From positions 1-64,000 of the forward strand of contig JALSOQ010000005.1 of assembly GCA_026986375.1 (NCBI GenBank): a stretch of 64,000 bases of DNA, in the 5' to 3' direction. Below are positions 1-64,000 of the stretch, piece after piece. This stretch comes from Archaeoglobaceae archaeon (GTDB lineage: Archaea > Halobacteriota > Archaeoglobi > Archaeoglobales > Archaeoglobaceae). Every line of letters starts with the position of its first letter. Within the stretch, counting starts at the first letter, position 1. The notes beneath the pieces were generated by a model that searched no databases, had not been told where the DNA came from, and was given only the letters and a program-made list of their open reading frames with translations. Both the position numbers and the translations under genes were made by a program.

Positions 1-81
1 AAATTCTATAGGATCAGAAAACTTTGGCAGATCTCCGGAATCTTTGGAATTTGCTGTCTGGTTTTTATCGAAATCTATCAT
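1..81 (-). CDS. Possible N-terminal end of a gene running off the window
   Basis: An open frame begins at an ATG (79-81, minus strand) and stays open for 27 codons to the first base of the window. The peptide is polar and resembles no family I recognise. It diverges from the secreted-protein gene at 163. A purine-rich stretch lies about 12 bases upstream of the ATG as a weak ribosome site. It could be chance, since 27 codons is short. Confidence 0.3.
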   Translation of the reverse strand, partial: MIDFDKNQTANSKDSGDLPKFSDPIEF

Positions 82-162
82 CGTGCTATTTGCCCTCTCT
101 GCTCATTCGACCACATGCTTGGTTTGATTTTGATAGTCATTAGTCGTATTTAAGGTGATAAG

Positions 163-388
163 ATGAAAATGTGGAGAAAAATAGCTAGTGTGGTGTTGGT
201 TTTAGTAATGCTCGGAAGCGTAGTGGGTCCAGCGTTAGCGGTAAACACCGCAAAGATGAAGCCAATAATAGCAACAGAAAGGTTGGAGCTGCATAAGAAC
301 ATAAACATCATAAAGATTGATCCAGCACTCAAAAATGCAACACCTTACTGGATAATCATTGCCGCTGGTAGTATGGAAAAGAGTAGAT
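163..388 (+). pseudogene. N-terminal remnant of a secreted protein, cut by an IS6-like element
   Basis: The start is ATG 163, preceded by a good ribosome site (AAGGTGATAAG). Residues 1-26 form a signal peptide (basic start, hydrophobic core, GPALA cleavage site), followed by about 50 residues of mature protein of unknown family. The frame runs into the left end of the insertion sequence at about 389 and stops inside it at 402. No continuation is visible past the element at 1092, where a decayed transposase begins. The gene is therefore broken and the remainder deleted or displaced. Confidence 0.6.
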
Positions 389-1092
389 ATGTGTCCACAT
401 AACCGACAAAGATAAATTGGGTAAGGATTTAGGTATTAATTATGATAAAGGTAGAGGAAATAGTGAAGGAGCTAAAAGTGTTTGAGAGGAACAAAGTACC
501 GTTAGAAATCAAGATATTGGGCATAGCTATTTATATTCAAATTTCTTCGGTGAGGAAGACTGCTAAGATTTTATCGGAGTTCCATCCAGTTTCGAAATCA
601 GCTGTTCACAAGTGGATTAAGAAGTTTGAGGAGAGATTACCGATAGTAGCAGAGAAAAAGCCGAGAAAACTTATAGCAATAGACGAAACGGTAGTTAAAG
701 CTAATGGAGAGAAATACTACGTCTATGCAGCAATAGACGTTGAGAGAAATGAGTTAATTCTGATGAAAGTTTATCCTTCGAGAAATTATTTGACTACCAA
801 ACTCTTTATAGCAGAAGTTCTCAAATACTGTGAGAATAAGCCTAAGTTCGTTGTAGATAAAGCTCCCTGGTTGAAAAGAGCTTTAGAAAGTCTTAGACTT
901 GATTACGAGCATCAATCCTTTCGGTAAAAGAAGTAAGATAGAATCCGTATTTTCTTCGCTGAAACAGAGGATTAGGATCTTTTTCTGTTCAATTACCTGT
1001 TTGAAGCCCATTAAAAACTGGAATCTGTTCTGTAAACTCTTCATGCTCTATTACAACCATTTGAGGTGGTGTCCATGTTAAAGTGGACACAT
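389..1092. mobile_element. IS6-like insertion sequence, about 704 bp, copy 1
   Basis: Short inverted ends are visible: ATGTGTCCAC at 389-398 and its complement GTGGACACAT at 1083-1092. They flank a single DDE transposase frame. The size matches archaeal IS6-family elements (about 700 bp with one ORF). I could not find a convincing target duplication. The transposase is related to the second element at 19499-20222, but the terminal repeats differ, so these are two different elements of one family. Confidence 0.65.
442..1081 (+). pseudogene. IS6-like DDE transposase, frameshifted
   Basis: The N-terminal helix-turn-helix region (residues about 10-65) is followed by a compact DDE domain: first Asp in AIDETVVK, second in FVVDKAPW, Glu in KRSKIESVF. 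The frame stops at 927 right after LDYEHQSFR and resumes in the next frame as FGKRSKIESVFSSLKQR, so a single-base shift separates the catalytic Glu from the rest. The C-terminal part (YYNHLR near 1060) may carry a second shift. The element is probably no longer autonomous. Confidence 0.7.
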
Positions 1093-1119
1093 CTAAGGGG
1101 TAGAGCAGGAGTGTTTTTA

Positions 1120-1899
1120 TTATTTCACCTCCACTATACTAACTCTCAACAGAATTCTCAGAGCGTAGCAAGCAATCCTGATGAGGAGTCTTGTTACAGC
1201 CGTCTCAACCAAGAAGCAGGGAATTCTATCACCGAACCAGTTAGTTAAGCAGAAGAATCCTTCGCAAATTCCTCTTCTTTTATACTTATCTTTATCGAAG
1301 ATTTTGTCCCTGATTCTTGCACCGTAGCCTTTAGCTCTGTTTTTCCGAGGTTTGACGATGGGGAGATAGCCTCTATCGACGACGGTATTCAGAACTTTTC
1401 TGCTGTCGTAAGCCGCGTCAGCGTAGAAGTATCCCTTCCCTTTAGGCAGACCTTCGATAGCTTTGCTTTCGTAAGTCGTTATTGAAACGGAAACGGGATA
1501 GATCGTACAGTTATACCTCGTTATCGCGTGTATTTCTATCCTCTCCCCTTTTTATTCGTGAAAACGGTTGAGTCGATGAAGGTTTCTGAATATTCGAGCT
1601 TTTGAAGCTCTTTTAAAATTGCATTAATAATATCTTCCATGTAAGGAGCCAATTTCTTCTCCCAGAAGTGTAAAACTGTGTGGTCTATCCTTACTCCAAG
1701 TATTTGCTTAACCCTTAACCTCCGCAGCTCTTAAAGACAACTTCTCAAACTCCTTTATGATCAAAGCTTTGATTATCGTTTTTATATCGTATTTTCTTGG
1801 TTTTGGAATATTCATTGCTCCTATGTCTATGCTGATGGAGTCAAAGATCATTAGGATGAGTTCTATGTCGTAATTCCTCGTATCCCACCTCTTGAGCAT
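1120..1899 (-). pseudogene. Decayed IS5-type transposase
   Basis: On the minus strand an ATG at 1899 opens 63 residues of helical N-terminal sequence, ending in a frameshift near 1710. The next frame continues with ILGVRIDHTVLHFWEKK and SETFIDSTVFTN. A further shift near 1550 leads to FYADAAYDSRKVLNTVV, a typical second-Asp block of an IS5/IS1182-like DDE transposase, and ends at TAA 1120-1122. At least two frameshifts make it non-functional. No terminal repeats were found. It abuts the IS6-like copy 1, suggesting an insertion hotspot. Confidence 0.65.
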
Positions 1900-2040
1900 G
1901 TCGTTTCCGTTGTAACCATAACCATTTTAAATAAGTTTTGCTGATGAATTATATTAATTGAAGTATTGAGATTAAGAGATGTTAAACACACTCCCATTTT
2001 AACTCGTTTTTCGACGAATTGCTGAACTAAAAAAATAAAT

Positions 2041-2544
2041 TTAGCTTATGACTATCTTATTAACTCCGTCGATCTTGAGGAATTCGTCAACGAGCCTACC
2101 CGGAATCTTGGTTTCCGTGACTATGGTTAGCTTGGATTCGACGCTCAGTTCAGGATCTTCGGCGAGTATGAACCTGATCGATATTCCCTCCCTCGCGAGT
2201 ATCGAAGTAATTCCCGCCACTATTCCGACCTTGTGGCTTTCTGCATAAACCTCCAAAACTCCGAACCCCAAGATTCTCGCAACCTCCGCTATGTTCGCAA
2301 CCGGTTTTAGTGATGAAAATACCTTTCTCAGCTCTTCGTCACTCTCTATGTTCTGTATGGCAGATACAATGACCTTTCTATCCACGTTCAGGGCTTCCGC
2401 TATTTTAGTTGGAACGAGTTCTATGTCGCCACAGTAAGCCTTCCCGTTCCTAACCGCTATCCCCAACCTAAGGAATTCTTTTGCGACGACTATCTGAGAC
2501 GGATACCTCTCGAACTTCTCCCTTATCTTCTTCCACATCGTCAT
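2041..2544 (-). CDS. ACT-domain regulator of amino acid metabolism (COG2150-like)
   Basis: This 167-residue protein resembles an archaeal group annotated as predicted regulators of amino acid metabolism. Residues 1-85 look like a helical DNA-binding-type region (FERYPSQIVVAKEFLRLG, then LNVDRKVIVSAIQNI). Residues about 92-167 form an ACT domain, the small ligand-binding fold that senses amino acids: LEVYAESHKVGIVAGITSIL and the paired strand KLTIVTETKIP. It diverges from the homocitrate/isopropylmalate-type synthase gene, which suggests it senses the product of that pathway. The ligand is unknown. Confidence 0.75.
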   Translation of the reverse strand: MTMWKKIREKFERYPSQIVVAKEFLRLGIAVRNGKAYCGDIELVPTKIAEALNVDRKVIVSAIQNIESDEELRKVFSSLKPVANIAEVARILGFGVLEVYAESHKVGIVAGITSILAREGISIRFILAEDPELSVESKLTIVTETKIPGRLVDEFLKIDGVNKIVIS

Positions 2545-2642
2545 GAGCTTGGGCCGAGAAAAGATATAGTTTTCCAGACGTATGATATCTTACTAACGTT
2601 TAAGAGTTAGATCGTAAAATTTTCTTTTCTTTTCGTAAATAA

Positions 2643-2656
2643 ATTTTTATATTGGA
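2643..2656 (+). promoter_or_regulatory. TATA-box promoter for the synthase gene at 2674
   Basis: The AT-rich stretch ATTTTTATATTGG (2642-2654) sits 25-30 bases before ATG 2674. This is the spacing expected if transcription starts at or just before the start codon, giving a leaderless mRNA. It also argues for ATG 2674 over the in-frame TTG at 2665. Confidence 0.5.
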
Positions 2657-2673
2657 TCCTTGAGTTGTGTCCG

Positions 2674-3774
2674 ATGGGCGTGATCTACGACACAACGCTT
2701 AGGGACGGGGAGCAGACTCCAAACGTTTGTTTCACACCCGAGCAAAAGTTGGAGATAGCTATGATGCTCGACGAAATAGGTGTAGACGAGATAGAGGCAG
2801 GATTTCCGATAATATCTGAGAAGGAGTTCGAAGCAGTTAAGACCATTTCCAATCAGGGTTTAAACGCCAAGATCTTTGCCTTCTGCAGAGCGAGGATGGA
2901 TGATGTGGATACGGCCCTAAAGTGTGATGTCGACGGAATAGTCGTGGCTACATCTCTGAGCGAGATACATCTAAAGTTCAAGCTCAAGAAGAGGTTTGAA
3001 GAGGTTTTCAGTCAAGCTTTGAAGGTCGTCGAACACGCGAGCGATCACGTTTTCGTATCCTTTACGACCGAAGACGCCACGAGAATGCCAGTAAGAGTTC
3101 TGTTGGCGATCTACGAGCGGGCTTTGGAGCATGGGGCAGAAAGAATCCATCTTTCCGATACAGTCGGAGTCGCAACGGCCGAACTCGTGGAATGCTACGT
3201 TACAGCTTTAAAGAGCTTAGGGTGCGAGTTGCTTTGTCACTTCCACAACGACTTCGGGTTGGCTACAGCGAACAGCATCAAGGCTCTGATGAGCGGGGCG
3301 GACAGAGTTGCGGTGACCGTTAACGGATTGGGAGAGAGGTGCGGAAACGCATGCTTGCAGGAGATAGTAATGGCCCTCGAAATCTTATATGGATTTCATA
3401 CGGGAATAAAGCTCGAAAAGTTATACGAACTTGCAAAGCTCGTGGAAAGGTATTCCGGAATTCCCATTCATCCGCAGGCCCCGATCATAGGTGAAAACGC
3501 GTTCACACACGAAAGCGGGATACATGTTGCCGGAATTTTGGAAAATCCCCTCACGTATGAACCATACGAACCAGAGATGATCGGAAGAAAGAGAAAGATT
3601 GTTCTTGGCAAGCATTCTGGAAGGAAGAGCGTCGAATACAAGTTGAAGGAGCTCAACATAAAGGGTGACGCTCGAAAGCTTCTGGGGCTGGTTAAGGCGA
3701 TTAGAGAGGGGGGAGTCCCCGTTACGGAGGATTTGATTAGACTAATATGTGGAGGTGATGAATATGGAAGATGA
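2674..3774 (+). CDS. Homocitrate/2-isopropylmalate synthase family enzyme
   Basis: It belongs to the DRE-TIM metallolyases that condense acetyl-CoA with a 2-oxoacid. The family signature DTTLRDGEQTP is at the N-terminus, the metal-binding HFHNDFGLA near residue 190, GLGERCGNA near 225, and HESGIHVAG near 280. At 366 residues it ends soon after the catalytic and short linker regions and lacks the C-terminal LeuA allosteric domain, as do archaeal AksA-type homocitrate synthases. Substrate (2-oxoglutarate, 2-oxoisovalerate or pyruvate) cannot be fixed from sequence alone. Feedback control may instead come from the separate ACT-domain protein encoded divergently. Confidence 0.85.
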   Translation: MGVIYDTTLRDGEQTPNVCFTPEQKLEIAMMLDEIGVDEIEAGFPIISEKEFEAVKTISNQGLNAKIFAFCRARMDDVDTALKCDVDGIVVATSLSEIHLKFKLKKRFEEVFSQALKVVEHASDHVFVSFTTEDATRMPVRVLLAIYERALEHGAERIHLSDTVGVATAELVECYVTALKSLGCELLCHFHNDFGLATANSIKALMSGADRVAVTVNGLGERCGNACLQEIVMALEILYGFHTGIKLEKLYELAKLVERYSGIPIHPQAPIIGENAFTHESGIHVAGILENPLTYEPYEPEMIGRKRKIVLGKHSGRKSVEYKLKELNIKGDARKLLGLVKAIREGGVPVTEDLIRLICGGDEYGR

Positions 3775-3967
3775 CTCTTGTTTTGTGGTGGGGTGTAAGG
3801 GTAAGTTCTGCTTTCCGTGCGTGAACGGCGTTTGTCCATATGGTAAGGATTTCATGATGGAGTGCTATCCCAAGCTGAATTTCGAGCAACAGTTCCTCTT
3901 CGACATGCTGTTCAAGTTGAGAGCTAAGGCTGTGAGAGCAGTGGAGCCCGCTCTAAAGATCATCTGA
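3764..3967 (+). CDS. Small Cys-rich protein co-transcribed with the synthase
   Basis: A 67-residue protein whose start at ATG 3764 follows a strong Shine-Dalgarno sequence (GGAGGTGAT, 3751-3759) lying inside the end of the upstream gene; the two overlap by 11 bases. The N-terminal half holds six cysteines in the pattern C-x5-C-x4-C-x2-C-x4-C-x9-C, suggesting a zinc or iron-sulfur site. The C-terminal half is helical (FEQQFLFDMLFKLRAKA). I do not recognise the family. Tight translational coupling suggests a role with the synthase or its pathway. Confidence 0.7.
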   Translation: MEDDSCFVVGCKGKFCFPCVNGVCPYGKDFMMECYPKLNFEQQFLFDMLFKLRAKAVRAVEPALKII

Positions 3968-4024
3968 CATAACTTATCTGAAAAATAAAATTTTATATTA
4001 CTTTATCGATTACAAAACCGAAAC

Positions 4025-4786
4025 CTAATCGCCTTTCCTCTTGAAGTATTCGAGTATCTCTATCGGAATTGGAAAGACGAGGGTGTTCGCCTCCTCGGCC
4101 GCAACCTCGTTTAACGTCTGCAGGATTCTCAGCATCATGGCACCCTTACTCCGCTCCAAAATCTGAGCGGCTTCAAGCAACCTCTGTGCCGCCTGATACT
4201 CTCCGTCCGCTCTTATTATCTTCGCCCTTCTCTCCCTCTCAGCCTCAGCCTGCATCGCCATTATCCTCTTCATCTCCTCGGGCAGTTCGACGTCCTTTAT
4301 CTCCACTGCGGTAACCTTAATGCCCCATGGGTTCGTAGCTTCATCTATTATCTGCTGTAACCGTGCATTCAGCTTCTCCCTTTCGGAAAGGAGTTCGTCC
4401 AGTTCCGCCTGCCCTATGACGCTCCTCAAAGTCGTCTGGGCTATCTGGGCGGTAGCGAACATGAAATCTCTAACTTCTGTCACAGCTTTTTCCGGATCAA
4501 CGACTCTGTAATACACGACGGCGTTTACTCTGACAGTCACGTTGTCTTTAGTTATAACCTCCTGCGTTGGGACGTCGTATGTTATCGTTCTGAGATCCAC
4601 CTTGACCATGCTCTCGATTACGGGGATTACGAAGAAAAGTCCCGGCCCTCTCGCCCCCACGAGCCTCCCGAGCCTGAATATCACTCCCCTCTCGTATTCC
4701 TTAACCACCCTTATCCCTGCGGCGATGAATCCGACTATTACCGCAACTAAGCCTGCTATTAGAATCCAAAGTGCGGATATGGGCAT
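4025..4786 (-). CDS. Slipin, stomatin-like SPFH-domain membrane protein
   Basis: A single N-terminal membrane helix (residues 5-27) is followed by an SPFH/band-7 domain (about 30-190) with the family's [12 protein letters not shown] and [16 protein letters not shown] stretches. A charged coiled coil ([19 protein letters not shown]) and a C-terminal oligomerisation segment complete it. Slipins form membrane-bound rings that organise microdomains. In archaea they are often paired with an NfeD-type protease, which is absent here. It follows gatD on the same strand but has its own TATA-like box (TTTATATG, about 4810-4817). Confidence 0.9.
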
Positions 4787-4836
4787 GTTCGGGTTTGGCT
4801 ACGGCAACATATAAACCTTCTCCTTAACGTTAAAGA

Positions 4837-6066
4837 TCATTCGTATTTCGTGGTGGGTGTTATCTCCCCAACCAAATTCACTTTAACGAGCTTCTTCGCC
4901 TCCTCCAAGTCGTAATTGCCCAGCAACCACATGACCTTGACCAATGCAACTTCCGGCAACATGTCTTCTCCCTCTATAACTCCGGCTTTTAGCAGATACC
5001 TGCCAGTGTCGTAAACCCTGTCGCATATCCTACCCCAAAGGCACTGCGAAGTCATGACAACGAGACTGTCCTCCGAAATTCTCCTTATCGTATCGATCCA
5101 GTCCGTGGCGACATGCCCCAATCCCGTTCCCTCCAAAACGAATCCCCTGTAGCCCTTATCGTAATAATACTCCAAAACGTCCGGCTTTAGCCCGGGGAAG
5201 AACTTTATCAAAACAACTTTGTCGTAGAGTCTGTCTCTGAGCTCAAGTTCTCTCTCGTTCCTCCTAAACCTCTCCTCGACGAACCAAGCGATCTCGCCGG
5301 AAGGATAGTCCACCTTACCCAAGGGAGGGAAGTTTATCGACTTGAAAGCGTCCCTCCTCGAAGTGTGGCACTTCCTAACCTTAACCCCTCTATGGATGTA
5401 ACAGTAGTCGTCGCTCGTGGTTGCGTGCATCACAACCACCACCTCTCCAAGATCGGAGATCGCAGTCTTAGCGGCGCAGAATAGGTTCATCGCGGCATCG
5501 CTCGAAGGTCTATCGCTACTCCTCTGAGCTCCCACTAAAACAACCGGAACAGGAGTTGAAAGCATGAAGGCCAAGGCTGAGGCTGTGTAATGCATCGTAT
5601 CGGTTCCGTGGGTGATTATTATCCCGTCGTAGCCCTTCTTTATCGAAGAATAAACTTCCCTCGCGAGCTCTATCCAGTTCTGAGGCTTCATGTTCTCGCT
5701 GAGGATGTTATACAACAGCATGGCGTCTACGTTGCAGATGTCGAGAAGTTCGGGGACATCTCCGGCTATCTCTTCAGCCGTGAACTGGCTCGTCACCGCT
5801 CCGGTCCTGTAATCGACCTTGCTCGCTATCGTTCCTCCCGTCGATATTATCTTGACGCTCGGAAGTCCTTCCCTCCTTTCGAGCTTGGGCGTTGGGAAGG
5901 ATATCGTTTTCTCCTCAACAACCTCCAAGATCTCGTAATCCTTAAAACCGACGTTGTAACCGTTGTCGAGCTTCAGAACGAGGCAGTCCGTGAACGAGGG
6001 CATGACTATTCCTTCGAAAATTCTCCCCTTAGCCTTAACTCTTACCCTCTTTCCAACGATATCCAT
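4837..6066 (-). CDS. gatD: Glu-tRNA(Gln) amidotransferase subunit D
   Basis: GatD is the asparaginase-like subunit of the archaeal GatDE complex, which frees ammonia from glutamine so that Glu-tRNA(Gln) can become Gln-tRNA(Gln). Residues 1-75 form the GatD-specific beta-barrel domain; the asparaginase fold follows with the catalytic threonines in ISTGGTIASK and THGTDTMHYTAS. The product is 409 residues from ATG 6066. A TTG 21 bases upstream is a less likely start, because a TATA-like box near 6093-6100 would place transcription initiation at the ATG. gatE is not in this window. Confidence 0.93.
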   Translation of the reverse strand: MDIVGKRVRVKAKGRIFEGIVMPSFTDCLVLKLDNGYNVGFKDYEILEVVEEKTISFPTPKLERREGLPSVKIISTGGTIASKVDYRTGAVTSQFTAEEIAGDVPELLDICNVDAMLLYNILSENMKPQNWIELAREVYSSIKKGYDGIIITHGTDTMHYTASALAFMLSTPVPVVLVGAQRSSDRPSSDAAMNLFCAAKTAISDLGEVVVVMHATTSDDYCYIHRGVKVRKCHTSRRDAFKSINFPPLGKVDYPSGEIAWFVEERFRRNERELELRDRLYDKVVLIKFFPGLKPDVLEYYYDKGYRGFVLEGTGLGHVATDWIDTIRRISEDSLVVMTSQCLWGRICDRVYDTGRYLLKAGVIEGEDMLPEVALVKVMWLLGNYDLEEAKKLVKVNLVGEITPTTKYE

Positions 6067-6194
6067 ACGCCGAATTTTATCGCCCAACTTTTAAGGGTGT
6101 CGAGCCTCGAATCATCGATCATAATGAGGACTGGAATTTTTTGAGTTTATTGAAAAAAGAAAGATTTTTATTAATTAAAGATCATTGCAGTTGT

Positions 6195-6419
6195 ATGGGT
6201 AAGCTCCTCATAGTTCAAACGAAGATTCCCCACGAGAAACTGGAGATGCTCAAGGATAAAACGGGTAAGAGCACGGTAAAGGACGCTTTGAGCGAGGCCG
6301 TTTATCACTACCTCTACTGCCCCCTCGCGAACAGAATAGACGAAAGCATAGAGAGAAGCAGGAGGGGTAGGAAACCTTTATACGTTAAAGAATTCTCCCA
6401 GAACCATGGATCTGAGTAG
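6195..6419 (+). CDS. Small conserved archaeal protein (DUF5371-like)
   Basis: From ATG 6195 it encodes 74 residues: a short beta start (MGKLLIVQTKI), a helix-rich middle (GKSTVKDALSEAVYHYL) and a basic tail. I believe it resembles the DUF5371 group, with no known function. The ATG is about 27 bases after a TATA box (TTTTTATTA, 6164-6172), so the transcript is probably leaderless, and I reject the longer frame from 6141. It overlaps the start of the dehydratase gene by 14 bases and probably heads that operon. Confidence 0.6.
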   Translation: MGKLLIVQTKIPHEKLEMLKDKTGKSTVKDALSEAVYHYLYCPLANRIDESIERSRRGRKPLYVKEFSQNHGSE

Positions 6420-7533
6420 GGAGGAAGAGAAATTACTCGAATCCGATAATCCGGCTGTGGCGAAGTGCATGGAGATCTTAGTAGCCTTAGGTGAGATTTT
6501 CGGTGCCGACAGACTTATTCCGATTGTGTCCGCTCACATATCCGGAATATCCTACGAGAACATAGGGGAAGAGGGTTTGGAGTGGTTGAAGAGTCTGAAG
6601 GCGAAGGTTAAGGTCAAAACTACGGTAAATCCGGCCGGAATGGACTCGGAAAGATGGAGAGAGATGGGGATAGATGAGGATTTTGCAAGGAAGCAGACGG
6701 AAGTCCTGAAAGCTCTGGTCGATTTGGGTGCCGAATTGACCCTCACATGCACTCCATATTACGTTTACAAACCCAATTTCGGAGATCATTTAGCTTGGGC
6801 GGAATCTTCAGCTGTGGTTTACGCCAACTCGGTTTTGGGTGCTATGACGAACAGGGAAAGTGGAATAAGCGCCTTAGCTTCCGCTATAATAGGAAAAACC
6901 CCTCGATACGGTTTGCATGTTAAGGAGAATAGGGCTCCGACCGTTTTAGTTAAGGTTAAGGAGGACCTAAACCCGTCCGCGTTGGGAGTCGTTTTAGGGA
7001 GAGAGTTGGATGGGATTCCGATTTTCGAGTTCGGGAGGAAGCTGAGGGATCACGAACTCAAGCAGTTGGGAGCCTCACTCGCATCAACCGGAAACGTAGC
7101 CATCTTCCACGTGATCGGCCAGACTCCAGAATGGAGGGACTTCGAAATTCCGAAGGAGAAGTTGGAGGTGGACGAAGCCGATGTTAGGGACGAATGCGAT
7201 CCAGACTTGATAGCGTTGGGCTGTCCTCATCTATCATCGGAAGAGATCATGGAGGTTTTGAGATTCGTCGAGAGAAGAGGAAGGCCAAAGATCTCGGTGT
7301 GGATATTCACGTCCCGCCACGTTTACGAGGAGATGAAAGAGGTCGTGGAAAAGTTGGAGAGGTGCGGAATAAAGGTATTCAGAGACACATGCATGGTGGT
7401 TTCTCCGGCAACCGAAAAGTTCGAATGCGTTATGGTAGATTCGGGTAAGGCTTTAACTTACCTTCCGAAGCTCAGGGGGGTTAAGGCGATGTTCGGGACT
7501 ACGGAGGAATGTCTGAGGAGGGCGTTCGAATGA
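6406..7533 (+). CDS. Phosphomevalonate dehydratase large subunit (aconitase X)
   Basis: The AcnX catalytic domain (COG1679) spans the full 375 residues. With the small subunit encoded next, it dehydrates 5-phosphomevalonate to trans-anhydromevalonate 5-phosphate in the archaeal mevalonate pathway, which supplies isoprenoid lipid precursors. Family features visible are TLTCTPYYVYKPNFGDHLAWAES cut as TCTPYY then GDHLAWAES, the GAMTNRESG loop and the C-terminal KVFRDTCMVVSP; cysteines in these blocks bind the iron-sulfur cluster in characterised enzymes. It shares an ATGA junction with the small subunit. Confidence 0.88.
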   Translation: MDLSREEEKLLESDNPAVAKCMEILVALGEIFGADRLIPIVSAHISGISYENIGEEGLEWLKSLKAKVKVKTTVNPAGMDSERWREMGIDEDFARKQTEVLKALVDLGAELTLTCTPYYVYKPNFGDHLAWAESSAVVYANSVLGAMTNRESGISALASAIIGKTPRYGLHVKENRAPTVLVKVKEDLNPSALGVVLGRELDGIPIFEFGRKLRDHELKQLGASLASTGNVAIFHVIGQTPEWRDFEIPKEKLEVDEADVRDECDPDLIALGCPHLSSEEIMEVLRFVERRGRPKISVWIFTSRHVYEEMKEVVEKLERCGIKVFRDTCMVVSPATEKFECVMVDSGKALTYLPKLRGVKAMFGTTEECLRRAFE

Positions 7534-7943
7534 GGATCAAGGGGAGGGTGATATCGAAGGGGGTTGCGGAAGGCGTTGCAATAGTGAGCAGAAAGAAGTT
7601 CTCGTTTTTGGGAGACGTCGATGTTGAAACCGGTATCGTGATTGCGGAGGACAGCGACATCTTAGGAGAATCGATAGCCGACAAGGTCTTCGTCTTTCCG
7701 ACCGGCAGAGGTTCAACCGTTGGAACTTACGTTCTGCTCAGAATGAAGAAGAAGGGGACCGCTCCAAAAGCGATAATAAACGTCGAAACCGAGCCTATAA
7801 TAGCGGTCGGGGCGATAATAGCCGGGATACCGCTGATGGATAAACTCGAAGTAAATCCGCTCGAAACGATTAAATCGGGTGACATCGTTAGGGTGAACGC
7901 TTTAGAGGGATGGGTTGAAGTCCATGGAGATCGAAAGGATTAA
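7530..7943 (+). CDS. Phosphomevalonate dehydratase small subunit (AcnX swivel domain)
   Basis: The 137-residue product from ATG 7530 matches the DUF126/aconitase X swivel domain: MRIKGRVISKGVAEG at the start, FPTGRGSTVGTYVLL in the middle, and the EPIIAVGAIIAGIPLMD segment. It pairs with the large subunit to close the active site. The start codon overlaps the large-subunit stop (ATGA), the tight coupling expected for a 1:1 complex. Confidence 0.88.
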   Translation: MRIKGRVISKGVAEGVAIVSRKKFSFLGDVDVETGIVIAEDSDILGESIADKVFVFPTGRGSTVGTYVLLRMKKKGTAPKAIINVETEPIIAVGAIIAGIPLMDKLEVNPLETIKSGDIVRVNALEGWVEVHGDRKD

Positions 7944-8955
7944 GGAAAGACTCGAAGAGGACTTCATAGTTTACGATTTGGAGGTTTTGGAGGACGGAGT
8001 TAGGTTCTACCTCCATCCCAAGCGTGAGATCGGTAAAGATCTGAAGCTCTTCCTAACCGAGCTTTCCGGGGAATACCACGTCGAATTCAGGGAGAGATAC
8101 GGGGAACTTGTTTTGGAGGTCAGGAGGGCTAAGAAGGAAAAGGTGTGGATAAACGTCATTCTGCTCATCGCGACGATATGCTCCACGACGCTCATGGGAG
8201 CTACGATGTTCGAAAGGTTCGACATTTTAGGCGGATTCATGTTCTCTCTTGCCGTAATGTTCGTTTTGGGAAGCCACGAGATGGGGCACTACTTGGCGGC
8301 AAGAAGGTGGAGAATGAGGACTTCCCTTCCCTACTTCATCCCGTTCCCGACGATAATCGGAACTCTGGGAGCGATAATAAAGCATAAAGGCCCCATTCCG
8401 AACAGAAAGGCTCTATTCGACGTGGGAGTTTCCGGGCCTCTTGTAGGAATAATAGCTTCGATCATAGTGATAGTTATAGGACTGAAGATTCCGTTCAGGC
8501 CGGAGAAGGTTGGGGAGTTCATGATAGTCCTGGGAAGTCCTCCCCTCTTCGAAATCATAGCGAAGCTCGTTGGATACGAAGGAAAGTTCATACATCCGAT
8601 AGCTTTCGCTGGCTGGGTGGGGCTGTTCGTAACCTTCCTGAACCTCATTCCGGTCGGGCAGTTGGACGGAGGGCACATAATGAGGGCAATGATAGGGAAG
8701 AAGGCGGAATTCGTATCCAAAATTATGCCGGCAGTTTTGATAACGGTCGGTTTCGCCGTCAGCTACATCTACGACGTTCCCGACTCGATATGGGTCTTCT
8801 GGGGCTTGATAACGGTGTTCTTCGCCATGCAACCCCATCCAGAGCCGATGGACGACGAAACTCCTTTGGACGGAAAGAGAATAGCTTTGGGCGTTTTAAC
8901 GTTCCTGGTCGGTCTGATGTGCTTTACTCCCGTTCCTTTTAGAGTCGTAACATAA
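7924..8955 (+). CDS. Site-2-protease-like M50 membrane metalloprotease
   Basis: A multi-span membrane protein of 343 residues. After a soluble N-terminal domain (1-70) come hydrophobic helices carrying the zinc-binding HEMGH motif ([11 protein letters not shown]) and the third ligand in [15 protein letters not shown], the LDG signature of intramembrane zinc proteases. It resembles the EGY1/S2P group. The start at ATG 7924 overlaps the dehydratase small-subunit gene by 20 bases; a TTG at 7915 is possible. Its 3' end overlaps the opposing XPB gene by 60 bases. Substrates are unknown. Confidence 0.85.
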
Positions 8956-10278
8956 CCTTTTCCTCCTTCTCGCAACCTTAACTTCTCCCGTTTCCTTGGA
9001 AATTAGCTCGTATAGAATCGCCTTCTCCTTCGGCCTTAAAATCCTACCCAAGCGCTGAACGAACTCTCTCGAAGAGCCCGTTCCGCTAACTATTATTCCA
9101 ACGTTTGCATCGGGCACATCTATACCCTCATCCAACACCTGACTACTAACTATAGCCCTAAAAACACCCTCTTTAAACTTTTTAAGTATGATTTCTCTTT
9201 CCCTCCTGTCGGTTTTGTGCGTTATGGCGGGAATCAAAAACAACCTCGAAATCGCGTAAACGAGATCGTTGTGCCTCGTGAAAATAATAATTTTGTCGTT
9301 CTTGTGCTTCTCCAAAAGCTCCTTCAACTTCTTAAGCTTGTTTTTGGAATTAAATGCTATTTTCCTCGCTTCCTCCCAAGATTTCAGAGCTTCATACGCC
9401 TTCTCATCGAATCCTGTCATCATTACAATCCTTTTGAAATCCTCGACGTTTTCTATCCTTATACCCTTGGAAACTATAAAATCCTTGAAAATCTTTGCCC
9501 TTTCTTCGTATTTCCTTTTTTCCTCCTCGCTAAGCGGAACGAATACCTTTCTCACTTCGTATTCTGCCAGATACCTACCCGCCAACTCGTCCGGCCTCAT
9601 TTCAAAGACTATACCCCCTATCAACTCCGGCAGGAGGTCGTGCAGACCGTCTTCCCTCTCATAAACGGCAGTCAATCCCAATCTATAAGGGGCTATGCTC
9701 ATTTCTGCTATCTGCCTGTAGCTCTCCGCGGGAAGATGGTGGCATTCGTCGGCTATGAGAAGTAAAAATTTGTCTCCCAAGAGTTCCGCGTTTATGTGTG
9801 CGGAATCGTATGTCGTTACCGTAATAGGCCTTAGTTCCTTCCTCCTTCCCGAAAACTCGCCGACGTAATCTCCGAAAATCGAAAGCTTCTCCTTCCACTG
9901 ATCGAGCAACGCGAGAGTGGGAACGACTATTAAGGTAGAAACGCTTAACGTTCTGATTATTTCCAGAGCAACGTGCGTTTTTCCGGCCCCTGTAGGCAAA
10001 ACCACGACACCTCTCCTATCGACCATCCACCTTTCAATGGCCTTACGCTGGTAGTCTCTCAGCTCTATTTTAGCCTCGAAAACCGGAGCGGGGATCACAT
10101 TCTCGGTAACCCTATCCTCAAACTCCACTCCAGATCTCTTCAAATATTCGACAATATCCCTATATTTCAACGCTAAAGCACGATAACAACCACTTCTTCC
10201 GTCCCAAACCGCGTGAGGAACGTGAACGTTACCCTCAATCCTAACGGTTCCCCTCTCGTATCTCAACCTCGCGAACAC
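8896..10278 (-). CDS. XPB-family DNA helicase
   Basis: A superfamily 2 helicase close in size and order to the archaeal XPB. The N-terminal damage-recognition domain (1-70) is followed by Walker A in LPTGAGKTH (near 95), the DEAH-box variant in LIADECHH (near 180), an RED-type motif in YEREDG, and the C-terminal RecA domain with [14 protein letters not shown] and [10 protein letters not shown]. It starts at GTG 10278. In archaea XPB acts in DNA repair or opening, often with the nuclease Bax1, which I do not see here. The last 20 or so residues form an unusual polar tail overlapping the M50 gene. Confidence 0.9.
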
Positions 10279-10360
10279 TGCGACATGGAGATAAGAAGAT
10301 ATAACTCGGTTTCGATTTTATAAAAATTTAAATTGAAAAATTATCTTCTAAACAATGCAA

Positions 10361-10513
10361 TTACAACTTACTCGGAGCCTTTTTTTCAGCCTTAAATCCC
10401 TTAATGAAACACACGACCGAGCTAAGACCCAGTATTACAGCACCTACAAGGCTTGCCATCATTGGCGCCAAAGATGTTGCCGCCTTAACAGTAACATAAA
10501 CTGGAGTGCACAT
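10361..10513 (-). CDS. MCTP-type mini-membrane protein A
   Basis: A 50-residue ORF from ATG 10513, preceded by a good ribosome site (GGTGATAAAGG). The peptide begins MCTPVYVTVK, has one hydrophobic segment (about 14-36) ending in VVCFIKGF, and a lysine-rich tail. It shares with the divergent ORF at 10619 the pattern M-C-[TA]-P-x2-V-T and a late C-F-x2-G, so the two are paralogues. Function is unknown. A TATA-like AT stretch near 10552-10560 would drive it. The ORF is too short to prove by length alone, but the paired motif supports it. Confidence 0.65.
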   Translation of the reverse strand: MCTPVYVTVKAATSLAPMMASLVGAVILGLSSVVCFIKGFKAEKKAPSKL

Positions 10514-10618
10514 CCTTTATCACCAACTGGATCTAATAAGACATCAGCTTAATAAAATTTACGCCCCGCGCAGTAAATTATATATACATTCACACCCACC
10601 TTAGTGAGGGGGTCAGCG

Positions 10619-10783
10619 ATGTGTGCTCCGGCATCGGTTACGGCTTTACATCACGTCGTATCTGTGAGTGTATTTCAGGCATACCTTCTCAGTCACATGC
10701 TTGGAATCGGTGGCCTGATTGGAGCTTTGGCGTTTTGCTTTAAGGATGGAATATCCAAGGTCTTAGCAAAACTGAAGTCTTAA
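10619..10783 (+). CDS. MCAP-type mini-membrane protein B
   Basis: A 54-residue ORF from ATG 10619 with a purine-rich ribosome site (GAGGGGG) and a strong TATA box (TTATATATACA, about 10577-10588). It begins MCAPASVTAL, has a hydrophobic segment (about 12-41) ending LAFCFKDG, and a basic helix tail. It mirrors mini-protein A, encoded divergently 105 bases away, and lies 62 bases before a radical SAM gene on the same strand. Membrane or peptide-modification roles are both possible; I do not recognise a family. Confidence 0.65.
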   Translation: MCAPASVTALHHVVSVSVFQAYLLSHMLGIGGLIGALAFCFKDGISKVLAKLKS

Positions 10784-10845
10784 AAATTATTAATTTAAAA
10801 TAATAATAATTTTTAGGAATATTATTTTATGGGGGTAGGGAAAAT

Positions 10846-11670
10846 TTGCTATCGAGAATCATAAGGCCTGAAATACTGCAGGTGGAGTCCACCAACGACT
10901 GTTTTATGAACTGTAAACCTTGCATGAGAAAGTATTTGGAAAGGCCAGTAGGATACATAGATTTTGAAGACTTTAAAAAGTTGCCCCTCAGCAGTTTTAA
11001 AGAAGTGTGTCTTCATGGATGGGGTGAACCACTCCTTCACCCCAAGATTTTTGATCTTGTGAGGCATGTTAAATCCCTTGGAATCAAAGCAAGTATGGGG
11101 ACGAACGGATTTCTCGTGGACAAGTATATAGATGAGATATTCAACAGCGGTTTGGACGAGATTTCTTTCGGAATATACACTTTTAACGGAAGAGAAAAAG
11201 CGATTGACAATTTAGAACTACTGATTAAAGAAAAGAGGGAAAGAAATAGCAAAATAACGATTTTCGTTGATATAACAATCTTCAAAGACAATTTGGAGGA
11301 GATTCCGAAGCTCGTTAAGAGTTTCGTTGATATGGGTGTAGATGGAATAGTTTTACATAGGCTCTTCAACGTTTACAAGGTCGATCCGAGTGTGGAGTAT
11401 ATATCAAAGAAGGATGAAAAAAACTTATTTAAAGAAGTAAAAAAAATAGGTGGGAAGAAAGTTTACCTTCCAACCAAGCATATAAAGCCGTGCAGAATCG
11501 TAATGTATACGATGTTCGTAACATGGGATTGCAAACAATGTCCGTGCGTTTATCTGAGTGAAGAATACATCGGTGATGCGAGAACGGATTACGAAACAAT
11601 GGTAAGTAGGCATATAAAGTTCATTTCGGGGATGAAAAAACATGAAGTCTGCAGATTTTGCTTCTGGTAG
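10846..11670 (+). CDS. Radical SAM protein with C-terminal Cys-rich region
   Basis: A 274-residue enzyme whose radical SAM cluster motif is C19-x3-C23-x2-C26 (NDCFMNCKPC), followed by the GWGEPLLHP and SMGTNGF glycine blocks. The C-terminus adds further cysteines (KPCRI, WDCKQCPC, CRFC) suggestive of an auxiliary SPASM-like cluster. SPASM-type enzymes commonly modify peptides or proteins. The start is TTG 10846 after a GGGGGTAGGG ribosome site. It follows mini-protein B and overlaps the next membrane-protein gene by 29 bases, so the three probably form one transcript. The substrate is unknown. Confidence 0.8.
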   Translation: MLSRIIRPEILQVESTNDCFMNCKPCMRKYLERPVGYIDFEDFKKLPLSSFKEVCLHGWGEPLLHPKIFDLVRHVKSLGIKASMGTNGFLVDKYIDEIFNSGLDEISFGIYTFNGREKAIDNLELLIKEKRERNSKITIFVDITIFKDNLEEIPKLVKSFVDMGVDGIVLHRLFNVYKVDPSVEYISKKDEKNLFKEVKKIGGKKVYLPTKHIKPCRIVMYTMFVTWDCKQCPCVYLSEEYIGDARTDYETMVSRHIKFISGMKKHEVCRFCFW

Positions 11671-12166
11671 GATTGAGAAAATTTTAATATCAGTTATATC
11701 AGCATATATAATCTTTTTATTGCTAACGTATATTAATTTAAAACCCCTACTCGATACGATAATACCACTCAACGCTCCATTTAAGTGCATATCTGTTTTG
11801 GGTGGTTTTTTAATAGTATTTTGGGTTGCTTTAGCATATAAGTTGTGTGGAAAAGGTTACGGAATCATGACGGCATTGCTCGCCATCTCATTCTGTCTTC
11901 TCGTGAGTCCATGGTTCGGCGTCATAAATCCTTACTGGTTCAGTGCCATTGGTTTCATTTCGTTTTTAGTTCTCGGCATCTTAGTGGAGCACGTAAACGG
12001 AGGTGTTGCAAATTTAGCGTGCACGACAATTAATTGGATGGGAGTCCTGATTTCTGGAATAGTAAAATTCCATTTAGTCGATTTTGCTATTCTCGGAATG
12101 ATCGCATTTCTTTCAGGATATGCGGGAGATCTGGTAGCAACTTTAATAATAAAATATGTAAAATAA
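11642..12166 (+). CDS. Polytopic membrane protein, unknown family
   Basis: A 174-residue protein with about five membrane helices: near 12-31, 45-68, 72-92, 98-116 and 128-170. A few small polar and Cys residues punctuate the helices (YKLCGKG, NLACTTINW). I do not recognise the family; the helix layout is loosely like small substrate-binding (ECF S-type) membrane proteins, but I have no motif for that. It starts inside the end of the radical SAM gene, so it is translationally coupled to it and may transport or anchor its product. Confidence 0.6.
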   Translation: MKSADFASGRIEKILISVISAYIIFLLLTYINLKPLLDTIIPLNAPFKCISVLGGFLIVFWVALAYKLCGKGYGIMTALLAISFCLLVSPWFGVINPYWFSAIGFISFLVLGILVEHVNGGVANLACTTINWMGVLISGIVKFHLVDFAILGMIAFLSGYAGDLVATLIIKYVK

Positions 12167-12173
12167 AAAATAT

Positions 12174-13736
12174 TTAATGTTCTAAAACTCCGAAGTAAAC
12201 CGGAATTCCTCCAACTTTCAGCATCTGCTCGTATATTCCCTCTCCAAAGTTCTTACCGTATTTGTCTTCGAACATGTGCTTCCATCCAACCAAGTCCTTG
12301 TTGGAATCTATAACATTCTGGAACTTTTCGAGAGTGTCCTTAGCGAGTTTAAGGTACGTCTCGTTTCCAGTCATCTTGTACATCTTTACATACAATCCGG
12401 ATAGTCCTATGTAGGACAGGACGTAGTAGTTTCTGTGGGCGACCTCTCTATTCGACATCCAAGGATTGTTCATCAGATAGATCAGATCGGCCTTAGCCTT
12501 CTCGAAGTCTTTCATGGTTCCGTTCATACCCATTTCAGACTTTATTATACCGATATAGTAGTATGCCAAAGCCCTTTCATAGTATGATCCGGGAACTTCC
12601 GCCGGGATTTCGGGATTCGTTATGTGATCGGTCATCGCCTTAATGTCTTTCTCCAACATCTTCAGACTTTCATCCATATACTTCTCACCGAGCTTCGTGT
12701 TGTTGTGTTTCATGTAATAATCGCCGAGGTAGAAGTATATCAAAGCTTTAAGCCTCGCAGCCTCACCGTAGTAATCGGAGCTCGGACCGAACTTAGTAAT
12801 TATTTCGTTGCAGTATTCAAGAGATTTGTTCCACCATTTCATCATCTTTTCGTAGTTGTTGCTCTTGTAGTATGGATAACCCAAGTAGAATGCGGATATT
12901 GCTGCTGGCATCAAGCCCAAATCGCTCTCCCATTCTTTATGCTCTAAGAACTTCATAGATACCCAGTATGCACCGCTCCAGTTTCCAAGATCTATAAGTG
13001 CCCAAGCCAAATGCTCGTACGCGGTATCTATCGGGTATGTATAGAATGCTTTCCAGTACCACTTGGCGGCAAGCTTTGGTTCGGCCATCGCCAAGTATGT
13101 TCTCGCTATGTTGGTATATAGAGCTGAGAGGCCATACTTCCCCGAATACTTAAGTATTTGATCGGAGTAGTTCAAAGCCATGAAATCGTACTTTAGGACT
13201 AAGTTCTTTCTCAAGGTGTAGTTGTCCGCGTAATCGTAGTATATAGCTCCCAACTGCTGGTAGGCCAAACCCTTTAAGTTCGGAAACTCAGCAGCTTTTT
13301 TAGCATAATAGGTAGCATTTTCGAATGCCCACTGAGCCCAATACATCCAGTTGGCCATCTTCTTGTTCCCGTGCTTCAGATACCATGGTATGGCCTGAGT
13401 AAACTTGGTCTGATTTGGGAACTTGTAATAGTGGTGGAAAAATCCGTCGTTACCGTATGCGACCGATAGCTCGTAGTAGGCGATACCCAGATTCGGATCG
13501 AGTTTTATGGCTTCATCCAAGTATTTCTTAGCCATTAAGAAATCGTGGAGAGCTTGCTGATCGGCCGGCCCATTATCGGCAAAAGCATCTAACTCCTTTT
13601 GAATGTATACATTTGCCATGTTGACATCTTCGATCGCTTTGTTTACCCTCTGCCAGTTACCGTATCCGTAAGCACCCAGTGCAATAGCGATCGCCAATAA
13701 AACAACTCCAGCTAAGATAAGACCTTTCGAAGCCAT
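12174..13736 (-). CDS. Membrane-anchored TPR-repeat protein
   Basis: An N-terminal hydrophobic helix (residues 5-25) serves as signal or anchor, with the remaining 490 residues predicted outside the cell. The rest is helical repeats of TPR type, for example YLDEAIKLDPNLGIAYYELS and YTNIARTYLAMAEPKLAAKW, rich in Tyr, Trp and Asn with several N-glycosylation sequons (NYT, NWS, NNT, NGT, NET). No enzymatic motif is visible. It is a stand-alone gene convergent with the membrane protein at 11642. It probably acts as a surface scaffold, but partners are not evident. Confidence 0.75.
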   Translation of the reverse strand: MASKGLILAGVVLLAIAIALGAYGYGNWQRVNKAIEDVNMANVYIQKELDAFADNGPADQQALHDFLMAKKYLDEAIKLDPNLGIAYYELSVAYGNDGFFHHYYKFPNQTKFTQAIPWYLKHGNKKMANWMYWAQWAFENATYYAKKAAEFPNLKGLAYQQLGAIYYDYADNYTLRKNLVLKYDFMALNYSDQILKYSGKYGLSALYTNIARTYLAMAEPKLAAKWYWKAFYTYPIDTAYEHLAWALIDLGNWSGAYWVSMKFLEHKEWESDLGLMPAAISAFYLGYPYYKSNNYEKMMKWWNKSLEYCNEIITKFGPSSDYYGEAARLKALIYFYLGDYYMKHNNTKLGEKYMDESLKMLEKDIKAMTDHITNPEIPAEVPGSYYERALAYYYIGIIKSEMGMNGTMKDFEKAKADLIYLMNNPWMSNREVAHRNYYVLSYIGLSGLYVKMYKMTGNETYLKLAKDTLEKFQNVIDSNKDLVGWKHMFEDKYGKNFGEGIYEQMLKVGGIPVYFGVLEH

Positions 13737-13801
13737 AATACAATACCCCCCTCTACTTAATACTTAATAAGACGAACTCCTAATTTTTTTTAAATTTTTT
13801 G

Positions 13802-15055
13802 CTATCCGCTTACGATCACGTTGGAAAATCTTATCGAGGGCGATATCGTGTTCTCAACCTGCCTTACATCCTTACCGAAAGCCTCTACATTATTCAGCAG
13901 TTCGTAAACGTTTCCGTAGATCATCGCCGATTTTACGGGCTTTCTCTCTCCTTTCTCAACGAGAAAAGCGTTCATGCATTCCAAGCTGAAATCTCCACTA
14001 ACAGGATTGGAAGTATGGGCACCTATCAAAGCGTGAACCACCAACGCGTTTTCTTCCAAGTCATCATCCTCGTTTCCGAATTCCAAAACGATGTTCGAGG
14101 GTGATGTGGTAGGGTAGAGATCCTTACCTCTCAACCCGTTTCCGGTAGGCTCGATTCCCATCTCCAACGCGTGCCTGAAGTCGGAAATATACGATTTCAG
14201 AATCCCCCTATCGAAGATTACCTTCTCCTTAGCCTCCACTCCCTCATCGTCGAAGCTAAAGCTCATTAGTCCGTATGGTATCGTCGCATCGTCCACTATC
14301 GTTATCTCCCCAATATAATTCCTTCCTATCTCCGTGAGCGGGCTCCTACCTTTCAAAACGTTTTCGGCAAAGAACGCAGGATAAAGAGCGTAGCTCAGCA
14401 ATTCGTGAACCGCTATGGGGGACAGAACGACATCGTATTTTCCCCTATCTATCATGCCCGCATTTAAGGATTCCATCGCCATCTCCGCAGATCTTCTGCC
14501 GACGAACTCGACATCCAACTTCGAAGTCCTACTTTGATCAAATTCGAACGCGCTACTGTTTTCCACAACACATTCCAGAAAAACCTCACAGACCGTTAGC
14601 CTTTCCTCCAAATCAGCCCCACAAGAGTTCAAGAGTTTTACTTTCTCAACGCTCGCCTCTACATGTCCTTGCGATGGATTTACATCGCCTACCTCCTTAG
14701 CTGAGTTAATCATCGCCTCCGCGAGATCGATGATCCATTCCGTATCGAGTTCCGCAACCTTAGAATCGTATAATCCTTCAACTACTCTCTTCCTACCTTC
14801 CGGAAAATCTTTGAGCTTTTCCTCCGAAATCCTGGCGACCTTTAAAGCTCTCTCACATAGATCTATCGAAAGCTTCGAAGACGTTGCAAATCCAACTTTT
14901 CCATCCACTATAACCCTTACGGCGTAATCTACATCCTCGGAAATTTCGATCATTTTTATCCTACCTTTCTCTATTTCGACGGACTTCGATACGGTTTTCG
15001 TAACGTATAACTCCCAAGCGTCCGCGTTCTTCTCCAAAAAATCCACTACGTCCAT
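13802..15055 (-). CDS. tldE: TldE/PmbA-type subunit of the TldD-TldE protease
   Basis: A 417-residue member of the PmbA/TldD fold lacking the HExxxH zinc motif seen in its partner, as expected of TldE. Recognisable blocks are VRVIVDGKVGFATSS near residue 50 and DLYPTTSPSNIVLE near 325. In characterised bacteria TldD-TldE cuts unfolded peptides and matures some modified peptides. Its start lies directly against the tldD stop, so the pair is co-translated. Confidence 0.85.
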   Translation of the reverse strand: MDVVDFLEKNADAWELYVTKTVSKSVEIEKGRIKMIEISEDVDYAVRVIVDGKVGFATSSKLSIDLCERALKVARISEEKLKDFPEGRKRVVEGLYDSKVAELDTEWIIDLAEAMINSAKEVGDVNPSQGHVEASVEKVKLLNSCGADLEERLTVCEVFLECVVENSSAFEFDQSRTSKLDVEFVGRRSAEMAMESLNAGMIDRGKYDVVLSPIAVHELLSYALYPAFFAENVLKGRSPLTEIGRNYIGEITIVDDATIPYGLMSFSFDDEGVEAKEKVIFDRGILKSYISDFRHALEMGIEPTGNGLRGKDLYPTTSPSNIVLEFGNEDDDLEENALVVHALIGAHTSNPVSGDFSLECMNAFLVEKGERKPVKSAMIYGNVYELLNNVEAFGKDVRQVENTISPSIRFSNVIVSG

Positions 15056-16345
15056 TCAGGCACCTCCGACCAGGGCCCTAATTAGGGCGGGAGGAGATCC
15101 ATCAGAAACGGGAACGAGTTGACCGTTTTTACCGCAGAATCCGGGATCGAATTTCAAACCCCTTCCAATTCTTATGTCCTTCAAAACTTCGAGCGTGTTT
15201 CCGCTAAGAGATACATCCCTTATCATCTCCTTTATTTCGCCGTTCCTTATGACGTAACCGAACTGAGCGTTGAACTGGAAGTAACCCGTCGCAGGATTAG
15301 TCTCTCCCCCTCTCGATCCAATTAAATACACTCCCTCCTTCACCTCCTCGAGCAGTTCATCGAAGCTGAAATCGCCCTCGTCTATGAAAGTGTTACTCAT
15401 CCTGACAAGAGGAAAATCTAAACCTTGCGCCCTCGCGTTTCCCGGATTTCCGTCGAGAATTGCGGAAGTTTCACGAGAATGAAGAAAACTCTTCAGAATT
15501 CCGTTTTCTATTATGGCCTTCCTCTCCGCCTTAACACCCTCATCGTCGAAGGGATAGAATCCGAACTCTCTAAGAGTGGGATCGTCGTAAACGTTCACAC
15601 ATTCGTTCGCAACTTTGCTTCCAATCTTATCCGCTAAGACGCTCGAACCCTGTAAAACGTGATCCGCCTCTACGGCATGCCCAAAAGCTTCGTGGATAAA
15701 GACTCCTCCAAGCGATGAATCGACTATTACGTTCATCTTACCGGACGGAGGTGATTTCGCATTTACGAGATTTCTCAAAACATCCCTAACATCTTCCGCC
15801 ATCTTCAAAACTTCGTCGCTGAGAACTTCAAAACCTGCCGGCTTAAAAAGCCTCTTAGAATAGAACTGAAGTGTTTTTCCTTTTCCTACCGCTTGAACCA
15901 TAATTCCAATGCGGGGAACCTCGTAGCGAACTTCGACCCCGCAAGAATCCTCGTATTCCGAAAGCTTAGAGTTTTCAAAGTAAACCACCTTTGTGCTAAC
16001 GATGAAATCGTCCTTCATCCACCCCTCCAAATCTCTCATTAGTTCGATTTTCTCTTCTATCGGAACGTCCTCAGGATTTATTTTTGGTTTTAAATAGAAT
16101 TCACCTTCCTTAACTCGCACCTCCGAAATCTTAGCGTTTCCTCTCAGCTTGGCGTTTTCTTCCGCCATCCTAACTCCAACGTCGTTCGGAACATCTTTAG
16201 ATGTCGTGTATATTCCCCAGAATCCGTTTTTTAAGACTCTAAATACTTTTCCACAAGATTCATCGCATTTTACCTTCTCTACTCTACCATTCTCCAAAGA
16301 TATCGTTAGAGATTTCGTCCTGATAAATCTGACATCGTAGAACAT
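15056..16345 (-). CDS. tldD: TldD metalloprotease subunit
   Basis: The 429-residue catalytic partner carries the metal site GGVFIHEAFGHAVEADH near residue 215 (HExxxH), followed by GSRGGETNPATGYFQ near 350 and SDGSPPALIRAL at the C-terminus. It forms a heterodimeric peptidase with TldE. It lies in a three-gene transcript after a flavoprotein gene, with only one base between that stop and the tldD start region. TldD-TldE can process modified peptides, of note given the radical SAM/mini-protein locus 4 kb away, although no direct link is shown. Confidence 0.88.
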   Translation of the reverse strand: MFYDVRFIRTKSLTISLENGRVEKVKCDESCGKVFRVLKNGFWGIYTTSKDVPNDVGVRMAEENAKLRGNAKISEVRVKEGEFYLKPKINPEDVPIEEKIELMRDLEGWMKDDFIVSTKVVYFENSKLSEYEDSCGVEVRYEVPRIGIMVQAVGKGKTLQFYSKRLFKPAGFEVLSDEVLKMAEDVRDVLRNLVNAKSPPSGKMNVIVDSSLGGVFIHEAFGHAVEADHVLQGSSVLADKIGSKVANECVNVYDDPTLREFGFYPFDDEGVKAERKAIIENGILKSFLHSRETSAILDGNPGNARAQGLDFPLVRMSNTFIDEGDFSFDELLEEVKEGVYLIGSRGGETNPATGYFQFNAQFGYVIRNGEIKEMIRDVSLSGNTLEVLKDIRIGRGLKFDPGFCGKNGQLVPVSDGSPPALIRALVGGA

Positions 16346-16346
16346 G

Positions 16347-17297
16347 CTACCACCTCAGAAGGCTTATCAAATTCTTTATATCCCTAACGGACTGCTGAAT
16401 GCTCCTCTTCGATTCTATCGAAACGACCTTCGGGAGCAACTTCAACGCCGTGAACGTCCTACCCTCCTGAACCGCCCTCACGAATTCGTGCTCTACTTCG
16501 ATCCACCAGAACTCCTTCAAAACCCTTTTCTCATACTCCTCCAGCTTTTCATCCGATAGACATTCGTAGAAGATGTATGCACATCTCAGGGAAGGAGCGT
16601 TTCCCTCACCACCTCCGCTGACACATCCGATCGATTCACCGACTCCGTAAATATTTCTGTAGACTATAGGCCTACATTTTGATGGAGGGAGCATCCTTAT
16701 CTTCCCCTTACAGTAGCATTCTTCCTCTCTCTCCTCTATACCGTAAACCTCCCTCAGCTTCTCGACGAGCTCTATCGCCCTTTCGTAGCTCTTATCTCCC
16801 GCACCTATGTGCCATCTATCCCCCAAGGGGAAGGCCCAAGCGTATCCCGTTCTCCTCATCTGAATGTATATGTTCTCGTCCAAATCGTGTTTTTCAACAG
16901 TTTGAACGGTGTAGTATATGCTGTCATTCTCGATCTTAGGTAGTATGGCTCTGCTGTGCCCCGTAGCGTCAACCACGATATCCGCCCTGCCGTCACCGAA
17001 GTTCAGATTGCTCCAGACCTCCTCTAAAAGTCTCTTCCTATCGAATATGTAGACGTTTCTATTTTTTAGAACTATTTTATTGTTTATTATTACTTCCTTG
17101 GGTTTAGACAGAATGAACTCATCCAAGTTTATCCCTATGCGCTTGTAGAGCTCTTTCGCCTCGTCGTATGCTATACCCCACGCACATCTGCAGTCTGGTT
17201 TTTTTCTGACATCGTAAATTCTGGCTTTAAATCCATTTTGATGTAGGAGCTCGCATAGATAGCTTCCGGCTATTCCGGCACCGTAAATCTGAATCAT
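16347..17297 (-). CDS. FAD-dependent oxidoreductase of the geranylgeranyl reductase family
   Basis: The N-terminal dinucleotide-binding loop is IYGAGIAGSYLCELL (GxGxxG), and a second conserved block, YAWAFPLGDRWHIGAG, lies near residue 175. A GVGESIGCVSGGGEGN block near 235 is the FAD-contacting region of the GGR group. Members reduce double bonds of isoprenoid lipids or quinones. At 316 residues it is shorter than typical archaeal GGRs (about 390-450), so the substrate may differ. It heads the operon with tldD and tldE. Confidence 0.75.
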   Translation of the reverse strand: MIQIYGAGIAGSYLCELLHQNGFKARIYDVRKKPDCRCAWGIAYDEAKELYKRIGINLDEFILSKPKEVIINNKIVLKNRNVYIFDRKRLLEEVWSNLNFGDGRADIVVDATGHSRAILPKIENDSIYYTVQTVEKHDLDENIYIQMRRTGYAWAFPLGDRWHIGAGDKSYERAIELVEKLREVYGIEEREEECYCKGKIRMLPPSKCRPIVYRNIYGVGESIGCVSGGGEGNAPSLRCAYIFYECLSDEKLEEYEKRVLKEFWWIEVEHEFVRAVQEGRTFTALKLLPKVVSIESKRSIQQSVRDIKNLISLLRW

Positions 17298-17331
17298 CGA
17301 ATTGGATTCATTAGAAGGGTTTTATATGTTA

Positions 17332-17375
17332 TGGGCCCGGAGGGATTTGAACCCTCGACCGCCCGGTTATGAGCC
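17332..17375. repeat. attL: displaced 3' part of tRNA-Met
   Basis: These 44 bases are identical to 38859-38902. They match the tRNA-Met from the anticodon loop to the discriminator base but lack the 5' half, so this is not a working tRNA. After base 17375 the sequence diverges into the integrase gene, marking the left junction of the element. Confidence 0.9.
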
Positions 17376-18213
17376 ATTAAAAACAGAAACAATGAGATTT
17401 TCGGAAATAGACAAAGAAGATTTCTGGAAATACTTGATAGAGGAACGAAAAGTGAGTATTAAATGGGCAAAAGCCGTCGTTAGAGTTCTTGAAAGATATG
17501 TCGATGAAATCGATCTTGAAAGTCTGAGAAAAGCATTCTACGATTGCACGAACAAGAAAGACTTCGTCTTGGCGGTTAGGGATTTGATCCATTATTTAGT
17601 CGATCGAAGAAAAATGGACAGATTAACGGCATTAGACATCCTCGAAGCTCGATTTCTAAAGCCGATAAAGTCAAAGAGAAGAGAAATCTATCTTAAGGAT
17701 TCTGAGATCGTTGAGGGTTTAAAGTTGATCAGAAACAAATGGGATACCGACACCGTCATGCTCTACAAATTCTTATGCTACACAGGATTGAGACTGGCTC
17801 ATGCCGTCAGAGCACTTGAAACGTTTGATAAACGCAACTTAGAGATATACGGTAAGGTTGCAGTTTATCCAATGAGCCATGTTGTGATCGGAGAGGAGAA
17901 AAAAGCCTTCATTGCCCTCATGCCGGCAAAGTTTGCTAAAAATCTGAGACCTCTAAAGCATATGCTTAAGACACCCTCATGGAACGATAGAATTAATCCA
18001 AGAAGATGGAAACCACCTGTAGATTCAAGAATTGACGCAAATGCTATTAGAAAGTGGCACATGAACTTCTTAGTAAGGCATAAGATCGATTCTGCTTTGG
18101 TCAATTTTATTCAGGGAAGGTCTCCTGAAGATGTTGGAAGTGCAAGGTATCTTCAAAAGAGGGAGAGGGCAATAGAGGCATACGCTGAGGTCGTTGATAG
18201 ATTCCCAATTTAA
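17332..18213 (+). CDS. SSV-type tyrosine integrase, C-terminal part int(C)
   Basis: The catalytic part of a tyrosine recombinase left at the element's left end. The att core encodes WARRDLNPRPPGYEP, the sequence typical of SSV-type integrases. It is followed by a core-binding region and the catalytic domain, with the first Arg in YTGLRLAHA, an IRKWHMN block, GRSPEDVGSARYL with the probable nucleophilic Tyr, and helical end. Joining int(N) at the shared TGG codon restores a 347-residue enzyme. An upstream TTG at 17302 reads in frame from host DNA, but expression while integrated is doubtful. Confidence 0.85.
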   Translation, partial: WARRDLNPRPPGYEPLKTETMRFSEIDKEDFWKYLIEERKVSIKWAKAVVRVLERYVDEIDLESLRKAFYDCTNKKDFVLAVRDLIHYLVDRRKMDRLTALDILEARFLKPIKSKRREIYLKDSEIVEGLKLIRNKWDTDTVMLYKFLCYTGLRLAHAVRALETFDKRNLEIYGKVAVYPMSHVVIGEEKKAFIALMPAKFAKNLRPLKHMLKTPSWNDRINPRRWKPPVDSRIDANAIRKWHMNFLVRHKIDSALVNFIQGRSPEDVGSARYLQKRERAIEAYAEVVDRFPI

Positions 18214-18420
18214 CTTAACTTTCAATTTTTGCTATGATTGGAACTTAAAGCAAAAGTTAGTTTCACGTTCCTGAGAGTTGAAAGTGTGCTATGATATGTC
18301 ATACATCAAAAACTTTTTAAAAAATTTAAATTTCTTTACAAGATCCTGCGATTGAGAAATTTCGCAAAAATGATATATAGGGGTAAAACCATAATAATGA
18401 TAATGAATATGGTGGTTGGT

Positions 18421-18903
18421 ATGAGGTTAGAAAAATTAGCAAGTTTTATAAAAACATTAGAAGATTTGGGTATTTACAAGTTTAACATTGATGAATTTGA
18501 TAATCGGCTTATGCTACAGAAGTTAGTCTATATTAGTAAATTCTTTGGGATTGATTTGGGATATAGTTTTAATTATTATCTTAGGGGACCATACTCACCT
18601 GAACTTGCTGATGATTACTTTAGACTTGCAGAGTTAGATTGGAATGCTTTAAGGGAGAAAATTCCAAAAATTACAACACCAGAATTTGAGAAATTCGTTA
18701 ACTTTGTGAGAGGGAAGGACATAGAATTACTTGAAGGAATTGCCACGGGTTTAGTGTTCTGTAAAAAGCTAAAAATCATGAATTATCCATATTCAAAGAT
18801 AAGAAAGTTGCTACCAAAGCTTATAGCGTCTAGAAAACCTTTCCTTGAAGATAGATCTGAAGAGATTACAGAGATTATCTTATCTGAACCTAACTTTGCT
18901 TAA
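18421..18903 (+). CDS. YwgA/Panacea-like protein, putative antitoxin or regulator
   Basis: From ATG 18421 (ribosome site GGTGGTTGGT) it encodes 160 residues. The block RLMLQKLVYISKFFG followed by YLRGPYSPELADDY is typical of the YwgA/SocA-like (Panacea) group, whose members include antitoxins. A longer frame from 18352 has no better start. Its 3' end overlaps the convergent PIN gene by 24 bases. A toxin-antitoxin relation with that gene is a guess; such pairs are usually same-strand. Confidence 0.6.
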   Translation: MRLEKLASFIKTLEDLGIYKFNIDEFDNRLMLQKLVYISKFFGIDLGYSFNYYLRGPYSPELADDYFRLAELDWNALREKIPKITTPEFEKFVNFVRGKDIELLEGIATGLVFCKKLKIMNYPYSKIRKLLPKLIASRKPFLEDRSEEITEIILSEPNFA

Positions 18904-19428
18904 ATCGTCAATAATTTTTAGATTATGTGGTCTATCAATTTTTTCTTCAATTTCATGTATATATACTGCCTCTTGCATTCTGCCATCCGTCGTTAGAAGT
19001 ATTTTCGAATCAAAGTCATGTAAGGCTTGGGATAGGACTAAAGAATCTGTAAAATCTAATTGCCTTTCACCATAATCTCCGCTTGATATCTCGTAAGATA
19101 ATATTTCTTTGGCCGTTTCGATAATAGAGTGAGCTTTGTATTTGGGGATTGGTTTAATATCTAAGCTATGCTTACGAATAAAGTCCGATAGCCAAGACAT
19201 AGCAGGATTTAGATTATCTGAATAATATTCTGAAATTACCATACAAAACTCCCCCACAACTATTTGAGGAACAATTACATCATATTTCCTAACATATCTG
19301 CTTTTTAATATATCTAAATTGCGTTTTGCTAAATCTCTTATATCTGGTTTTAATTTTCCAATATGTAGTTCAAGTTTTGCCCAATCAATCAGCATATTCG
19401 TATCAATATACATTGCTGGTCGATCCAT
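18880..19428 (-). CDS. PIN-domain nuclease
   Basis: A 182-residue PIN fold with the expected acidic residues: YIDTNMLIDWAK (first Asp), a Glu in VVGEFCMV, and QLDFTDSLVLSQA plus LLTTDGRMQ (C-terminal Asps). PIN proteins are metal-dependent ribonucleases, many of them VapC toxins. It is longer than most VapCs (about 130) and has no adjacent VapB-type gene; the only neighbour is the convergent YwgA-like gene. It lies in the element's cargo zone. Confidence 0.75.
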   Translation of the reverse strand: MDRPAMYIDTNMLIDWAKLELHIGKLKPDIRDLAKRNLDILKSRYVRKYDVIVPQIVVGEFCMVISEYYSDNLNPAMSWLSDFIRKHSLDIKPIPKYKAHSIIETAKEILSYEISSGDYGERQLDFTDSLVLSQALHDFDSKILLTTDGRMQEAVYIHEIEEKIDRPHNLKIIDDLSKVRFR

Positions 19429-19498
19429 TATTTAGGAGATCAAATTTGCATCTATTAAAATTTGTTATTAAAATTTGTTCTCAATTATACATTTGTTA

Positions 19499-20222
19499 GG
19501 TAGAGACTGTCAAGACAAAAGATTAAAATAGAATTGGTTAATATTATCTATGCAAGGTTTTATTGAGGAATTGATTGAAAGAGCTAAGAGATCTAAGGTA
19601 TTTAAGAGGAACAAGAAAAGTTTGGAGGTTAAGATATTAGCCGGACTATTATATTTCTTTGGGCTTTCTTTGAGGAGGGCGAGTTTATTCATGTCTTTAT
19701 TTGAAGAAGTTTCACATGAATCTGTTCGTAAGTATTATCACAGGCTTAAGTATATTTTAAAGCAACCAAGAAAGAAGGGGAGGAAGTTTATAGCTGTAGA
19801 TGAGACGATTATTAGAGTAGGAGAAAGAAGAGTGTTTGTATGGGCAGCAATAGACGTGGAAACGAGAGAATGTTTGGCTATTTGGGTTTCTATGAGTAGA
19901 CACCAATTTATCGTTTCTGAATTCATAAGATGGTTTTAAAATATTGCAAAAATAAACCCACGTTTATCGTCGATAGAGGTGTTTGGTATAAGAATGCTTT
20001 CGAAAGAATGGGTTTTGCTTACGAAAATGAAAAATTTGGAAGAAGAAACACAGTAGAACAATTTTTCTCGCTGCTTAAATCAAGAACAAAAAGATTCCAC
20101 AACAGATTCCCAGAAAATAAAGTCCAATTCAGATCAACACTTAGCTGGATGAAATCATTCGCTCTATTGTATAACTTAATAAATTGCTACTATAAAAATA
20201 TGACATCTTGACAGTCTCCACC
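19499..20222. mobile_element. IS6-like insertion sequence, 724 bp, copy 2
   Basis: Inverted ends of 17 bases with one mismatch: GGTAGAGACTGTCAAGA at 19499-19515 and the complement of GGTGGAGACTGTCAAGA at 20206-20222. One transposase frame lies between. No clear target duplication is seen. It is related in transposase sequence to copy 1 but has different ends, so it is a separate lineage. It lies inside the integrated element, so it arrived with or after the plasmid. Confidence 0.8.
19550..20211 (+). pseudogene. IS6-like DDE transposase with one frameshift
   Basis: Residues 1-130 run from ATG 19550 through the first catalytic Asp ([12 protein letters not shown]) to FIRWF, where a stop at 19937-19939 interrupts. 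A frame beginning at 19930 continues with [18 protein letters not shown] (second Asp) and GRRNTVEQFFSLLKSR (Glu). All three DDE residues survive, split between two frames, so a single-base change near 19930 disabled it, unless the shift is programmed. No clear slippery sequence is evident there. Confidence 0.75.
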
Positions 20223-20276
20223 CTTTTACAGAAATTTATTGCTCTGTTGAAAAAAGATAGGTAGCAAGGGTAAGGT

Positions 20277-20846
20277 GTGAAGGTAACGAAGAAGGAAGTA
20301 GTAGCAAGAACTTGTTATGAGATATGTCAGAAGGTTTTACCACGGTATAGTAGCAGGAGGGGCCAAAGAAGTACGAGTTCTGGCAGTTGATTGCCATGTT
20401 TTTGTACGGGATATTGACGTATAGGGATTTAGAGGAAGAGTTTTTAGTGAGTGACGTGTTAAGGGAAGCTTTGAATTTGGAGAAGGTTCCGCACTACTCG
20501 ACGATATGCAAAGCTGTGAAGAGGCTGAAGGAGGATTTAAGGAAGTTGTTGGAAGGAAGTGCCAAGTTGTTGAACGTGAAGTTAGAGGTTTTGGCGATAG
20601 ATTCCACGGGATTGAGAGAAGACAATGCAAGCTTCTATTACGCTAGGAAGAGTGGTAGGGAGAGGAAGAGCTGGAGAAAACTTAATTGTAGATTCTGATT
20701 CGCAAGCTATCGTATCTTCTAACGTTAGTATAGGACCAAGTAACGATGGTGTAATTCTGAGGGAAATGGTAGAGAGGGGAGATATTCCTTCCTGTAACGT
20801 CTTACTTGCAGATTCGGGTTACGTAACTCTGAACATCACTTACTAA
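20277..20846 (+). pseudogene. Remnant of an IS4/IS5-type transposase
   Basis: Begins at GTG 20277 (KVTKKEVVARTCYEIC), shifts frame near 20360, then reads FWQLIAMFLYGILTYRDLE, the N-terminal part of a DDE transposase, and EVLAIDSTGLRED with the first Asp. A further shift near 20690 leads to DSDSQAIVSSNV and NVLLADSGYV (second Asp), and the frame ends at 20846. The C-terminal Glu domain is missing. It lies between the IS6-like element and the restriction operon, in what appears to be an insertion-prone spot. Confidence 0.65.
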
Positions 20847-20894
20847 CAATTTTAGTAGATAAAAATTGTTCTATCTACCAAGTAGATTAAGAAA

Positions 20895-20936
20895 GTTTTA
20901 TATACCTTTTAAGCCAATGCTTTATTGGTGATGTAG
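20895..20936 (+). promoter_or_regulatory. Promoter and ribosome site of the type I R-M operon
   Basis: A TATA box (TTTTATATACC, about 20896-20906) lies about 30 bases before the GTG start at 20937. A ribosome site (GGTGATGTAG, 20927-20936) sits just before the GTG. The six tightly packed genes downstream show no other promoter-like gap, so this probably drives the whole operon. Confidence 0.5.
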
Positions 20937-22685
20937 GTGTGGGAGCAGTTGTCTGACGTTGAAAATTGGGTTAAAACAAGGTATATAGTTCTCGTCAAGG
21001 AGCTTGGAAACAAACCGTTCAGGTTAGAAGACGCTGAGAGGGTTTTGAAGAGTGCTGGGATAGACACTGGAAACGTAAAGGAGCTTTTGTCAATTCTAAG
21101 AAAAAAGGGATTACTCGAAGTTGAAAAGGATCCTAATGATTTTAGGAGGAGCATTTACAGACTGCTTTTTGTCGATGAAAAATCGGTAAGTCCGACAAGA
21201 GATAAGCTATTCAAAACGCTTAAGGCTGGAGCAGATCTCATAAGGGGTGGAGTCGATTATAAAGTCCTCCTCGTCTTCCTGTTTTACAAAGCCTTGAGTG
21301 ATAAATGGAACGCTCTTGTTGAGAAATACATTAAAGAAGGATTTACGAAAACTCAAGCTTATCTCCTCGCGAACAGCGAATACTACGTTCTTTACGATGA
21401 AAACGAGCAAAAGCTCCTAACTTGGCATGAGATAACGAAGAGTAGAGAGACAATTACCGAGCTTGCTAACGCGTTGACGAGGATTTCGAGGCTTAACGAG
21501 AAGCTTTCCGATTTGGAGAAGCTCGTTGAAGTTCTTGGGCTGAAGGGGTTTATAAGCGAGGACAACTTGCATACAATCGAAAGCATAATTCAGATATTCA
21601 ACAGCCTCGATTTCTCGAAAATACCCTACGATATAATAGGAGACGCCTACATGTGGGTTTTGAACTACTTCGCTCCTCAGAAGGCTAAGGAAGGTGAGAA
21701 CTACACACCCATTGAGATAGTCAGGTTGGTCGTCAGCCTTTTGGACATCGAAATAGGGAATGGAGAGGTGACGGTGCTGGATCCAGCTTTAGGTTCTGGT
21801 AGTATGCTCATAGTTTCCCGCGATTACGTTAGGGAGAAGTATGGAGAGGAAGGTGTGGAAAAGCTTATGCTCTATGGACAGGAAAGAAATGAGATAATGG
21901 GAGTTATAGCCAAGATGAACTTAATTCTCCACGACATAAAGAACTACGAGATTTACATCGGTGATAGTCTGGCTAATCCAAGATTCCCGCAATGCGATTA
22001 TGTAGTAGCTAACCCGCCGTGGAATCAGGATTACAACGTAAACGGACTGATCGAAGATCCGAAGGTTAAGAAGATTTACACCCAGTTCGTTAACGTTCTC
22101 CCTCCAAAGAATTCAATGGACTGGGGATGGATTCAGCTCATGCTTTACTTTGCTAAGAGAAAAGTCGGAATCATTCTTGACAACGGTGCTCTGTTTAGGG
22201 GAGGGAAGGAGAAGAGGATAAGGGAGGCGATAGTTAGAAGGGATCTTATCGAGGCTGTTGTTTTACTTCCTGAGAAGCTCTTCTACAATACTGGAGCTCC
22301 GGGAGTCGTTATAATTTTCAACAAGGAAAAGCCTGAGGATAGGAAGGGCAAAATCCTGTTCATAAATGCGAGCAACGAATACGAGAAGCATCCAGAGGTT
22401 AGAAGGCTGAACAGGCTTGGGGAAAAGAACATTGAGAAAATCGTGAAAGCTTACAGAGAGTTTAAAGATGTCGAGGGTTTTGCAAGGGTTGTTAGCATTG
22501 AGGAGGTTGCAAGGAACGACTACAACCTGAACGTTACGCTCTACGTAATGCCTATTGAGGAAGGTGAAAAGATAGACATTGCTAAGGAGTTCGGAGAACT
22601 GAAGAAGATTGAAGCGGAGAGGAACGAGGTAATGGCTAAGCTTGACGATTACATTAACGGTATAATTAGAGCTTTGGGTGAATAG
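20937..22685 (+). CDS. hsdM: Type I R-M modification subunit HsdM, catalytic copy
   Basis: An N6-adenine methyltransferase of 582 residues. Residues 1-80 form an added winged-helix-like domain (KPFRLEDAERVLKSAG, ELLSILRKKGLLEVE) that the second HsdM lacks. HsdM_N follows (about 85-230). The SAM-binding motif I is VLDPALGSGSMLI (about 280-292), and the catalytic motif IV is intact as ANPPW (Asn359-Trp362). With HsdS it should methylate one strand of a bipartite target. It starts at GTG 20937 and is followed after one base by a membrane-protein gene. Confidence 0.92.
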   Translation: MWEQLSDVENWVKTRYIVLVKELGNKPFRLEDAERVLKSAGIDTGNVKELLSILRKKGLLEVEKDPNDFRRSIYRLLFVDEKSVSPTRDKLFKTLKAGADLIRGGVDYKVLLVFLFYKALSDKWNALVEKYIKEGFTKTQAYLLANSEYYVLYDENEQKLLTWHEITKSRETITELANALTRISRLNEKLSDLEKLVEVLGLKGFISEDNLHTIESIIQIFNSLDFSKIPYDIIGDAYMWVLNYFAPQKAKEGENYTPIEIVRLVVSLLDIEIGNGEVTVLDPALGSGSMLIVSRDYVREKYGEEGVEKLMLYGQERNEIMGVIAKMNLILHDIKNYEIYIGDSLANPRFPQCDYVVANPPWNQDYNVNGLIEDPKVKKIYTQFVNVLPPKNSMDWGWIQLMLYFAKRKVGIILDNGALFRGGKEKRIREAIVRRDLIEAVVLLPEKLFYNTGAPGVVIIFNKEKPEDRKGKILFINASNEYEKHPEVRRLNRLGEKNIEKIVKAYREFKDVEGFARVVSIEEVARNDYNLNVTLYVMPIEEGEKIDIAKEFGELKKIEAERNEVMAKLDDYINGIIRALGE

Positions 22686-22686
22686 T

Positions 22687-23055
22687 ATGAGCAACAGAAT
22701 TTTGAGAGCTTTTTATTCTCTTTTCTTTATTCCAGGAATGATGACAGGAATATCTATCAAAACAGGCGTAGATGTTAGTGAATTCGGAATAGCTTCCTTA
22801 ATTTTAGAAACTTTCTGTAAGGTGTTACAGTCACCGGCCTGTGTATTTCCACCAATTCTTTCCTTGGTGGGGATTTTAATGACAATAATTCCATTTGCAT
22901 ATTTCTTTTTCACAGAAAACATTTTTGGTTTAATTCTGGGAATTTTATTCTTTATAAGTGGACTTCTTTTAGTCTTCATACCCAATATCGCTGTTTTCAT
23001 CTTTTTATTCTCTGTCTTAACGTTAATTATTTATCCAGAGGGGGTGAGTATATGA
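22687..23055 (+). CDS. Small membrane protein inserted between hsdM and hsdS
   Basis: The 122-residue protein from ATG 22687 has three to four hydrophobic helices (about 8-22, 50-76, 78-98, 100-116) and few charges. I do not recognise it. It starts one base after the hsdM stop (GGTGA ribosome site in the hsdM end) and its own stop overlaps the hsdS start (ATGA). Such placement is not part of the standard hsdMSR layout. It may be a cargo gene that hitched into the operon, or an accessory of the restriction system. Confidence 0.7.
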   Translation: MSNRILRAFYSLFFIPGMMTGISIKTGVDVSEFGIASLILETFCKVLQSPACVFPPILSLVGILMTIIPFAYFFFTENIFGLILGILFFISGLLLVFIPNIAVFIFLFSVLTLIIYPEGVSI

Positions 23056-24323
23056 GTGTTGACTTCTACAAGGAGACCGAGTTTAAAGAAGTGGATTTGA
23101 ACGGTAAAGTTGTTGAGATTCCGAAGGATTGGGAGGTTGTTAAACTAATTGATTATGTTAATGTGCTCAAAGGTTTTGCTTTTAGTTCTAAATTCTTTAA
23201 CGAAAACGGCAAAGGAATCCCAATAATAAGAATAAGGGATTTAGGAAAAAATAAAACAGAAGCTTATTATTCTGGTCCGTATGACCCGCTATATATTGTG
23301 GAGAGTGGTGATTTGCTGGTAAGCATGGACGGTGAATTTAACATATATATTTGGAAGGGTCCAAGGGGACTCTTAAATCAAAGAGTGTGTAAAATTTGGA
23401 CTAAAGATGCAATGAAATTAGACAACATGTATCTTTATTATTCATTGAAAAAACCGCTTAAATTCATTGAAGCTCAGACCAGTCAAACAACAGTTAAACA
23501 TCTCCTTGATAGAGATATAGAAAGGATAAAAATCCCACTTCCACCCCTCCCAGAACAACAAAAAATCGCCGAAATTCTCAGCACAATAGACAAAGCGATA
23601 GAGCTAACCGACAAGATAATAGCGAAGACTGAAAGGCTGAAGAAGGGATTAATGCAGGAGCTACTCAGCGGGAGGATTAGGGTTAAAGTTGAGAACGGTA
23701 GGATTAGCTTTTACAAGGAAACTCAGTTCGAAAATGCTGAGATTGGCAAGGTTCCAGAGGATTGGAAGGTTGTTAGGCTTGGAAATTATGCAGATGTTAT
23801 TATGGGACAATCACCACCATCTTCCACCTATAATACAGAACAAAATGGTTTACCATTTTTGCAGGGGTGTGCAGAGTTTGGTGAAATTTATCCAAAACCT
23901 AAAATTTATTGTTCAAATCCAATAAAAATAGCAGAACCTAACGATATTCTTCTCTCAGTTAGAGCACCAGTTGGTGAAGTAAATATAGCACCGTTTAAAT
24001 GCTGTATCGGTAGAGGATTATCAGCCATCAGAACTAAAGAAAATAAGCTACATTATATGTTTTTGTTTTATTATCTCAAATTTAATGGTAAAGTATTCGA
24101 AAAAATCGCAACAGGTTCAACCTTTAAGGCAATTAAGAAAAATGATATTGAAAACCTACAAATCCTGCGCCCACCGCTCGAAGAACAGAAGAAAATAGCT
24201 CAAATTCTATCAACTGTAGATAAAAAACTTGAAATCGAAAGAAAGGAGAAAGAAAAGCTTGAGAGGATAAAGAAAGGACTTATGGATATTTTGCTAACTG
24301 GGAAAGTGAGAGTGAGAGTATGA
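23052..24323 (+). CDS. hsdS: Type I R-M specificity subunit HsdS
   Basis: A 423-residue subunit with the classic two-fold plan. Target-recognition domain 1 (about 25-160) is followed by a conserved helix (PLPPLPEQQKIAEILSTID, about 165-215). Domain 2 (about 235-370) is followed by the second conserved helix (RPPLEEQKKIAQILSTVDKK). Each domain reads half of the split DNA target, and the two helices set the spacing. It is coupled by 4-base overlaps to the genes on both sides. The two recognition domains differ in sequence, so the target should be asymmetric. Confidence 0.92.
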   Translation: MSVDFYKETEFKEVDLNGKVVEIPKDWEVVKLIDYVNVLKGFAFSSKFFNENGKGIPIIRIRDLGKNKTEAYYSGPYDPLYIVESGDLLVSMDGEFNIYIWKGPRGLLNQRVCKIWTKDAMKLDNMYLYYSLKKPLKFIEAQTSQTTVKHLLDRDIERIKIPLPPLPEQQKIAEILSTIDKAIELTDKIIAKTERLKKGLMQELLSGRIRVKVENGRISFYKETQFENAEIGKVPEDWKVVRLGNYADVIMGQSPPSSTYNTEQNGLPFLQGCAEFGEIYPKPKIYCSNPIKIAEPNDILLSVRAPVGEVNIAPFKCCIGRGLSAIRTKENKLHYMFLFYYLKFNGKVFEKIATGSTFKAIKKNDIENLQILRPPLEEQKKIAQILSTVDKKLEIERKEKEKLERIKKGLMDILLTGKVRVRV

Positions 24324-25843
24324 TCTCAGAGATTGACCTCGAAAAGAAGCTAAAAGAGCAAATAAAGGTTATAGCCGATGAATACTTAGGAGGAGATTTG
24401 GATTATAAAGTGCTACTAACACTTCTCTTTTACAAAGTTTTGAGCGATAAGTGGTTAGCGAAGGTTGAAGAATATATGAAAGAATTCCCTGAGACACAAG
24501 CCTATATCCTCGCAAATAGTGAATACTATGTCCTTTACGATGAAAGCGAGCAAAAACTCTTAACATGGCATAAAGCTGTAAAAGAGAGGGAAATCTCAAG
24601 CGTGATAAACAATCTTTCCAGAATCTTGAGATTAAATCCAGAGTTTGACAAAATAGATGTATTAGTGAACAATCTAAGAACTTTTACCGCTCCAGAGTAT
24701 ATAGAGAGACTAAACGGAATTATCAATGGACTTAGCATGATCGACTTCTCCAAAACTCCATCCAAAGTTCTAAACTCCTTATTTATGTGGATGCTCAGCA
24801 ATTATGTTCCTGAGGAAAAACCAAAAACAAAGGAGAAATCAGAGAAGAAAGGAGAGGAATTTCGAGTTACTCCTCCTGAAGTGGGCATGCTACTAGTTAA
24901 ACTTCTCGATATAGAACCAAATTCCTCTGTTCTAGACCCCGCATTAGGTTCTGGGAGTTTTCTCGTCTATGCTTACAGGCATGTTGAAGAAAAATATGGA
25001 GATTCACAAATCATGCTTTATGGGCAGGAAATAACAAAATCGATAGCAGCCATAGCAAAAATTAACCTCATTTTGAACGATATAAAGAACCATGAGATTT
25101 TCGTTGGAGATAGTTTATCGAATCCGCAATTCAGCAATGTCGATTATGCTCTTACGGATCCAAGGTGGAATCAAAAATATCCTGTAGAAGAATTAAGAAA
25201 TAATCCAAAAGTAAAAGCAATCTATACCACATACGTAACCGACGGATTTCCGCCAAAGAATTCAATGGATTGGGGGTGGATTCAACTCCTATTATACTTC
25301 TCTAAGAAAAAAGCTGGGATAGTAATCGACAACGGAGCATTATTTAGGACAAATACCAAAATAGAGAAAACCATAAGAAAAGAAATCGTGGAAAGAGATC
25401 TTATCGAAGCAATTGTCCAACTTCCTCCGAAAATATTTGACAAAAGTGAAAGAACAGGAGTTATAATTATATTTAACAAAAATAAACCAAAAGAAAGAAA
25501 AGAAAAAATTCTTTTCATAAATGCGAGCAATGAATATGAGAAGCATCCAGAAATTCCTGCTATGAATAGACTCGGTGAAAAGCACATTGAGAAGATCGTC
25601 AACGTTTATCGCAAATTTGAGAGTATTGACGGATTTTCGAGAGTTGTAAGCCTTGATGAGATTGCTAAGAATGATTACAATCTAAACGTCACTCTTTATG
25701 TAATGCCAGTTGAAGAAGAGGAAAAAATCGATCTTGAGAAAGAACTGATTGAACTTATAGAATGTGAAAAAGACAGGAATGAACTCACCTCAAAAATAAA
25801 AGAAATAACTAAAAATATTGTAACAGCATTGAAAGGAGGATAA
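24320..25843 (+). CDS. Second HsdM paralogue with altered catalytic motif (DPRW)
   Basis: A 507-residue paralogue of the upstream HsdM, aligning along its length apart from the N-terminal winged helix. The SAM-binding motif I is preserved (VLDPALGSGSFLV), but the catalytic NPPW is replaced by D280-P-R-W283 (ALTDPRW). In adenine methyltransferases this motif holds the target base, so loss of the second proline and of Asn probably cripples catalysis. A role as a structural or regulatory partner within an M-M'-S complex is an inference. Codon use is more AT-rich than the first copy. It overlaps hsdS by 4 bases. Confidence 0.88.
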   Translation: MISEIDLEKKLKEQIKVIADEYLGGDLDYKVLLTLLFYKVLSDKWLAKVEEYMKEFPETQAYILANSEYYVLYDESEQKLLTWHKAVKEREISSVINNLSRILRLNPEFDKIDVLVNNLRTFTAPEYIERLNGIINGLSMIDFSKTPSKVLNSLFMWMLSNYVPEEKPKTKEKSEKKGEEFRVTPPEVGMLLVKLLDIEPNSSVLDPALGSGSFLVYAYRHVEEKYGDSQIMLYGQEITKSIAAIAKINLILNDIKNHEIFVGDSLSNPQFSNVDYALTDPRWNQKYPVEELRNNPKVKAIYTTYVTDGFPPKNSMDWGWIQLLLYFSKKKAGIVIDNGALFRTNTKIEKTIRKEIVERDLIEAIVQLPPKIFDKSERTGVIIIFNKNKPKERKEKILFINASNEYEKHPEIPAMNRLGEKHIEKIVNVYRKFESIDGFSRVVSLDEIAKNDYNLNVTLYVMPVEEEEKIDLEKELIELIECEKDRNELTSKIKEITKNIVTALKGG

Positions 25844-25847
25844 GATC

Positions 25848-28800
25848 ATGCCCCTCCAATCCGAAAGTGCAGTTCACGAAGAGATAAAGAAAAAACTCAT
25901 CGAAATCGGATGGAAAGACGGAAATGTAGAACTTAAAATACCTGAGCACACCTTAATTGAACACAACTACATCCCCGAAATCGTTGAGAAAAAAGTTAAG
26001 GAAATAAATCGAGACAAATTTTCGAAATTAACGAAGGAAGAGGAAAGAGAAGTTATCGAAACCATTTTCAACGAACTCAACTCTGGAGAAGAGAGGATTC
26101 TCAACTACCTAAAATACGGCGTCAAAGTTAATGTTAAATCTGAAATTCTTACGTTTCACCTAATCGATCATGAGAACGTAAGGAAGAATTACTTCTTCTT
26201 CCTCCATGAAGCCAAGTTTAAGGGATCTCCAGATAACATAAAACCCGACTTCACCTTATTCATCAACGGAATTCCCGTGGTGATAATAGAAGCCAAATCC
26301 GAATCCGTTCCTTTCTCCCATTCCCAAGCTTTGAAAGATATAAGAACTTACGAGATGTATTCTCCCGATCTCTTCAGATTCGTTCAGTTTGGAGTTGCTT
26401 ACGGTGATGAGAAACGTTACACTCCAACGCTACCAAACTGGGACAAGAAAGAAAGGGATAGCTATTCATTCAATTGGGACGATATCTTCGATCTTCTAAA
26501 GCCCTCAAGGGTTGTCGAATTCATCAAATACTTCATATTCTTCTGGAGACCAAGGGAAGGAGAGAAAAAGAAGCTTATGGCAAGGCTGAACCAGTATAGA
26601 GCCACGATAAAAGCGATGAAAAGAATAGAAGAACACATGAACGGGGGAAAGAACAGAGGACTTATATGGCACTGGCAAGGAAGCGGTAAAACTTTCACGA
26701 TGTTCTTCATAGCGAACTACTTCTTAGATCGCTACTACGACAAAAACCCGGTAATCTTCTTCGTCGTGGACAGGCAAGACCTCGAAAGACAGCACGACGA
26801 AGTTCTGAAATCCGTTCAGGATGAAAAGTTCAGAAGTCTCTATAAGAAGATCGAAAGTATTGAAGAGCTTTGTAGGATTGTGGAAACTTTAAAGGAGAGC
26901 GAATTTTCATCCAATATAATCCCAAGGGGAATTTACCTAACGACGATTCAAAAGTTCCAGAGAGGAGAAGTTTCAGATGGTTTAACGGAAAAAGCTGATG
27001 AGGAAGCATCTCAAAAACTCTACGGTTTATTGCTCAAGCTCTCTAAAAGATATCTGGATTTCTTAAGGAAAGAAAAACCCGAAGAATACGAAAAGATAAT
27101 TCAAGAGATTTCTAGGTTAGGCGATAAGGACAAAGAAATTTATCTCCTCAAACTTGGAGGGGTAAGAAGTAGGAGTATTCTCTTTTTAATAGATGAAGCT
27201 CACAGAAGCCAATACGGGTTGCTGGGAGCGATGAGAAAGAAATGCTTTCCAAACGCTGTAACGTTTGGCTTCACAGGAACGCCGATATTCAAAGATGAGA
27301 GAAACACGTTTTTTGAGTTCTCCTATCCAAACGAGGGAGAGTATTATTTGGATGTCTATTTCATCGGAGATTCGATAAGAGACGGTTTCACGTTGCCGAT
27401 AGTTTTCGACGTTGTAAAGGAGGGAGATGTCAAGGCTGAAGGTGTTCAAATAAAACTCAGCGAGGAAGAAATAGCTGGATTTATCAGAGAATACATGGAA
27501 AACAAAGGAAATATCGAAAGATTGCTCGAAGCTAAGATCACCCAGAAAGATATCCGAAGATACATAACGAAAGTTAAGGTAATCCTCCTAAATCCTGCGA
27601 GGATAGACAAGCTTGCAAAGTATATCGTCGATAGGATTGAAAAGGATACGGAGAACTTCAAGTTTAAAGCAATGGTCGTAGCTGTTAATCGATTAGGTTG
27701 CGTGAGATACAAAAAGGCTTTAGACAAGTATCTTGTTGAAAAATTCGGGGAAGAAGCGAAGAATTGGGTAGAAATAGTAATGACATACAACTACAAGGAA
27801 GATGAGAAGGAAATTCTTGAATACATGGAAGAATTAAAGAAGAGAAGAGGCAACAAAGATTACAACGAGATAAACAGGGAAATACAGGACGAATTTAAAG
27901 AAAAGGAAAATCCGAGGATTCTTATCGTAACGGACATGCTATTAACTGGATTTGATGCTCCCCAGCTCAAGGTGATGTATTTGGACAAACCGCTCTACGA
28001 ACACAGACTTCTGCAGGCAATTGCAAGGGTTAACAGACCCTATAAGGACAAGGAGTTCGGGTTAATCGTTGATTCCGTTAGATTGATGGAGCATCTAACG
28101 AAAACTATGGCGATATACAACCTTTTAGCGGATGAACGTCCAGACATTAAAAAGGATCTTGAACTCAACTTAATGAGATCGATAGAGCAGATGTTCTCAG
28201 AGTTCAAAATTAAGTTTGAACAGCTTAAGAATGAACTGAAGAGTTTAAAGGTTGGAGATGAGGATGTAGGGATAGATCTCGATGCGGTAAAAGAGGCGTT
28301 GAAAACTGGAACTGGGAAAGAAGACATCCTTGCAAGGATAAAGATGCTCGCGATGTTACATACAGAAAGCGTTAGCCTATCTGCAAGAGTTATAAGACTT
28401 GTGAATGAGATGGGCACAATTTTAAAACTCTATAAAGCTCTGGGAGCGTATCCAGAGAAGATCGTTTACGTTGATGATATTCAAGCGCTTGCCTACCTGT
28501 ATTACAGATTAAAGGCAATCTTACAAGGAAAAACTGCAAAGCTTGGAAAAGAGTTTTGGAACGAGTTGCTATCCTACATTCACAATAGAACGATCGTTGA
28601 AGAGTTCAAGGAAATAGGAACGGTAAAAATTGAGCCTGAAAGGGTAGAAAAGCTGATTTCTGAACTTGCAGTCAGCGAGGAAGAACTTAGAAAGAGGATA
28701 GTAAACGAGCTTGCCGATTACTTCTTCTTTATACGGAACTTCGTAAGGGAAAGGATGCACGATCCCGTCTATAGGCAAATAGCTGAGAGAGTCGAGAGGT

Positions 28801-29177
28801 TGCGGATCGAATGGGTTACGAGAGCTATAAACACCAAGGTGTTCCTAGCAAAACTTAAGGCGATTGAAGATGAAATTAAGGATTACGAGAAGAAAATAGC
28901 GGGTAAGCCATTTTCCGATAGGTTAATAGAAACCATTAGCTATTACGTTAAGCAGAAAGCAGGAAAAGAGGTAGATTTCAAAGATACGAGAGCTTATCTG
29001 AACACTCTCGCTTCAAAGAAGTCAAAAATCTTGCCTCAGCAAGAAAAAGAATTAAGAACTAAAATTTTGATGGACTTGTTCCGGGCAGGCGTTGAAAGAG
29101 ATGCAGTAAAATTGGCTGGAGAGCTTGTAGATTACATCAAGGAGGAGTTTGATAGGTTATGGAGAGAAAGCAAGTGA
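25848..29177 (+). CDS. hsdR: Type I restriction subunit HsdR
   Basis: An 1109-residue translocating nuclease. The N-terminal PD-(D/E)XK nuclease lies about residues 135-165 (KPDFTLFINGIPVVIIEAKS). The helicase motor carries Walker A in WQGSGKTFT (about 275), DEAH in FLIDEAHRSQYG (about 448), TGTPIF, and motif VI in QAIARVNRPY (about 723). All catalytic motifs look intact, so restriction should be active if the complex assembles. The C-terminus is helical, for docking to HsdM. Its stop overlaps the metallopeptidase start by 19 bases. Confidence 0.93.
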   Translation: MPLQSESAVHEEIKKKLIEIGWKDGNVELKIPEHTLIEHNYIPEIVEKKVKEINRDKFSKLTKEEEREVIETIFNELNSGEERILNYLKYGVKVNVKSEILTFHLIDHENVRKNYFFFLHEAKFKGSPDNIKPDFTLFINGIPVVIIEAKSESVPFSHSQALKDIRTYEMYSPDLFRFVQFGVAYGDEKRYTPTLPNWDKKERDSYSFNWDDIFDLLKPSRVVEFIKYFIFFWRPREGEKKKLMARLNQYRATIKAMKRIEEHMNGGKNRGLIWHWQGSGKTFTMFFIANYFLDRYYDKNPVIFFVVDRQDLERQHDEVLKSVQDEKFRSLYKKIESIEELCRIVETLKESEFSSNIIPRGIYLTTIQKFQRGEVSDGLTEKADEEASQKLYGLLLKLSKRYLDFLRKEKPEEYEKIIQEISRLGDKDKEIYLLKLGGVRSRSILFLIDEAHRSQYGLLGAMRKKCFPNAVTFGFTGTPIFKDERNTFFEFSYPNEGEYYLDVYFIGDSIRDGFTLPIVFDVVKEGDVKAEGVQIKLSEEEIAGFIREYMENKGNIERLLEAKITQKDIRRYITKVKVILLNPARIDKLAKYIVDRIEKDTENFKFKAMVVAVNRLGCVRYKKALDKYLVEKFGEEAKNWVEIVMTYNYKEDEKEILEYMEELKKRRGNKDYNEINREIQDEFKEKENPRILIVTDMLLTGFDAPQLKVMYLDKPLYEHRLLQAIARVNRPYKDKEFGLIVDSVRLMEHLTKTMAIYNLLADERPDIKKDLELNLMRSIEQMFSEFKIKFEQLKNELKSLKVGDEDVGIDLDAVKEALKTGTGKEDILARIKMLAMLHTESVSLSARVIRLVNEMGTILKLYKALGAYPEKIVYVDDIQALAYLYYRLKAILQGKTAKLGKEFWNELLSYIHNRTIVEEFKEIGTVKIEPERVEKLISELAVSEEELRKRIVNELADYFFFIRNFVRERMHDPVYRQIAERVERLRIEWVTRAINTKVFLAKLKAIEDEIKDYEKKIAGKPFSDRLIETISYYVKQKAGKEVDFKDTRAYLNTLASKKSKILPQQEKELRTKILMDLFRAGVERDAVKLAGELVDYIKEEFDRLWRESK

Positions 29178-29488
29178 TAAGAATATTCAGAAGCGTAGTA
29201 AAAGAACTTGGAATTGAGGGTGTTAAAATTAGAATAACTCCGATGAAAAGAAAAGTTGCGTCTTTCTCGTTCAAAACTAAGACGTTAAGGCTGAACAGCA
29301 ACATAATTGATCTCCTCAACGAGGAACAACTAAAATTTATAATCTTTCACGAGCTAATCCACTTTAAAGTAAGAGACGTTAATCATGGGTCAAAGTTCCA
29401 TGAAGAACTTGAAAAGTATTACGATAAAGAAAAAACTGAGCAGATAGAGCTTGAAATTATCAAATCCCTGATATCAACCTTCTCATAG
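29159..29488 (+). CDS. YgjP/WLM-type metallopeptidase
   Basis: A 109-residue minimal zinc peptidase with FHELIHFKVRDVNHGSKF cut as HELIHFK (HExxH) and NHGSKFHEEL (third ligand region). This is the YgjP (DUF45) pattern. YgjP-like genes are often found next to type I restriction genes; their role is not established. It starts 19 bases inside hsdR and is the last gene of the operon. Confidence 0.8.
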   Translation: MERKQVIRIFRSVVKELGIEGVKIRITPMKRKVASFSFKTKTLRLNSNIIDLLNEEQLKFIIFHELIHFKVRDVNHGSKFHEELEKYYDKEKTEQIELEIIKSLISTFS

Positions 29489-30235
29489 TGAAAGAACTGA
29501 AATCTTTATGAATTTGTTAGCTCAATCTATTTATTTTTATAAATACTCCTCCTAAATACTATCCTTTTAGTCGTATAGAAGAGTATGTTGAAGAAAGCTA
29601 CTGAGAACTTCGAGAAACTATTTGCCAAAATTAAGGAGAAATTTAGGAGCAAAGATGTTGAATTATAATAGTACTTAATATAAGTTAGTTCATAAATCAT
29701 CAATATAATCCAATCTTGTAAAATATTAGACTAAGAACAGCCATAATTCCACTTCCAGAAATATTTGGATACGCTGATCCAGAATTACTTTCTCTGTTCC
29801 AATCTTGTATGCATTTGAGGCATGAGTTTAGCAGTCTTACCTGACATTAAGATTGGAATAATGACCAAAGGTTAGGTAAGATAATCAGCGGGATGTGACT
29901 TCTTGAGGTCTGTTGTATCTGGTAGTTAAGGGTGTAATCCCAACATTAGTGTGCTATGGTTTAGCAAGATTGTCAAGCTGTGGCAAGTTCAATGTTGCGG
30001 GGGAGGCGTTCGGCGGGCGGTAACTGGGGGGTTTGAGTTTCTGGGAAGCTTCAAACTCACGCATTTATCACAAGCTCTAGAGAAAACGCAACCTAACCCA
30101 AACTATAACAAAGTTTACGAACTTATATCACGATATACCAAAATTACCGAATCATTCCATGACAAAAGCATAGAGAGGTACAAAATATTAAAAGCGTAAA
30201 TAAAAGTTATATACAGGTGAGTGTAAGCTAATACT
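29489..30235. other. Intergenic stretch with decayed sequence and a GC-rich island
   Basis: No convincing gene is seen. A 27-codon ORF at 29585-29668 (charged, helical) and an ORF at 29951-30199 lack family signs. Bases 29996-30060 are sharply GC-rich (a run of GGGGGAGGCGTTCGGCGGGC) amid AT-rich DNA. They are followed by a potential hairpin (GAGTTT 30035-30040 with AAACTC 30053-30058; also GTTTGA 30031-30036 with TCAAAC 30051-30056). This could be an IS200/IS605-type right end or a structured RNA. A TATA-like box precedes the regulator at 30236 (AGTTATATAC). Confidence 0.35.
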
Positions 30236-30553
30236 ATGGTCAGAAGACTAGATGAGAGAGTTTTAAGGGTTACTACGAAAGTTTTGACCGAAGACAGGAT
30301 GAAATCCACAATTCTAAAATATCTGTATGATAAAAATGATGCGACAAAAACAATGGATGTTTATGATGCAGTTTCAAAGGTTGTAAAGGTTGGAAGCTAT
30401 CCAAATTTTGTTAAGACCTTAAAGATACTTGAAAGGGATGGACTCATTGCCAGTATCAAGCCTCTTGGCAATAGTAAATCTCTCTACTGGGAGCTGACAG
30501 ATTTGGGCAGAGAAATTGTTGAGAGAATGCTTAAGCTTGAAGAACAATCGTAA
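30236..30553 (+). CDS. Winged-helix transcriptional regulator
   Basis: A 105-residue protein with a winged-helix core (about 25-100). The helix-turn-helix region reads TMDVYDAVSKVVKVGSYPNF, and the wing follows with LERDGLIASIKPLGNSK and YWELTDLGREIVER, like PadR/MarR-type archaeal regulators. No ligand domain is present. It stands alone, convergent with the TraG-like gene, and may control element genes. Confidence 0.7.
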   Translation: MVRRLDERVLRVTTKVLTEDRMKSTILKYLYDKNDATKTMDVYDAVSKVVKVGSYPNFVKTLKILERDGLIASIKPLGNSKSLYWELTDLGREIVERMLKLEEQS

Positions 30554-30560
30554 AAAAGAC

Positions 30561-33527
30561 TTAAGCATTTCGATTGATAATTCTTATTCGTATAACACTC
30601 TCCTTATAGCCGAATTCACTTATCAGAACCAAGAATTCACCATCATGTATTGAATACCTTCCCTTTTCCACGTATTCTCTGATCTTTTCTAGCTCCATTT
30701 CACGTAAATCGTCCAAGATCTGGATAACCGTTCCATCTGGCAATGTAATTACATTTTTCTCAGTTATTTCGTCCGTTTCCTCTTTAGTTTCAGCCTCCTC
30801 AGATTCCTCTCTAAGAAAATGATCTAACGAAGGTAAATCGCTTATCTTTCTCGTTCTCTTCCTTTTCCTATCATTCTTGGGCTTAACCACAATCTTTTCC
30901 TCGATTGGTGGAGTAAATTCGAAAGATTCTTCTATTTCCTTCTTTTCTTCCCTTACCAACTTATGAACTTCCTCTGGCCTATAAATCACGTCATTTTCCA
31001 GATCGTAAGCAAAAATTCTTATCTTAACCTTTAGATAATACGGAAGCTCCTCGTACAGTTTTAGTACTTTTTCGAGCTTATCTATGGGGATCCAAGTGTG
31101 GATCTCCATGAAATATTCGACACTTTCTTTCGTCCAGTTTCTCCATAATTGAGTTGGACATTTATCCGGTGTTGTAGTATCGATTTCAATGGCAATCGCT
31201 CTGAAGAAATCCAAATACCCTTCTGAGAGGGGGACAGCTATCAAATCAGGCCTCGGCTCTCCAACCAATTGTTTGGCGATGTCAACGCAGTATCCATTAG
31301 CAATGTAGAATTCAATAGCTTTTTCAGCTATTTTCCTACCTTCCTCAGACTTCGTGATCTTATCTATATTCTTGTGGAAATAGTACAGAACGGGATATGG
31401 ATCCTCAAGAAATGTAGTGCCGAATAAATCTTGTGAGTTCTTGCAGATGTTCAGCAGATCTTCAAGTCCTTTAGAGTGTTTTGCTCTATAGAGCAAATGC
31501 AATGAACGTTGCTTCGGTAATCTGAACGGACTGTTCATATACTTCAAAACAGGATGACCTACTCCTTCCAGTATATCATCGCTATCATCTTGTGGAGCGT
31601 ATTTTTCAGTGGTGATTTCTTCTCTTATTGGCTTATATGGAAAGTCATCGATTTTTATTAATGTCATTAAATGCGGTGTCATATTAAGATTAAATACTGC
31701 CATGCCATTGTTGGACATTAGCACATCCTCAAATGCTTCAATTCCTTCTATCAACCTTCTAACGTATTTATTCTCGACATGTAAGAGTATAATTGGATTA
31801 AATACGAACAGATATGCCAAATCCTGCAGATATAGCAAAGTCTTTTCGGATAGCTGTTCAATGCGTGTGTTTGCAAATATGAAGGCTATGTTATCATCTA
31901 AGAAGGAATCTCTCAGTATTCTTTCGAATATCTCAGCTCTTCTTCCAAGTGTGTATACTATGACTACGAAAATCCGTGACGATTCACCTCTTGATACTGA
32001 TTCAGACCAGATTCTAAACAGAACTGCTGTAAATATTCTATATGCCGTTTCCTCACCCAATTCTGATTCAGGAATGGAGAATAATGTTACTTTGCCGGGT
32101 TTTAGTATCTCATCGAGCGGAATCGTAGTCTTTGACGTTATTCTTCTCAGTATCCTGTTTTCTGCATAGGGCTTTAGTATGTTGAGTAAAAATGAGGACG
32201 ATTCCTTCGGTAACTCTCTAAAACTTATCATTTGCTCGTAGAGCTTCTCATCTTCGACACATACCAATCCTTCTCCAGCTAACTTGAATAGCCTATACAG
32301 TCTCGGTAATCCAACCGCTCCCTTATCGTAGAGTATTTTTACGGTGTTCTCAAGTATGTCCTTGATTCTTTGATCCCCAATATTGGTGCAGAGGATATCC
32401 TGCAACCTATTTACAACAATAGATTCTGCCTTGTCTTTACTGGATACTTTTGGTAGATCTAAGGGATTTACTCCAAACGGTGAGTCAGTTGGGTGGAGAT
32501 ATAAAGAATCGGGAATTTCTTTTGCAATCTTTTGTGCAATCTTCCCCTCCGTATCTAAAACTATTACCGCTCCTTCGTTACGTAAGTTGTGCACAAGAAT
32601 CCTTAATAATTGCATCGGATAATATCGAAATCCAGATGGACTCAGTATGTAGCAATAATAGAGATCGTCAGCAGGGATTATAGCATCATTACCATCTATC
32701 CATTTACCGATTCTAAAGCGGTTCTTTGATGATCTTATCAAAGGTTCCAAGTATTCTTTAGACGCTAAATAGTTCTCAAGCGCTATTAGATACTCTTCCG
32801 ATATCGGAAGACATAACCAAGATTTAAGACTTTTATACGTGCTTGTCAATCTTATCTTTTTTCCAATCTTAAGTTTAGAGTTTGGAGATTCCAACATTTT
32901 TAGTAAATCATCCCAAGTAACTTCGCTTAATTCCCATTTAATGTTCACAGTTGCATAATCCTTAATCAAATTCATCATACGTAATCTTCCCGCAAAATCT
33001 CTTGCGGCAATAATTAGATCAACGAGAACTGGTATATCTCGTAGCTTCATCTTTAATCTTTCCAACTCTTCATGAATTTCTTGCTCTTCGTCTTCATCCT
33101 CTGTTCTTTCCACCTTCCTCTCTAGCACTTTAATTCTGCTATCTATGACCTTATACAATTCCTCATCATGCTTTACGTTGATGATTACTACCACACCTTC
33201 CTGCTGTATTTCGTTTATTACTTCCTCGAAATTCTTGATTTCAAAATTGGATAGAATTGAGTTCTCTGCCACAGCTCGTGCAATGTGTATGTTCCCTCGC
33301 TTAAATAGCTTAAATGGTTGGTCGTTTTCATAAGATTCAGCGTTAAGAACTTTACGTAGCTTGTTTAACCAATAGTTATAGTCTCTCAGTGTTATAGCTG
33401 GAAAAGAATTCCAAATTTCACAAACCTCTTCCCTAGATAGGATCAAAGCTTTCAATACCCCATTCTCAACAAAATAGGCAATTGATAATCTATCTTCAAT
33501 TCTCAGCAAATCTTTCCTACTGTTCAC
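30561..33527 (-). CDS. TraG/VirD4-like ATPase homologue with lost Walker motifs, nuclease-like tail
   Basis: A 988-residue protein. Residues about 285-640 follow the order of TraG/VirD4/HerA-type conjugation ATPases: GAVIVLDTEGKIAQKIAKEI, FGVNPLDLP, IPLDEILKPGKVTLFSIP, SELGEETAYRIF. The P-loop position reads ILSPSGFRYYP (about 296) without GKS/T. The Walker B position reads VVIVYTLGRR (about 527) without the acidic pair. ATP hydrolysis is therefore unlikely. Near 758-780, RPDLIAV and RAIAIEID resemble a PD-(D/E)XK core with the Lys replaced. The N-terminal 280 residues and the charged tail are unassigned. It may be a scaffold of a DNA-transfer or replication complex. Confidence 0.6.
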   Translation of the reverse strand: MNSRKDLLRIEDRLSIAYFVENGVLKALILSREEVCEIWNSFPAITLRDYNYWLNKLRKVLNAESYENDQPFKLFKRGNIHIARAVAENSILSNFEIKNFEEVINEIQQEGVVVIINVKHDEELYKVIDSRIKVLERKVERTEDEDEEQEIHEELERLKMKLRDIPVLVDLIIAARDFAGRLRMMNLIKDYATVNIKWELSEVTWDDLLKMLESPNSKLKIGKKIRLTSTYKSLKSWLCLPISEEYLIALENYLASKEYLEPLIRSSKNRFRIGKWIDGNDAIIPADDLYYCYILSPSGFRYYPMQLLRILVHNLRNEGAVIVLDTEGKIAQKIAKEIPDSLYLHPTDSPFGVNPLDLPKVSSKDKAESIVVNRLQDILCTNIGDQRIKDILENTVKILYDKGAVGLPRLYRLFKLAGEGLVCVEDEKLYEQMISFRELPKESSSFLLNILKPYAENRILRRITSKTTIPLDEILKPGKVTLFSIPESELGEETAYRIFTAVLFRIWSESVSRGESSRIFVVIVYTLGRRAEIFERILRDSFLDDNIAFIFANTRIEQLSEKTLLYLQDLAYLFVFNPIILLHVENKYVRRLIEGIEAFEDVLMSNNGMAVFNLNMTPHLMTLIKIDDFPYKPIREEITTEKYAPQDDSDDILEGVGHPVLKYMNSPFRLPKQRSLHLLYRAKHSKGLEDLLNICKNSQDLFGTTFLEDPYPVLYYFHKNIDKITKSEEGRKIAEKAIEFYIANGYCVDIAKQLVGEPRPDLIAVPLSEGYLDFFRAIAIEIDTTTPDKCPTQLWRNWTKESVEYFMEIHTWIPIDKLEKVLKLYEELPYYLKVKIRIFAYDLENDVIYRPEEVHKLVREEKKEIEESFEFTPPIEEKIVVKPKNDRKRKRTRKISDLPSLDHFLREESEEAETKEETDEITEKNVITLPDGTVIQILDDLREMELEKIREYVEKGRYSIHDGEFLVLISEFGYKESVIRIRIINRNA

Positions 33528-33633
33528 ATGTACATATTAAAACCTTGTAGAATATATAATTATCTCATAATATATATTCAGAACTGTAAATTAAGTGGGT
33601 TTTATTAAAATTTTTTAGTAACCCTTTCTAAAT

Positions 33634-34065
33634 TCATAACAATCTTCTTCTATTTACCTTAGCTCTGCGAGATGGAGGAGCGTGAGCTAGAAACTTTTGA
33701 TAAAACCAATATCCAAAATCCGGGAGTGTTCCGGAGAAAATAGGTTCTTGATTCTCAAAGCTTACGTAGGGATTTGATCGGACAATCTCATTAGTATCGA
33801 ATTCGTAAAGTTCAATTCTGCTGTTGCTAAACAAGATATACAGAGGAACGTCCAAAGCCTTGGCAACCTTCTTAAGAGTTACAAGCTGGTAACCTCTTAT
33901 CCTTCTTTTGGGACTATGCTTTTCTTCGATGATGCAAACTATACGATTGCCAACTTCCACGATGTAGTCGATGTTAGTTATGACTACTGCAGATCTCTCC
34001 CTGTAAGGAGCTAAGGCAAGGTAAAGGGTATTCTCGATGTAATTACCGCAAAACGGGCATCTCAA
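33634..34065 (-). CDS. Putative PD-(D/E)XK nuclease-like protein with one CxxC
   Basis: A 143-residue product. The N-terminus has a CPFCGN knuckle. A core ITNIDYIVEVGNRIVCIIEEKH (two parts: ITNIDYIVE, CIIEEKH) fits the D...ExK pattern of PD-(D/E)XK nucleases, followed by an alpha-beta region and a basic tail. Half of a zinc ribbon is present; a second Cys pair is missing. It overlaps the replication gene by 4 bases (ATGA), which suggests a role in element replication or resolution. The family is not otherwise recognised. Confidence 0.55.
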   Translation of the reverse strand: MRCPFCGNYIENTLYLALAPYRERSAVVITNIDYIVEVGNRIVCIIEEKHSPKRRIRGYQLVTLKKVAKALDVPLYILFSNSRIELYEFDTNEIVRSNPYVSFENQEPIFSGTLPDFGYWFYQKFLAHAPPSRRAKVNRRRLL

Positions 34066-37000
34066 CCGTTATCGCCTCCAATAGGAATTAGAAATCCTCT
34101 ATTTTCATCATCTAAAGCCTCGAAATCTTCTATCCGCATTCTGAAGACCTCATTAGGCTTAGCTTTGTATTCTTGCCCGTTTACTTCGATGTGAATGTAA
34201 TCCAAAGCCCGAACCTGGATGTATTTACCATCATCCGGTTTGTCATTCCAGGCATGTTCAACAAACTCCTTGTAGAATTTGGGCAACTTTCCAAGCTCTA
34301 TGAGCTTCAAAATCCTTTCTTTTATCTCCTCAGAATATCCTAACTTCTTAGCAACTATTTTTACAAAAGCCTCCGGTTGATCATAATCTGGAACTGAAGG
34401 GGCTATGAGTTTGTAACATGCCAAAATCTGCTTATCGATTTCATCAAGCTCGATCATCTTATCCTCAGTCTTCCCGTCTTCGGATCCTTGATCGGTTGAT
34501 TTGTCTCCTTCGTCTCCTACAACCTCTTCAAAGTCTTCTCCCTTTAGAAACTCTATAAATTCACTTATTGGTAATCTTATCGCTTTAACAACTCTATTCT
34601 TTGAGATCCTAACGTCACAGTATCTCCAACCGAATCTTTCAGCTAAGGATTTGAGAGAATCGATGTTTAAATCCTTCAGAATTTTCATAACGAAGGTCGT
34701 GATGATTATTTCATCCTCTCTCGCAAATGCCCAAGGTAAAAACTCTTTCTCAAGTAGTGCTCTAAGCCTGATCTCTATGTCATTGATTGATTCAATGTCT
34801 GCAAGGTTCTTGGCATAAATTTCGATCTTAGAAATGTGTTTAGAGTATTCGTTATTGATATCTTCCAAAAGTCTTGCTCTAATTTCTTCATTGATCGTTT
34901 CATTAAGTTCCTCTTCACTTTCGCCCTCGTAGAATTCGTTAACCCACTCTGGAACTTCCAAGCCTGCAAACTCAAAAGCCTCCCTAAGAAGTTCAGTAGC
35001 TAAGCTTTGCCAATTCTCTTTGAGTCTTTCAGGATTCTCCGAAATTTTGCTAAAGACAAAATAGCCCAAAAATCTAAGATCTTCAAGTCTTGGAAGGACA
35101 TCCTCCTTAAATCTTTCCATCTCCTCTTTAGAGATCCTATCAGAATGGGAAAAATGAATACCGAAGAATCTTTTTCGGACTGCTTCATCTAATGGTAGGT
35201 GTGCGTTCATTGTCATGAAGAAAGGAGCGAGGGAAGGAATTTCGACGTAAACACCATGAGCATGCCTTCCTCTAACGAAACGATTCTCAACTGCATTCTT
35301 GTAGTCTTCTAAAAGGTCTTTATTGTTGAAGATTCCCTCGACCTCATTAACTACAACCGGGAATGTAGTTAGGCTTCTAAGTCTGCCATGCTTAGCTTTG
35401 GTATCGGCTTCACCTCCTCCTCTAACTATTCTTCCTTCTTCCGGAGGGTTCCAAATTGATAGGACTATTTGAGCGCCTATTGTTGTTTTTCCGGTGTCCC
35501 TTGCTCCGTAAGCAACCATGTCTGGGAAGTGAACGACTACCGTTCCTCTGATCTGTTTAATTGCATAAGCAAAAGGAGCGATCAGACCCCATTTGATCAT
35601 AGTCGTGAATCTCTCTCCAGCTTTTCGATACCACTTAGTCCTAAGTTCATCTAAAAGTTTGAGGGATTTAACCAAATCTTCTTTGGAGAAGTCCTCAGGT
35701 TGCCACTTAACAGCCTTAATCTGTCCATCAATATAGTAGAAGCCTGGCTTTTCGAGTTCCCTTCTGATTTCAGCCTTTCCTTTCCTAATGAATGCCGTAA
35801 TGATCGAGGATAGAGCATCCCTTAAGAGGCGGCTATGCTTAACAACACCCTCAGCCTGCAACCTTGAAAGAATGATGTCTAGCTCGGCTGGGCCAATTGT
35901 TAGGTTCCGGAATCCTTGGAATTCGATTTCAAACTTAGTAAGTCCACCTAAAGGATCCTCATAAACAATAACCTTAACAGGGCAAACCTCAGCTACAATC
36001 TTCTCATAAATGATTCTTCCGTTCTTATCCTCAAATGCTCTCGCGATTATTCCCTTTCTAGGATTAGCAATGTAGTAAGCCTTCCTTTTGAAGTCTATTA
36101 GTGAAAATATCGAATCTTGGAAGGGAGATGATCGACCTAATAACTCTTCAAGCCTTCTGATTAAGTCTAAAGCTCTTTCCTCTCCTAATAGAGTTTCTGC
36201 TATCTCTTGAAGTCCTGTTTTGCCTTTGAGATCCTCTTTCGTCGGAGGATTTCCTCTCAGCCTGTAAGTTCTATCCAAAACGTAGATCCTATGCTTTAGC
36301 TCCTCGTCCTTCTCAGCTAGGAGTTCTACAATCTTTCGAGCGGAATTATAACGTATTCCGGCCTTCTTAAGCCATCCCGTTAAGTAAAGTATGATATAAT
36401 TCCTATAGCCTTGTCGATAAATCGGTCTGAGGATATTAACAATCTCAACAATCTTACTTTCCTCTAATTCTCTCTTTTCTTCCTCCTTAATTTCAACTCT
36501 TTGGATTTTTCTCTTTTTACCTTCTAAAAAGCTAATAAGGGTAAGATATTCCTCCCAAGTTAGTTCAGCAATCTTATCAGGCTTGTTTACAAATCTGTAA
36601 ACCTTGCCCGAAGGATGAGGAGAAGGTGGAGCCACAACATAACCGCCATTAGCTCTTATATCTACTCCCGGTCTGATACCTATCCTATTAGAAAATAGAT
36701 CATGATCGGGATCCACAACCTTAACATAGTGATGGTAACCTTTACATGTTTCAACAATCCAAGTATCTAAGAGCTTAGCATAGAGATCGGGATATTTTTC
36801 CTTTAATTCAGCTAAAACTTCTTCTCTTACTTCTTTAGAATCGAAATCTATGACCGCTAAATTGTCTGAGCTCCTACCCGTAACTATTGCAATTCCAAGC
36901 TTGTTTTTCCCTCCTCTTAAAGCTGGAAAGTTAGGATCCTTAAACCAATTCTCAATCTCCTCTAAAGTTGGACATCTTTGCTGGAACTCCTTCCATTCAG

Positions 37001-37115
37001 TAGCCGCTACCTTATTACCTTTCGGGTTATCTTCTGAGATAGGAACAATTATAACAGGAATGACGCTAAATCCCAGTTCAAGGTAGTATTTAGCCCAACT
37101 ATATAAGTCTTCCAT
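34062..37115 (-). CDS. Primase-polymerase/helicase replication protein
   Basis: A 1017-residue replicase. Residues about 5-200 are a bifunctional primase-polymerase (prim-pol) domain with the acidic pair in LAVIDFDS (about 88) and the CKGYHHYVKV block (about 127). A linker and a helicase-like ATPase follow, with Walker A in YGARDTGKTTIG (about 537) and an acidic VVNEVEG Walker B (about 582). The C-terminal 200 residues are charged and include a possible DNA-binding region. Such proteins initiate and drive replication of archaeal plasmids and viruses. It is the element's probable Rep. Confidence 0.8.
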   Translation of the reverse strand: MEDLYSWAKYYLELGFSVIPVIIVPISEDNPKGNKVAATEWKEFQQRCPTLEEIENWFKDPNFPALRGGKNKLGIAIVTGRSSDNLAVIDFDSKEVREEVLAELKEKYPDLYAKLLDTWIVETCKGYHHYVKVVDPDHDLFSNRIGIRPGVDIRANGGYVVAPPSPHPSGKVYRFVNKPDKIAELTWEEYLTLISFLEGKKRKIQRVEIKEEEKRELEESKIVEIVNILRPIYRQGYRNYIILYLTGWLKKAGIRYNSARKIVELLAEKDEELKHRIYVLDRTYRLRGNPPTKEDLKGKTGLQEIAETLLGEERALDLIRRLEELLGRSSPFQDSIFSLIDFKRKAYYIANPRKGIIARAFEDKNGRIIYEKIVAEVCPVKVIVYEDPLGGLTKFEIEFQGFRNLTIGPAELDIILSRLQAEGVVKHSRLLRDALSSIITAFIRKGKAEIRRELEKPGFYYIDGQIKAVKWQPEDFSKEDLVKSLKLLDELRTKWYRKAGERFTTMIKWGLIAPFAYAIKQIRGTVVVHFPDMVAYGARDTGKTTIGAQIVLSIWNPPEEGRIVRGGGEADTKAKHGRLRSLTTFPVVVNEVEGIFNNKDLLEDYKNAVENRFVRGRHAHGVYVEIPSLAPFFMTMNAHLPLDEAVRKRFFGIHFSHSDRISKEEMERFKEDVLPRLEDLRFLGYFVFSKISENPERLKENWQSLATELLREAFEFAGLEVPEWVNEFYEGESEEELNETINEEIRARLLEDINNEYSKHISKIEIYAKNLADIESINDIEIRLRALLEKEFLPWAFAREDEIIITTFVMKILKDLNIDSLKSLAERFGWRYCDVRISKNRVVKAIRLPISEFIEFLKGEDFEEVVGDEGDKSTDQGSEDGKTEDKMIELDEIDKQILACYKLIAPSVPDYDQPEAFVKIVAKKLGYSEEIKERILKLIELGKLPKFYKEFVEHAWNDKPDDGKYIQVRALDYIHIEVNGQEYKAKPNEVFRMRIEDFEALDDENRGFLIPIGGDNG

Positions 37116-37281
37116 TCCTTAACACCTCTCTAAGCTTGCATTTTTTAGTCATAAAATCTCCACAGACAGAAGAGTCAGAATAGCAGGATGATGGCAAGTC
37201 CGAAATGTTTATTATCAATAGTATCCTCTCCCTTTTAAGGGGAAAGGGCCAGGACATTTGAATTACACCTCTTTTTATTTT

Positions 37282-37479
37282 TTAACTTTTATTATCAAGC
37301 TTAACTCCTAAGAAATCGGCATAATGTTCCAATGCTCTTCTAATTATTTCAGAGGTAGATCTATGAGCAATTGGTTTAAAATACTCTTTTTTGAGGATTT
37401 TTTCAATTATTTTCGCGTGTTCTGGGTATATTGTTACATTAAGCTGAATTATACCATAATCTTTTGGAGTTCCAACCAT
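37282..37479 (-). CDS. Ribbon-helix-helix DNA-binding protein
   Basis: A 65-residue protein: a beta strand (IIQLNVTIYPEHAK) then two helices (IIEKILKK and RSTSEIIRRALEHYADF), the layout of ribbon-helix-helix repressors. ATG 37479 is preceded by AGGTG at a proper distance, so it is preferred over a GTG three codons upstream. It diverges from the winged-helix gene at 37572 across a palindromic operator, and may control replication genes or itself. Confidence 0.65.
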   Translation of the reverse strand: MVGTPKDYGIIQLNVTIYPEHAKIIEKILKKEYFKPIAHRSTSEIIRRALEHYADFLGVKLDNKS

Positions 37480-37495
37480 ACTTAACACCTGATAA

Positions 37496-37563
37496 ATTAC
37501 TTAGTGCATACTAAGTAATGGTTATCAGAACATTTAAATCTTTCGTTAGGCTAAGTTACTTAG
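37496..37563. promoter_or_regulatory. Operator: two palindromes between divergent regulators
   Basis: A perfect 10-bp inverted repeat, ATTACTTAGT-GCAT-ACTAAGTAAT (37496-37519), lies beside a second palindrome, CTAAGTTACTTAG (37551-37563). Both carry the CTAAGT/ACTTAG core. They sit on either side of a TATA-like box (ATTTAAAT, about 37532-37539), so binding would block transcription of the winged-helix gene. Autoregulation by either neighbour is the likely use. Confidence 0.7.
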
Positions 37564-37571
37564 GGGATGTT

Positions 37572-38318
37572 ATGATAACAGGAAGCGGCACTAAAAGGAG
37601 AATTCTTGAACTCCTTGCTTCAAGTGAACGAGGATTAAGTTGGAGGGAGTTAAAATCTGAATTAAAGGTCTCAGATCCTGTTTTAGCAAAGCATCTAAAA
37701 AGACTTCTTGAGGAAGGATTAATTACTGAAGAAATTGATAAAGAGGATAGAAGGATTAAAATCTATAAAATAAGTGATAAGGGTTTATTCCTACTAAAAA
37801 AAGATATTTTGACAGCATACTTTTTTATGCTCATTTGTGAGAGATTTGCCTATTATAGTGCAGCACCTCTAATGAAATATCACTACAAAGACGAAAATAT
37901 AAAAAATATAGATAAACAAGAATTAGAAAAAGAAAAAAAAGCGATAATTGATGGTTTTGGTCTGTTTATAAGAGACCTCATAATTGAAGGTCTTGCAAGA
38001 AAAGATGATACTTTCTTAGCTTTGCTTAAAGCGTTAGAGTTATTCAAGAAGTATATTGGTTACGAATTTAAAAATAAAAATTATATTAAAGAAGAGTTTA
38101 CAATTATAAAACAAATAGAGTGTGTGCCTCCCGATCAACTATTAAAAGAAACACTAACAAAAATATCTGAAAACGCAAGTTATTCTATCATGGATATGTT
38201 GGGTGCTAGAAAAAATCCAAAATTCGTTCATCAATATATTAAAGCGTTGGAAAATATAGGTCCATTCTTAAGGGAGATTATAGGAAAAACTAGAAGAGAA
38301 TTTTGGTTTGTCTGGTAG
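37572..38318 (+). CDS. Winged-helix regulator of the element
   Basis: The product is 248 residues from ATG 37572, which lies about 35 bases after the TATA-like box. The N-terminal winged helix (about 1-75) reads GTKRRILELLASSERG, WRELKSELKVSDPVLAKHL and LLEEGLITEEIDKEDRR. The C-terminal 170 residues are helical with no recognised ligand domain. An upstream frame from 37518 would overlap the operator and is unlikely. It probably represses its own promoter. Confidence 0.7.
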   Translation: MITGSGTKRRILELLASSERGLSWRELKSELKVSDPVLAKHLKRLLEEGLITEEIDKEDRRIKIYKISDKGLFLLKKDILTAYFFMLICERFAYYSAAPLMKYHYKDENIKNIDKQELEKEKKAIIDGFGLFIRDLIIEGLARKDDTFLALLKALELFKKYIGYEFKNKNYIKEEFTIIKQIECVPPDQLLKETLTKISENASYSIMDMLGARKNPKFVHQYIKALENIGPFLREIIGKTRREFWFVW

Positions 38319-38391
38319 TGCAACCTCTCAAAAAATTTCTCTTTCTCCAAAGTAATATCTCCAAAATTAAAATTCAATACATGCACAATAA

Positions 38392-38529
38392 GGTAGCACG
38401 GTAGCACGCTATATATGCAAACCCTTAATTTTAAATCACAAACGCTAAAGTCGATGCTACCGTGCTACCATGCTACCTCCACAACTACATGTAACCTAAA
38501 ATTCATGCTACCCATGCTACCGTGCTACC
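38392..38529. repeat. Iteron-like array, candidate replication origin
   Basis: Eight copies of TGCTACC or its complement in 138 bases: GGTAGCA at 38392 and 38400 (minus orientation), TGCTACC at 38455, 38463, 38471, 38506, 38515 and 38523. Neighbouring copies are 8-9 bases apart with an R at the preceding base. The copies flank an AT-rich stretch (about 38409-38440) that could melt. Iteron arrays near a rep gene mark plasmid origins; the rep gene is about 1.3 kb away on the same element. Confidence 0.7.
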
Positions 38530-38696
38530 CTTACAAAAAACATAATTATCTAATTAATATTAATGATTAAAAATGAAAAATTAATTATTGCAGTAAAATT
38601 ATCCAAAAACTTTAGAAAAATTGTTTATATCCGTCAAAGCTTTAGCCGACTTAGCAGGGCGGCAACCTTTATTTTTATTTTTGATCAAGAATCATT

Positions 38697-38954
38697 ATGC
38701 CGAGACGCAAGGAGAACAAAACATTTCTACACCTCTACATCGATAAAAACGTTCTAACCAAAGCTAAGGAATTGATCCCTAATTTATCGGAATTTGTAGA
38801 AACGAAGCTCAGAGAATACATAATTTTAGCTGAACATGGATTAACACAAAATATTAAGTGGGCCCGGAGGGATTTGAACCCTCGACCGCCCGGTTATGAG
38901 CCGGGCGCTCTGACCTGGCTAAGCTACGGGCCCTCTGTATCGTTATGGCGTTGA
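38697..38954 (+). CDS. SSV-type integrase, N-terminal part int(N)
   Basis: From ATG 38697 the first 54 residues form a ribbon-helix-helix-like oligomerisation segment (TFLHLYIDKNVLTKAKEL, EFVETKLREYI). They are followed in frame by the att core peptide WARRDLNPRPPGYEP, read antisense through the tRNA. Beyond 38902 the frame continues into host DNA and stops at 38954, so the last 17 residues are accidental. The same TGG codon begins the core at 17332, so excision would fuse the halves exactly. A T-rich promoter (about 38670-38684) precedes it. Confidence 0.85.
   Translation: MPRRKENKTFLHLYIDKNVLTKAKELIPNLSEFVETKLREYIILAEHGLTQNIKWARRDLNPRPPGYEPGALTWLSYGPSVSLWR
38859..38902. repeat. attR: 44-bp copy within intact tRNA-Met
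   Basis: Identical to 17332-17375 over 44 bases. It restores the 3' part of the tRNA from the anticodon loop onward, so host tRNA function survives integration. Confidence 0.92.
38859..38933 (-). tRNA. tRNA-Met (CAT anticodon)
   Basis: The cloverleaf is complete on the minus strand: acceptor GGGCCCG (38927-38933) pairs with CGGGCCC, the anticodon stem CCCGG/CCGGG encloses the loop CTCATAA (anticodon CAT), and the T loop is GGTTCAAATCC. The discriminator is A and CCA is not encoded. It could be elongator Met or an Ile isoacceptor with modified C34; the sequence does not settle this. It is the integration target of the element. Confidence 0.9.
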
Positions 38955-38972
38955 ATGAATTTAAGCTTTATG

Positions 38973-39323
38973 CTACACATAACCCTTCAACTTCTCGACG
39001 CTTTCGTATACCTCTTCAAGTATTTCCTTCTCGAGAGTTTTTACGAGCACACATCTTTCCTTTTCCTCCAAAATTCTGATCAGTCTCGAGAAGTCCGAAA
39101 CGATCGCCTTGGCCTTTTCAGGATCTTGTAAGGCGAAGGACATCCCTACAATCCTTCCGAGCATTAGAATGGCAAAATGCAACCTATCTCCCTTGTATTT
39201 GCTTTTCAAGTATTCGATAGCCTCCTCATCGCTCATTTTCCTTCTAATTATTTCGACGATGTCCGCGGTCACTTCAGCAGCTTCCTTGGCAGTTAGCCCG
39301 AACATCCTATACAGCACGCCCAT
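38973..39323 (-). CDS. Conserved helical hypothetical protein
   Basis: A 116-residue, nearly all-helical protein with no Cys cluster or catalytic motif (LTAKEAAEVTADIVEIIRRK, ILMLGRIVGMSFAL). The start may be the internal Met 7 (MFGLTAKE). I do not recognise its family. It lies just outside the element's right junction and runs away from the DUF5350 gene. Confidence 0.55.
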   Translation of the reverse strand: MGVLYRMFGLTAKEAAEVTADIVEIIRRKMSDEEAIEYLKSKYKGDRLHFAILMLGRIVGMSFALQDPEKAKAIVSDFSRLIRILEEKERCVLVKTLEKEILEEVYESVEKLKGYV

Positions 39324-39401
39324 CGTTGATAAAATCCCGATTTTCGAATTAAGAATTTCGATACCACAATTTTTTTAAGTTGAGTTTAGAAAGCGGGAGA
39401 C

Positions 39402-39584
39402 ATGGGTAAGACAGGTAGTGTAACGTGGGTCAAGATAAAGAACAGGAGAGGAGGATACAGGTTGGTTCCCACGAAGTGGCAGAACTACAAGAAGCCCGGG
39501 CCGAACCAGAAATACACTTCGGACGGAAAGAAGAGGAGGAGGATTCCGAGGAAACCGAAGTCGATATTAGGCGTTAAGAGCTAA
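39402..39584 (+). CDS. Small basic archaeal protein (DUF5350-like)
   Basis: A 60-residue protein rich in Lys and Arg: MGKTGSVTWVKIKNRRGG, a PGPNQKYTSDGKKRRR block, and a basic tail. This fits the archaeal DUF5350 group of unknown role; the composition suggests nucleic-acid or ribosome binding. ATG 39402 is about 25 bases after a TATA-like box (TTTTTTTAAG). The end overlaps trm1 by 18 bases, convergently. Confidence 0.7.
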   Translation: MGKTGSVTWVKIKNRRGGYRLVPTKWQNYKKPGPNQKYTSDGKKRRRIPRKPKSILGVKS

Positions 39585-40655
39585 AACGATCTTTTTTACT
39601 TCATCGATGTTTGCGTCGGTCTTGAACCCGAATCCGGAGTAGTGGACCCTCGAAGCTCTGAATCCCGCTTTTCTTAGCTCCTCAACAATTCTCAAAACCT
39701 GAGGAGGAGATACTTTCAACATCTTAGCCAAGTGATGAGTGGTGTATGCGAAGGGAACATCTATCTCATCCAGAATAGAACGCAAGAACTTCTCAAGCTT
39801 TTCCTTCACGGAGTCGGTGACTTCCATCTCGTCAACCCTTTCTATCATCCGAGTTACGAAGTTCTTGTCGTGCAGTTCTCCGAGCCATAGTGGACCTATC
39901 ATTTTAAATTTTCCTCCGCACTTACACCTTTCGAGTGAAGAGCCGTCCATCGGCACCCATTCCCTGTTCCCGCATTCGAAACAGTAGAAGAGGTATCCCA
40001 CCTTTTCGTATATCTTCCCCGCCAAGGCAACGGACCTCCTAAGCTTTAAGTGAACCCTGTAATAATGTTCCTTGGCCCAAGAGACCAAAACTTCGATAGC
40101 TTTGTCGTATTTCGTCGCTTCCCTTACTATCTTCCCTATTAGAGTTCTCAAACCCAATTCCGGATAAAATTCCGTCTTCTCGGCGTAGATGGCATACTTC
40201 CTCAATCCCGCAACGGGAGCGGAGCCGCAGAGCGCCGCAGTATCTGTTGCGGTAACGCTCAGGTATTTCAAAGCGGAAACGCATGCAGTGTCTATGAACT
40301 CCGCGGGAGAGCCGAACGGATCCAAGTCGATGTGAGTGAATCTGTTTTCCCTCATCAGAGCTACGGCGTCCCTGTTGAAGACCTCCGCCTCGATTCCGTT
40401 CAACTTCAGATTCTCCCTTATCAATTCGACCGCCTTAGGATTCTTATCGTTGAATGTGGGGATGAATCCAGCCTCCAAGCGAGCCCTTATTCCCCTAACG
40501 CCCGTCGCTGACAAAGCGTCGAGAGATCTGACTTTTCCTTCCGATTCGGAAATAACCTTGTAGGCCAAAACGTCTAAGTGCCTGCAGAACGTCATCTTGG
40601 GATTGTAAAAGACGCCTTCGGCCAGCTTTATCTTTGCCTTACCTTCGACTATCAT
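39567..40655 (-). CDS. trm1: tRNA (guanine26-N2/N2)-dimethyltransferase Trm1
   Basis: A 362-residue SAM-dependent enzyme that dimethylates G26 of tRNA. Family blocks include FYNPKMTFCRHLDVL near the N-terminus, DALSATGVRGIRA (SAM loop), the catalytic HIDLDPFGSPAEFID, TATDTAALCG, and a zinc site CFECG...CKCGG near 250. The size fits archaeal Trm1. It overlaps the NTPase gene by 17 bases and is the last gene of the prs-THEP1-trm1 transcript. Confidence 0.9.
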   Translation of the reverse strand: MIVEGKAKIKLAEGVFYNPKMTFCRHLDVLAYKVISESEGKVRSLDALSATGVRGIRARLEAGFIPTFNDKNPKAVELIRENLKLNGIEAEVFNRDAVALMRENRFTHIDLDPFGSPAEFIDTACVSALKYLSVTATDTAALCGSAPVAGLRKYAIYAEKTEFYPELGLRTLIGKIVREATKYDKAIEVLVSWAKEHYYRVHLKLRRSVALAGKIYEKVGYLFYCFECGNREWVPMDGSSLERCKCGGKFKMIGPLWLGELHDKNFVTRMIERVDEMEVTDSVKEKLEKFLRSILDEIDVPFAYTTHHLAKMLKVSPPQVLRIVEELRKAGFRASRVHYSGFGFKTDANIDEVKKIVLALNA

Positions 40656-41157
40656 CTCCGAACCTCCTCACTATCTCCTCCGCAACCTCATCCCTGTTGT
40701 CCTCGGTAAGGATGATAACCTCGAACTCGGAACGAATTCGCCTTAAGAGGGGATGCTGGGATTTCATGTGGATAGTGAAGAGGAGATTATCCCTTCCCAT
40801 AAGCCACTCGACGGCTTTGACGAACCTACCGCTCTTCAACTCCATTGGCCCCACTTCGTCCAAAATAACGAGATCCGCATCTCCGTAACTCTTTATCCTT
40901 TCGGCGAACCCGTCTATCGATTCGAGTATGACGCCGTATTTTCCGACCCTAACCGGACTTTTAAATCCGACCTTCGCCAGCCAAGCCTCCTCACCGCTTT
41001 CGAGATCCACGAGCTTGAACCCTACTCTAACTCCCCTCTCCCTAACCTCCTTAGTAACGAATCCCCTCACGTCCATGGAATCTTTCAGAGCGCCGTAAAC
41101 CTTCAGGCAGAGCGTAGTCTTGCCAATCCCCGGCCTTCCGGTGACGGCGATCTTCAC
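40639..41157 (-). CDS. THEP1-type NTPase
   Basis: From GTG 41157 the product is 172 residues. Walker A is TGRPGIGKTTL at the very N-terminus, Walker B is ADLVILDEVGPMELKS, as in the archaeal THEP1 (nucleoside-triphosphatase) family. Longer frames upstream overlap prs by 44 bases and begin with non-homologous sequence. The physiological substrate is unclear; family members hydrolyse ATP and GTP. Confidence 0.82.
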   Translation of the reverse strand: MKIAVTGRPGIGKTTLCLKVYGALKDSMDVRGFVTKEVRERGVRVGFKLVDLESGEEAWLAKVGFKSPVRVGKYGVILESIDGFAERIKSYGDADLVILDEVGPMELKSGRFVKAVEWLMGRDNLLFTIHMKSQHPLLRRIRSEFEVIILTEDNRDEVAEEIVRRFGDDSRR

Positions 41158-41188
41158 GTTTCCGACTTTTCGCCGTCGTTCTAAATAG

Positions 41189-42058
41189 CTAACGGAAGAT
41201 TTTGGAGAGACAATCCGACAATATTCCCGCAACGCTCACGTGGCTTACCGGGCTCAGCACGGTATCTGTTGCGGCTATCCCTTCCACCCCGCATTCGAGC
41301 AACTTTCTGAGCGCGTCGCCGGCGAGTATGGCGTGAGTGCATGTGACGAAGACCTTTCCACATCCGCCCCTCTTCAAAGCCTTCGTGGCCTGAACGACCG
41401 TTCCACCCGTCGATATTATGTCGTCCACTATGAGAACGTCCCTCCCCTCGACTTCCTTTGGAGCGGAATCTATTATCACGTTCTCAGCATCTATCCTTAT
41501 CTTCTGCAAAGCTATCCAATCCAATTCCAAATCTCCCGCTACTATCTTCGCCCACCTTACCGCCTCCTCATCCGGAGCCACGACGATCGGATCGTGCATA
41601 TCGAAGTTCTCTTTAACGAACTTCGCGAGCTCGTGCATCGCTGTAAGCTCAAGGACTTCGAACCCGAAATCGGTTTTGACGTGGAAATCGACGACGACCA
41701 TTCTGTCCAAACCCGCGTTTTTAAGCAGGTCCGACACGACCCCCAAAGAATCCGCCTCACCCTTTATACCAAACCTCCCCCTCGAATACGGAAAGTATGG
41801 AAAAACGCCAGTAACGGATTTTACACCGTAGTCCTTGAGAGTTCTTATGAGAAAGATGGTCTCGATGAGCATATCGTTCGGATTGTGTGCGAAGGAGTTT
41901 ACGATTATCACATCCTCACCCTCAACATCCGCGGAAATTCTGACGTATTTCTCACCATCCGGTAACTTCTCAAGCTGTGCGTATCCCAGCGGAAATCCAG
42001 TAATACGGGAAATCTTTATTGCGAGAACACCCTGCGTTGCTGGAATTATCAATGGCAT
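41189..42058 (-). CDS. prs: Ribose-phosphate pyrophosphokinase (PRPP synthetase)
   Basis: The 289-residue enzyme makes PRPP from ribose 5-phosphate and ATP for nucleotide, His and Trp synthesis. Conserved blocks are FPYFPYSRGR (flexible loop), VVDFHVK, and the PRPP-binding loop VLIVDDIISTGGT. It is a short archaeal-type enzyme. The promoter is the TATATAAAT box (42099-42107, minus) next to a polypurine tract, about 40 bases before the ATG. Confidence 0.92.
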   Translation of the reverse strand: MPLIIPATQGVLAIKISRITGFPLGYAQLEKLPDGEKYVRISADVEGEDVIIVNSFAHNPNDMLIETIFLIRTLKDYGVKSVTGVFPYFPYSRGRFGIKGEADSLGVVSDLLKNAGLDRMVVVDFHVKTDFGFEVLELTAMHELAKFVKENFDMHDPIVVAPDEEAVRWAKIVAGDLELDWIALQKIRIDAENVIIDSAPKEVEGRDVLIVDDIISTGGTVVQATKALKRGGCGKVFVTCTHAILAGDALRKLLECGVEGIAATDTVLSPVSHVSVAGILSDCLSKIFR

Positions 42059-42098
42059 AAACCTTCTTCAACTGAAACGGTTATAACGTTTATCACCA

Positions 42099-42136
42099 TT
42101 TATATACCCCCTCCCCCCTTTATTTCCTGTGGAACA
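42099..42136. repeat. Inverted repeat, left copy (with prs promoter)
   Basis: These 38 bases are the reverse complement of 43641-43679 with one base missing in a G run. Read on the minus strand, the repeat has GTTCCACAGG, a GGGGGG-A-GGGGG tract and TATATAAAT. The last part supplies the TATA box (and purine-rich BRE-like stretch) for prs. Confidence 0.85.
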
Positions 42137-42736
42137 CAGTAGGTGTATAATGGAGTATATCAAAAACGGATGAAAACAAGTTTTAAACAAGGATGGTTAA
42201 AAACCATGAACATTACAAAAAAATGTATGATGCAAAGGCGCTGTAGTATACTAAGAACTTGTAGAAATTATTATTGAATTGAATTTTAAAAATAGATCTT
42301 ACCAGCTTCCGGTGGACATTCTTCAATAACAATTGAGAAATTATTTAGTTTTTAATTTATAATATATTTATTTTTATAATTTGTTATTATAATTATAACG
42401 ATACTTCCCTATAATTGTTTCTAAAAATAAGTTATTTAAATTTTGCTGAAAAAATGCGTGTAACGATGTATTATGTCGGTTAGATGGGATGCGAAAAATA
42501 TTTCTGAGATTTATTACGTTTTTCACGATGCCGTTCACAAGTGGATTAAAGAGAATTATTGGGATAAAACTCCTTGACTTGTTAAAGCTTTGGAGAGCCC
42601 AGAATAAACGAAATTCTATCTAATCTATTTCTTCAAAAATAAAAATTATATTTAATCTTTAAATTATAATATTTATTAATCTTAATTGATAAAAATTAAT
42701 TTTTAATATAAAATAAATAATTTGCTTCAAACTCTT
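42137..42736. other. AT-rich 600-base stretch with an IS6-like fragment
   Basis: Largely AT-rich with no full gene. An ORF at 42473-42577 (34 residues) ends in AVHKWIKENYWDKTP, resembling the AVHKWIKKF segment of the IS6-like transposase of copy 1, so it may be a transposase scrap. The rest shows no RNA or gene pattern I can support. Confidence 0.4.
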
Positions 42737-43135
42737 TTATATTTTTAAATTTTTAATTTTATCTAAAATATCTATTAAATCTTTAAGAATATTTACGAAA
42801 TCTTTTAATATTTTAACATCTTCAGTCGTTGAAACCTCTTTTAAACGATTTGCCAGAATTCGTATTGTTTCTATTACTGCTTCCTCTACATCGGAAGTGT
42901 GCGATACCTTAACCTCTTCCTTTTCAACCTTTGTATCTTTTGGAGCATCTCCTTTCATCCTAACCACTGCATCTCTTCCCTCACCCACTATCTCCGCCTC
43001 TCTCTTGCATACTGGGCAGATTACCTTACCTTCATACTTAAAAAGGGGAATGCCACAATCTGGGCAGTGATATGCAAGCATTTTTGCACCCTTATACAGT
43101 AATTCCACAGCTTCCGAAATTTTTTTATCCTCCAC
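42737..43135 (-). CDS. Zinc-ribbon protein of the SSSCA1 family
   Basis: A 132-residue protein. The zinc ribbon is YHCPDCGIPLF and VICPVCKRE (about 24-45), as in archaeal homologues of the Sjogren's/scleroderma autoantigen 1. A Lys/Glu linker and a C-terminal helical segment (EAVIETIRILANRLKEV) follow. Its function in archaea is not established. It diverges from the UPF0147 gene inside the inverted-repeat island. Confidence 0.8.
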   Translation of the reverse strand: MEDKKISEAVELLYKGAKMLAYHCPDCGIPLFKYEGKVICPVCKREAEIVGEGRDAVVRMKGDAPKDTKVEKEEVKVSHTSDVEEAVIETIRILANRLKEVSTTEDVKILKDFVNILKDLIDILDKIKNLKI

Positions 43136-43192
43136 GTTATCTTGTCAAACGATTGAGATATTAAAAACTTGCAGTTCTGCGGGGTGATGCGT

Positions 43193-43453
43193 ATGTCCGA
43201 AGATGTGTTGAGTAGCGTTTTGGAAGCGTTGGATAGAATAATTCAAGACGACTCCGTGCCGAGAAATATTAGGAAGGCTGCAAGCGAGATTAAAGACAGC
43301 CTACTGCATGGAGAGGATAGCTTGGCTGTAAGGGCAGCTACTGCAATCTCTATTTTGGAGGACCTTTCGTCAGATCCGAATTTACCCATGCATGTCAGAA
43401 CACTGATATGGAACGTCTCGAGCTTGCTTGAGAGAATTGCAGTGGAAGAGTAA
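43193..43453 (+). CDS. UPF0147 family protein
   Basis: From ATG 43193 (ribosome site GGGGTGATG) the product is 86 residues, all helical: EALDRIIQDDSVPRNIRKAA, LAVRAATAISILEDLSSDPN, LPMHVRTLIWNVSSLLE. This is the UPF0147 family, common in archaea and of unknown role. An in-frame ATG at 43187 is an alternative start. Confidence 0.85.
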   Translation: MSEDVLSSVLEALDRIIQDDSVPRNIRKAASEIKDSLLHGEDSLAVRAATAISILEDLSSDPNLPMHVRTLIWNVSSLLERIAVEE

Positions 43454-43640
43454 TCGTCAACATCCACGCGAAACGAATTTTATAGTTTGATTAATAAATT
43501 TTTTAAGACGCTCTTTTACGACATAAGTTCTGGAGATTTCCTTTACAGCGAAATAATCTTCAAATATTTCAGTAAAAGGCAGATATTTCCACTTTGAGAA
43601 TTTTTGCATTTTCCGTTTTGTTCGACCCTATTCATTTCGA
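43454..43640. other. Short non-coding gap before the right inverted repeat
   Basis: A stretch of 187 bases between the UPF0147 stop and the right inverted repeat. It is AT-rich and I see no gene or RNA in it. Confidence 0.5.
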
Positions 43641-43679
43641 GTTCCACAGGAAATAAAGGGGGGAGGGGGGTATATAAAT
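43641..43679. repeat. Inverted repeat, right copy, at the glyS 3' end
   Basis: Complement of 42099-42136 apart from one extra G. It ends exactly at the glyS stop codon. On the plus strand it carries the same polypurine tract and TATATAAAT box, so it could fire antisense into glyS. Confidence 0.85.
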
Positions 43680-45385
43680 CAACCTCTGAACACTTCCCCG
43701 AATTCTGTTATGTCCTTCTCCGAGCTCAAAAGCTCCTTCAAGACGTTTACGAGCTCATCTATTTTCACTCTAACCTGTTTCGTCGTATCTCTGTCCCTAA
43801 TCGTCACCGTTCTATCTTCGAACGTTTGGTGATCGATAGTTACGCAGAAAGGTGTTCCTATCTCGTCGAACCTTCTGTATCTCCTTCCTATACTCCCCGA
43901 ATCGTCGTATTCCGTGTATATTCCGGCGTTTCTAAGCATCTCCACGATTTCGAGTGCAACCCTTTCGAACTCCTCTTTCGAGAGAAGGGGGAGAACGGCC
44001 ACCTGCACCGGAGCCATCCACCTCTTGAGCCTCAAAACCTTCCTCTCCTCCCCATCAACGACATCCTTATCGAACGAGTGCTCCAGAATGACGTAGGTTA
44101 TTCTGTCCAAACCGAAGGACGGCTCTATAACGTGCGGAATTATCTTCTCTCCCTGAATAGTTTCCTCCACTTCCTCTATACTGAAGAAATCCCTGCTTAC
44201 CTCTATTTTCTCTCCGTCCACCTCCACCTCCACTTTCTCGACATTTGCATCCTTTACATCCATTCTTTCCAGAGCTTCCGCTATAGCCTTTGCCTTCTTC
44301 CTGAAAACCGGTCCGAGTTTCTTCAAATCCGGGACGATCTTTAGCTTCTTTACCTTTATCGGCTCTTTAAACTGAACGAACACCCTCAAATCCTCTCCGC
44401 TGTGCTCCATGTGCCTTTTCAGATCGTAGTCGGTTCTGTCAGCAATTCCGACTATCTCTATCCACCCGTAACTCGTCAGAGCTTCGGCATCCCAGCAATC
44501 GGCCGCGTAATGCGCCTTTTCGTCGTCCTTGTGCTGTCTGAACCTCAACCTCTTTTCATCTACTCCCGCTTCGATCAAAAACCTCTTTGTCTTTCCTATG
44601 AAGTATGCCAAAAGTTCGTGGGCTATAATTCCCCTCTCCACCGCCTCCCTTAGCGTTATCTCGTGTTCGTTGTCGAATTTGTCCACGAGCCGGACGACTT
44701 CGTTCTCGTATCTCTTGAACTGCGGGTGCGTTTTCTCTGCAGGGTGAACGAAGAATTCGAGCTCAGCCTGATTGAACTCCCTGAGCCTTATAACTCCCTG
44801 CCTCGGACTTATCTCGTTCCTATATGCCCTACCTATTTGAGCCACACCGAACGGGAGCTTTCCTCTAAAGTAATCCAAAAGCCTCTTGAAAGCTATGAAT
44901 ATGCCTTGTGCGGTCTCCGGCCTCAAGTATCCCCTCTTTCCCTTTCCCGGTCCTATCGATGTCGTGAACATGAGGTTGAAGTGGAACGGTTCGCCGAACT
45001 CTCCCCCGCAGTCGCATTTCAGCCCGTAGATTTCAATTATCTCCTTTACCGCCTCAATCGTGCAGTCCGCCTCGATGTTCAGTTTCTCCTTTATGTAGTG
45101 ATCCGCTCTGAAGACCTTCCCGCACTTCTTGCACTCTATGGCAACGTCGGTGAAGGATTCCGCGTGACCGGACGCTATGAAAACCTCCTCAACGTTCACG
45201 GTTGGAGTATCTATTTCCACGGCCCTCTCGTTTATTACGAAGAACTCCCTCCAGAGATTTTCGAGCCTTCTCCTCAAACCGTTTCCTAAAGGACCGTAAT
45301 CTATAAATCCCGCCATTCCGCCGTATATCTCGAACGACTGCCAGAGAAAACCCCTCCTGATGAGCATCTCCATAAGCTCGCTCAT
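43679..45385 (-). CDS. glyS: Glycyl-tRNA synthetase (archaeal/eukaryotic dimer type)
   Basis: A class II synthetase of 568 residues from ATG 45385. Recognisable are the N-terminal WQSFEIYGGMAGFIDYGP, the zinc knuckle CKKCGKVF and CDCGGEF (about 80-130), motif 2 in IGRAYRNEISPRQG (about 195), motif 3 in EPSFGLDRITY (about 435), and the C-terminal anticodon domain (APVQVAVLPL). A TATA-like box (CTTTTTAAAAAG) just upstream gives a leaderless transcript. The stop lies in the right inverted repeat. Confidence 0.93.
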   Translation of the reverse strand: MSELMEMLIRRGFLWQSFEIYGGMAGFIDYGPLGNGLRRRLENLWREFFVINERAVEIDTPTVNVEEVFIASGHAESFTDVAIECKKCGKVFRADHYIKEKLNIEADCTIEAVKEIIEIYGLKCDCGGEFGEPFHFNLMFTTSIGPGKGKRGYLRPETAQGIFIAFKRLLDYFRGKLPFGVAQIGRAYRNEISPRQGVIRLREFNQAELEFFVHPAEKTHPQFKRYENEVVRLVDKFDNEHEITLREAVERGIIAHELLAYFIGKTKRFLIEAGVDEKRLRFRQHKDDEKAHYAADCWDAEALTSYGWIEIVGIADRTDYDLKRHMEHSGEDLRVFVQFKEPIKVKKLKIVPDLKKLGPVFRKKAKAIAEALERMDVKDANVEKVEVEVDGEKIEVSRDFFSIEEVEETIQGEKIIPHVIEPSFGLDRITYVILEHSFDKDVVDGEERKVLRLKRWMAPVQVAVLPLLSKEEFERVALEIVEMLRNAGIYTEYDDSGSIGRRYRRFDEIGTPFCVTIDHQTFEDRTVTIRDRDTTKQVRVKIDELVNVLKELLSSEKDITEFGEVFRG

Positions 45386-45469
45386 GCGATGGCATAATCG
45401 CAATCTTTTTAAAAGACTTTTTGGGCGATCTTCTAAAGTTTTAAAAATCCATGAGATTCTATTTCGAAC

Positions 45470-46921
45470 ATGGCTGGATTCGAAAGCTTATTCAGAAAGA
45501 TTACCGACTACAAGTGGGAGCTTCCTAAGGGTTACAAGCCGGGAATGAAGGTTCCGGCGATATTCTACATCAACCGTAAGCTCATGCAGATATTGGAGAG
45601 GGATGCCGTGGAGCAGGCTGCGAACGTTGCCACGATGCCCGGAATTCAGGTTGCGAGTTTGGTTATGCCCGACGTTCACGTCGGTTACGGTTTTCCGATC
45701 GGAGGTGTTGCCGGATTCGATGCCGATGAAGGCGTCGTAAGCCCTGGAGGGGTAGGCTTCGACATTAACTGCGGCGTCAGGCTTATTAGAACGAATTTGA
45801 CCGTCGATGAGGTTAGACCTAAAATTAGAGAGCTTATAGACGAGCTTTTCGTTGCGGTTCCTTCTGGTGTTGGGAGTGAGGGTAGGCTGAGGGTCAGCGA
45901 CAGGGAGTTGGACGAGGTCCTTTTGGAGGGAGCCAAGTGGGCGGTTGAGAACGGATACGGATACGAGAGAGACTTGGAGCACTGCGAAGAGAACGGGGCG
46001 ATGGAGGGGGCTAAGCCGGAAGTGGTGAGCAGGAAGGCGAGGGAGAGAGGAAGACCACAGCTTGGAACTCTTGGAAGCGGAAACCACTTCTTGGAAGTCC
46101 AGTATGTGGAAAAGATCTACGATGAAAAAGCCGCTAAAGCCATGGGTCTCTTTGAAGGACAAGTGACGGTAATGGTTCACTGCGGTAGCAGGGGTTTGGG
46201 TCATCAGGTTTGTTCGGATTTCTTGGTGGTTTTGGATAGGGCGGTCAGGAAATACGGCATAAAGCTACCGGACAGACAACTCGCGTGCGCTCCGATAAAG
46301 AGCAAGGAGGGGGAGGATTACTTCGGCGGAATGGCCGCAAGCGCTAACTACGCTTGGTGCAACAGGCAGATAATAACCCACTGGGTTAGGGAGACTTTCC
46401 AGAAGGTCTTCAAGATGAGCGAGGAGGACTTGGGGATGGAGTTGGTTTACGATGTAGCCCACAACATAGCCAAGTTCGAGACTCATAGGGTGGACGGTAA
46501 GAAGTTGAGGGTGTGCGTTCACAGGAAAGGAGCTACGAGAGCGTTCGGCCCCGGACATCCAGACATCCCGAAGGATTACAGAGATATAGGCCAGCCCGTC
46601 CTGATTCCCGGTAGCATGGGGACTCCGAGTTACGTTTTAGTTGGGACGGAGAAGGCGATGGAGGAAACCTTCGGCTCAACTTGCCACGGAAGCGGTAGGG
46701 TGATGAGTAGGGCAGCTGCTAAAAGGAGATTAAGAGGAAACGTGGTCAAACAGAAACTCGAACAGAGAGGGATATACGTCAGAGCAACGCACGGAGCTTT
46801 GCTCGCCGAGGAGGCTCCGGAAGCTTACAAGCTGAGCGACGATGTCGTCGATGTAGTCCATAGAGCCGGAATATCGAAGATCGTTGCGAGGTTGTTGCCC
46901 TTGGGTGTTGCCAAAGGTTGA
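45470..46921 (+). CDS. rtcB: RNA-splicing ligase RtcB
   Basis: A 483-residue tRNA ligase that joins 2',3'-cyclic phosphate and 5'-OH ends, using Mn2+ and GTP, in tRNA splicing and repair. Blocks visible are [17 protein letters not shown], the Cys-containing [32 protein letters not shown], and the guanylylated His near [19 protein letters not shown] (cut: [11 protein letters not shown]). No intein interrupts the gene, unlike several archaeal rtcB genes. Confidence 0.93.
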
Positions 46922-47068
46922 TGTAGTTTAGATATATTTTAGTTATTATTTTTAAAATTTAGAAATCTCCAAATATACTACTATATTAATTTTTGGGATT
47001 ACTAATTTACGAGAACAGAGATTGATTTAAAGAAAGATTTAAGGCATCTGCGACTATGACGTAGATTT

Positions 47069-47497
47069 ATGAGATTAACTAAAAAAGAACTGATATCATT
47101 GATTACATTGAGCATTATGGTAATCCAGCTCTTTGTACATTTTCACAAACATGCCGATCTGGAAGTTCGGGATCTTAATAGTATCCATTACTCTCATTTT
47201 GGAATGCCCGCTAAACTAAGGTTCTATATAATTAATTATGGAAACACGGTTGCAACCATCGATAAAAGTAAAATTTTGGTATTTACTATCGTTGAGGGGG
47301 AGAAAGTTCCTCTTTATAAAAGCTATTTTGAGCTCAACTTGAGTAGGAGTTCTGTGGAACCTAACGATGAAATAACAGTTGAGCTCAAAATAGAACCATT
47401 TGGCGATATACCTCAAATAAGAAAGTATGCCATTGAAATACCTTATGAACCGGGAAACAAGTATTTATATAAAGAATTTATAATTTATTGGATATAA
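47069..47497 (+). CDS. Membrane-anchored Ig-like extracellular protein, unknown
   Basis: The 142-residue product has one N-terminal hydrophobic helix (about 9-25), then a beta-rich domain: LRFYIINYGNTVATIDKSKI, VEPNDEITVELKIEPFG. This resembles an Ig-like or DUF-type domain in archaeal surface proteins. No cysteine or catalytic motif. Base use is AT-rich. It stands alone, convergent with vapC. Confidence 0.6.
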   Translation: MRLTKKELISLITLSIMVIQLFVHFHKHADLEVRDLNSIHYSHFGMPAKLRFYIINYGNTVATIDKSKILVFTIVEGEKVPLYKSYFELNLSRSSVEPNDEITVELKIEPFGDIPQIRKYAIEIPYEPGNKYLYKEFIIYWI

Positions 47498-47507
47498 ATT
47501 TATAAAT

Positions 47508-47834
47508 CTAAAAAATTCTTTTAACATCGACCTTGTCAAAATCGCTATCGTTCGAAAGAATGGTATCTATACCGTTTAGCTTCATCGTTGCGTAATGTAT
47601 TGCATCCTCAAATCTCAACTTTTCGAAACCCATTGCAAAGTTCAGCACTTCTTGAGTTAGAGGTAGAATAGTTATACCGATCTCCTCCAAGATCTCTGGA
47701 ATGTTTCTAAGCTTCGTCAACGCGTGCAACGTGCATAGATCGTCTAACTCCTCGAAATATCTCTTCGCTTTCTCCCCGAATCCGGGATGGGCGGTTAGGT
47801 AGTAGTAGATCACGTTGACATCCACGTATATCAC
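47508..47834 (-). CDS. VapC-type PIN-domain toxin
   Basis: A short 108-residue PIN protein: MIYVDVNVIYYYL (first Asp), FEDAIHYATM (Asp), and LSNDSDFDKVDV (last Asps). GTG 47834 overlaps the antitoxin stop (GTGA). The central region is shorter than in most VapCs, yet the acidic core remains. Expected role: ribonuclease toxin held by the upstream small protein. Confidence 0.75.
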   Translation of the reverse strand: MIYVDVNVIYYYLTAHPGFGEKAKRYFEELDDLCTLHALTKLRNIPEILEEIGITILPLTQEVLNFAMGFEKLRFEDAIHYATMKLNGIDTILSNDSDFDKVDVKRIF

Positions 47835-47968
47835 AGTTCATCCCTCACGGCTTTAAGCGTTAACTCTTCGGCTTTCTTTTCGATTTCTTCCACCGTTAAA
47901 TGTCTGTCAACCTTAACGATACCATAATATTTCTCTATCTTCTTCCTGATCGGTCTTAAAACAATCAT
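47831..47968 (-). CDS. VapB-like antitoxin
   Basis: A 45-residue protein from ATG 47968: a short basic strand (MIVLRPIRKKIEKYYGIVKV) then helices with VEEIEKKAEELTLKAVRDEL. It overlaps the PIN gene start by 4 bases. This is the usual antitoxin-first order of vapBC. The family is too short to name with confidence. Confidence 0.6.
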   Translation of the reverse strand: MIVLRPIRKKIEKYYGIVKVDRHLTVEEIEKKAEELTLKAVRDEL

Positions 47969-47987
47969 ATAAAAATAAAACGTCCGG

Positions 47988-49025
47988 TTAAATTGCCGTT
48001 TCAGTTTTTTTATCGAACAGAACTATTTTCTTAGGTTTTAACCGAACCTTATCACCGAACTCGAACCTCCTATCTCCGGGCACTATCACCTTCACCATCT
48101 CTCCTTCAACCGATACCGTTACTATCTGCTCTCTCCCCAAGTGCTCGACCGAATACACCTCTCCCTCTATACCCTCTCCTATTTCCACGTCGTGCGGTCT
48201 GAATCCAACTATCACTTCTCCTCTAACGCTTTCGTATTCCTTTGGTAGAGGGATCGTGCTCTTCCCTATTCTAAGAATTCCCCTATCGGCAAAGCCGTTG
48301 AGGAAGTTCATCGGCGGATTTCCTATGAAACCTCCCACGAACTTGTGCCTCGGCCTCTCGTATATCTCCTCCGGCGTTCCTACTTGCAATAGCCTTCCGT
48401 CCTTTATGACAGCAATCCTATCCGCCATTGCCAAAGCTTCCGCCTGATCGTGCGTCACGTAAACGGCGGTAATTCCCAGCTTCTTTTGCAGCCTCTTCAA
48501 CTCCGCCCTGACCTCTATCCTAAGCAGAGCGTCCAAGTTGCTAAGGGGTTCGTCCAAAAGCAGAACGTCCGGTTCTTTAACGAGCGCTCTCGCTATCGCA
48601 ACTCTCTGCTGTTGTCCACCGCTCAACTGCCACGGATACCTGTCGAGGAGGTTCTCTATCTTCAGCATCTCCGTCACTTCCGCAACCTTCCTTCTTATTT
48701 CTCCCTTCGCCACCTTCCTAAGTTCGAGCGGGAAAGTTATGTTTTCGAAAACGCTCATGTGCGGGTAGAGGGCCCAGTTTTGAAATACCAATCCGACGTT
48801 TCTGTCCTTGGGCGGAAGATCCGTGACATCTCCGTCGTCGAAGTATATCCTACCCTTCGTAGGTTTGTAAATTCCGGCTATGATGTAAAGTAGCGTCGAT
48901 TTTCCGCTTCCGGAAGGGCCTAAGAGTGCCATGAACTCCCCTTCCTCTATTTCGAGGTCTATCCCGTCCAGAGCTTTGAAATCTCCGAATTCCTTCGTTA
49001 TGTTCTCAAGCCTTATCCTAACCAC
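47988..49025 (-). CDS. ABC transporter ATPase, MalK/UgpC-like
   Basis: From GTG 49025 (ribosome site GGGGTGATT) it has 345 residues. Walker A is LLGPSGSGKSTL, the Q loop is VFQNWALYPHM, the signature is LSGGQQQR, and Walker B is LLLDEPLSNLDA. The C-terminal TOBE region (HDVEIGEGIEGEVYSVEH) marks a carbohydrate-type (CUT1) importer ATPase. An upstream extension reads through the permease gene in another frame and is not coding. Confidence 0.88.
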   Translation of the reverse strand: MVRIRLENITKEFGDFKALDGIDLEIEEGEFMALLGPSGSGKSTLLYIIAGIYKPTKGRIYFDDGDVTDLPPKDRNVGLVFQNWALYPHMSVFENITFPLELRKVAKGEIRRKVAEVTEMLKIENLLDRYPWQLSGGQQQRVAIARALVKEPDVLLLDEPLSNLDALLRIEVRAELKRLQKKLGITAVYVTHDQAEALAMADRIAVIKDGRLLQVGTPEEIYERPRHKFVGGFIGNPPMNFLNGFADRGILRIGKSTIPLPKEYESVRGEVIVGFRPHDVEIGEGIEGEVYSVEHLGREQIVTVSVEGEMVKVIVPGDRRFEFGDKVRLKPKKIVLFDKKTETAI

Positions 49026-49030
49026 CGCAA

Positions 49031-49894
49031 TCACCCCTTTAAACCTCCAGAATACCCTTGCAGAAGGATGCGTTGGGCTATCAGGAAGAATACAATCGTC
49101 GGGAGAAGGTAGAGTGTTCCCGCGGCCGCTATCAGGGGCATGTGAGAGAATTCGGACTCTATGTTGGATTCTATGAACGTGGCGAGCGTTTGGTCTATTA
49201 AGAAAGTCCTGACGTATATTATGTCCTGCCATCCGGCTATGAACGCGAATAGAGCTACGGCCAGAATACCCGGTTTAACCAGAGGTAGCATGATCTTCCT
49301 CCAAACCGTGATCCTCGAAGCTCCGTCTATTATCCCCGACCACTCGAACTCCCAAGGGATCGCGTCGAAGAAACCCTTCATCAGCCAGACCGACATCGGT
49401 ATCTCGAGCGCCCCCCTCGCTAAAATTACGTAGAAGAAGGAGTAGAACCTCATTAAATCGGGATCTTGGGGAAGGGTGAGCTTATACAGAAGGTAAACGC
49501 CAACTATCAGAGCAACTCCCGGAAAAGCGTGGAGGACGAGCAACGCAATCATTACGTGTTTTCTTCCCCTGAAGTCCATCCTCGATAAAGCATATCCTGC
49601 GAGGGTGCTTACAATCGTCACCAATCCGGCAACACCCAAAGCAACTATCAGCGTGTTCAGAGTAATTTCGAAGATGTTCACCCTTATACTGCCCGTTATC
49701 GCCATCTTCCCCTGAAAGAGGTTTATCCAGTTTTCCAACGTCGGACGGAACGATTTAAGGTTGGTTACCATCTCCTCGCTGAAACTCGAAAGCACCAAGA
49801 GTGAGAAAGCCAAAATCATCGGAACGCTCGCGATAACTATCGTCAAAATAATCAGAAGTTCCGATTTTCTCGATTTAGTCTCTATATCCCTCAT
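49031..49894 (-). CDS. ABC transporter permease, MalG-like
   Basis: From ATG 49894 the product is 287 residues with six membrane helices and the EAA loop EWSGIIDGASRITVWRKIMLPLV (cut: IIDGASRITVWRKIMLP). It forms the channel with the second permease. ATGA overlap with its partner. The longer frame to 50203 is out of register with the partner gene and is rejected. Confidence 0.88.
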   Translation of the reverse strand: MRDIETKSRKSELLIILTIVIASVPMILAFSLLVLSSFSEEMVTNLKSFRPTLENWINLFQGKMAITGSIRVNIFEITLNTLIVALGVAGLVTIVSTLAGYALSRMDFRGRKHVMIALLVLHAFPGVALIVGVYLLYKLTLPQDPDLMRFYSFFYVILARGALEIPMSVWLMKGFFDAIPWEFEWSGIIDGASRITVWRKIMLPLVKPGILAVALFAFIAGWQDIIYVRTFLIDQTLATFIESNIESEFSHMPLIAAAGTLYLLPTIVFFLIAQRILLQGYSGGLKG

Positions 49895-50775
49895 ACGTCT
49901 CCCCTCGGCCTCTTCATCATCTTCTCGAACCCTAAAAGCTTTAGAGTTAAGAATCCACCCGAAACTCCTATTACTGATAGGATTACCGCAGCCGCGAGTC
50001 CTTGGTCGAGTTCTCCACCTAAGAACGCCGTGTTGTATACGTATAGAGCAAGGGTGGTTCCGTAATCTCTGTTCACTAAGTTCCATTCGACGAGAAGGAA
50101 GAGATGGCAGTATGTAGTCAGAAGGCTGAGGAACTGCCAGGTCAGAACGTATAGGAGGTGCCACTTGAGGAGGGGTATAAGGATTCTCTTGGATATCGTC
50201 CAAGCTGAGGCTCCGTCAACCCTTGCAGCTATAACGAGCTCCTTCGGAATTTGATTCAGGGCTGAGGTGAAAACTATCATTCCGAAGCTTACGCCTACGA
50301 GTCCGTTTACAAAAATTATTACGCTCCACGCTCCCCACGGAATTATCTGCCCCCAAGGAATTGGCTGATGTATTATGCCCAGTTCCATCAGAATGGAGTT
50401 CAGCGTTCCTATACTCGTTTCGTGGAAGAAGTAATACCAGACGAGGCTGTAAACCGCTATAGGAGCTATCCTCGGAAGCAACCAGAGCAACCTGAATTTC
50501 GAACCCACGATATCTGAAAGAAAGAACGTTCCCAAAGCCAGACCCAAACCGCCGAAAACGTTTACGACGAGCGTTATCAGGATGAAAACGATAGTAGTTA
50601 GAACTATCGCCTTAAATGAAGGATCGTGCTGAAACATATAAAAAAGTCTATGGTAATTGTAAAATCCTACGAGATCGAACAGATACTTGACGTTCCAGTT
50701 CTTCATCGAAGTGAAGCTTAGATATACTGTCATCACGAGCGGGATGAGGTAGAATATCAACACCATTACCAACAT
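49891..50775 (-). CDS. ABC transporter permease, MalF-like
   Basis: A 294-residue permease with about six membrane helices and the EAA loop ELVIAARVDGASAWTISKRI. The N-terminus begins directly at a helix (MLVMVLIFYLIPLVMTVYLS). It partners the MalG-like permease. Gene order binding protein - permease - permease - ATPase is typical of sugar importers, although the solute is unknown. Confidence 0.87.
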   Translation of the reverse strand: MLVMVLIFYLIPLVMTVYLSFTSMKNWNVKYLFDLVGFYNYHRLFYMFQHDPSFKAIVLTTIVFILITLVVNVFGGLGLALGTFFLSDIVGSKFRLLWLLPRIAPIAVYSLVWYYFFHETSIGTLNSILMELGIIHQPIPWGQIIPWGAWSVIIFVNGLVGVSFGMIVFTSALNQIPKELVIAARVDGASAWTISKRILIPLLKWHLLYVLTWQFLSLLTTYCHLFLLVEWNLVNRDYGTTLALYVYNTAFLGGELDQGLAAAVILSVIGVSGGFLTLKLLGFEKMMKRPRGDV

Positions 50776-50825
50776 GGGGGTTAAAAAAATAGGAGGGTTT
50801 TCGTTCTCTCCTTCATTCGGTCACC

Positions 50826-52428
50826 TCAGGGGAAAGTCCAGTTCTCCGGTATCTTACCCACTATTTCAACGTTCTTCGACAGATCCGGATCCGCCTTTAC
50901 CTTCTGGATTACGTATTCCACCGCCTTTTCTGGAGTCATCTCACCCCTCAGCACCTTGTCGACTGCGTCGGTGAATATGTCCGCGAGGGCGGGATACTTC
51001 GGATGTGCCGGAGCCAAATGCGTGTATTCGAGCATGTAGCTAACGTTCGCCAGGAACTGAGCGTTTATAGGATTGACGGTCTTCTCGACTATGTCCTTTA
51101 TGTTCTGTTTGACGGTGGGATCGAGATCAACGTTCATCCTCTTCAACTCTTCGAGCCAAGTCTCATCCTTTAGAAGCTTTGCCGCCTCCTTTCTAACCGG
51201 AAGATGGGCCGATATTATGCTGTGTATTGCGTTTATGTCTGGATCGCTCGCTTTCACTATTACGAGGAACGCGAGCTCGTGGTATATGTCCTTAAGCTCG
51301 TCGTATTTCGGATTCTGCTGTCCGGCCTTGGAGTTTATCATCCACACGAACGGCTGGCTTAGTGTTACGGGCTTATCTCCCTTCTCTCCTGCCGGGAATA
51401 GCGTGTATGCGAACCACTCCTTAACTTCTTCGGGCGTAAGGGATCTTCCGTGGTAATACTTTTTCATCTGCCACTCCGTCCAATACCACGTTCCTCCTAT
51501 GTCGAACAGCGTCTTTCCTTCCACTATCGTCGGATGTATCTGCTTTGCCCAATCCCAAGCCATCATATCCTTAGGAATCAAACCATCCCTCGCGAACTTC
51601 CATTCGACGAACAGCCACTTGTAAACCGCAGGAACATCGAGGACGAGCTTTCCTGTTTTTTCATCGTAAAGCTTGCCTCCGAAGGCGAAGATGAACTGGA
51701 TGAGATCGGGATGGGCGGATCCCTTTCTGTGTATCAGTCCCCATTCGACGTAACCCTCATCCTTAGCCTTCTTAGCCCAGTAATACACGTCCTTCCAAGT
51801 GAACTCTCCTGCCCTTACCTTCTCCGGCAGAGTTTTGACGTCGAGCCCTATCTTCTCCGCCACATCCTTTCTGACGTAAAGCGGTCTCGCTTCAGTGTCC
51901 TGTGGTAAACCGTACAGCCTTCCCTTGTATTCGCACGCCTTTATGAGAGTCGGATAGAAGTCGTCGATCAGCTTGCCGTAAGCTTTGGCGTAGTTGGTTA
52001 TGTCGAGTATGTATCCCTCCTCCGCGAGAGTGGGTATGTATACGTAGCTGTTAACGAAGAAATCTCCCGCCTGTCCCAAGGGTTGCTTGCTCAGGAATTC
52101 CTCGTATGCGTCTTGGAAGGACGAGACGTATCTCTTGTCCGTTATAACTATCCTGACGTTTACGCCGTTCTCCTTCCATATATCATTTATTCTCCTTGCT
52201 CCCTCAACTATTCCGTAAACTCTCATCACGCTGTTCGGATCCCCAGAACCCCACACCGAGAACTTAACTTCGTGAATACCCGTTCTTCTCAAGGATCTTG
52301 CCGATCTCTACAACATCCTTCGTCACGTTACCGGTTAGCTTGACCTCCACCTTTTCGGCCTTCTTCTGTTCCGCACAGCAACACACCGTCAAAGCGAGAA
52401 GAACGGCCAAAGCGACCTTAAACCTCAT
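50826..52428 (-). pseudogene. ABC solute-binding lipoprotein, frameshifted near its N-terminus
   Basis: The signal-peptide frame starts at ATG 52428 (MRFKVALAVLLALTVCCCAE, lipobox-like Cys run), reads KILEKNG and stops at 52270 or so. The mature protein continues in the next frame (IHEVKFSVWGSGDPNSV), reaching 50826. One extra G in a GGG run (about 52287) explains the break. The remaining 480 residues look intact as a CUT1-type binding protein (PYNRDVAE-type region, WTWYDPRT-type features absent). It may be a true pseudogene, a sequencing error, or a slip site. If broken, the importer loses its binding protein. Confidence 0.75.
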
Positions 52429-52465
52429 AGGAATTATATATTCTCAATGCTGATATGGATAATCC

Positions 52466-53539
52466 TCATCGACCGAAGCAACCCCAATACTTCGAATGCA
52501 CGTTCTTCACGATCTCTATAGTCCTTATCACCCTCTCTTTTACGTCCATCTTCCTCCACTTCAACTCCTCCAAGTATCTCTTCGGCTCCCTTATGTAGCT
52601 CAGATCCAATCCCGCCATAGCGGCTATTATTCCCAAGTTAGTATACGGCAGAGCCGCCTCTACGCTGTAACCTCCCTCCAAAACCGCGAACAGCCTTCCT
52701 TTGCACAGCCTCTCCGAAAGATCCACGGCCCTTTTCATCATCTCCGCGTACCCCCTTGCAGTCAAAGCGAGACCCGTGATCGGATCTGTGAAGTGATTGT
52801 CCTGCCCGGCGGAAATCGCTATGAAATCGGGTTCAAATTCCTCGGCGACAGGCTCTATTATTTCGTCGAAGACCATAAGGTATTCCTCGTCACCCGTCCC
52901 GGGTGGGAGGGGAACGTTTATCGTGAAACCTTCACCCCTTCCCTTTCCCACTTCCTCCGGATAACCGGTGCCGGGGTAGAGGGGCATCTGGTGTAGGGAG
53001 ATGAACAGAACCCTGTCGTCCTCGTAGAATATCTCCTGCGTTCCATCGCCGTGATGGGCGTCCCAGTCGAGTATAAGAATCCTCTCGAATCCCCTGTTGA
53101 GCAACCACTTCACGGCTATCGCCATGTTGTTGAAGTAGCAGAATCCCGCACCCATGTAAGGCTTGGCGTGATGCCCCGGTGGACGAACCATCGCGAAAGC
53201 GTTTTCGACCTCTCCTTCAGCAACGACTTCCGCAGCTTTTATAGCCCCTCCAACTGCCAACAGAGCTCTTTCGAAGACTCCGACGGGTATGTTGGTGTCC
53301 CAGTCTATTATTCCCCCTATCTTGCTGTAACGCCTCAGGTATTCGACGTAATCTTCGGTGTGAACTTCCAAAACGTCCTCTATTCTCGCCGGCTCTGGCT
53401 CTATCAGCTTTATCTTAGGATTGTCGAATATCCCTTCCTCCATCAACTGATCCATAGTGTAGGCGAGCCTTTCTCTCCTTTCCGGATGTGTTGGAGTTTG
53501 TTCGTGTTCCAGATACTTCGGATGGTAAATCAGTCCCAT
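52466..53539 (-). CDS. Histone deacetylase/acetoin-utilisation family hydrolase
   Basis: A 357-residue zinc-dependent deacetylase fold. The active site is seen in RPPGHHAKPYMGAGFCYFNN (His pair), LDWDAHHGDGTQ (Asp-His zinc ligands) and ISAGQDNHFTDP (Asp ligand). The family includes protein and polyamine deacetylases; the substrate here is unknown. ATG 53539 is favoured over a GTG two codons upstream. Confidence 0.9.
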   Translation of the reverse strand: MGLIYHPKYLEHEQTPTHPERRERLAYTMDQLMEEGIFDNPKIKLIEPEPARIEDVLEVHTEDYVEYLRRYSKIGGIIDWDTNIPVGVFERALLAVGGAIKAAEVVAEGEVENAFAMVRPPGHHAKPYMGAGFCYFNNMAIAVKWLLNRGFERILILDWDAHHGDGTQEIFYEDDRVLFISLHQMPLYPGTGYPEEVGKGRGEGFTINVPLPPGTGDEEYLMVFDEIIEPVAEEFEPDFIAISAGQDNHFTDPITGLALTARGYAEMMKRAVDLSERLCKGRLFAVLEGGYSVEAALPYTNLGIIAAMAGLDLSYIREPKRYLEELKWRKMDVKERVIRTIEIVKNVHSKYWGCFGR

Positions 53540-53557
53540 AACCACGATTACGAGTTT

Positions 53558-53953
53558 TCACGACTCTTTAAATAGTTTCTGATCTCCTCTACGATTTTCA
53601 ACTTCCTTTCTATCGCTTTTCTTAAGACGGACATTCTTTCCCCCCAACTTCTCGAACTCCTCGCAGAAGTACGTTTCGCACAGTGCCGGCTTGACCTTTA
53701 ACACGCAACCGTTTTCACCGCAATATTTGCAGAGTCCATCTTTGATCCTCCCGTTCGGAATCTTAACTCCGAGCATGGCATTTATTCTTAGCAGGATATC
53801 ATCGACCGCATCCTCAACCCAATCCCTACAGCAACTTCCGAAAACTTCCGCACATCTCTTGCATACGTCCGATACTCCCAACTCCTCCATGAGCTTAGAA
53901 ACTTCCTCTATCGCCTTCTCAAGCTCTTCGAAACGTTTTTTAACGTCGAACAT
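53558..53953 (-). CDS. Cys-cluster (YkgJ-like) protein
   Basis: From ATG 53953 it has 131 residues: a coiled-coil start (RFEELEKAIEEVSKLMEELG), then cysteines in CKRCAEVFGSCCRDW, CKYCGENGCVLK, and CETYFCEEF, typical of the YkgJ/zinc- or iron-binding cluster family. The C-terminus is basic. It diverges from the COG1031 radical SAM gene (11 bases between starts), suggesting shared control or function. Confidence 0.65.
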   Translation of the reverse strand: MFDVKKRFEELEKAIEEVSKLMEELGVSDVCKRCAEVFGSCCRDWVEDAVDDILLRINAMLGVKIPNGRIKDGLCKYCGENGCVLKVKPALCETYFCEEFEKLGGKNVRLKKSDRKEVENRRGDQKLFKES

Positions 53954-53964
53954 CGCGTTTTGAT

Positions 53965-55590
53965 GTGAGGGTCTGCATTTTGGACGGTTACGTTGACGAG
54001 CCTTCGTGCTTGGGCGTTCCTCCATACGTCTCACCCTACCCCCGATACGTTTACGGGATGCTGAAGGATTTGGAGTTGAACGCTAAGTTCGTTACGATAG
54101 ACGAATTGAGGAACGACGAATCTCTCCAGAGAAAACTCATGGACTACGACTTGGTCATCGTTATAGCCGGCATAGCAGTTCCGGGGAAGTATTTGGGCGG
54201 AACTCCCCTCTCCCTGAAAGAACTCAGAGAGCTTCCGTTTAGGAAGGTCGTCGTCGGGCCTATAGCTCTCGAAATGGGTGAGGAGGAGAAGGAGGCTTTG
54301 AACGTTTTGGATTTCCCTTTCGAGAGAAGGCTTTTCGAGTTCCTCTGCGAGTTTACGGGGAGAAGGGATAGGCTAAAGAGGTTGGACATTGAAGGGAGGG
54401 ATTTCGTTAACAGGTTTGCAATTTTGGGTGCGGAGGTCGTAAAGCAACATCCCGACTACCCATACGTGATCTGCGAGATCGAAACGTATAGGGGATGTTA
54501 CTGGAGGAGATGTTCCTTCTGCATAGAGAGAATCCACGGAAAACCGTCCATGAGAAATCCGAAGGCCGTTCTGGACGAAATCCACGCGTTGTATCTTCAC
54601 GGAGTAAGATACTTCCGGCTCGGTAATCAGACGGACTTCTTCACGTATATGGCGGATTACGACTACGAAGTTCCCAAGCCGAATCCGGATTTCATGAAGA
54701 ACTTCCACAGGGAGTTGTGGAGGAAGTGTCCGAAGATAAGGACGCTGCATCTGGACAACGTTAACCCCAAGACGATAGCAGAGCATCCCGAGGAATCCAA
54801 GGAGATAATCAAGACGATAGTCCTCTACCAGACCCCGGGAAACGTGGCTGCGATGGGTTTGGAGAGTGCGGACGAGAGGGTTGTGAGGAAGAACGACCTA
54901 TGTGTAACGCCTGAGGACGTTCTGTTCGCGGTAGAGCTCGTTAATAAATACGGGAGATTCGCCGGTTACAACGGACTTCCCTACTTTCTACCGGGCATAA
55001 ACTTCGTCATAGGTCTGAAGGGGGAGAGGAAGGAAACCTTCGAGAAGAACTACGAGTTCCTCAAAGAGTTGCTTGAAAGGGGTTTGTTGGTTAGAAGGAT
55101 AAACATAAGGCAGGTAAAGGTCTTCAGGGGGACTCCGATGGAGGAGATAGGATACAGAAACGTCTTGAGACACAAGAAGTTCTTTAGAATTTTCAAGGAG
55201 AGGGTTAGGAGGGACATAGACAGGGAGATGCTCAAGAAGATCGTTCCGGTAGGTAGGAAGATCACGGATCTCAGGTGCGAGGTGAGGGAGGGTAGAATAA
55301 CTTTCGCAAGGCAGTTAGCGACGTATCCTTTACTCGTCGGAGTAGTCGGAGAATTCGAGAGAAACACGTTTTTGGATGCGAGGGTCGTGGATTACGGGAG
55401 GAGGTCGATAACCGCCGTCCCCATCCTGAACCCGAACACCGCAAGGTTGTATCAGCTTGAGGCGATACCGGGCGTGGGTAAGGTTACCGCCGGAAAGATA
55501 GTGGCGAATCGTCCGTATAAGAGTTTGGACGACCTGAGAAGGGTGTTGGGCGACGAATTCGATAGGGTGAAGGACTTCTTTTCCCTTTAA
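53965..55590 (+). CDS. Radical SAM protein with C-terminal helix-hairpin-helix (COG1031)
   Basis: A 541-residue enzyme. A Rossmann-like B12-binding-type N-terminal domain (about 1-135) is followed by the radical SAM core whose cluster motif is C-x4-C-x2-C (RGCYWRRCSFCIER, near 178), not the usual C-x3-C-x2-C. The C-terminus carries a DNA-binding helix-hairpin-helix (IPGVGKVTAGKIVANRPY, about 490-510). It starts at GTG 53965. The COG1031 group is widespread in archaea but without a proven reaction. Confidence 0.85.
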   Translation: MRVCILDGYVDEPSCLGVPPYVSPYPRYVYGMLKDLELNAKFVTIDELRNDESLQRKLMDYDLVIVIAGIAVPGKYLGGTPLSLKELRELPFRKVVVGPIALEMGEEEKEALNVLDFPFERRLFEFLCEFTGRRDRLKRLDIEGRDFVNRFAILGAEVVKQHPDYPYVICEIETYRGCYWRRCSFCIERIHGKPSMRNPKAVLDEIHALYLHGVRYFRLGNQTDFFTYMADYDYEVPKPNPDFMKNFHRELWRKCPKIRTLHLDNVNPKTIAEHPEESKEIIKTIVLYQTPGNVAAMGLESADERVVRKNDLCVTPEDVLFAVELVNKYGRFAGYNGLPYFLPGINFVIGLKGERKETFEKNYEFLKELLERGLLVRRINIRQVKVFRGTPMEEIGYRNVLRHKKFFRIFKERVRRDIDREMLKKIVPVGRKITDLRCEVREGRITFARQLATYPLLVGVVGEFERNTFLDARVVDYGRRSITAVPILNPNTARLYQLEAIPGVGKVTAGKIVANRPYKSLDDLRRVLGDEFDRVKDFFSL

Positions 55591-55631
55591 AACAGCGCAA
55601 CCCTTTTGTTTTTCCACGCGTAAAATTCATC

Positions 55632-56048
55632 ATGATCAAAGTTCTGCACGTCGATCTGAAAGCCCACGGGGACATGGCGGACATAACGGATGAAGTCAGG
55701 CGGTTCGTTAAGGAGAGCGGAAAGAAAGAGGGAGCGGTTTTAGTCTTCGCGAAGGGCTCCACTGGGGCTATAACGACGATAGAGTTCGAACCCGGTTTGA
55801 GGAAGGATTTCCCGAGGATAATGGATAAAATAGCCCCTTACGGGGAGCACTACGAACACCACAAGACTTGGGGAGACGATAACGGATCGAGCCACGTCAA
55901 GGCCTCGATAATCGGTCCGAGCATAGTGGTTCCTTTCAAGGACGGGGAACTGTTGCTCGGAACTTGGCAGCAGATCGTCGTGATAAACTTCGACACCCGT
56001 CCGAGGAGGAGGGAGGTGATACTCCAGATCCTCAGCGCAGAGCCTTGA
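55632..56048 (+). CDS. YjbQ/UPF0047 family protein
   Basis: A 138-residue member with the catalytic-type blocks [35 protein letters not shown], and [15 protein letters not shown]. Bacterial homologues have weak thiamine phosphate synthase activity. ATG 55632 follows a TATA-like sequence. The end overlaps the convergent rdgB gene by 17 bases. Confidence 0.87.
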
Positions 56049-56577
56049 GGTATCCGAAGAATTCTTCGAGCGCCCTCCTTCTGTGGGATACCTCGTTCTT
56101 CTCCTCACCCATTTCCGCGAAAGTCCTCCCGCTGTATTCGAATATCGGATCGAATCCGAATCCCTTATCACCCCTCATCTCCTCCGCAATCCTTCCCTCC
56201 ACCTTCCCTTTGAACGTCAGGACCTTCTTCCCGTCGAAGAACGCAATTACGGCTAAGAAATACGCCTTCCTGTTCTCAACGCCTTCCATGAGCTTCAAAA
56301 TTCCCTCGTTCCCTATGGTTTTGAAAACGAAGGACGAATACGGTCCGGGGAATCCGTTCAAGGCCTCTATGAAAAGACCGCTGTCCTCTATGAAGAAAGG
56401 CTCCCTTATTTTCTCAGCCAGAAGTTCCGCGCTCTTCTTAGCTATTTCTTCCAAATCGTTTCCCTGTGGCTCTAAATATTCCTCCTTAAGCCATTCTACC
56501 TCTATTCCGTATTTCTCGCCTATGCTCTTCGCCTCCTTAAATTTTCCCTCGTTGGAAGTCACGAACAGAACACGCAT
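56032..56577 (-). CDS. XTP/dITP diphosphatase (RdgB/HAM1 family)
   Basis: A 181-residue house-cleaning pyrophosphatase that removes deaminated purine nucleotides (ITP, XTP). Family blocks are [13 protein letters not shown] (N-terminal), [18 protein letters not shown] (acidic catalytic), and [13 protein letters not shown], then SHRRRAL. Size and motifs are complete. Confidence 0.92.
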
Positions 56578-56643
56578 AGACGTTGCAATGCGGGAGGGTA
56601 TTTATCGATAACCGTAAAATACCGGCGTAGGACTTTGGGACGA

Positions 56644-57255
56644 ATGAAGGCTGTAATTCCCTTCAAGCTTAGGAATCCGAAGTCGAGGCTTTCATCCCTT
56701 CTAAGCCTTGAGGAGAGAGTTGAGTTGGCGAAGGCAATGCTGATGGACGTCTTGGATGTAGTTTCCGAGTTCGCGGACGAAATAATCGTTTTAGCCCCTC
56801 CGAACACCGAAATCGATTTCGACGTGAGGGTGGAGGAAGACGAAAGGGACCTCGATTCCGCGATAAATTCGAGGATTTCGAAGGATACCGCGGTAATAAT
56901 GGCCGACCTTCCCTTGCTAAACTTCGAAACGCTCGAAAGGTTCTTGGAATGCGAAGGGGACGTCGTGATAGCCCCGGGGAGAAAGGGTGGAACGAACATG
57001 CTCCTCGTTAGGGATGAGAGGTTCAGAGTTTCGTATCACTATGGAAGCTTCTTCAAACACGTTTCAATTGCCGAAAAGTTGGGGTTGAAGTGGACGGTGT
57101 TCGATTCGTTTTACGCGAGCTTGGATATAGACGATGAAAGCGACCTGCTCGAACTTCTGATGCACGGGAAGGGAAAGAGGTCTTGGAAATTCCTTAGAGA
57201 AATAGGCTTCGACGTAGATTTTTCCGAGAAAGATCCGAGGCTAATCAGAAATTAA
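56644..57255 (+). CDS. cofC: 2-phospho-L-lactate guanylyltransferase (CofC)
   Basis: A 203-residue nucleotidyltransferase in coenzyme F420 synthesis. It starts at ATG 56644 with the nucleotide-binding signature KAVIPFKLRNPKSRLSSLL, then VIMADLPLLN, VIAPGRKGGTNMLLV, and DIDDESDLLEL. A TTG nine bases upstream is a less likely start. F420 is a hydride carrier of archaea such as the Archaeoglobales. Confidence 0.88.
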   Translation: MKAVIPFKLRNPKSRLSSLLSLEERVELAKAMLMDVLDVVSEFADEIIVLAPPNTEIDFDVRVEEDERDLDSAINSRISKDTAVIMADLPLLNFETLERFLECEGDVVIAPGRKGGTNMLLVRDERFRVSYHYGSFFKHVSIAEKLGLKWTVFDSFYASLDIDDESDLLELLMHGKGKRSWKFLREIGFDVDFSEKDPRLIRN

Positions 57256-57437
57256 AGCTTTTCGCGAGCCTTTTCGAGCAACTTGACCCCCTCCTCGAAT
57301 CTCCTTACCGCCTCGAATATCAGTTCTGCGACGTCCGGATTTTCCTCCTTAATCCTTTCCGCCCACTCCAAATACTTCTCGTTGTGCTCCTTGCAGTGCT
57401 CTATCCAGTGCTCCAAAAGCCTCCCAATCTTATTCAT
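57252..57437 (-). CDS. Small helical His-rich protein
   Basis: A 61-residue two-helix protein. The first helix is LLEHWIEHCKEHNEKYLEWA, with spaced His, Cys and Glu suggestive of metal binding. The second is VAELIFEAVRRFEEGVKLL. Similar short proteins occur in methanogens and relatives without known function. It overlaps cofC by 4 bases convergently. Confidence 0.6.
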   Translation of the reverse strand: MNKIGRLLEHWIEHCKEHNEKYLEWAERIKEENPDVAELIFEAVRRFEEGVKLLEKAREKL

Positions 57438-57476
57438 GGTTTTGAATAGAGTGTTATGATTTAAAAACTTTCACTA

Positions 57477-57971
57477 TCAATGCTTATAAATATTCTCCAC
57501 CCTCTTCAAAAACTCCACCATGTTCCTCCAATGGCTTCCCATCCAGTATAGCTTTCTACACTTCTCGCAGAACCAGAGCTCGTATTTCTCCCTTAAATCT
57601 TCCCTAATCCCCTCCCTCCTCATGACTTCTAAAGCTTCCTCGTCGCTCGGTCTTCTTAGGGGCGTGTTGCACACGCTACACCTCTCCATCTTTAGCTCGA
57701 ACCTCACACCCATCTCCTTCAGCTCCGCCATCTGCATCGCGACGTCGTCGGATTTTATCAGGAACACGGGCCTTCCCACCGTTTTGGCCCTTCTAAAGAG
57801 CTCCTTGTCCCTCGTGAGTAGAATTCTATCCGTGTGGTTGTAAACCATATAAGTATCCTCGTCTCCTTCGAATTCCAAGTCCGCTACGTATAGGGTATCG
57901 TAACCCGCAATTCTGAGCCATGTTGCCAACTTCCTAAGCATTCTGTCGCAGAGAAATTTAAGCTCGCTCAA
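57477..57971 (-). CDS. Mut7-C RNase-domain protein with zinc ribbon
   Basis: A 164-residue protein with the Mut7-C (PIN-like) N-terminus: FLCDRMLRKLATWLRIAGYD, RILLTRDKELF. The C-terminal zinc ribbon has CSVCNTPLR and CEKCRKLYW. Mut7-C proteins are predicted ribonucleases. It overlaps the HD gene by 14 bases and is co-transcribed with it. Confidence 0.85.
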   Translation of the reverse strand: MSELKFLCDRMLRKLATWLRIAGYDTLYVADLEFEGDEDTYMVYNHTDRILLTRDKELFRRAKTVGRPVFLIKSDDVAMQMAELKEMGVRFELKMERCSVCNTPLRRPSDEEALEVMRREGIREDLREKYELWFCEKCRKLYWMGSHWRNMVEFLKRVENIYKH

Positions 57972-58488
57972 GCTTGATCCACCATCTGTGATCAGACTTC
58001 CTTATTATTTCGGCGAGCCTTTTTGCAGTCTCCGTCTTGAACTCCAAGTTCTTAGTGTATTCCATTGCCGACGGGTGGACTTCGGAATACTCCTTAGCCT
58101 GCAAAAGTAGCTCTATCTTGTCCGCGTCCTTCACGAAATCTTTCAACTCTTCGAGCTTTTCTATTTCCTTCCTTAACTCCTCGGGAAGCATCTCCAACTG
58201 CTCCCTTAAAACGTCGTCGAAATCCACTTCAACGTATCTCCTCGAAAGCTTGTGAAGATCCAAAGTCCTCGTCTCGTTCAAATCGTGTATTAAACCCAAA
58301 AGGCAAGCTTTGCAGGCTTTTTCGAAGTCCCCCGTCTCCAAGTAGGTGAGAATGAAAGCTATCAACGCTGTCCTGAAGCTGTGTTCCGCCACGCTCTCGG
58401 GGTTTTTTATGCCAACTTTGAACCAGCCCGATCGTGGGATCAGCTTGAGCATTCCGGACTCGAAAAGAAAATCGACTACTTCTTGCAT
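57958..58488 (-). CDS. HD-domain phosphohydrolase, YfbR-like
   Basis: A 176-residue HD protein: SVAEHSFRTALIA (first His), LLGLIHDLNETRTLDL (His-Asp), KDADKIELLLQ (last Asp). This is the HDDC2/YfbR group of 5'-deoxynucleotidases. It heads the pair with the Mut7-C gene. Confidence 0.87.
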   Translation of the reverse strand: MQEVVDFLFESGMLKLIPRSGWFKVGIKNPESVAEHSFRTALIAFILTYLETGDFEKACKACLLGLIHDLNETRTLDLHKLSRRYVEVDFDDVLREQLEMLPEELRKEIEKLEELKDFVKDADKIELLLQAKEYSEVHPSAMEYTKNLEFKTETAKRLAEIIRKSDHRWWIKLERA

Positions 58489-58513
58489 GGATTTTTTTGA
58501 AATATTTGGAAAA

Positions 58514-59968
58514 TTAACGTTTTCGAAGAGCTATCGCAATCGCAATCAATCCCAAGAAAGCTTCGAATCCCGGAATCTTCGGGAGAGATATCGGGAAAGA
58601 TTTCTTCGGAGTGGGCGTGGGAGTTGGTTTGGGCTTCGGCGTCGGCTTTGTCTGTTTGTTCTCTTTAGGCTCGTTTACAGCTTCTACCGTAACTATTTTG
58701 CTCGTTGAATTTACCATTCCGTCCCTTTCGACCGTCAGCCTTACGACGTATTTCCCGGGTTTGGAGTAGGCATGAGTAACTTCGGGCTCGTTCGTCGTTA
58801 TGGATTTACCGTCTCCGAAGTTCCACACGTATTCGTCCGCGATCGATTTCGCTAAAAATCTGACCTTCTCTCCCATCTTCGGATTCTTCGGGCTGAATTC
58901 GAAATCGGCATCGGGCTTTACTTTGGATCTGAGGAAGTAAACGAATCCGCTCAAACTTCCGGCCACGGACCTCCCGTCGTTGGAAACTGAAACGAAGTCT
59001 ATTTCGTCGTCGAAGTTGTCGTAGACCCATATTATTTTACCGTTTTTGTCGAACATGACGACCCTCTTTCCACTGCTCGCGACCACGAATTTACCGTTTT
59101 CTGAAATCGCCACATGCACAGGTCCGAAAAGCATGTCGAGCTTCCAAAGAACGTTTCCGAAGTTGTCGAATACGTATAGTTTACCATCTCTGCATCCGAC
59201 GGCGAGCATGTCTTTGGAGATGGCAACGGATATCGGATAACCTTCCACCCTCACATCCTCTACCAAATACCCGAATTTGTTGAAAACTAAAACTTCGTTC
59301 ATGTCTCCATTATCCACAGCCACTCTATCCCCGTAAACCTTTACGACGCATGGATAAGGAATTCCGAGACTTTTTCTGCCCATATACCATCCGTTTTCGT
59401 ATGTCCAACTCCATCCATCGGTGCAGAACTTGGAACCGCAGACGTCTTTACTGCACTTCAGCAGAATGTATAGATTTCCCAGTAAATCTTCTCCAGCTAC
59501 GAGTCCCCCGCATTTGGAAATCGAAATACTACCAATATCGTTTTCCGCGTTGAAACATGCCAAAACCTTCTTGTCTTTCAAAATGTAGATTTTTCCAATG
59601 CATCCCACTGCAACGGTTCCGTTCTTAGATACGGCCACGGACGTAACCGTACACTTTAAATTCATTTTCCACAGAACTTTTCCCCGTTCGTTCATCAAAT
59701 ATACTGTCTTTCCTGCACCCACAGCTATGTAGTTCCCCGAAACGTCCAGACAAACCGCGTGCATTTTCTTCCTCCAAGTGACCTTTTCGTAGTTGAAAGC
59801 TACGAGTTCTTTGCCGTTACAACAAACTGCGAAAGTTCCGTTTTCTGAAATCTTTAATCCCTTCAACCAAGGTTCGAGTTTGAGCCTGAAAGATGGCTCG
59901 TTTACGATCATCGCTCCAACCGGAGAGATGAGCATTATCAGAATAATAGCAATCGAAATGGCTCTCAT
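58514..59968 (-). CDS. Secreted beta-propeller/PKD protein with PGF-CTERM-type tail
   Basis: A 484-residue surface protein. A signal peptide (1-19) is followed by repeated propeller blades (for example ISVAISKDMLAVGCRDGKLY, LWKLDMLFGPVHVAISENG). Residues about 340-425 form a PKD domain (FEFSPKNPKMGEKV, YVWNFGDGKS, HAYSKPGKYVVRLTV). A Thr/Pro-rich stalk then leads to PGFEAFLGLIAIAIALRKR, a PGF-CTERM-like sorting signal for archaeosortase. It should be anchored in the envelope via lipid. Confidence 0.82.
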   Translation of the reverse strand: MRAISIAIILIMLISPVGAMIVNEPSFRLKLEPWLKGLKISENGTFAVCCNGKELVAFNYEKVTWRKKMHAVCLDVSGNYIAVGAGKTVYLMNERGKVLWKMNLKCTVTSVAVSKNGTVAVGCIGKIYILKDKKVLACFNAENDIGSISISKCGGLVAGEDLLGNLYILLKCSKDVCGSKFCTDGWSWTYENGWYMGRKSLGIPYPCVVKVYGDRVAVDNGDMNEVLVFNKFGYLVEDVRVEGYPISVAISKDMLAVGCRDGKLYVFDNFGNVLWKLDMLFGPVHVAISENGKFVVASSGKRVVMFDKNGKIIWVYDNFDDEIDFVSVSNDGRSVAGSLSGFVYFLRSKVKPDADFEFSPKNPKMGEKVRFLAKSIADEYVWNFGDGKSITTNEPEVTHAYSKPGKYVVRLTVERDGMVNSTSKIVTVEAVNEPKENKQTKPTPKPKPTPTPTPKKSFPISLPKIPGFEAFLGLIAIAIALRKR

Positions 59969-60032
59969 GAAAACTCGTTAGAGATCGTAAAAATATAAAA
60001 TTTGTAGTGTATATGCCTATGCAGATACACAA

Positions 60033-60106
60033 CGGACCCGCCGGGATTTGAACCCGGGTCAAGGGGTCCGAAGCCCCTTAGGATGTCCAGGCTACCCCAC
60101 GGGCCC
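60033..60106 (-). tRNA. tRNA-Arg (TCG anticodon)
   Basis: A complete cloverleaf on the minus strand: acceptor GGGCCCG / CGGGTCC (one G-U pair), anticodon stem AGGGG/CCCCT with loop CTTCGGA (anticodon TCG, for CGA), T loop GGTTCAAATCC, discriminator G. CCA is not encoded. No intron. Confidence 0.9.
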
Positions 60107-60166
60107 TCGATCGAACTTTTACGAAAGATATTTATAAGGTTTTGTGGCCTTTCATAGGGGTCGATC

Positions 60167-61420
60167 ATGATAGATCTCCTGCTCGATGAGGGTAGCTTTT
60201 CGGAAGTCGGCAGAAATTCGGGCTTCGGGACCATTGATGAAAGGCCGGTTTGCGTTTACCACTTCAAAGGAGTATTTGAGGGATGCTCCGGGGAGGTCGT
60301 CGACCTCGCGTTGAAAACGGGCGTCCCGTTGATAGTCGTTCTGGATTGCGAGGGTATGAGAGTTTCCTTTAAAGCACTGTCCGATCTGGCCGGGCTCGTC
60401 TCCAAACTTTCGGTTGCGAGCGGAGTGATTCCGAGAATAACCGTGGTTTCTGGAAGGTGTCACGGATCTCTCTGCTACACATTGGGAGACTTCGTGGTGG
60501 CCTTAAAATCTTGCGAACTGAGTGTAGTAATGCCGGATACGATAAAACTCGTGACTGGAAAGGATGTTAATGTCAAGGGGGATAGGCATTCCGGCAACGT
60601 CCACTTCCTCGTGGAAAGCGAGGAAGAAGCTTCGGAGGTCGTGAAAAGACTCTTAAGCTACCTTCCACTCAACAACATGGAAGATCCTCCAATAGCGGAA
60701 ACGACGGACGATCCTGCGAGACAGACGGAGGAGATTTCTGGAACTATTCCCGAAGATCCTCATAAGGTTTACGACGTTAGGAATGTGATCAAGACGATCG
60801 TCGACGACGGAGACTTTATGGAAATACAACCGGGATATGCGGAAAATGCGGTGATCGGGTTCGGTAGATTAGACGGGGTTACGGTTGGTATTGTTGCAAA
60901 CAATCCCATGTTTTACGCCGGATGCATCGATCTGAAAGCCGCAGAAAAGATATCAAAGTTCGTAAGGTTCTGCGACGCTTTCAACATACCCGTTCTGACT
61001 TTGGTCGATACCCCGGGATTTTTGCCGGATGTTGAGCAAGAACTTTCCGGTCTTCCTAAATACGCTTCAAAAATTTTGCAGGCTTATTCCGAAGCTACGG
61101 TTCCTCTCGTAACCGTCGTTTTGAGGAAGGCCTACGGCCCGGCGTTGGTGGCTATGGGTAGCAAGTTCGTGGGGGCGGATATAGTCTACGCTTACCCCAA
61201 TTCGGAGTTCGCGGTGATAGATCTCGATACCGATGCCAAGATGTTGGGAATAGCTAAGGATGAGTATCTAAAGGAAGCAGGCGTGGAAAGGGCTTTGGAT
61301 AGGGGATTCATCGATTCCGTGATAGATCCGAAGTGGACGAGAAGCAAAATCATAAACGCGTTAAGAATGCTCGAAACCAAGAGGAAGAAGCTACCGCCGA
61401 AAAAGTGTAGCACGTGGTGA
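60167..61420 (+). CDS. Acyl-CoA carboxyltransferase/decarboxylase subunit
   Basis: A 417-residue carboxyltransferase of the propionyl/methylmalonyl-CoA type. The C-terminal half is well conserved: MEIQPGYAENAVIGFGRLDG, LVDTPGFLPDVEQE, TVVLRKAYGPALVAMGSK, and AKDEYLKEAGVERALDRGFID. The N-terminal half is short and divergent: the family is usually about 510 residues and this lacks roughly the first 100. It starts at ATG 60167. Two small genes and a 2-oxoacid oxidoreductase follow. It may carboxylate or decarboxylate a CoA ester made by that enzyme. Confidence 0.85.
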   Translation: MIDLLLDEGSFSEVGRNSGFGTIDERPVCVYHFKGVFEGCSGEVVDLALKTGVPLIVVLDCEGMRVSFKALSDLAGLVSKLSVASGVIPRITVVSGRCHGSLCYTLGDFVVALKSCELSVVMPDTIKLVTGKDVNVKGDRHSGNVHFLVESEEEASEVVKRLLSYLPLNNMEDPPIAETTDDPARQTEEISGTIPEDPHKVYDVRNVIKTIVDDGDFMEIQPGYAENAVIGFGRLDGVTVGIVANNPMFYAGCIDLKAAEKISKFVRFCDAFNIPVLTLVDTPGFLPDVEQELSGLPKYASKILQAYSEATVPLVTVVLRKAYGPALVAMGSKFVGADIVYAYPNSEFAVIDLDTDAKMLGIAKDEYLKEAGVERALDRGFIDSVIDPKWTRSKIINALRMLETKRKKLPPKKCSTW

Positions 61421-61424
61421 TGGC

Positions 61425-61553
61425 ATGAGCCCGGAGGAGTTTTTGGCCGCGGTCGTTGCGGTTAGGAAGTATCTGAAGGACAAAAAGGAGATGCCGAACG
61501 AGGTCATTAGGGGGGTGAGCTACTGGAAGGCTTCCGCGAGGGTTAGGTTATGA
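61425..61553 (+). CDS. Small protein of the carboxyltransferase operon
   Basis: A 42-residue ORF from ATG 61425, 4 bases after the carboxyltransferase stop: MSPEEFLAAVVAVRKYLKDK and SYWKASARVRL. The position and the ending resemble small subunits of acyl-CoA decarboxylases and carboxylases (such as the OadG/epsilon-type), but it has no transmembrane helix. Its stop overlaps the next start by 4 bases (ATGA). Confidence 0.65.
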   Translation: MSPEEFLAAVVAVRKYLKDKKEMPNEVIRGVSYWKASARVRL

Positions 61554-61666
61554 AGTATAGGGTTAGGGTATTGGGGAAGGAGTTCGAAGTCGAAGTCGAG
61601 GAGGTAGACAGAAGGACGTTCGAGGTTAGGGTTAACGGTAAGAGGGCGTTTATAAAAGTTGAGTAG
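61550..61666 (+). CDS. Truncated biotin carboxyl carrier-like protein lacking the biotin site
   Basis: A 38-residue ORF: MKYRVRVLGKEFEVEVEEVD then RTFEVRVNGKRAFIKVE. This matches the N-terminal beta segment of biotin carboxyl carrier subunits of decarboxylases. The Pro/Ala linker and AMKM biotin domain are missing; the frame stops at TAG 61664. The carrier itself could be encoded elsewhere. It joins the upstream gene by ATGA. Confidence 0.65.
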   Translation: MKYRVRVLGKEFEVEVEEVDRRTFEVRVNGKRAFIKVE

Positions 61667-61669
61667 GTG

Positions 61670-62200
61670 ATGGGCGTGCTCGAAGTAATGATACTTAGCT
61701 TTGGAGGGCAGGGAGGTGTTACCGCCGCAAGAATTTTGGCCATAGCGGCTTTGAACGAAGGAAAATTCGCCCAAGCGATTCCGCAGTTCGGAGCGGAGAG
61801 GAGAGGTGCTTTGGTTAGATCCTACCTCAGGATATCGGATAGGCCCATAAGGAGACATTCTTCGATAAAGGATCCCGACGTCGTGGCAATTTTCTCCGAG
61901 AAGATACTTGGTATAGTGGATGTAAGTGCTGAAACAGTGGTGATAAATTCTAAGGAGCCTAAGATTAAGGGAAGGGTTTATTACGTTGATGCATCGTCGA
62001 TAGCTTTGGATTTAGGTCTGATTTCCGCAGGTTGGCCGATCGTGAACACTGCGATGGCCGGAGCCATGGCGAGGGTTTTTGGATTCTCGATAGAATCTCT
62101 AAAGAAGGCGATAGGGGAAACTTTCTCCGGCAAACTCGCTGAGTTGAACGTTAAGGCGGCTGAGAAGGCTTACAGGGAGGTGAAAGAGTGGAATGCATGA
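61670..62200 (+). CDS. 2-oxoacid:ferredoxin oxidoreductase, gamma subunit
   Basis: A 176-residue subunit from ATG 61670 (ribosome site GTAGGTG). The N-terminal glycine-rich loop is SFGGQGGVTAARILA, followed by QFGAERRGALVRSYLRIS and GWPIVNTAMAGAMARVFG, all of the gamma (PorC/KorC-type) family. It binds CoA or helps assemble the enzyme. Confidence 0.88.
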   Translation: MGVLEVMILSFGGQGGVTAARILAIAALNEGKFAQAIPQFGAERRGALVRSYLRISDRPIRRHSSIKDPDVVAIFSEKILGIVDVSAETVVINSKEPKIKGRVYYVDASSIALDLGLISAGWPIVNTAMAGAMARVFGFSIESLKKAIGETFSGKLAELNVKAAEKAYREVKEWNA

Positions 62201-62439
62201 TAGCTAAACCGTCCAAAGGGGCGGCCGGTAAGACGGGGCTTTGGAGGACGTTTAAACCAATCTATCATCCAGAGAGATGCAACCTCTGTCAGCTCTGTTG
62301 GCTTTACTGCCCGGAAAACGTAATAGATGTTTCGGAGGACGGCATAACCATAGATTACGAATACTGTAAGGGTTGTGGAATTTGTGCTAAGATATGCGTT
62401 AAAAATGCCATAGAGATGGTTAGGGAGGAGGAAACATGA
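62188..62439 (+). CDS. 2-oxoacid:ferredoxin oxidoreductase, delta (ferredoxin-like) subunit
   Basis: An 83-residue polyferredoxin-type subunit with two 4Fe-4S motifs: CNLCQLCWLYCP and CKGCGICAKICV. GTG 62188 follows GGAGGTGA at 4 bases' spacing, better than the ATG at 62197 that overlaps the gamma stop. It carries electrons to external ferredoxin. Confidence 0.9.
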   Translation: MECMIAKPSKGAAGKTGLWRTFKPIYHPERCNLCQLCWLYCPENVIDVSEDGITIDYEYCKGCGICAKICVKNAIEMVREEET

Positions 62440-63521
62440 GAAAGATTTTGACGGGAAATTACGCGGTTGCAGAAGCGGTAAAGCTCGCGGATGTTGAATT
62501 CATAGCTGCATATCCCATAACCCCCCAGACTACCATAGTCGAAAGACTCGCAGAGATGGTCGAGAGGGGGGAGTTAAACGCTGAGTTCGTTAGGGTGGAA
62601 TCGGAGCATTCGGCTTTAGCAGCAGTTTACGGAGCATCGGCCGGAGGATTAAGGGCTTTCACCGCTACTTCGAGTCACGGATTGCTTTACATGTATGAGA
62701 TGTGCTGGTGGGTAGCGAATTCGCGTTTGCCAGTTGTTATGGCGGTAGTTACGAGAACGATTGGCCCTCCATGGAACATCCACACCGAACATACCGACAT
62801 ACTAACTCTTAGGGATACTGGATGGATAATAGCGATGTCCGAAAACGCTCAGGAGGCTTTAGACTTAACTCTGCTCGGATTCAAGATCGCGGAGCAGGTA
62901 AATTTGCCTTTTGCTATTGGATTGGATGGTTTCCAGGTCAGTCACACCGCGGAGGTCGTGGATGTTCCGGAATCGTTAGACGGATTCCTACCCAAACGTG
63001 AGAGGTTTTTCGTCATCGAGCCGGGGAATCCCATAACCGTCGGAGGTCTGACCGAAAATGAATGCTCTATGACTATAAGGAAGGAGATGGCCAAGGACAT
63101 GGAGAGGGTTGGAGAATTGGTGAGGAATTCCGGATACGTCAGAGATTACGATCTGGTTGAGGAGTATAGGATGGAAGATGCGGAATACGTCGTAATTTCG
63201 ATGGGAGCTTGGTGCGGGGATATGAAAGACGCCATAGACATTCTAAGGGAGAAGGGTGTTCAGATAGGGATGCTGAGGTTGAGGTTCGTCAGGCCTTTTC
63301 CGAAGGAGTTCGTGGAAAAACTCGACTGTAAGGTTTTGGTGGTGGATAGGAACTACTCGGTCGGGTTGGGAGGGATTATAGCTACCGAAGTAAAATCGAT
63401 AGCCAACTGCGACGTTCACGGCATCGTTGCCGGGTTGGGCGGTGTGGATGTGGGGGTGGATGATTTCGTCTCGATGTTCAGGAAGTTCGTTAGGGGGGAG
63501 TTGAAGGGATGGTGGCCATAA
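62436..63521 (+). CDS. 2-oxoacid:ferredoxin oxidoreductase, alpha subunit
   Basis: A 361-residue subunit with the alpha-type YPITPQTTIVERLAE, EHSALAAVYGASAGG, SSHGLLYMYEMCWW, and RTIGPPWNIHTEHTDI blocks; the C-terminal domain includes SMGAWCGDMKDAID and VVDRNYSVGLGG. It is a PorA-type subunit of the four-subunit enzyme. The substrate (pyruvate, 2-oxoisovalerate, or 2-oxobutyrate) is not resolved. ATGA overlap with delta; 13-base overlap with beta. Confidence 0.9.
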   Translation: MRKILTGNYAVAEAVKLADVEFIAAYPITPQTTIVERLAEMVERGELNAEFVRVESEHSALAAVYGASAGGLRAFTATSSHGLLYMYEMCWWVANSRLPVVMAVVTRTIGPPWNIHTEHTDILTLRDTGWIIAMSENAQEALDLTLLGFKIAEQVNLPFAIGLDGFQVSHTAEVVDVPESLDGFLPKRERFFVIEPGNPITVGGLTENECSMTIRKEMAKDMERVGELVRNSGYVRDYDLVEEYRMEDAEYVVISMGAWCGDMKDAIDILREKGVQIGMLRLRFVRPFPKEFVEKLDCKVLVVDRNYSVGLGGIIATEVKSIANCDVHGIVAGLGGVDVGVDDFVSMFRKFVRGELKGWWP

Positions 63522-64000
63522 AGGATCTGTCAAAGGAGAAGTTCGTTCTGCCCGGAACGACGGCGTGTCAGGGATGTCCTCACGTTTTGGGATTGAAGGC
63601 TTTGGGAATGGTTTTAGGTGATAGGGCGGTTTTAGTCGTTCCGGCGGGATGCACGACGATAATAGCCGGTTTGAAGGACAGAGCGTCGTTAAAATTTCCC
63701 CTGTTGCACGTTCCATTTGCATCCGGACCGGCAGTGGCGACTGGTCTTTCTTCTGCCTTTAAGAGACTCGGGAAGTATGGTATTCCTGTGGTATGGATGG
63801 GTGATGGGGCATCCGACATAGGATTCGCTACTCTGAGTGGTGCCTGCATAAGGAAGGACGACATGATCGTCATAGTCAGCGACAACGAAGCTTACATGAA
63901 CACAGGAATTCAGGCGAGTGGAACTACTTTCTGGAAAGCAAAGACGACAACTTCTCCAGCTGGAAAGAAGGAGGAGAAGAAGGATCTCGCCTTAATAATG
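63509..64000 (+). CDS. 2-oxoacid:ferredoxin oxidoreductase, beta subunit (partial)
   Basis: Starts at ATG 63509 and runs off the window after 164 codons. TPP-binding residues are seen in MGDGASDIGFATLSGA and SDNEAYMNTG; the cluster-binding CQGCPH and AGCTTI sit near the N-terminus. It completes the gamma-delta-alpha-beta order of Por/Vor-type operons. Confidence 0.88.
   Translation, partial: MVAIKDLSKEKFVLPGTTACQGCPHVLGLKALGMVLGDRAVLVVPAGCTTIIAGLKDRASLKFPLLHVPFASGPAVATGLSSAFKRLGKYGIPVVWMGDGASDIGFATLSGACIRKDDMIVIVSDNEAYMNTGIQASGTTFWKAKTTTSPAGKKEEKKDLALIM

What the first reader, a model, noticed from the sequence alone, without database searches (positions are those of the whole stretch)
20937..25843. 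Type I R-M operon with an active HsdM and a second HsdM whose catalytic motif is DPRW
Sequence shows two full-length HsdM paralogues flanking hsdS in one operon. The first keeps ANPPW; the second keeps the SAM loop but has D280-P-R-W283. Known type I methyltransferases use two identical HsdM with one HsdS. Inference: here they may form an asymmetric M-M'-S complex in which one half-site is methylated and the other only bound, giving a hemimethylation-aware or brake function. A non-adenine or DNA-binding role of M' is an alternative.
Basis: partly seen in the sequence, partly recalled or inferred. Interest (0 to 1): 0.72.

Follow-up and report, generated by a model that had tools for sequence, protein, structure and literature searches.

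The report
Restriction operon with divergent second methyltransferase
This archaeal DNA-defence operon pairs a normal DNA-methylating subunit with an altered sister copy that has probably lost or changed its chemistry, and comparable altered sister copies arose separately in similar operons of salt-loving archaea and bacteria, which suggests that some of these enzymes deliberately work with two unlike halves.

Summary
A complete type I R-M operon (M1, small ORF, S, M2, R, metallopeptidase) carries two HsdM paralogues, 54% identical. M2 reads D280-P-R-W283 where M1 has N359-P-P-W. It is not a sequencing error: an M2 orthologue (75% identical) beside an 83%-identical M1 has DPQW, and M2 shows saturated synonymous but few amino-acid changes, like HsdR.

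Heterodimeric M1M2S type I enzymes are known (PacII type, NPPF/NPPY, m6A on one strand and m4C on the other). M2 is not of that type: it arose by a separate duplication. In 180 HsdM sequences the first residue of motif IV is N except in two, both second HsdMs of paired operons.

Similarly eroded second HsdMs arose independently, usually as M-S-M'-R, in haloarchaea and in an IMG/VR contig, and in Salinibacter. They lost several of the same near-invariant residues, above all the arginine equivalent to PacII R29. Active PacII-type M2s keep those residues.

Best reading: an asymmetric M1-S-M2 complex with a catalytically impaired M2 that keeps its SAM site and S-binding tail. Altered but active M2 remains possible. 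The hemimethylation or brake function is untested. New variant of a known kind.

The parts
20937..22685 (+). hsdM1 (M1): N6-adenine methyltransferase subunit with an extra N-terminal segment of about 85 aa; NPPW intact
   Evidence: Pfam N6_Mtase 1.3e-96 and HsdM_N; 83-87% identical orthologues in L078 and L038
21243..21245 (+). M1 Arg103, equivalent to PacII M2 Arg29 (reaches the partner's catalytic pocket in the PacII structure); kept in M1, absent from M2
   Evidence: role from PMC9613975
22011..22022 (+). M1 catalytic motif IV N359-P-P-W
22678..23055 (+). small hydrophobic ORF (125 aa), overlapping the end of M1 and the start of S; no family match; not between M and S in L078
23052..24323 (+). 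hsdS: two target-recognition domains with repeated conserved regions
   Evidence: Methylase_S, two stretches
24320..25843 (+). hsdM2 (M2, M'): divergent second HsdM; starts 4 bases inside the end of hsdS
24851..24874 (+). M2 motif X region GEEF-RV-TP: 2-residue insertion relative to the family pattern G-E-x-[YF]-T-P; also in the L077 orthologue
24935..24958 (+). M2 SAM motif I DPALGSGS, intact
25157..25168 (+). M2 catalytic motif IV D280-P-R-W283 (family N-P-P-[FYW]); DPQW in the L077 orthologue
25439..25456 (+). M2 loop DKSERT after the cage phenylalanine F373, replacing YNTGAP of M1
25848..29177 (+). hsdR (1109 aa), HSDR_N and SWI2/SNF2 domains present
   Evidence: NCBIfam hsdR 4.9e-166
29159..29488 (+). 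YgjP/SprT-like metallopeptidase, overlapping the end of hsdR; also after hsdR in L077, L082, pHOS300, pSR56

Best explanation
This is a type I restriction-modification system whose methyltransferase core is most likely an asymmetric M1-S-M2 heterotrimer. M1 is the working N6-adenine methylase. M2 arose by duplication of the same hsdM, keeps the fold, the SAM site and the C-terminal tail that binds HsdS, and takes the second M position, but its catalytic pocket is remodelled (N to D and P to R/Q in motif IV, a 2-residue insertion after the motif X aromatic, a changed loop after F373) and it lacks the arginine that reaches the partner's pocket in the PacII structure. I think M2 is catalytically impaired or dead and serves as a structural, DNA-holding partner, so that one half-site is methylated by M1 and the other is mainly bound. 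Shown: the paired genes, the altered motif, its conservation in an orthologue, purifying selection, and independent origin of comparable second HsdMs. Inferred: complex composition, loss of catalysis, one-strand methylation.
For: Motif IV position 1 is N in 178 of 180 HsdM; the two exceptions (this M2; Salinibacter WP_013060232.1) are both second HsdMs of paired operons. Of 43 columns at least 90% conserved among 144 reference HsdM, window M2 departs in 14, the other second HsdMs in 9-11, their partners in 2-5, and active-type PacII M2s (21 sequences) in 0-1. So second HsdMs of the catalytically active type stay conserved while this class does not. The Arg equivalent to PacII R29 is absent from every second HsdM of this class with residues aligned there and is R/K elsewhere except in one remote sequence. 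Four columns depart in all three independent lineages (window, L055, L152); 0.83 expected, P=0.004 by uniform shuffling. In archaeal M.PtoI (NPPW), N360A/W363A severely compromises methylation (PMC10050889). In PacII, M2 pocket mutants lose m4C but largely keep m6A, so a dead second M is mechanically tolerable (PMC9613975). M2 is under purifying selection like HsdR: pN 0.144 against 0.145, pS saturated. The AlphaFold2 model of M2 (pLDDT 90.5) is closest to the PacII M subunits (TM 0.72-0.76) and contains the long C-terminal helix.
Against: M2 keeps the SAM motifs and aromatics at three pocket positions (PacII F180, Y288 and F373 are F, W and F in M2), and D is used first in motif IV by other methyltransferases, so activity on A or C is not excluded. 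In G063 the second M has an ANPPW core through gene conversion from the first, so the second position can hold an intact motif IV. With HsdR present, one-strand-only methylation would leave unmodified daughter sites after replication, a hazard that needs an explanation. Assembly of M1 with M2 was not tested.
Confidence: 0.5

Rival explanations
1. M2 is an active methyltransferase with altered chemistry or target: the M1-S-M2 heterotrimer modifies both strands, M1 making m6A and M2 making m4C or m6A through a D-P-x-W motif, as a separately evolved counterpart of PacII-type systems.
For: Heterotrimeric m6A/m4C type I enzymes exist (PMC9613975). M2 keeps the SAM motifs and the pocket aromatics, and D280, P281 and W283 are the same in both known M2s while position 282 is R or Q. 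The third motif position tolerates M in 21 NPMW HsdM. It removes the post-replication hazard.
Against: PacII-type active M2s keep N and the other invariant residues (0-1 departures of 43), whereas M2 departs in 14 of 42; the loop after F373 is replaced and differs between the two M2s.
Confidence: 0.27
2. M1-M1-S is the real modification enzyme; M2 is an optional accessory, for example an alternative partner or regulator that changes the restriction or modification balance.
For: Close relatives have M1, S and R without M2: Ferroglobus-size genome G024 (M1 87% identical) and L082 (R about 90-93%, M2 missing between S and R). In Salinibacter pSR56 the second HsdM has lost its C-terminal S-binding tail and most of motif IV, which suits a role outside the trimer.
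Against: L082 is full of frameshifts and may be degenerate or badly assembled. Window M2 keeps its C-terminal helix and its start codon overlaps the hsdS stop, as if co-translated for assembly. M2 evolves under the same constraint as HsdR.
Confidence: 0.17
3. M2 is a decaying duplicate without function.
For: High divergence at family-conserved positions.
Against: Open reading frame intact; pN 0.144 with saturated synonymous sites against the L077 orthologue; motif I, the motif II and III residues and the altered motif IV conserved between the two; orthologous operon order kept.
Confidence: 0.04

Closest known systems
PacII-type non-canonical type I methyltransferase (M1M2S; Zhu et al. 2022, PMC9613975, building on its reference 12)
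   Same: Two different full-length HsdM paralogues in one operon with one HsdS; closest solved structures to the M2 model (7vs4_B, 7vru_B).
   Different: Gene order M1-M2-S-R in the PacII-type pairs seen here, against M-S-M2-R in the window; PacII-type M2 is NPPY with [AQ]EFYTN and keeps all invariants; the window pair comes from a separate duplication (AU p 8e-7).
Classical type I methyltransferase M2S (EcoR124I, EcoKI; archaeal M.PtoI with NPPW)
   Same: M1 is an ordinary HsdM with an N-terminal extension; its NPPW starts at 359, close to 360-363 in M.PtoI.
   Different: A second, divergent HsdM is present in the operon.
Haloarchaeal M-S-M'-R-SprT operons (Halorientalis sp. IM1011 pHOS300; genome G152)
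   Same: Same gene order including the metallopeptidase in pHOS300; M' has lost the R29-equivalent Arg, and has H to N and A to T.
   Different: M' motif IV is TNFPY with N kept; separate duplication.
Division of labour in dimeric or heterodimeric amino-methyltransferases (EcoP15I Mod2, PMC4490356; METTL3-METTL14, from own knowledge)
   Same: Idea of one subunit catalysing while the paralogous or identical partner holds the nucleic acid.
   Different: Analogy only; not type I, no sequence claim.

Membership tests
Type I restriction-modification system | Linked hsdR, hsdM and hsdS with full domains | tested here: met
   N6_Mtase twice, Methylase_S, HSDR_N with SWI2/SNF2
Type I restriction-modification system | HsdS with two target-recognition domains and two conserved repeats | tested here: met
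   two Methylase_S stretches; internal repeat also seen
Type I restriction-modification system | ATP-dependent cleavage of unmodified DNA and modification of a bipartite site | not testable with these tools
   needs biochemistry or methylome
PacII-type m6A/m4C M1M2S subgroup | Two different HsdM in one operon with one HsdS | tested here: met
PacII-type m6A/m4C M1M2S subgroup | M1 NPPF with AGEF, M2 NPPY with AAEF | tested here: not met
   window: NPPW with GENY; DPRW with GEEF-RV
PacII-type m6A/m4C M1M2S subgroup | M2 of the same descent as PacII-type M2 | tested here: not met
   separate duplications; one-clade constraint rejected
PacII-type m6A/m4C M1M2S subgroup | Arg29 in M2 | tested here: not met
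   absent from window M2, present in M1
Active gamma-class amino-methyltransferase (M2) | SAM-binding motif I | tested here: met
   DPALGSGS
Active gamma-class amino-methyltransferase (M2) | Motif IV beginning with N in HsdM | tested here: not met
   D in window M2 and its orthologue; N in 178 of 180 HsdM
Active gamma-class amino-methyltransferase (M2) | Methylation activity | not testable with these tools
   needs expression and methylome

The most novel reading that the evidence does not exclude
Type I restriction enzymes have repeatedly evolved a dedicated pseudo-methyltransferase subunit (M') that replaces one of the two HsdM, making a heterotrimer with one catalytic and one non-catalytic half, comparable in principle to METTL3-METTL14, with one-strand methylation and an altered rule for telling self from foreign DNA.
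Probability: 0.38. Interest if true: 0.78.

Novelty: new variant of a known kind. Interest (0 to 1): 0.6.

Why it matters
If M2 does not methylate, this type I enzyme marks only one strand yet must spare newly replicated host DNA, which would challenge the standard model of hemimethylated-site protection. If M2 is active with D-P-x-W, it is a separately evolved second chemistry in type I enzymes. Either way the recurrence of eroded second HsdMs in about four separate lineages, with shared losses in several of them, defines a testable class; members on plasmids of cultured Halorientalis sp. IM1011 and Salinibacter ruber M8 make it directly testable by methylome sequencing.

Tried and rejected
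Sequencing error or pseudogene: rejected by the L077 orthologue with D at the same place and by saturated synonymous against low amino-acid change. Membership of the PacII m6A/m4C subgroup: rejected on motifs and tree. A single origin of all divergent second HsdMs: rejected (AU p 1.3e-6). Window-specific recent duplication: rejected (AU p about 1e-46). L082 as proof that M2 is dispensable: not accepted, because the contig carries many frameshifts and a deletion in M1; gain or loss of M2 there cannot be told from the junction. Willcock 1994 (EcoKI motif mutants) and Morgan 2016 are not held, so nothing is claimed from their text. The PacII paper says R29 is not conserved in M1-type subunits; in my alignments the corresponding Arg/Lys is present in PacII-type M1s too; I report the discrepancy and do not rest the case on it.

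Full report
1. Observation. The operon is as described: hsdM1 (20937-22685), hsdS (23052-24323), hsdM2 (24320-25843), followed directly by hsdR (25848-29177) and a YgjP/SprT-like metallopeptidase gene (29159-29488). A 125-aa hydrophobic ORF sits between hsdM1 and hsdS and overlaps both; it has no family match. M1 and M2 are 54% identical. Motif IV is N359-P-P-W in M1 and D280-P-R-W283 in M2, codons GAT CCA AGG TGG. Motif I (DPALGSGS) is intact in both.

2. Reality of the change. Contigs DQTF01000212.1 and DQTF01000107.1, from one metagenome assembly (labelled Crocinitomicaceae; probably carrying foreign contigs, inference), hold S-M2-R-peptidase and M1-S respectively: M1 83% identical, M2 74-75%, R 76%. 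That M2 reads TDPQWNQ, with the same 2-residue insertion GEEF-RV-TP. Between the two M2s synonymous differences are saturated while pN is 0.144, the same as HsdR (0.145) and above M1 (0.096). M2 is therefore a maintained gene. One frameshift in the L077 copy is present in that assembly; it was not repaired, and its two pieces were joined with XX between them for the trees.

3. Host and spread. The window lies in a 1.46-Mb genome of 30 contigs. Four genomes of the same genus lack the system, and transposase-like and integrase-like ORFs lie upstream, which suits horizontal acquisition. Within the family, G024 (size of Ferroglobus placidus) has M1 (87%), S and R but no M2; G063 has M-M-S-R.

4. 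Origin of the pair. A tree of 26 HsdM without converted stretches puts M1s, M2s and both G063 HsdMs in one clade (100/100). The PacII-type pairs and the haloarchaeal L055 pair are separate duplications. In G063 the stretch from motif IV to VIII of the second HsdM is 98-100% identical in DNA to the first, against about 40-60% in several flanking stretches: gene conversion has given it ANPPW. Outside those stretches it groups with M2 (96/96; the alternative is not firmly rejected, AU p 0.076). A 60-row tree that did not remove those stretches instead put both G063 HsdMs together, as conversion would predict. Whether the common ancestor of the M2s had N or D is unknown.

5. Comparison with known heterodimers. 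PacII-type M1M2S enzymes are established: M1 with NPPF makes m6A, M2 with NPPY makes m4C, and M2 pocket mutants lose m4C but largely keep m6A (PMC9613975). Such pairs recur here as NPPF/GEFYTP plus NPPY/[AQ]EFYTN. Mapped on PacII M2, pocket residues F180, N285, P286, P287, Y288 and F373 become F, D, P, R, W and F in window M2, and F, D, P, Q, W and F in the orthologue. So the SAM site and aromatic clamp persist, while the hydrogen-bonding Asn and a cage proline change.

6. A class of eroded second HsdMs. I counted departures at 43 positions that are at least 90% conserved in 144 reference HsdM. Window M2 has 14, L152 M' 11, L055 M' 10 and the G063 second M 9; partners have 2-5; PacII-type M2s have 0-1; references have a median of 1. 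L152 (IMG/VR contig 2671180652_000008) is M(NPPF)-S-M'(NPKF, cage F lost)-GIY-YIG-R. L055 and Halorientalis sp. IM1011 plasmid pHOS300 are M(NFPF)-S-M'(TNFPY)-R, with SprT following R in pHOS300. Salinibacter ruber M8 plasmid pSR56 has M-S-ATPase-R-SprT-M', where M' reads ADLPP for ANFPF and has lost its C-terminal tail; it is 44% identical to its own M. M' of the window, haloarchaeal and L152 lineages fall beside their own M; one common origin is rejected (p 1.3e-6). The Salinibacter M' was not placed in a tree; its independence rests on pairwise identity.

7. Shared losses. The Arg at the PacII R29 position is absent from all these second HsdMs with residues aligned there, and is R/K elsewhere except in one remote sequence. 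M1 D232 changes to K, K, Q and H332 to N, N, N in window, L152 and L055. Four columns depart in all three lineages against 0.83 expected (P=0.004, uniform shuffle, which ignores that columns differ in variability). In PacII, R29 of M2 reaches the M1 pocket and R29A lowers both modifications, which the authors take as inter-subunit communication. The loss in M' therefore suggests that M' no longer signals to the partner pocket; this is inference.

8. Mechanism. I commit to an asymmetric M1-S-M2 complex with M2 catalytically impaired (0.5). An active M2 with changed chemistry (0.27) and an accessory M2 beside M1-M1-S (0.17) remain. HsdR is present with full domains, so strict one-strand methylation creates a post-replication hazard that either an active M2 or M1-M1-S would avoid; this is the main reason the confidence is not higher. 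The hemimethylation-sensing or brake idea is compatible but has no direct evidence.

9. Structure. AlphaFold2 of M2 (pLDDT 90.5, pTM 0.85) is nearest to the PacII M subunits (7vs4_B, 7vs4_A, 7vru_B, 7vru_A; TM 0.72-0.76) and then to classical HsdM; a long C-terminal helix (472-506) is predicted. No complex could be modelled.

10. Novelty. I found no paper in the held library on a divergent or inactive second HsdM in type I systems; the library lacks most subscription papers and REBASE. Verdict: new variant of a known kind.

Noticed in passing
22678-23055: 125-aa hydrophobic, probably membrane-spanning ORF inserted between hsdM1 and hsdS with overlapping ends; no homologue among the fetched loci and not between M and S in L078.
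   Followed up: partly
29159-29488; L077, L082, L211, L216, L214, L215: A YgjP/SprT-like metallopeptidase gene follows or overlaps hsdR in several archaeal and bacterial type I operons (also Vibrio and Haloferax plasmids); its role is not obvious.
   Followed up: partly
L038:7911-10259: In the Ferroglobus-size genome G024 the close relative of this operon has a 782-aa ORF that looks Argonaute/Piwi-like, with small nucleotidyltransferase/HEPN-like ORFs, between hsdM and hsdS. No family search was run on it.
   Followed up: no
L037:5405-8447: Two adjacent hsdM genes in G063 share a stretch of about 315 bp at 98-100% identity (motif IV to VIII) amid 40-60% identical flanks: gene conversion over the catalytic core.
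   Followed up: yes
L216:1978-3366 and 7247-8689: Salinibacter ruber pSR56: a tail-less second HsdM with ADLPP for ANFPF, and an HSP90/gyrase-type ATPase gene between hsdS and hsdR.
   Followed up: partly
L059 (G099): M-S-M'(90-aa fragment)-S-R in a record whose length (100,258) equals that of the Haloquadratum walsbyi C23 plasmid: looks like a remnant of a second HsdM.
   Followed up: no
30561-33527 (- strand): 988-aa protein without a Pfam or NCBIfam match next to the operon; function unknown.
   Followed up: no
haloarchaeal single HsdM, e.g. L060-L073: Many single-HsdM type I systems have NPMW or NFPF instead of NPPF/Y/W, so the second and third residues of motif IV vary in single-HsdM systems.
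   Followed up: partly
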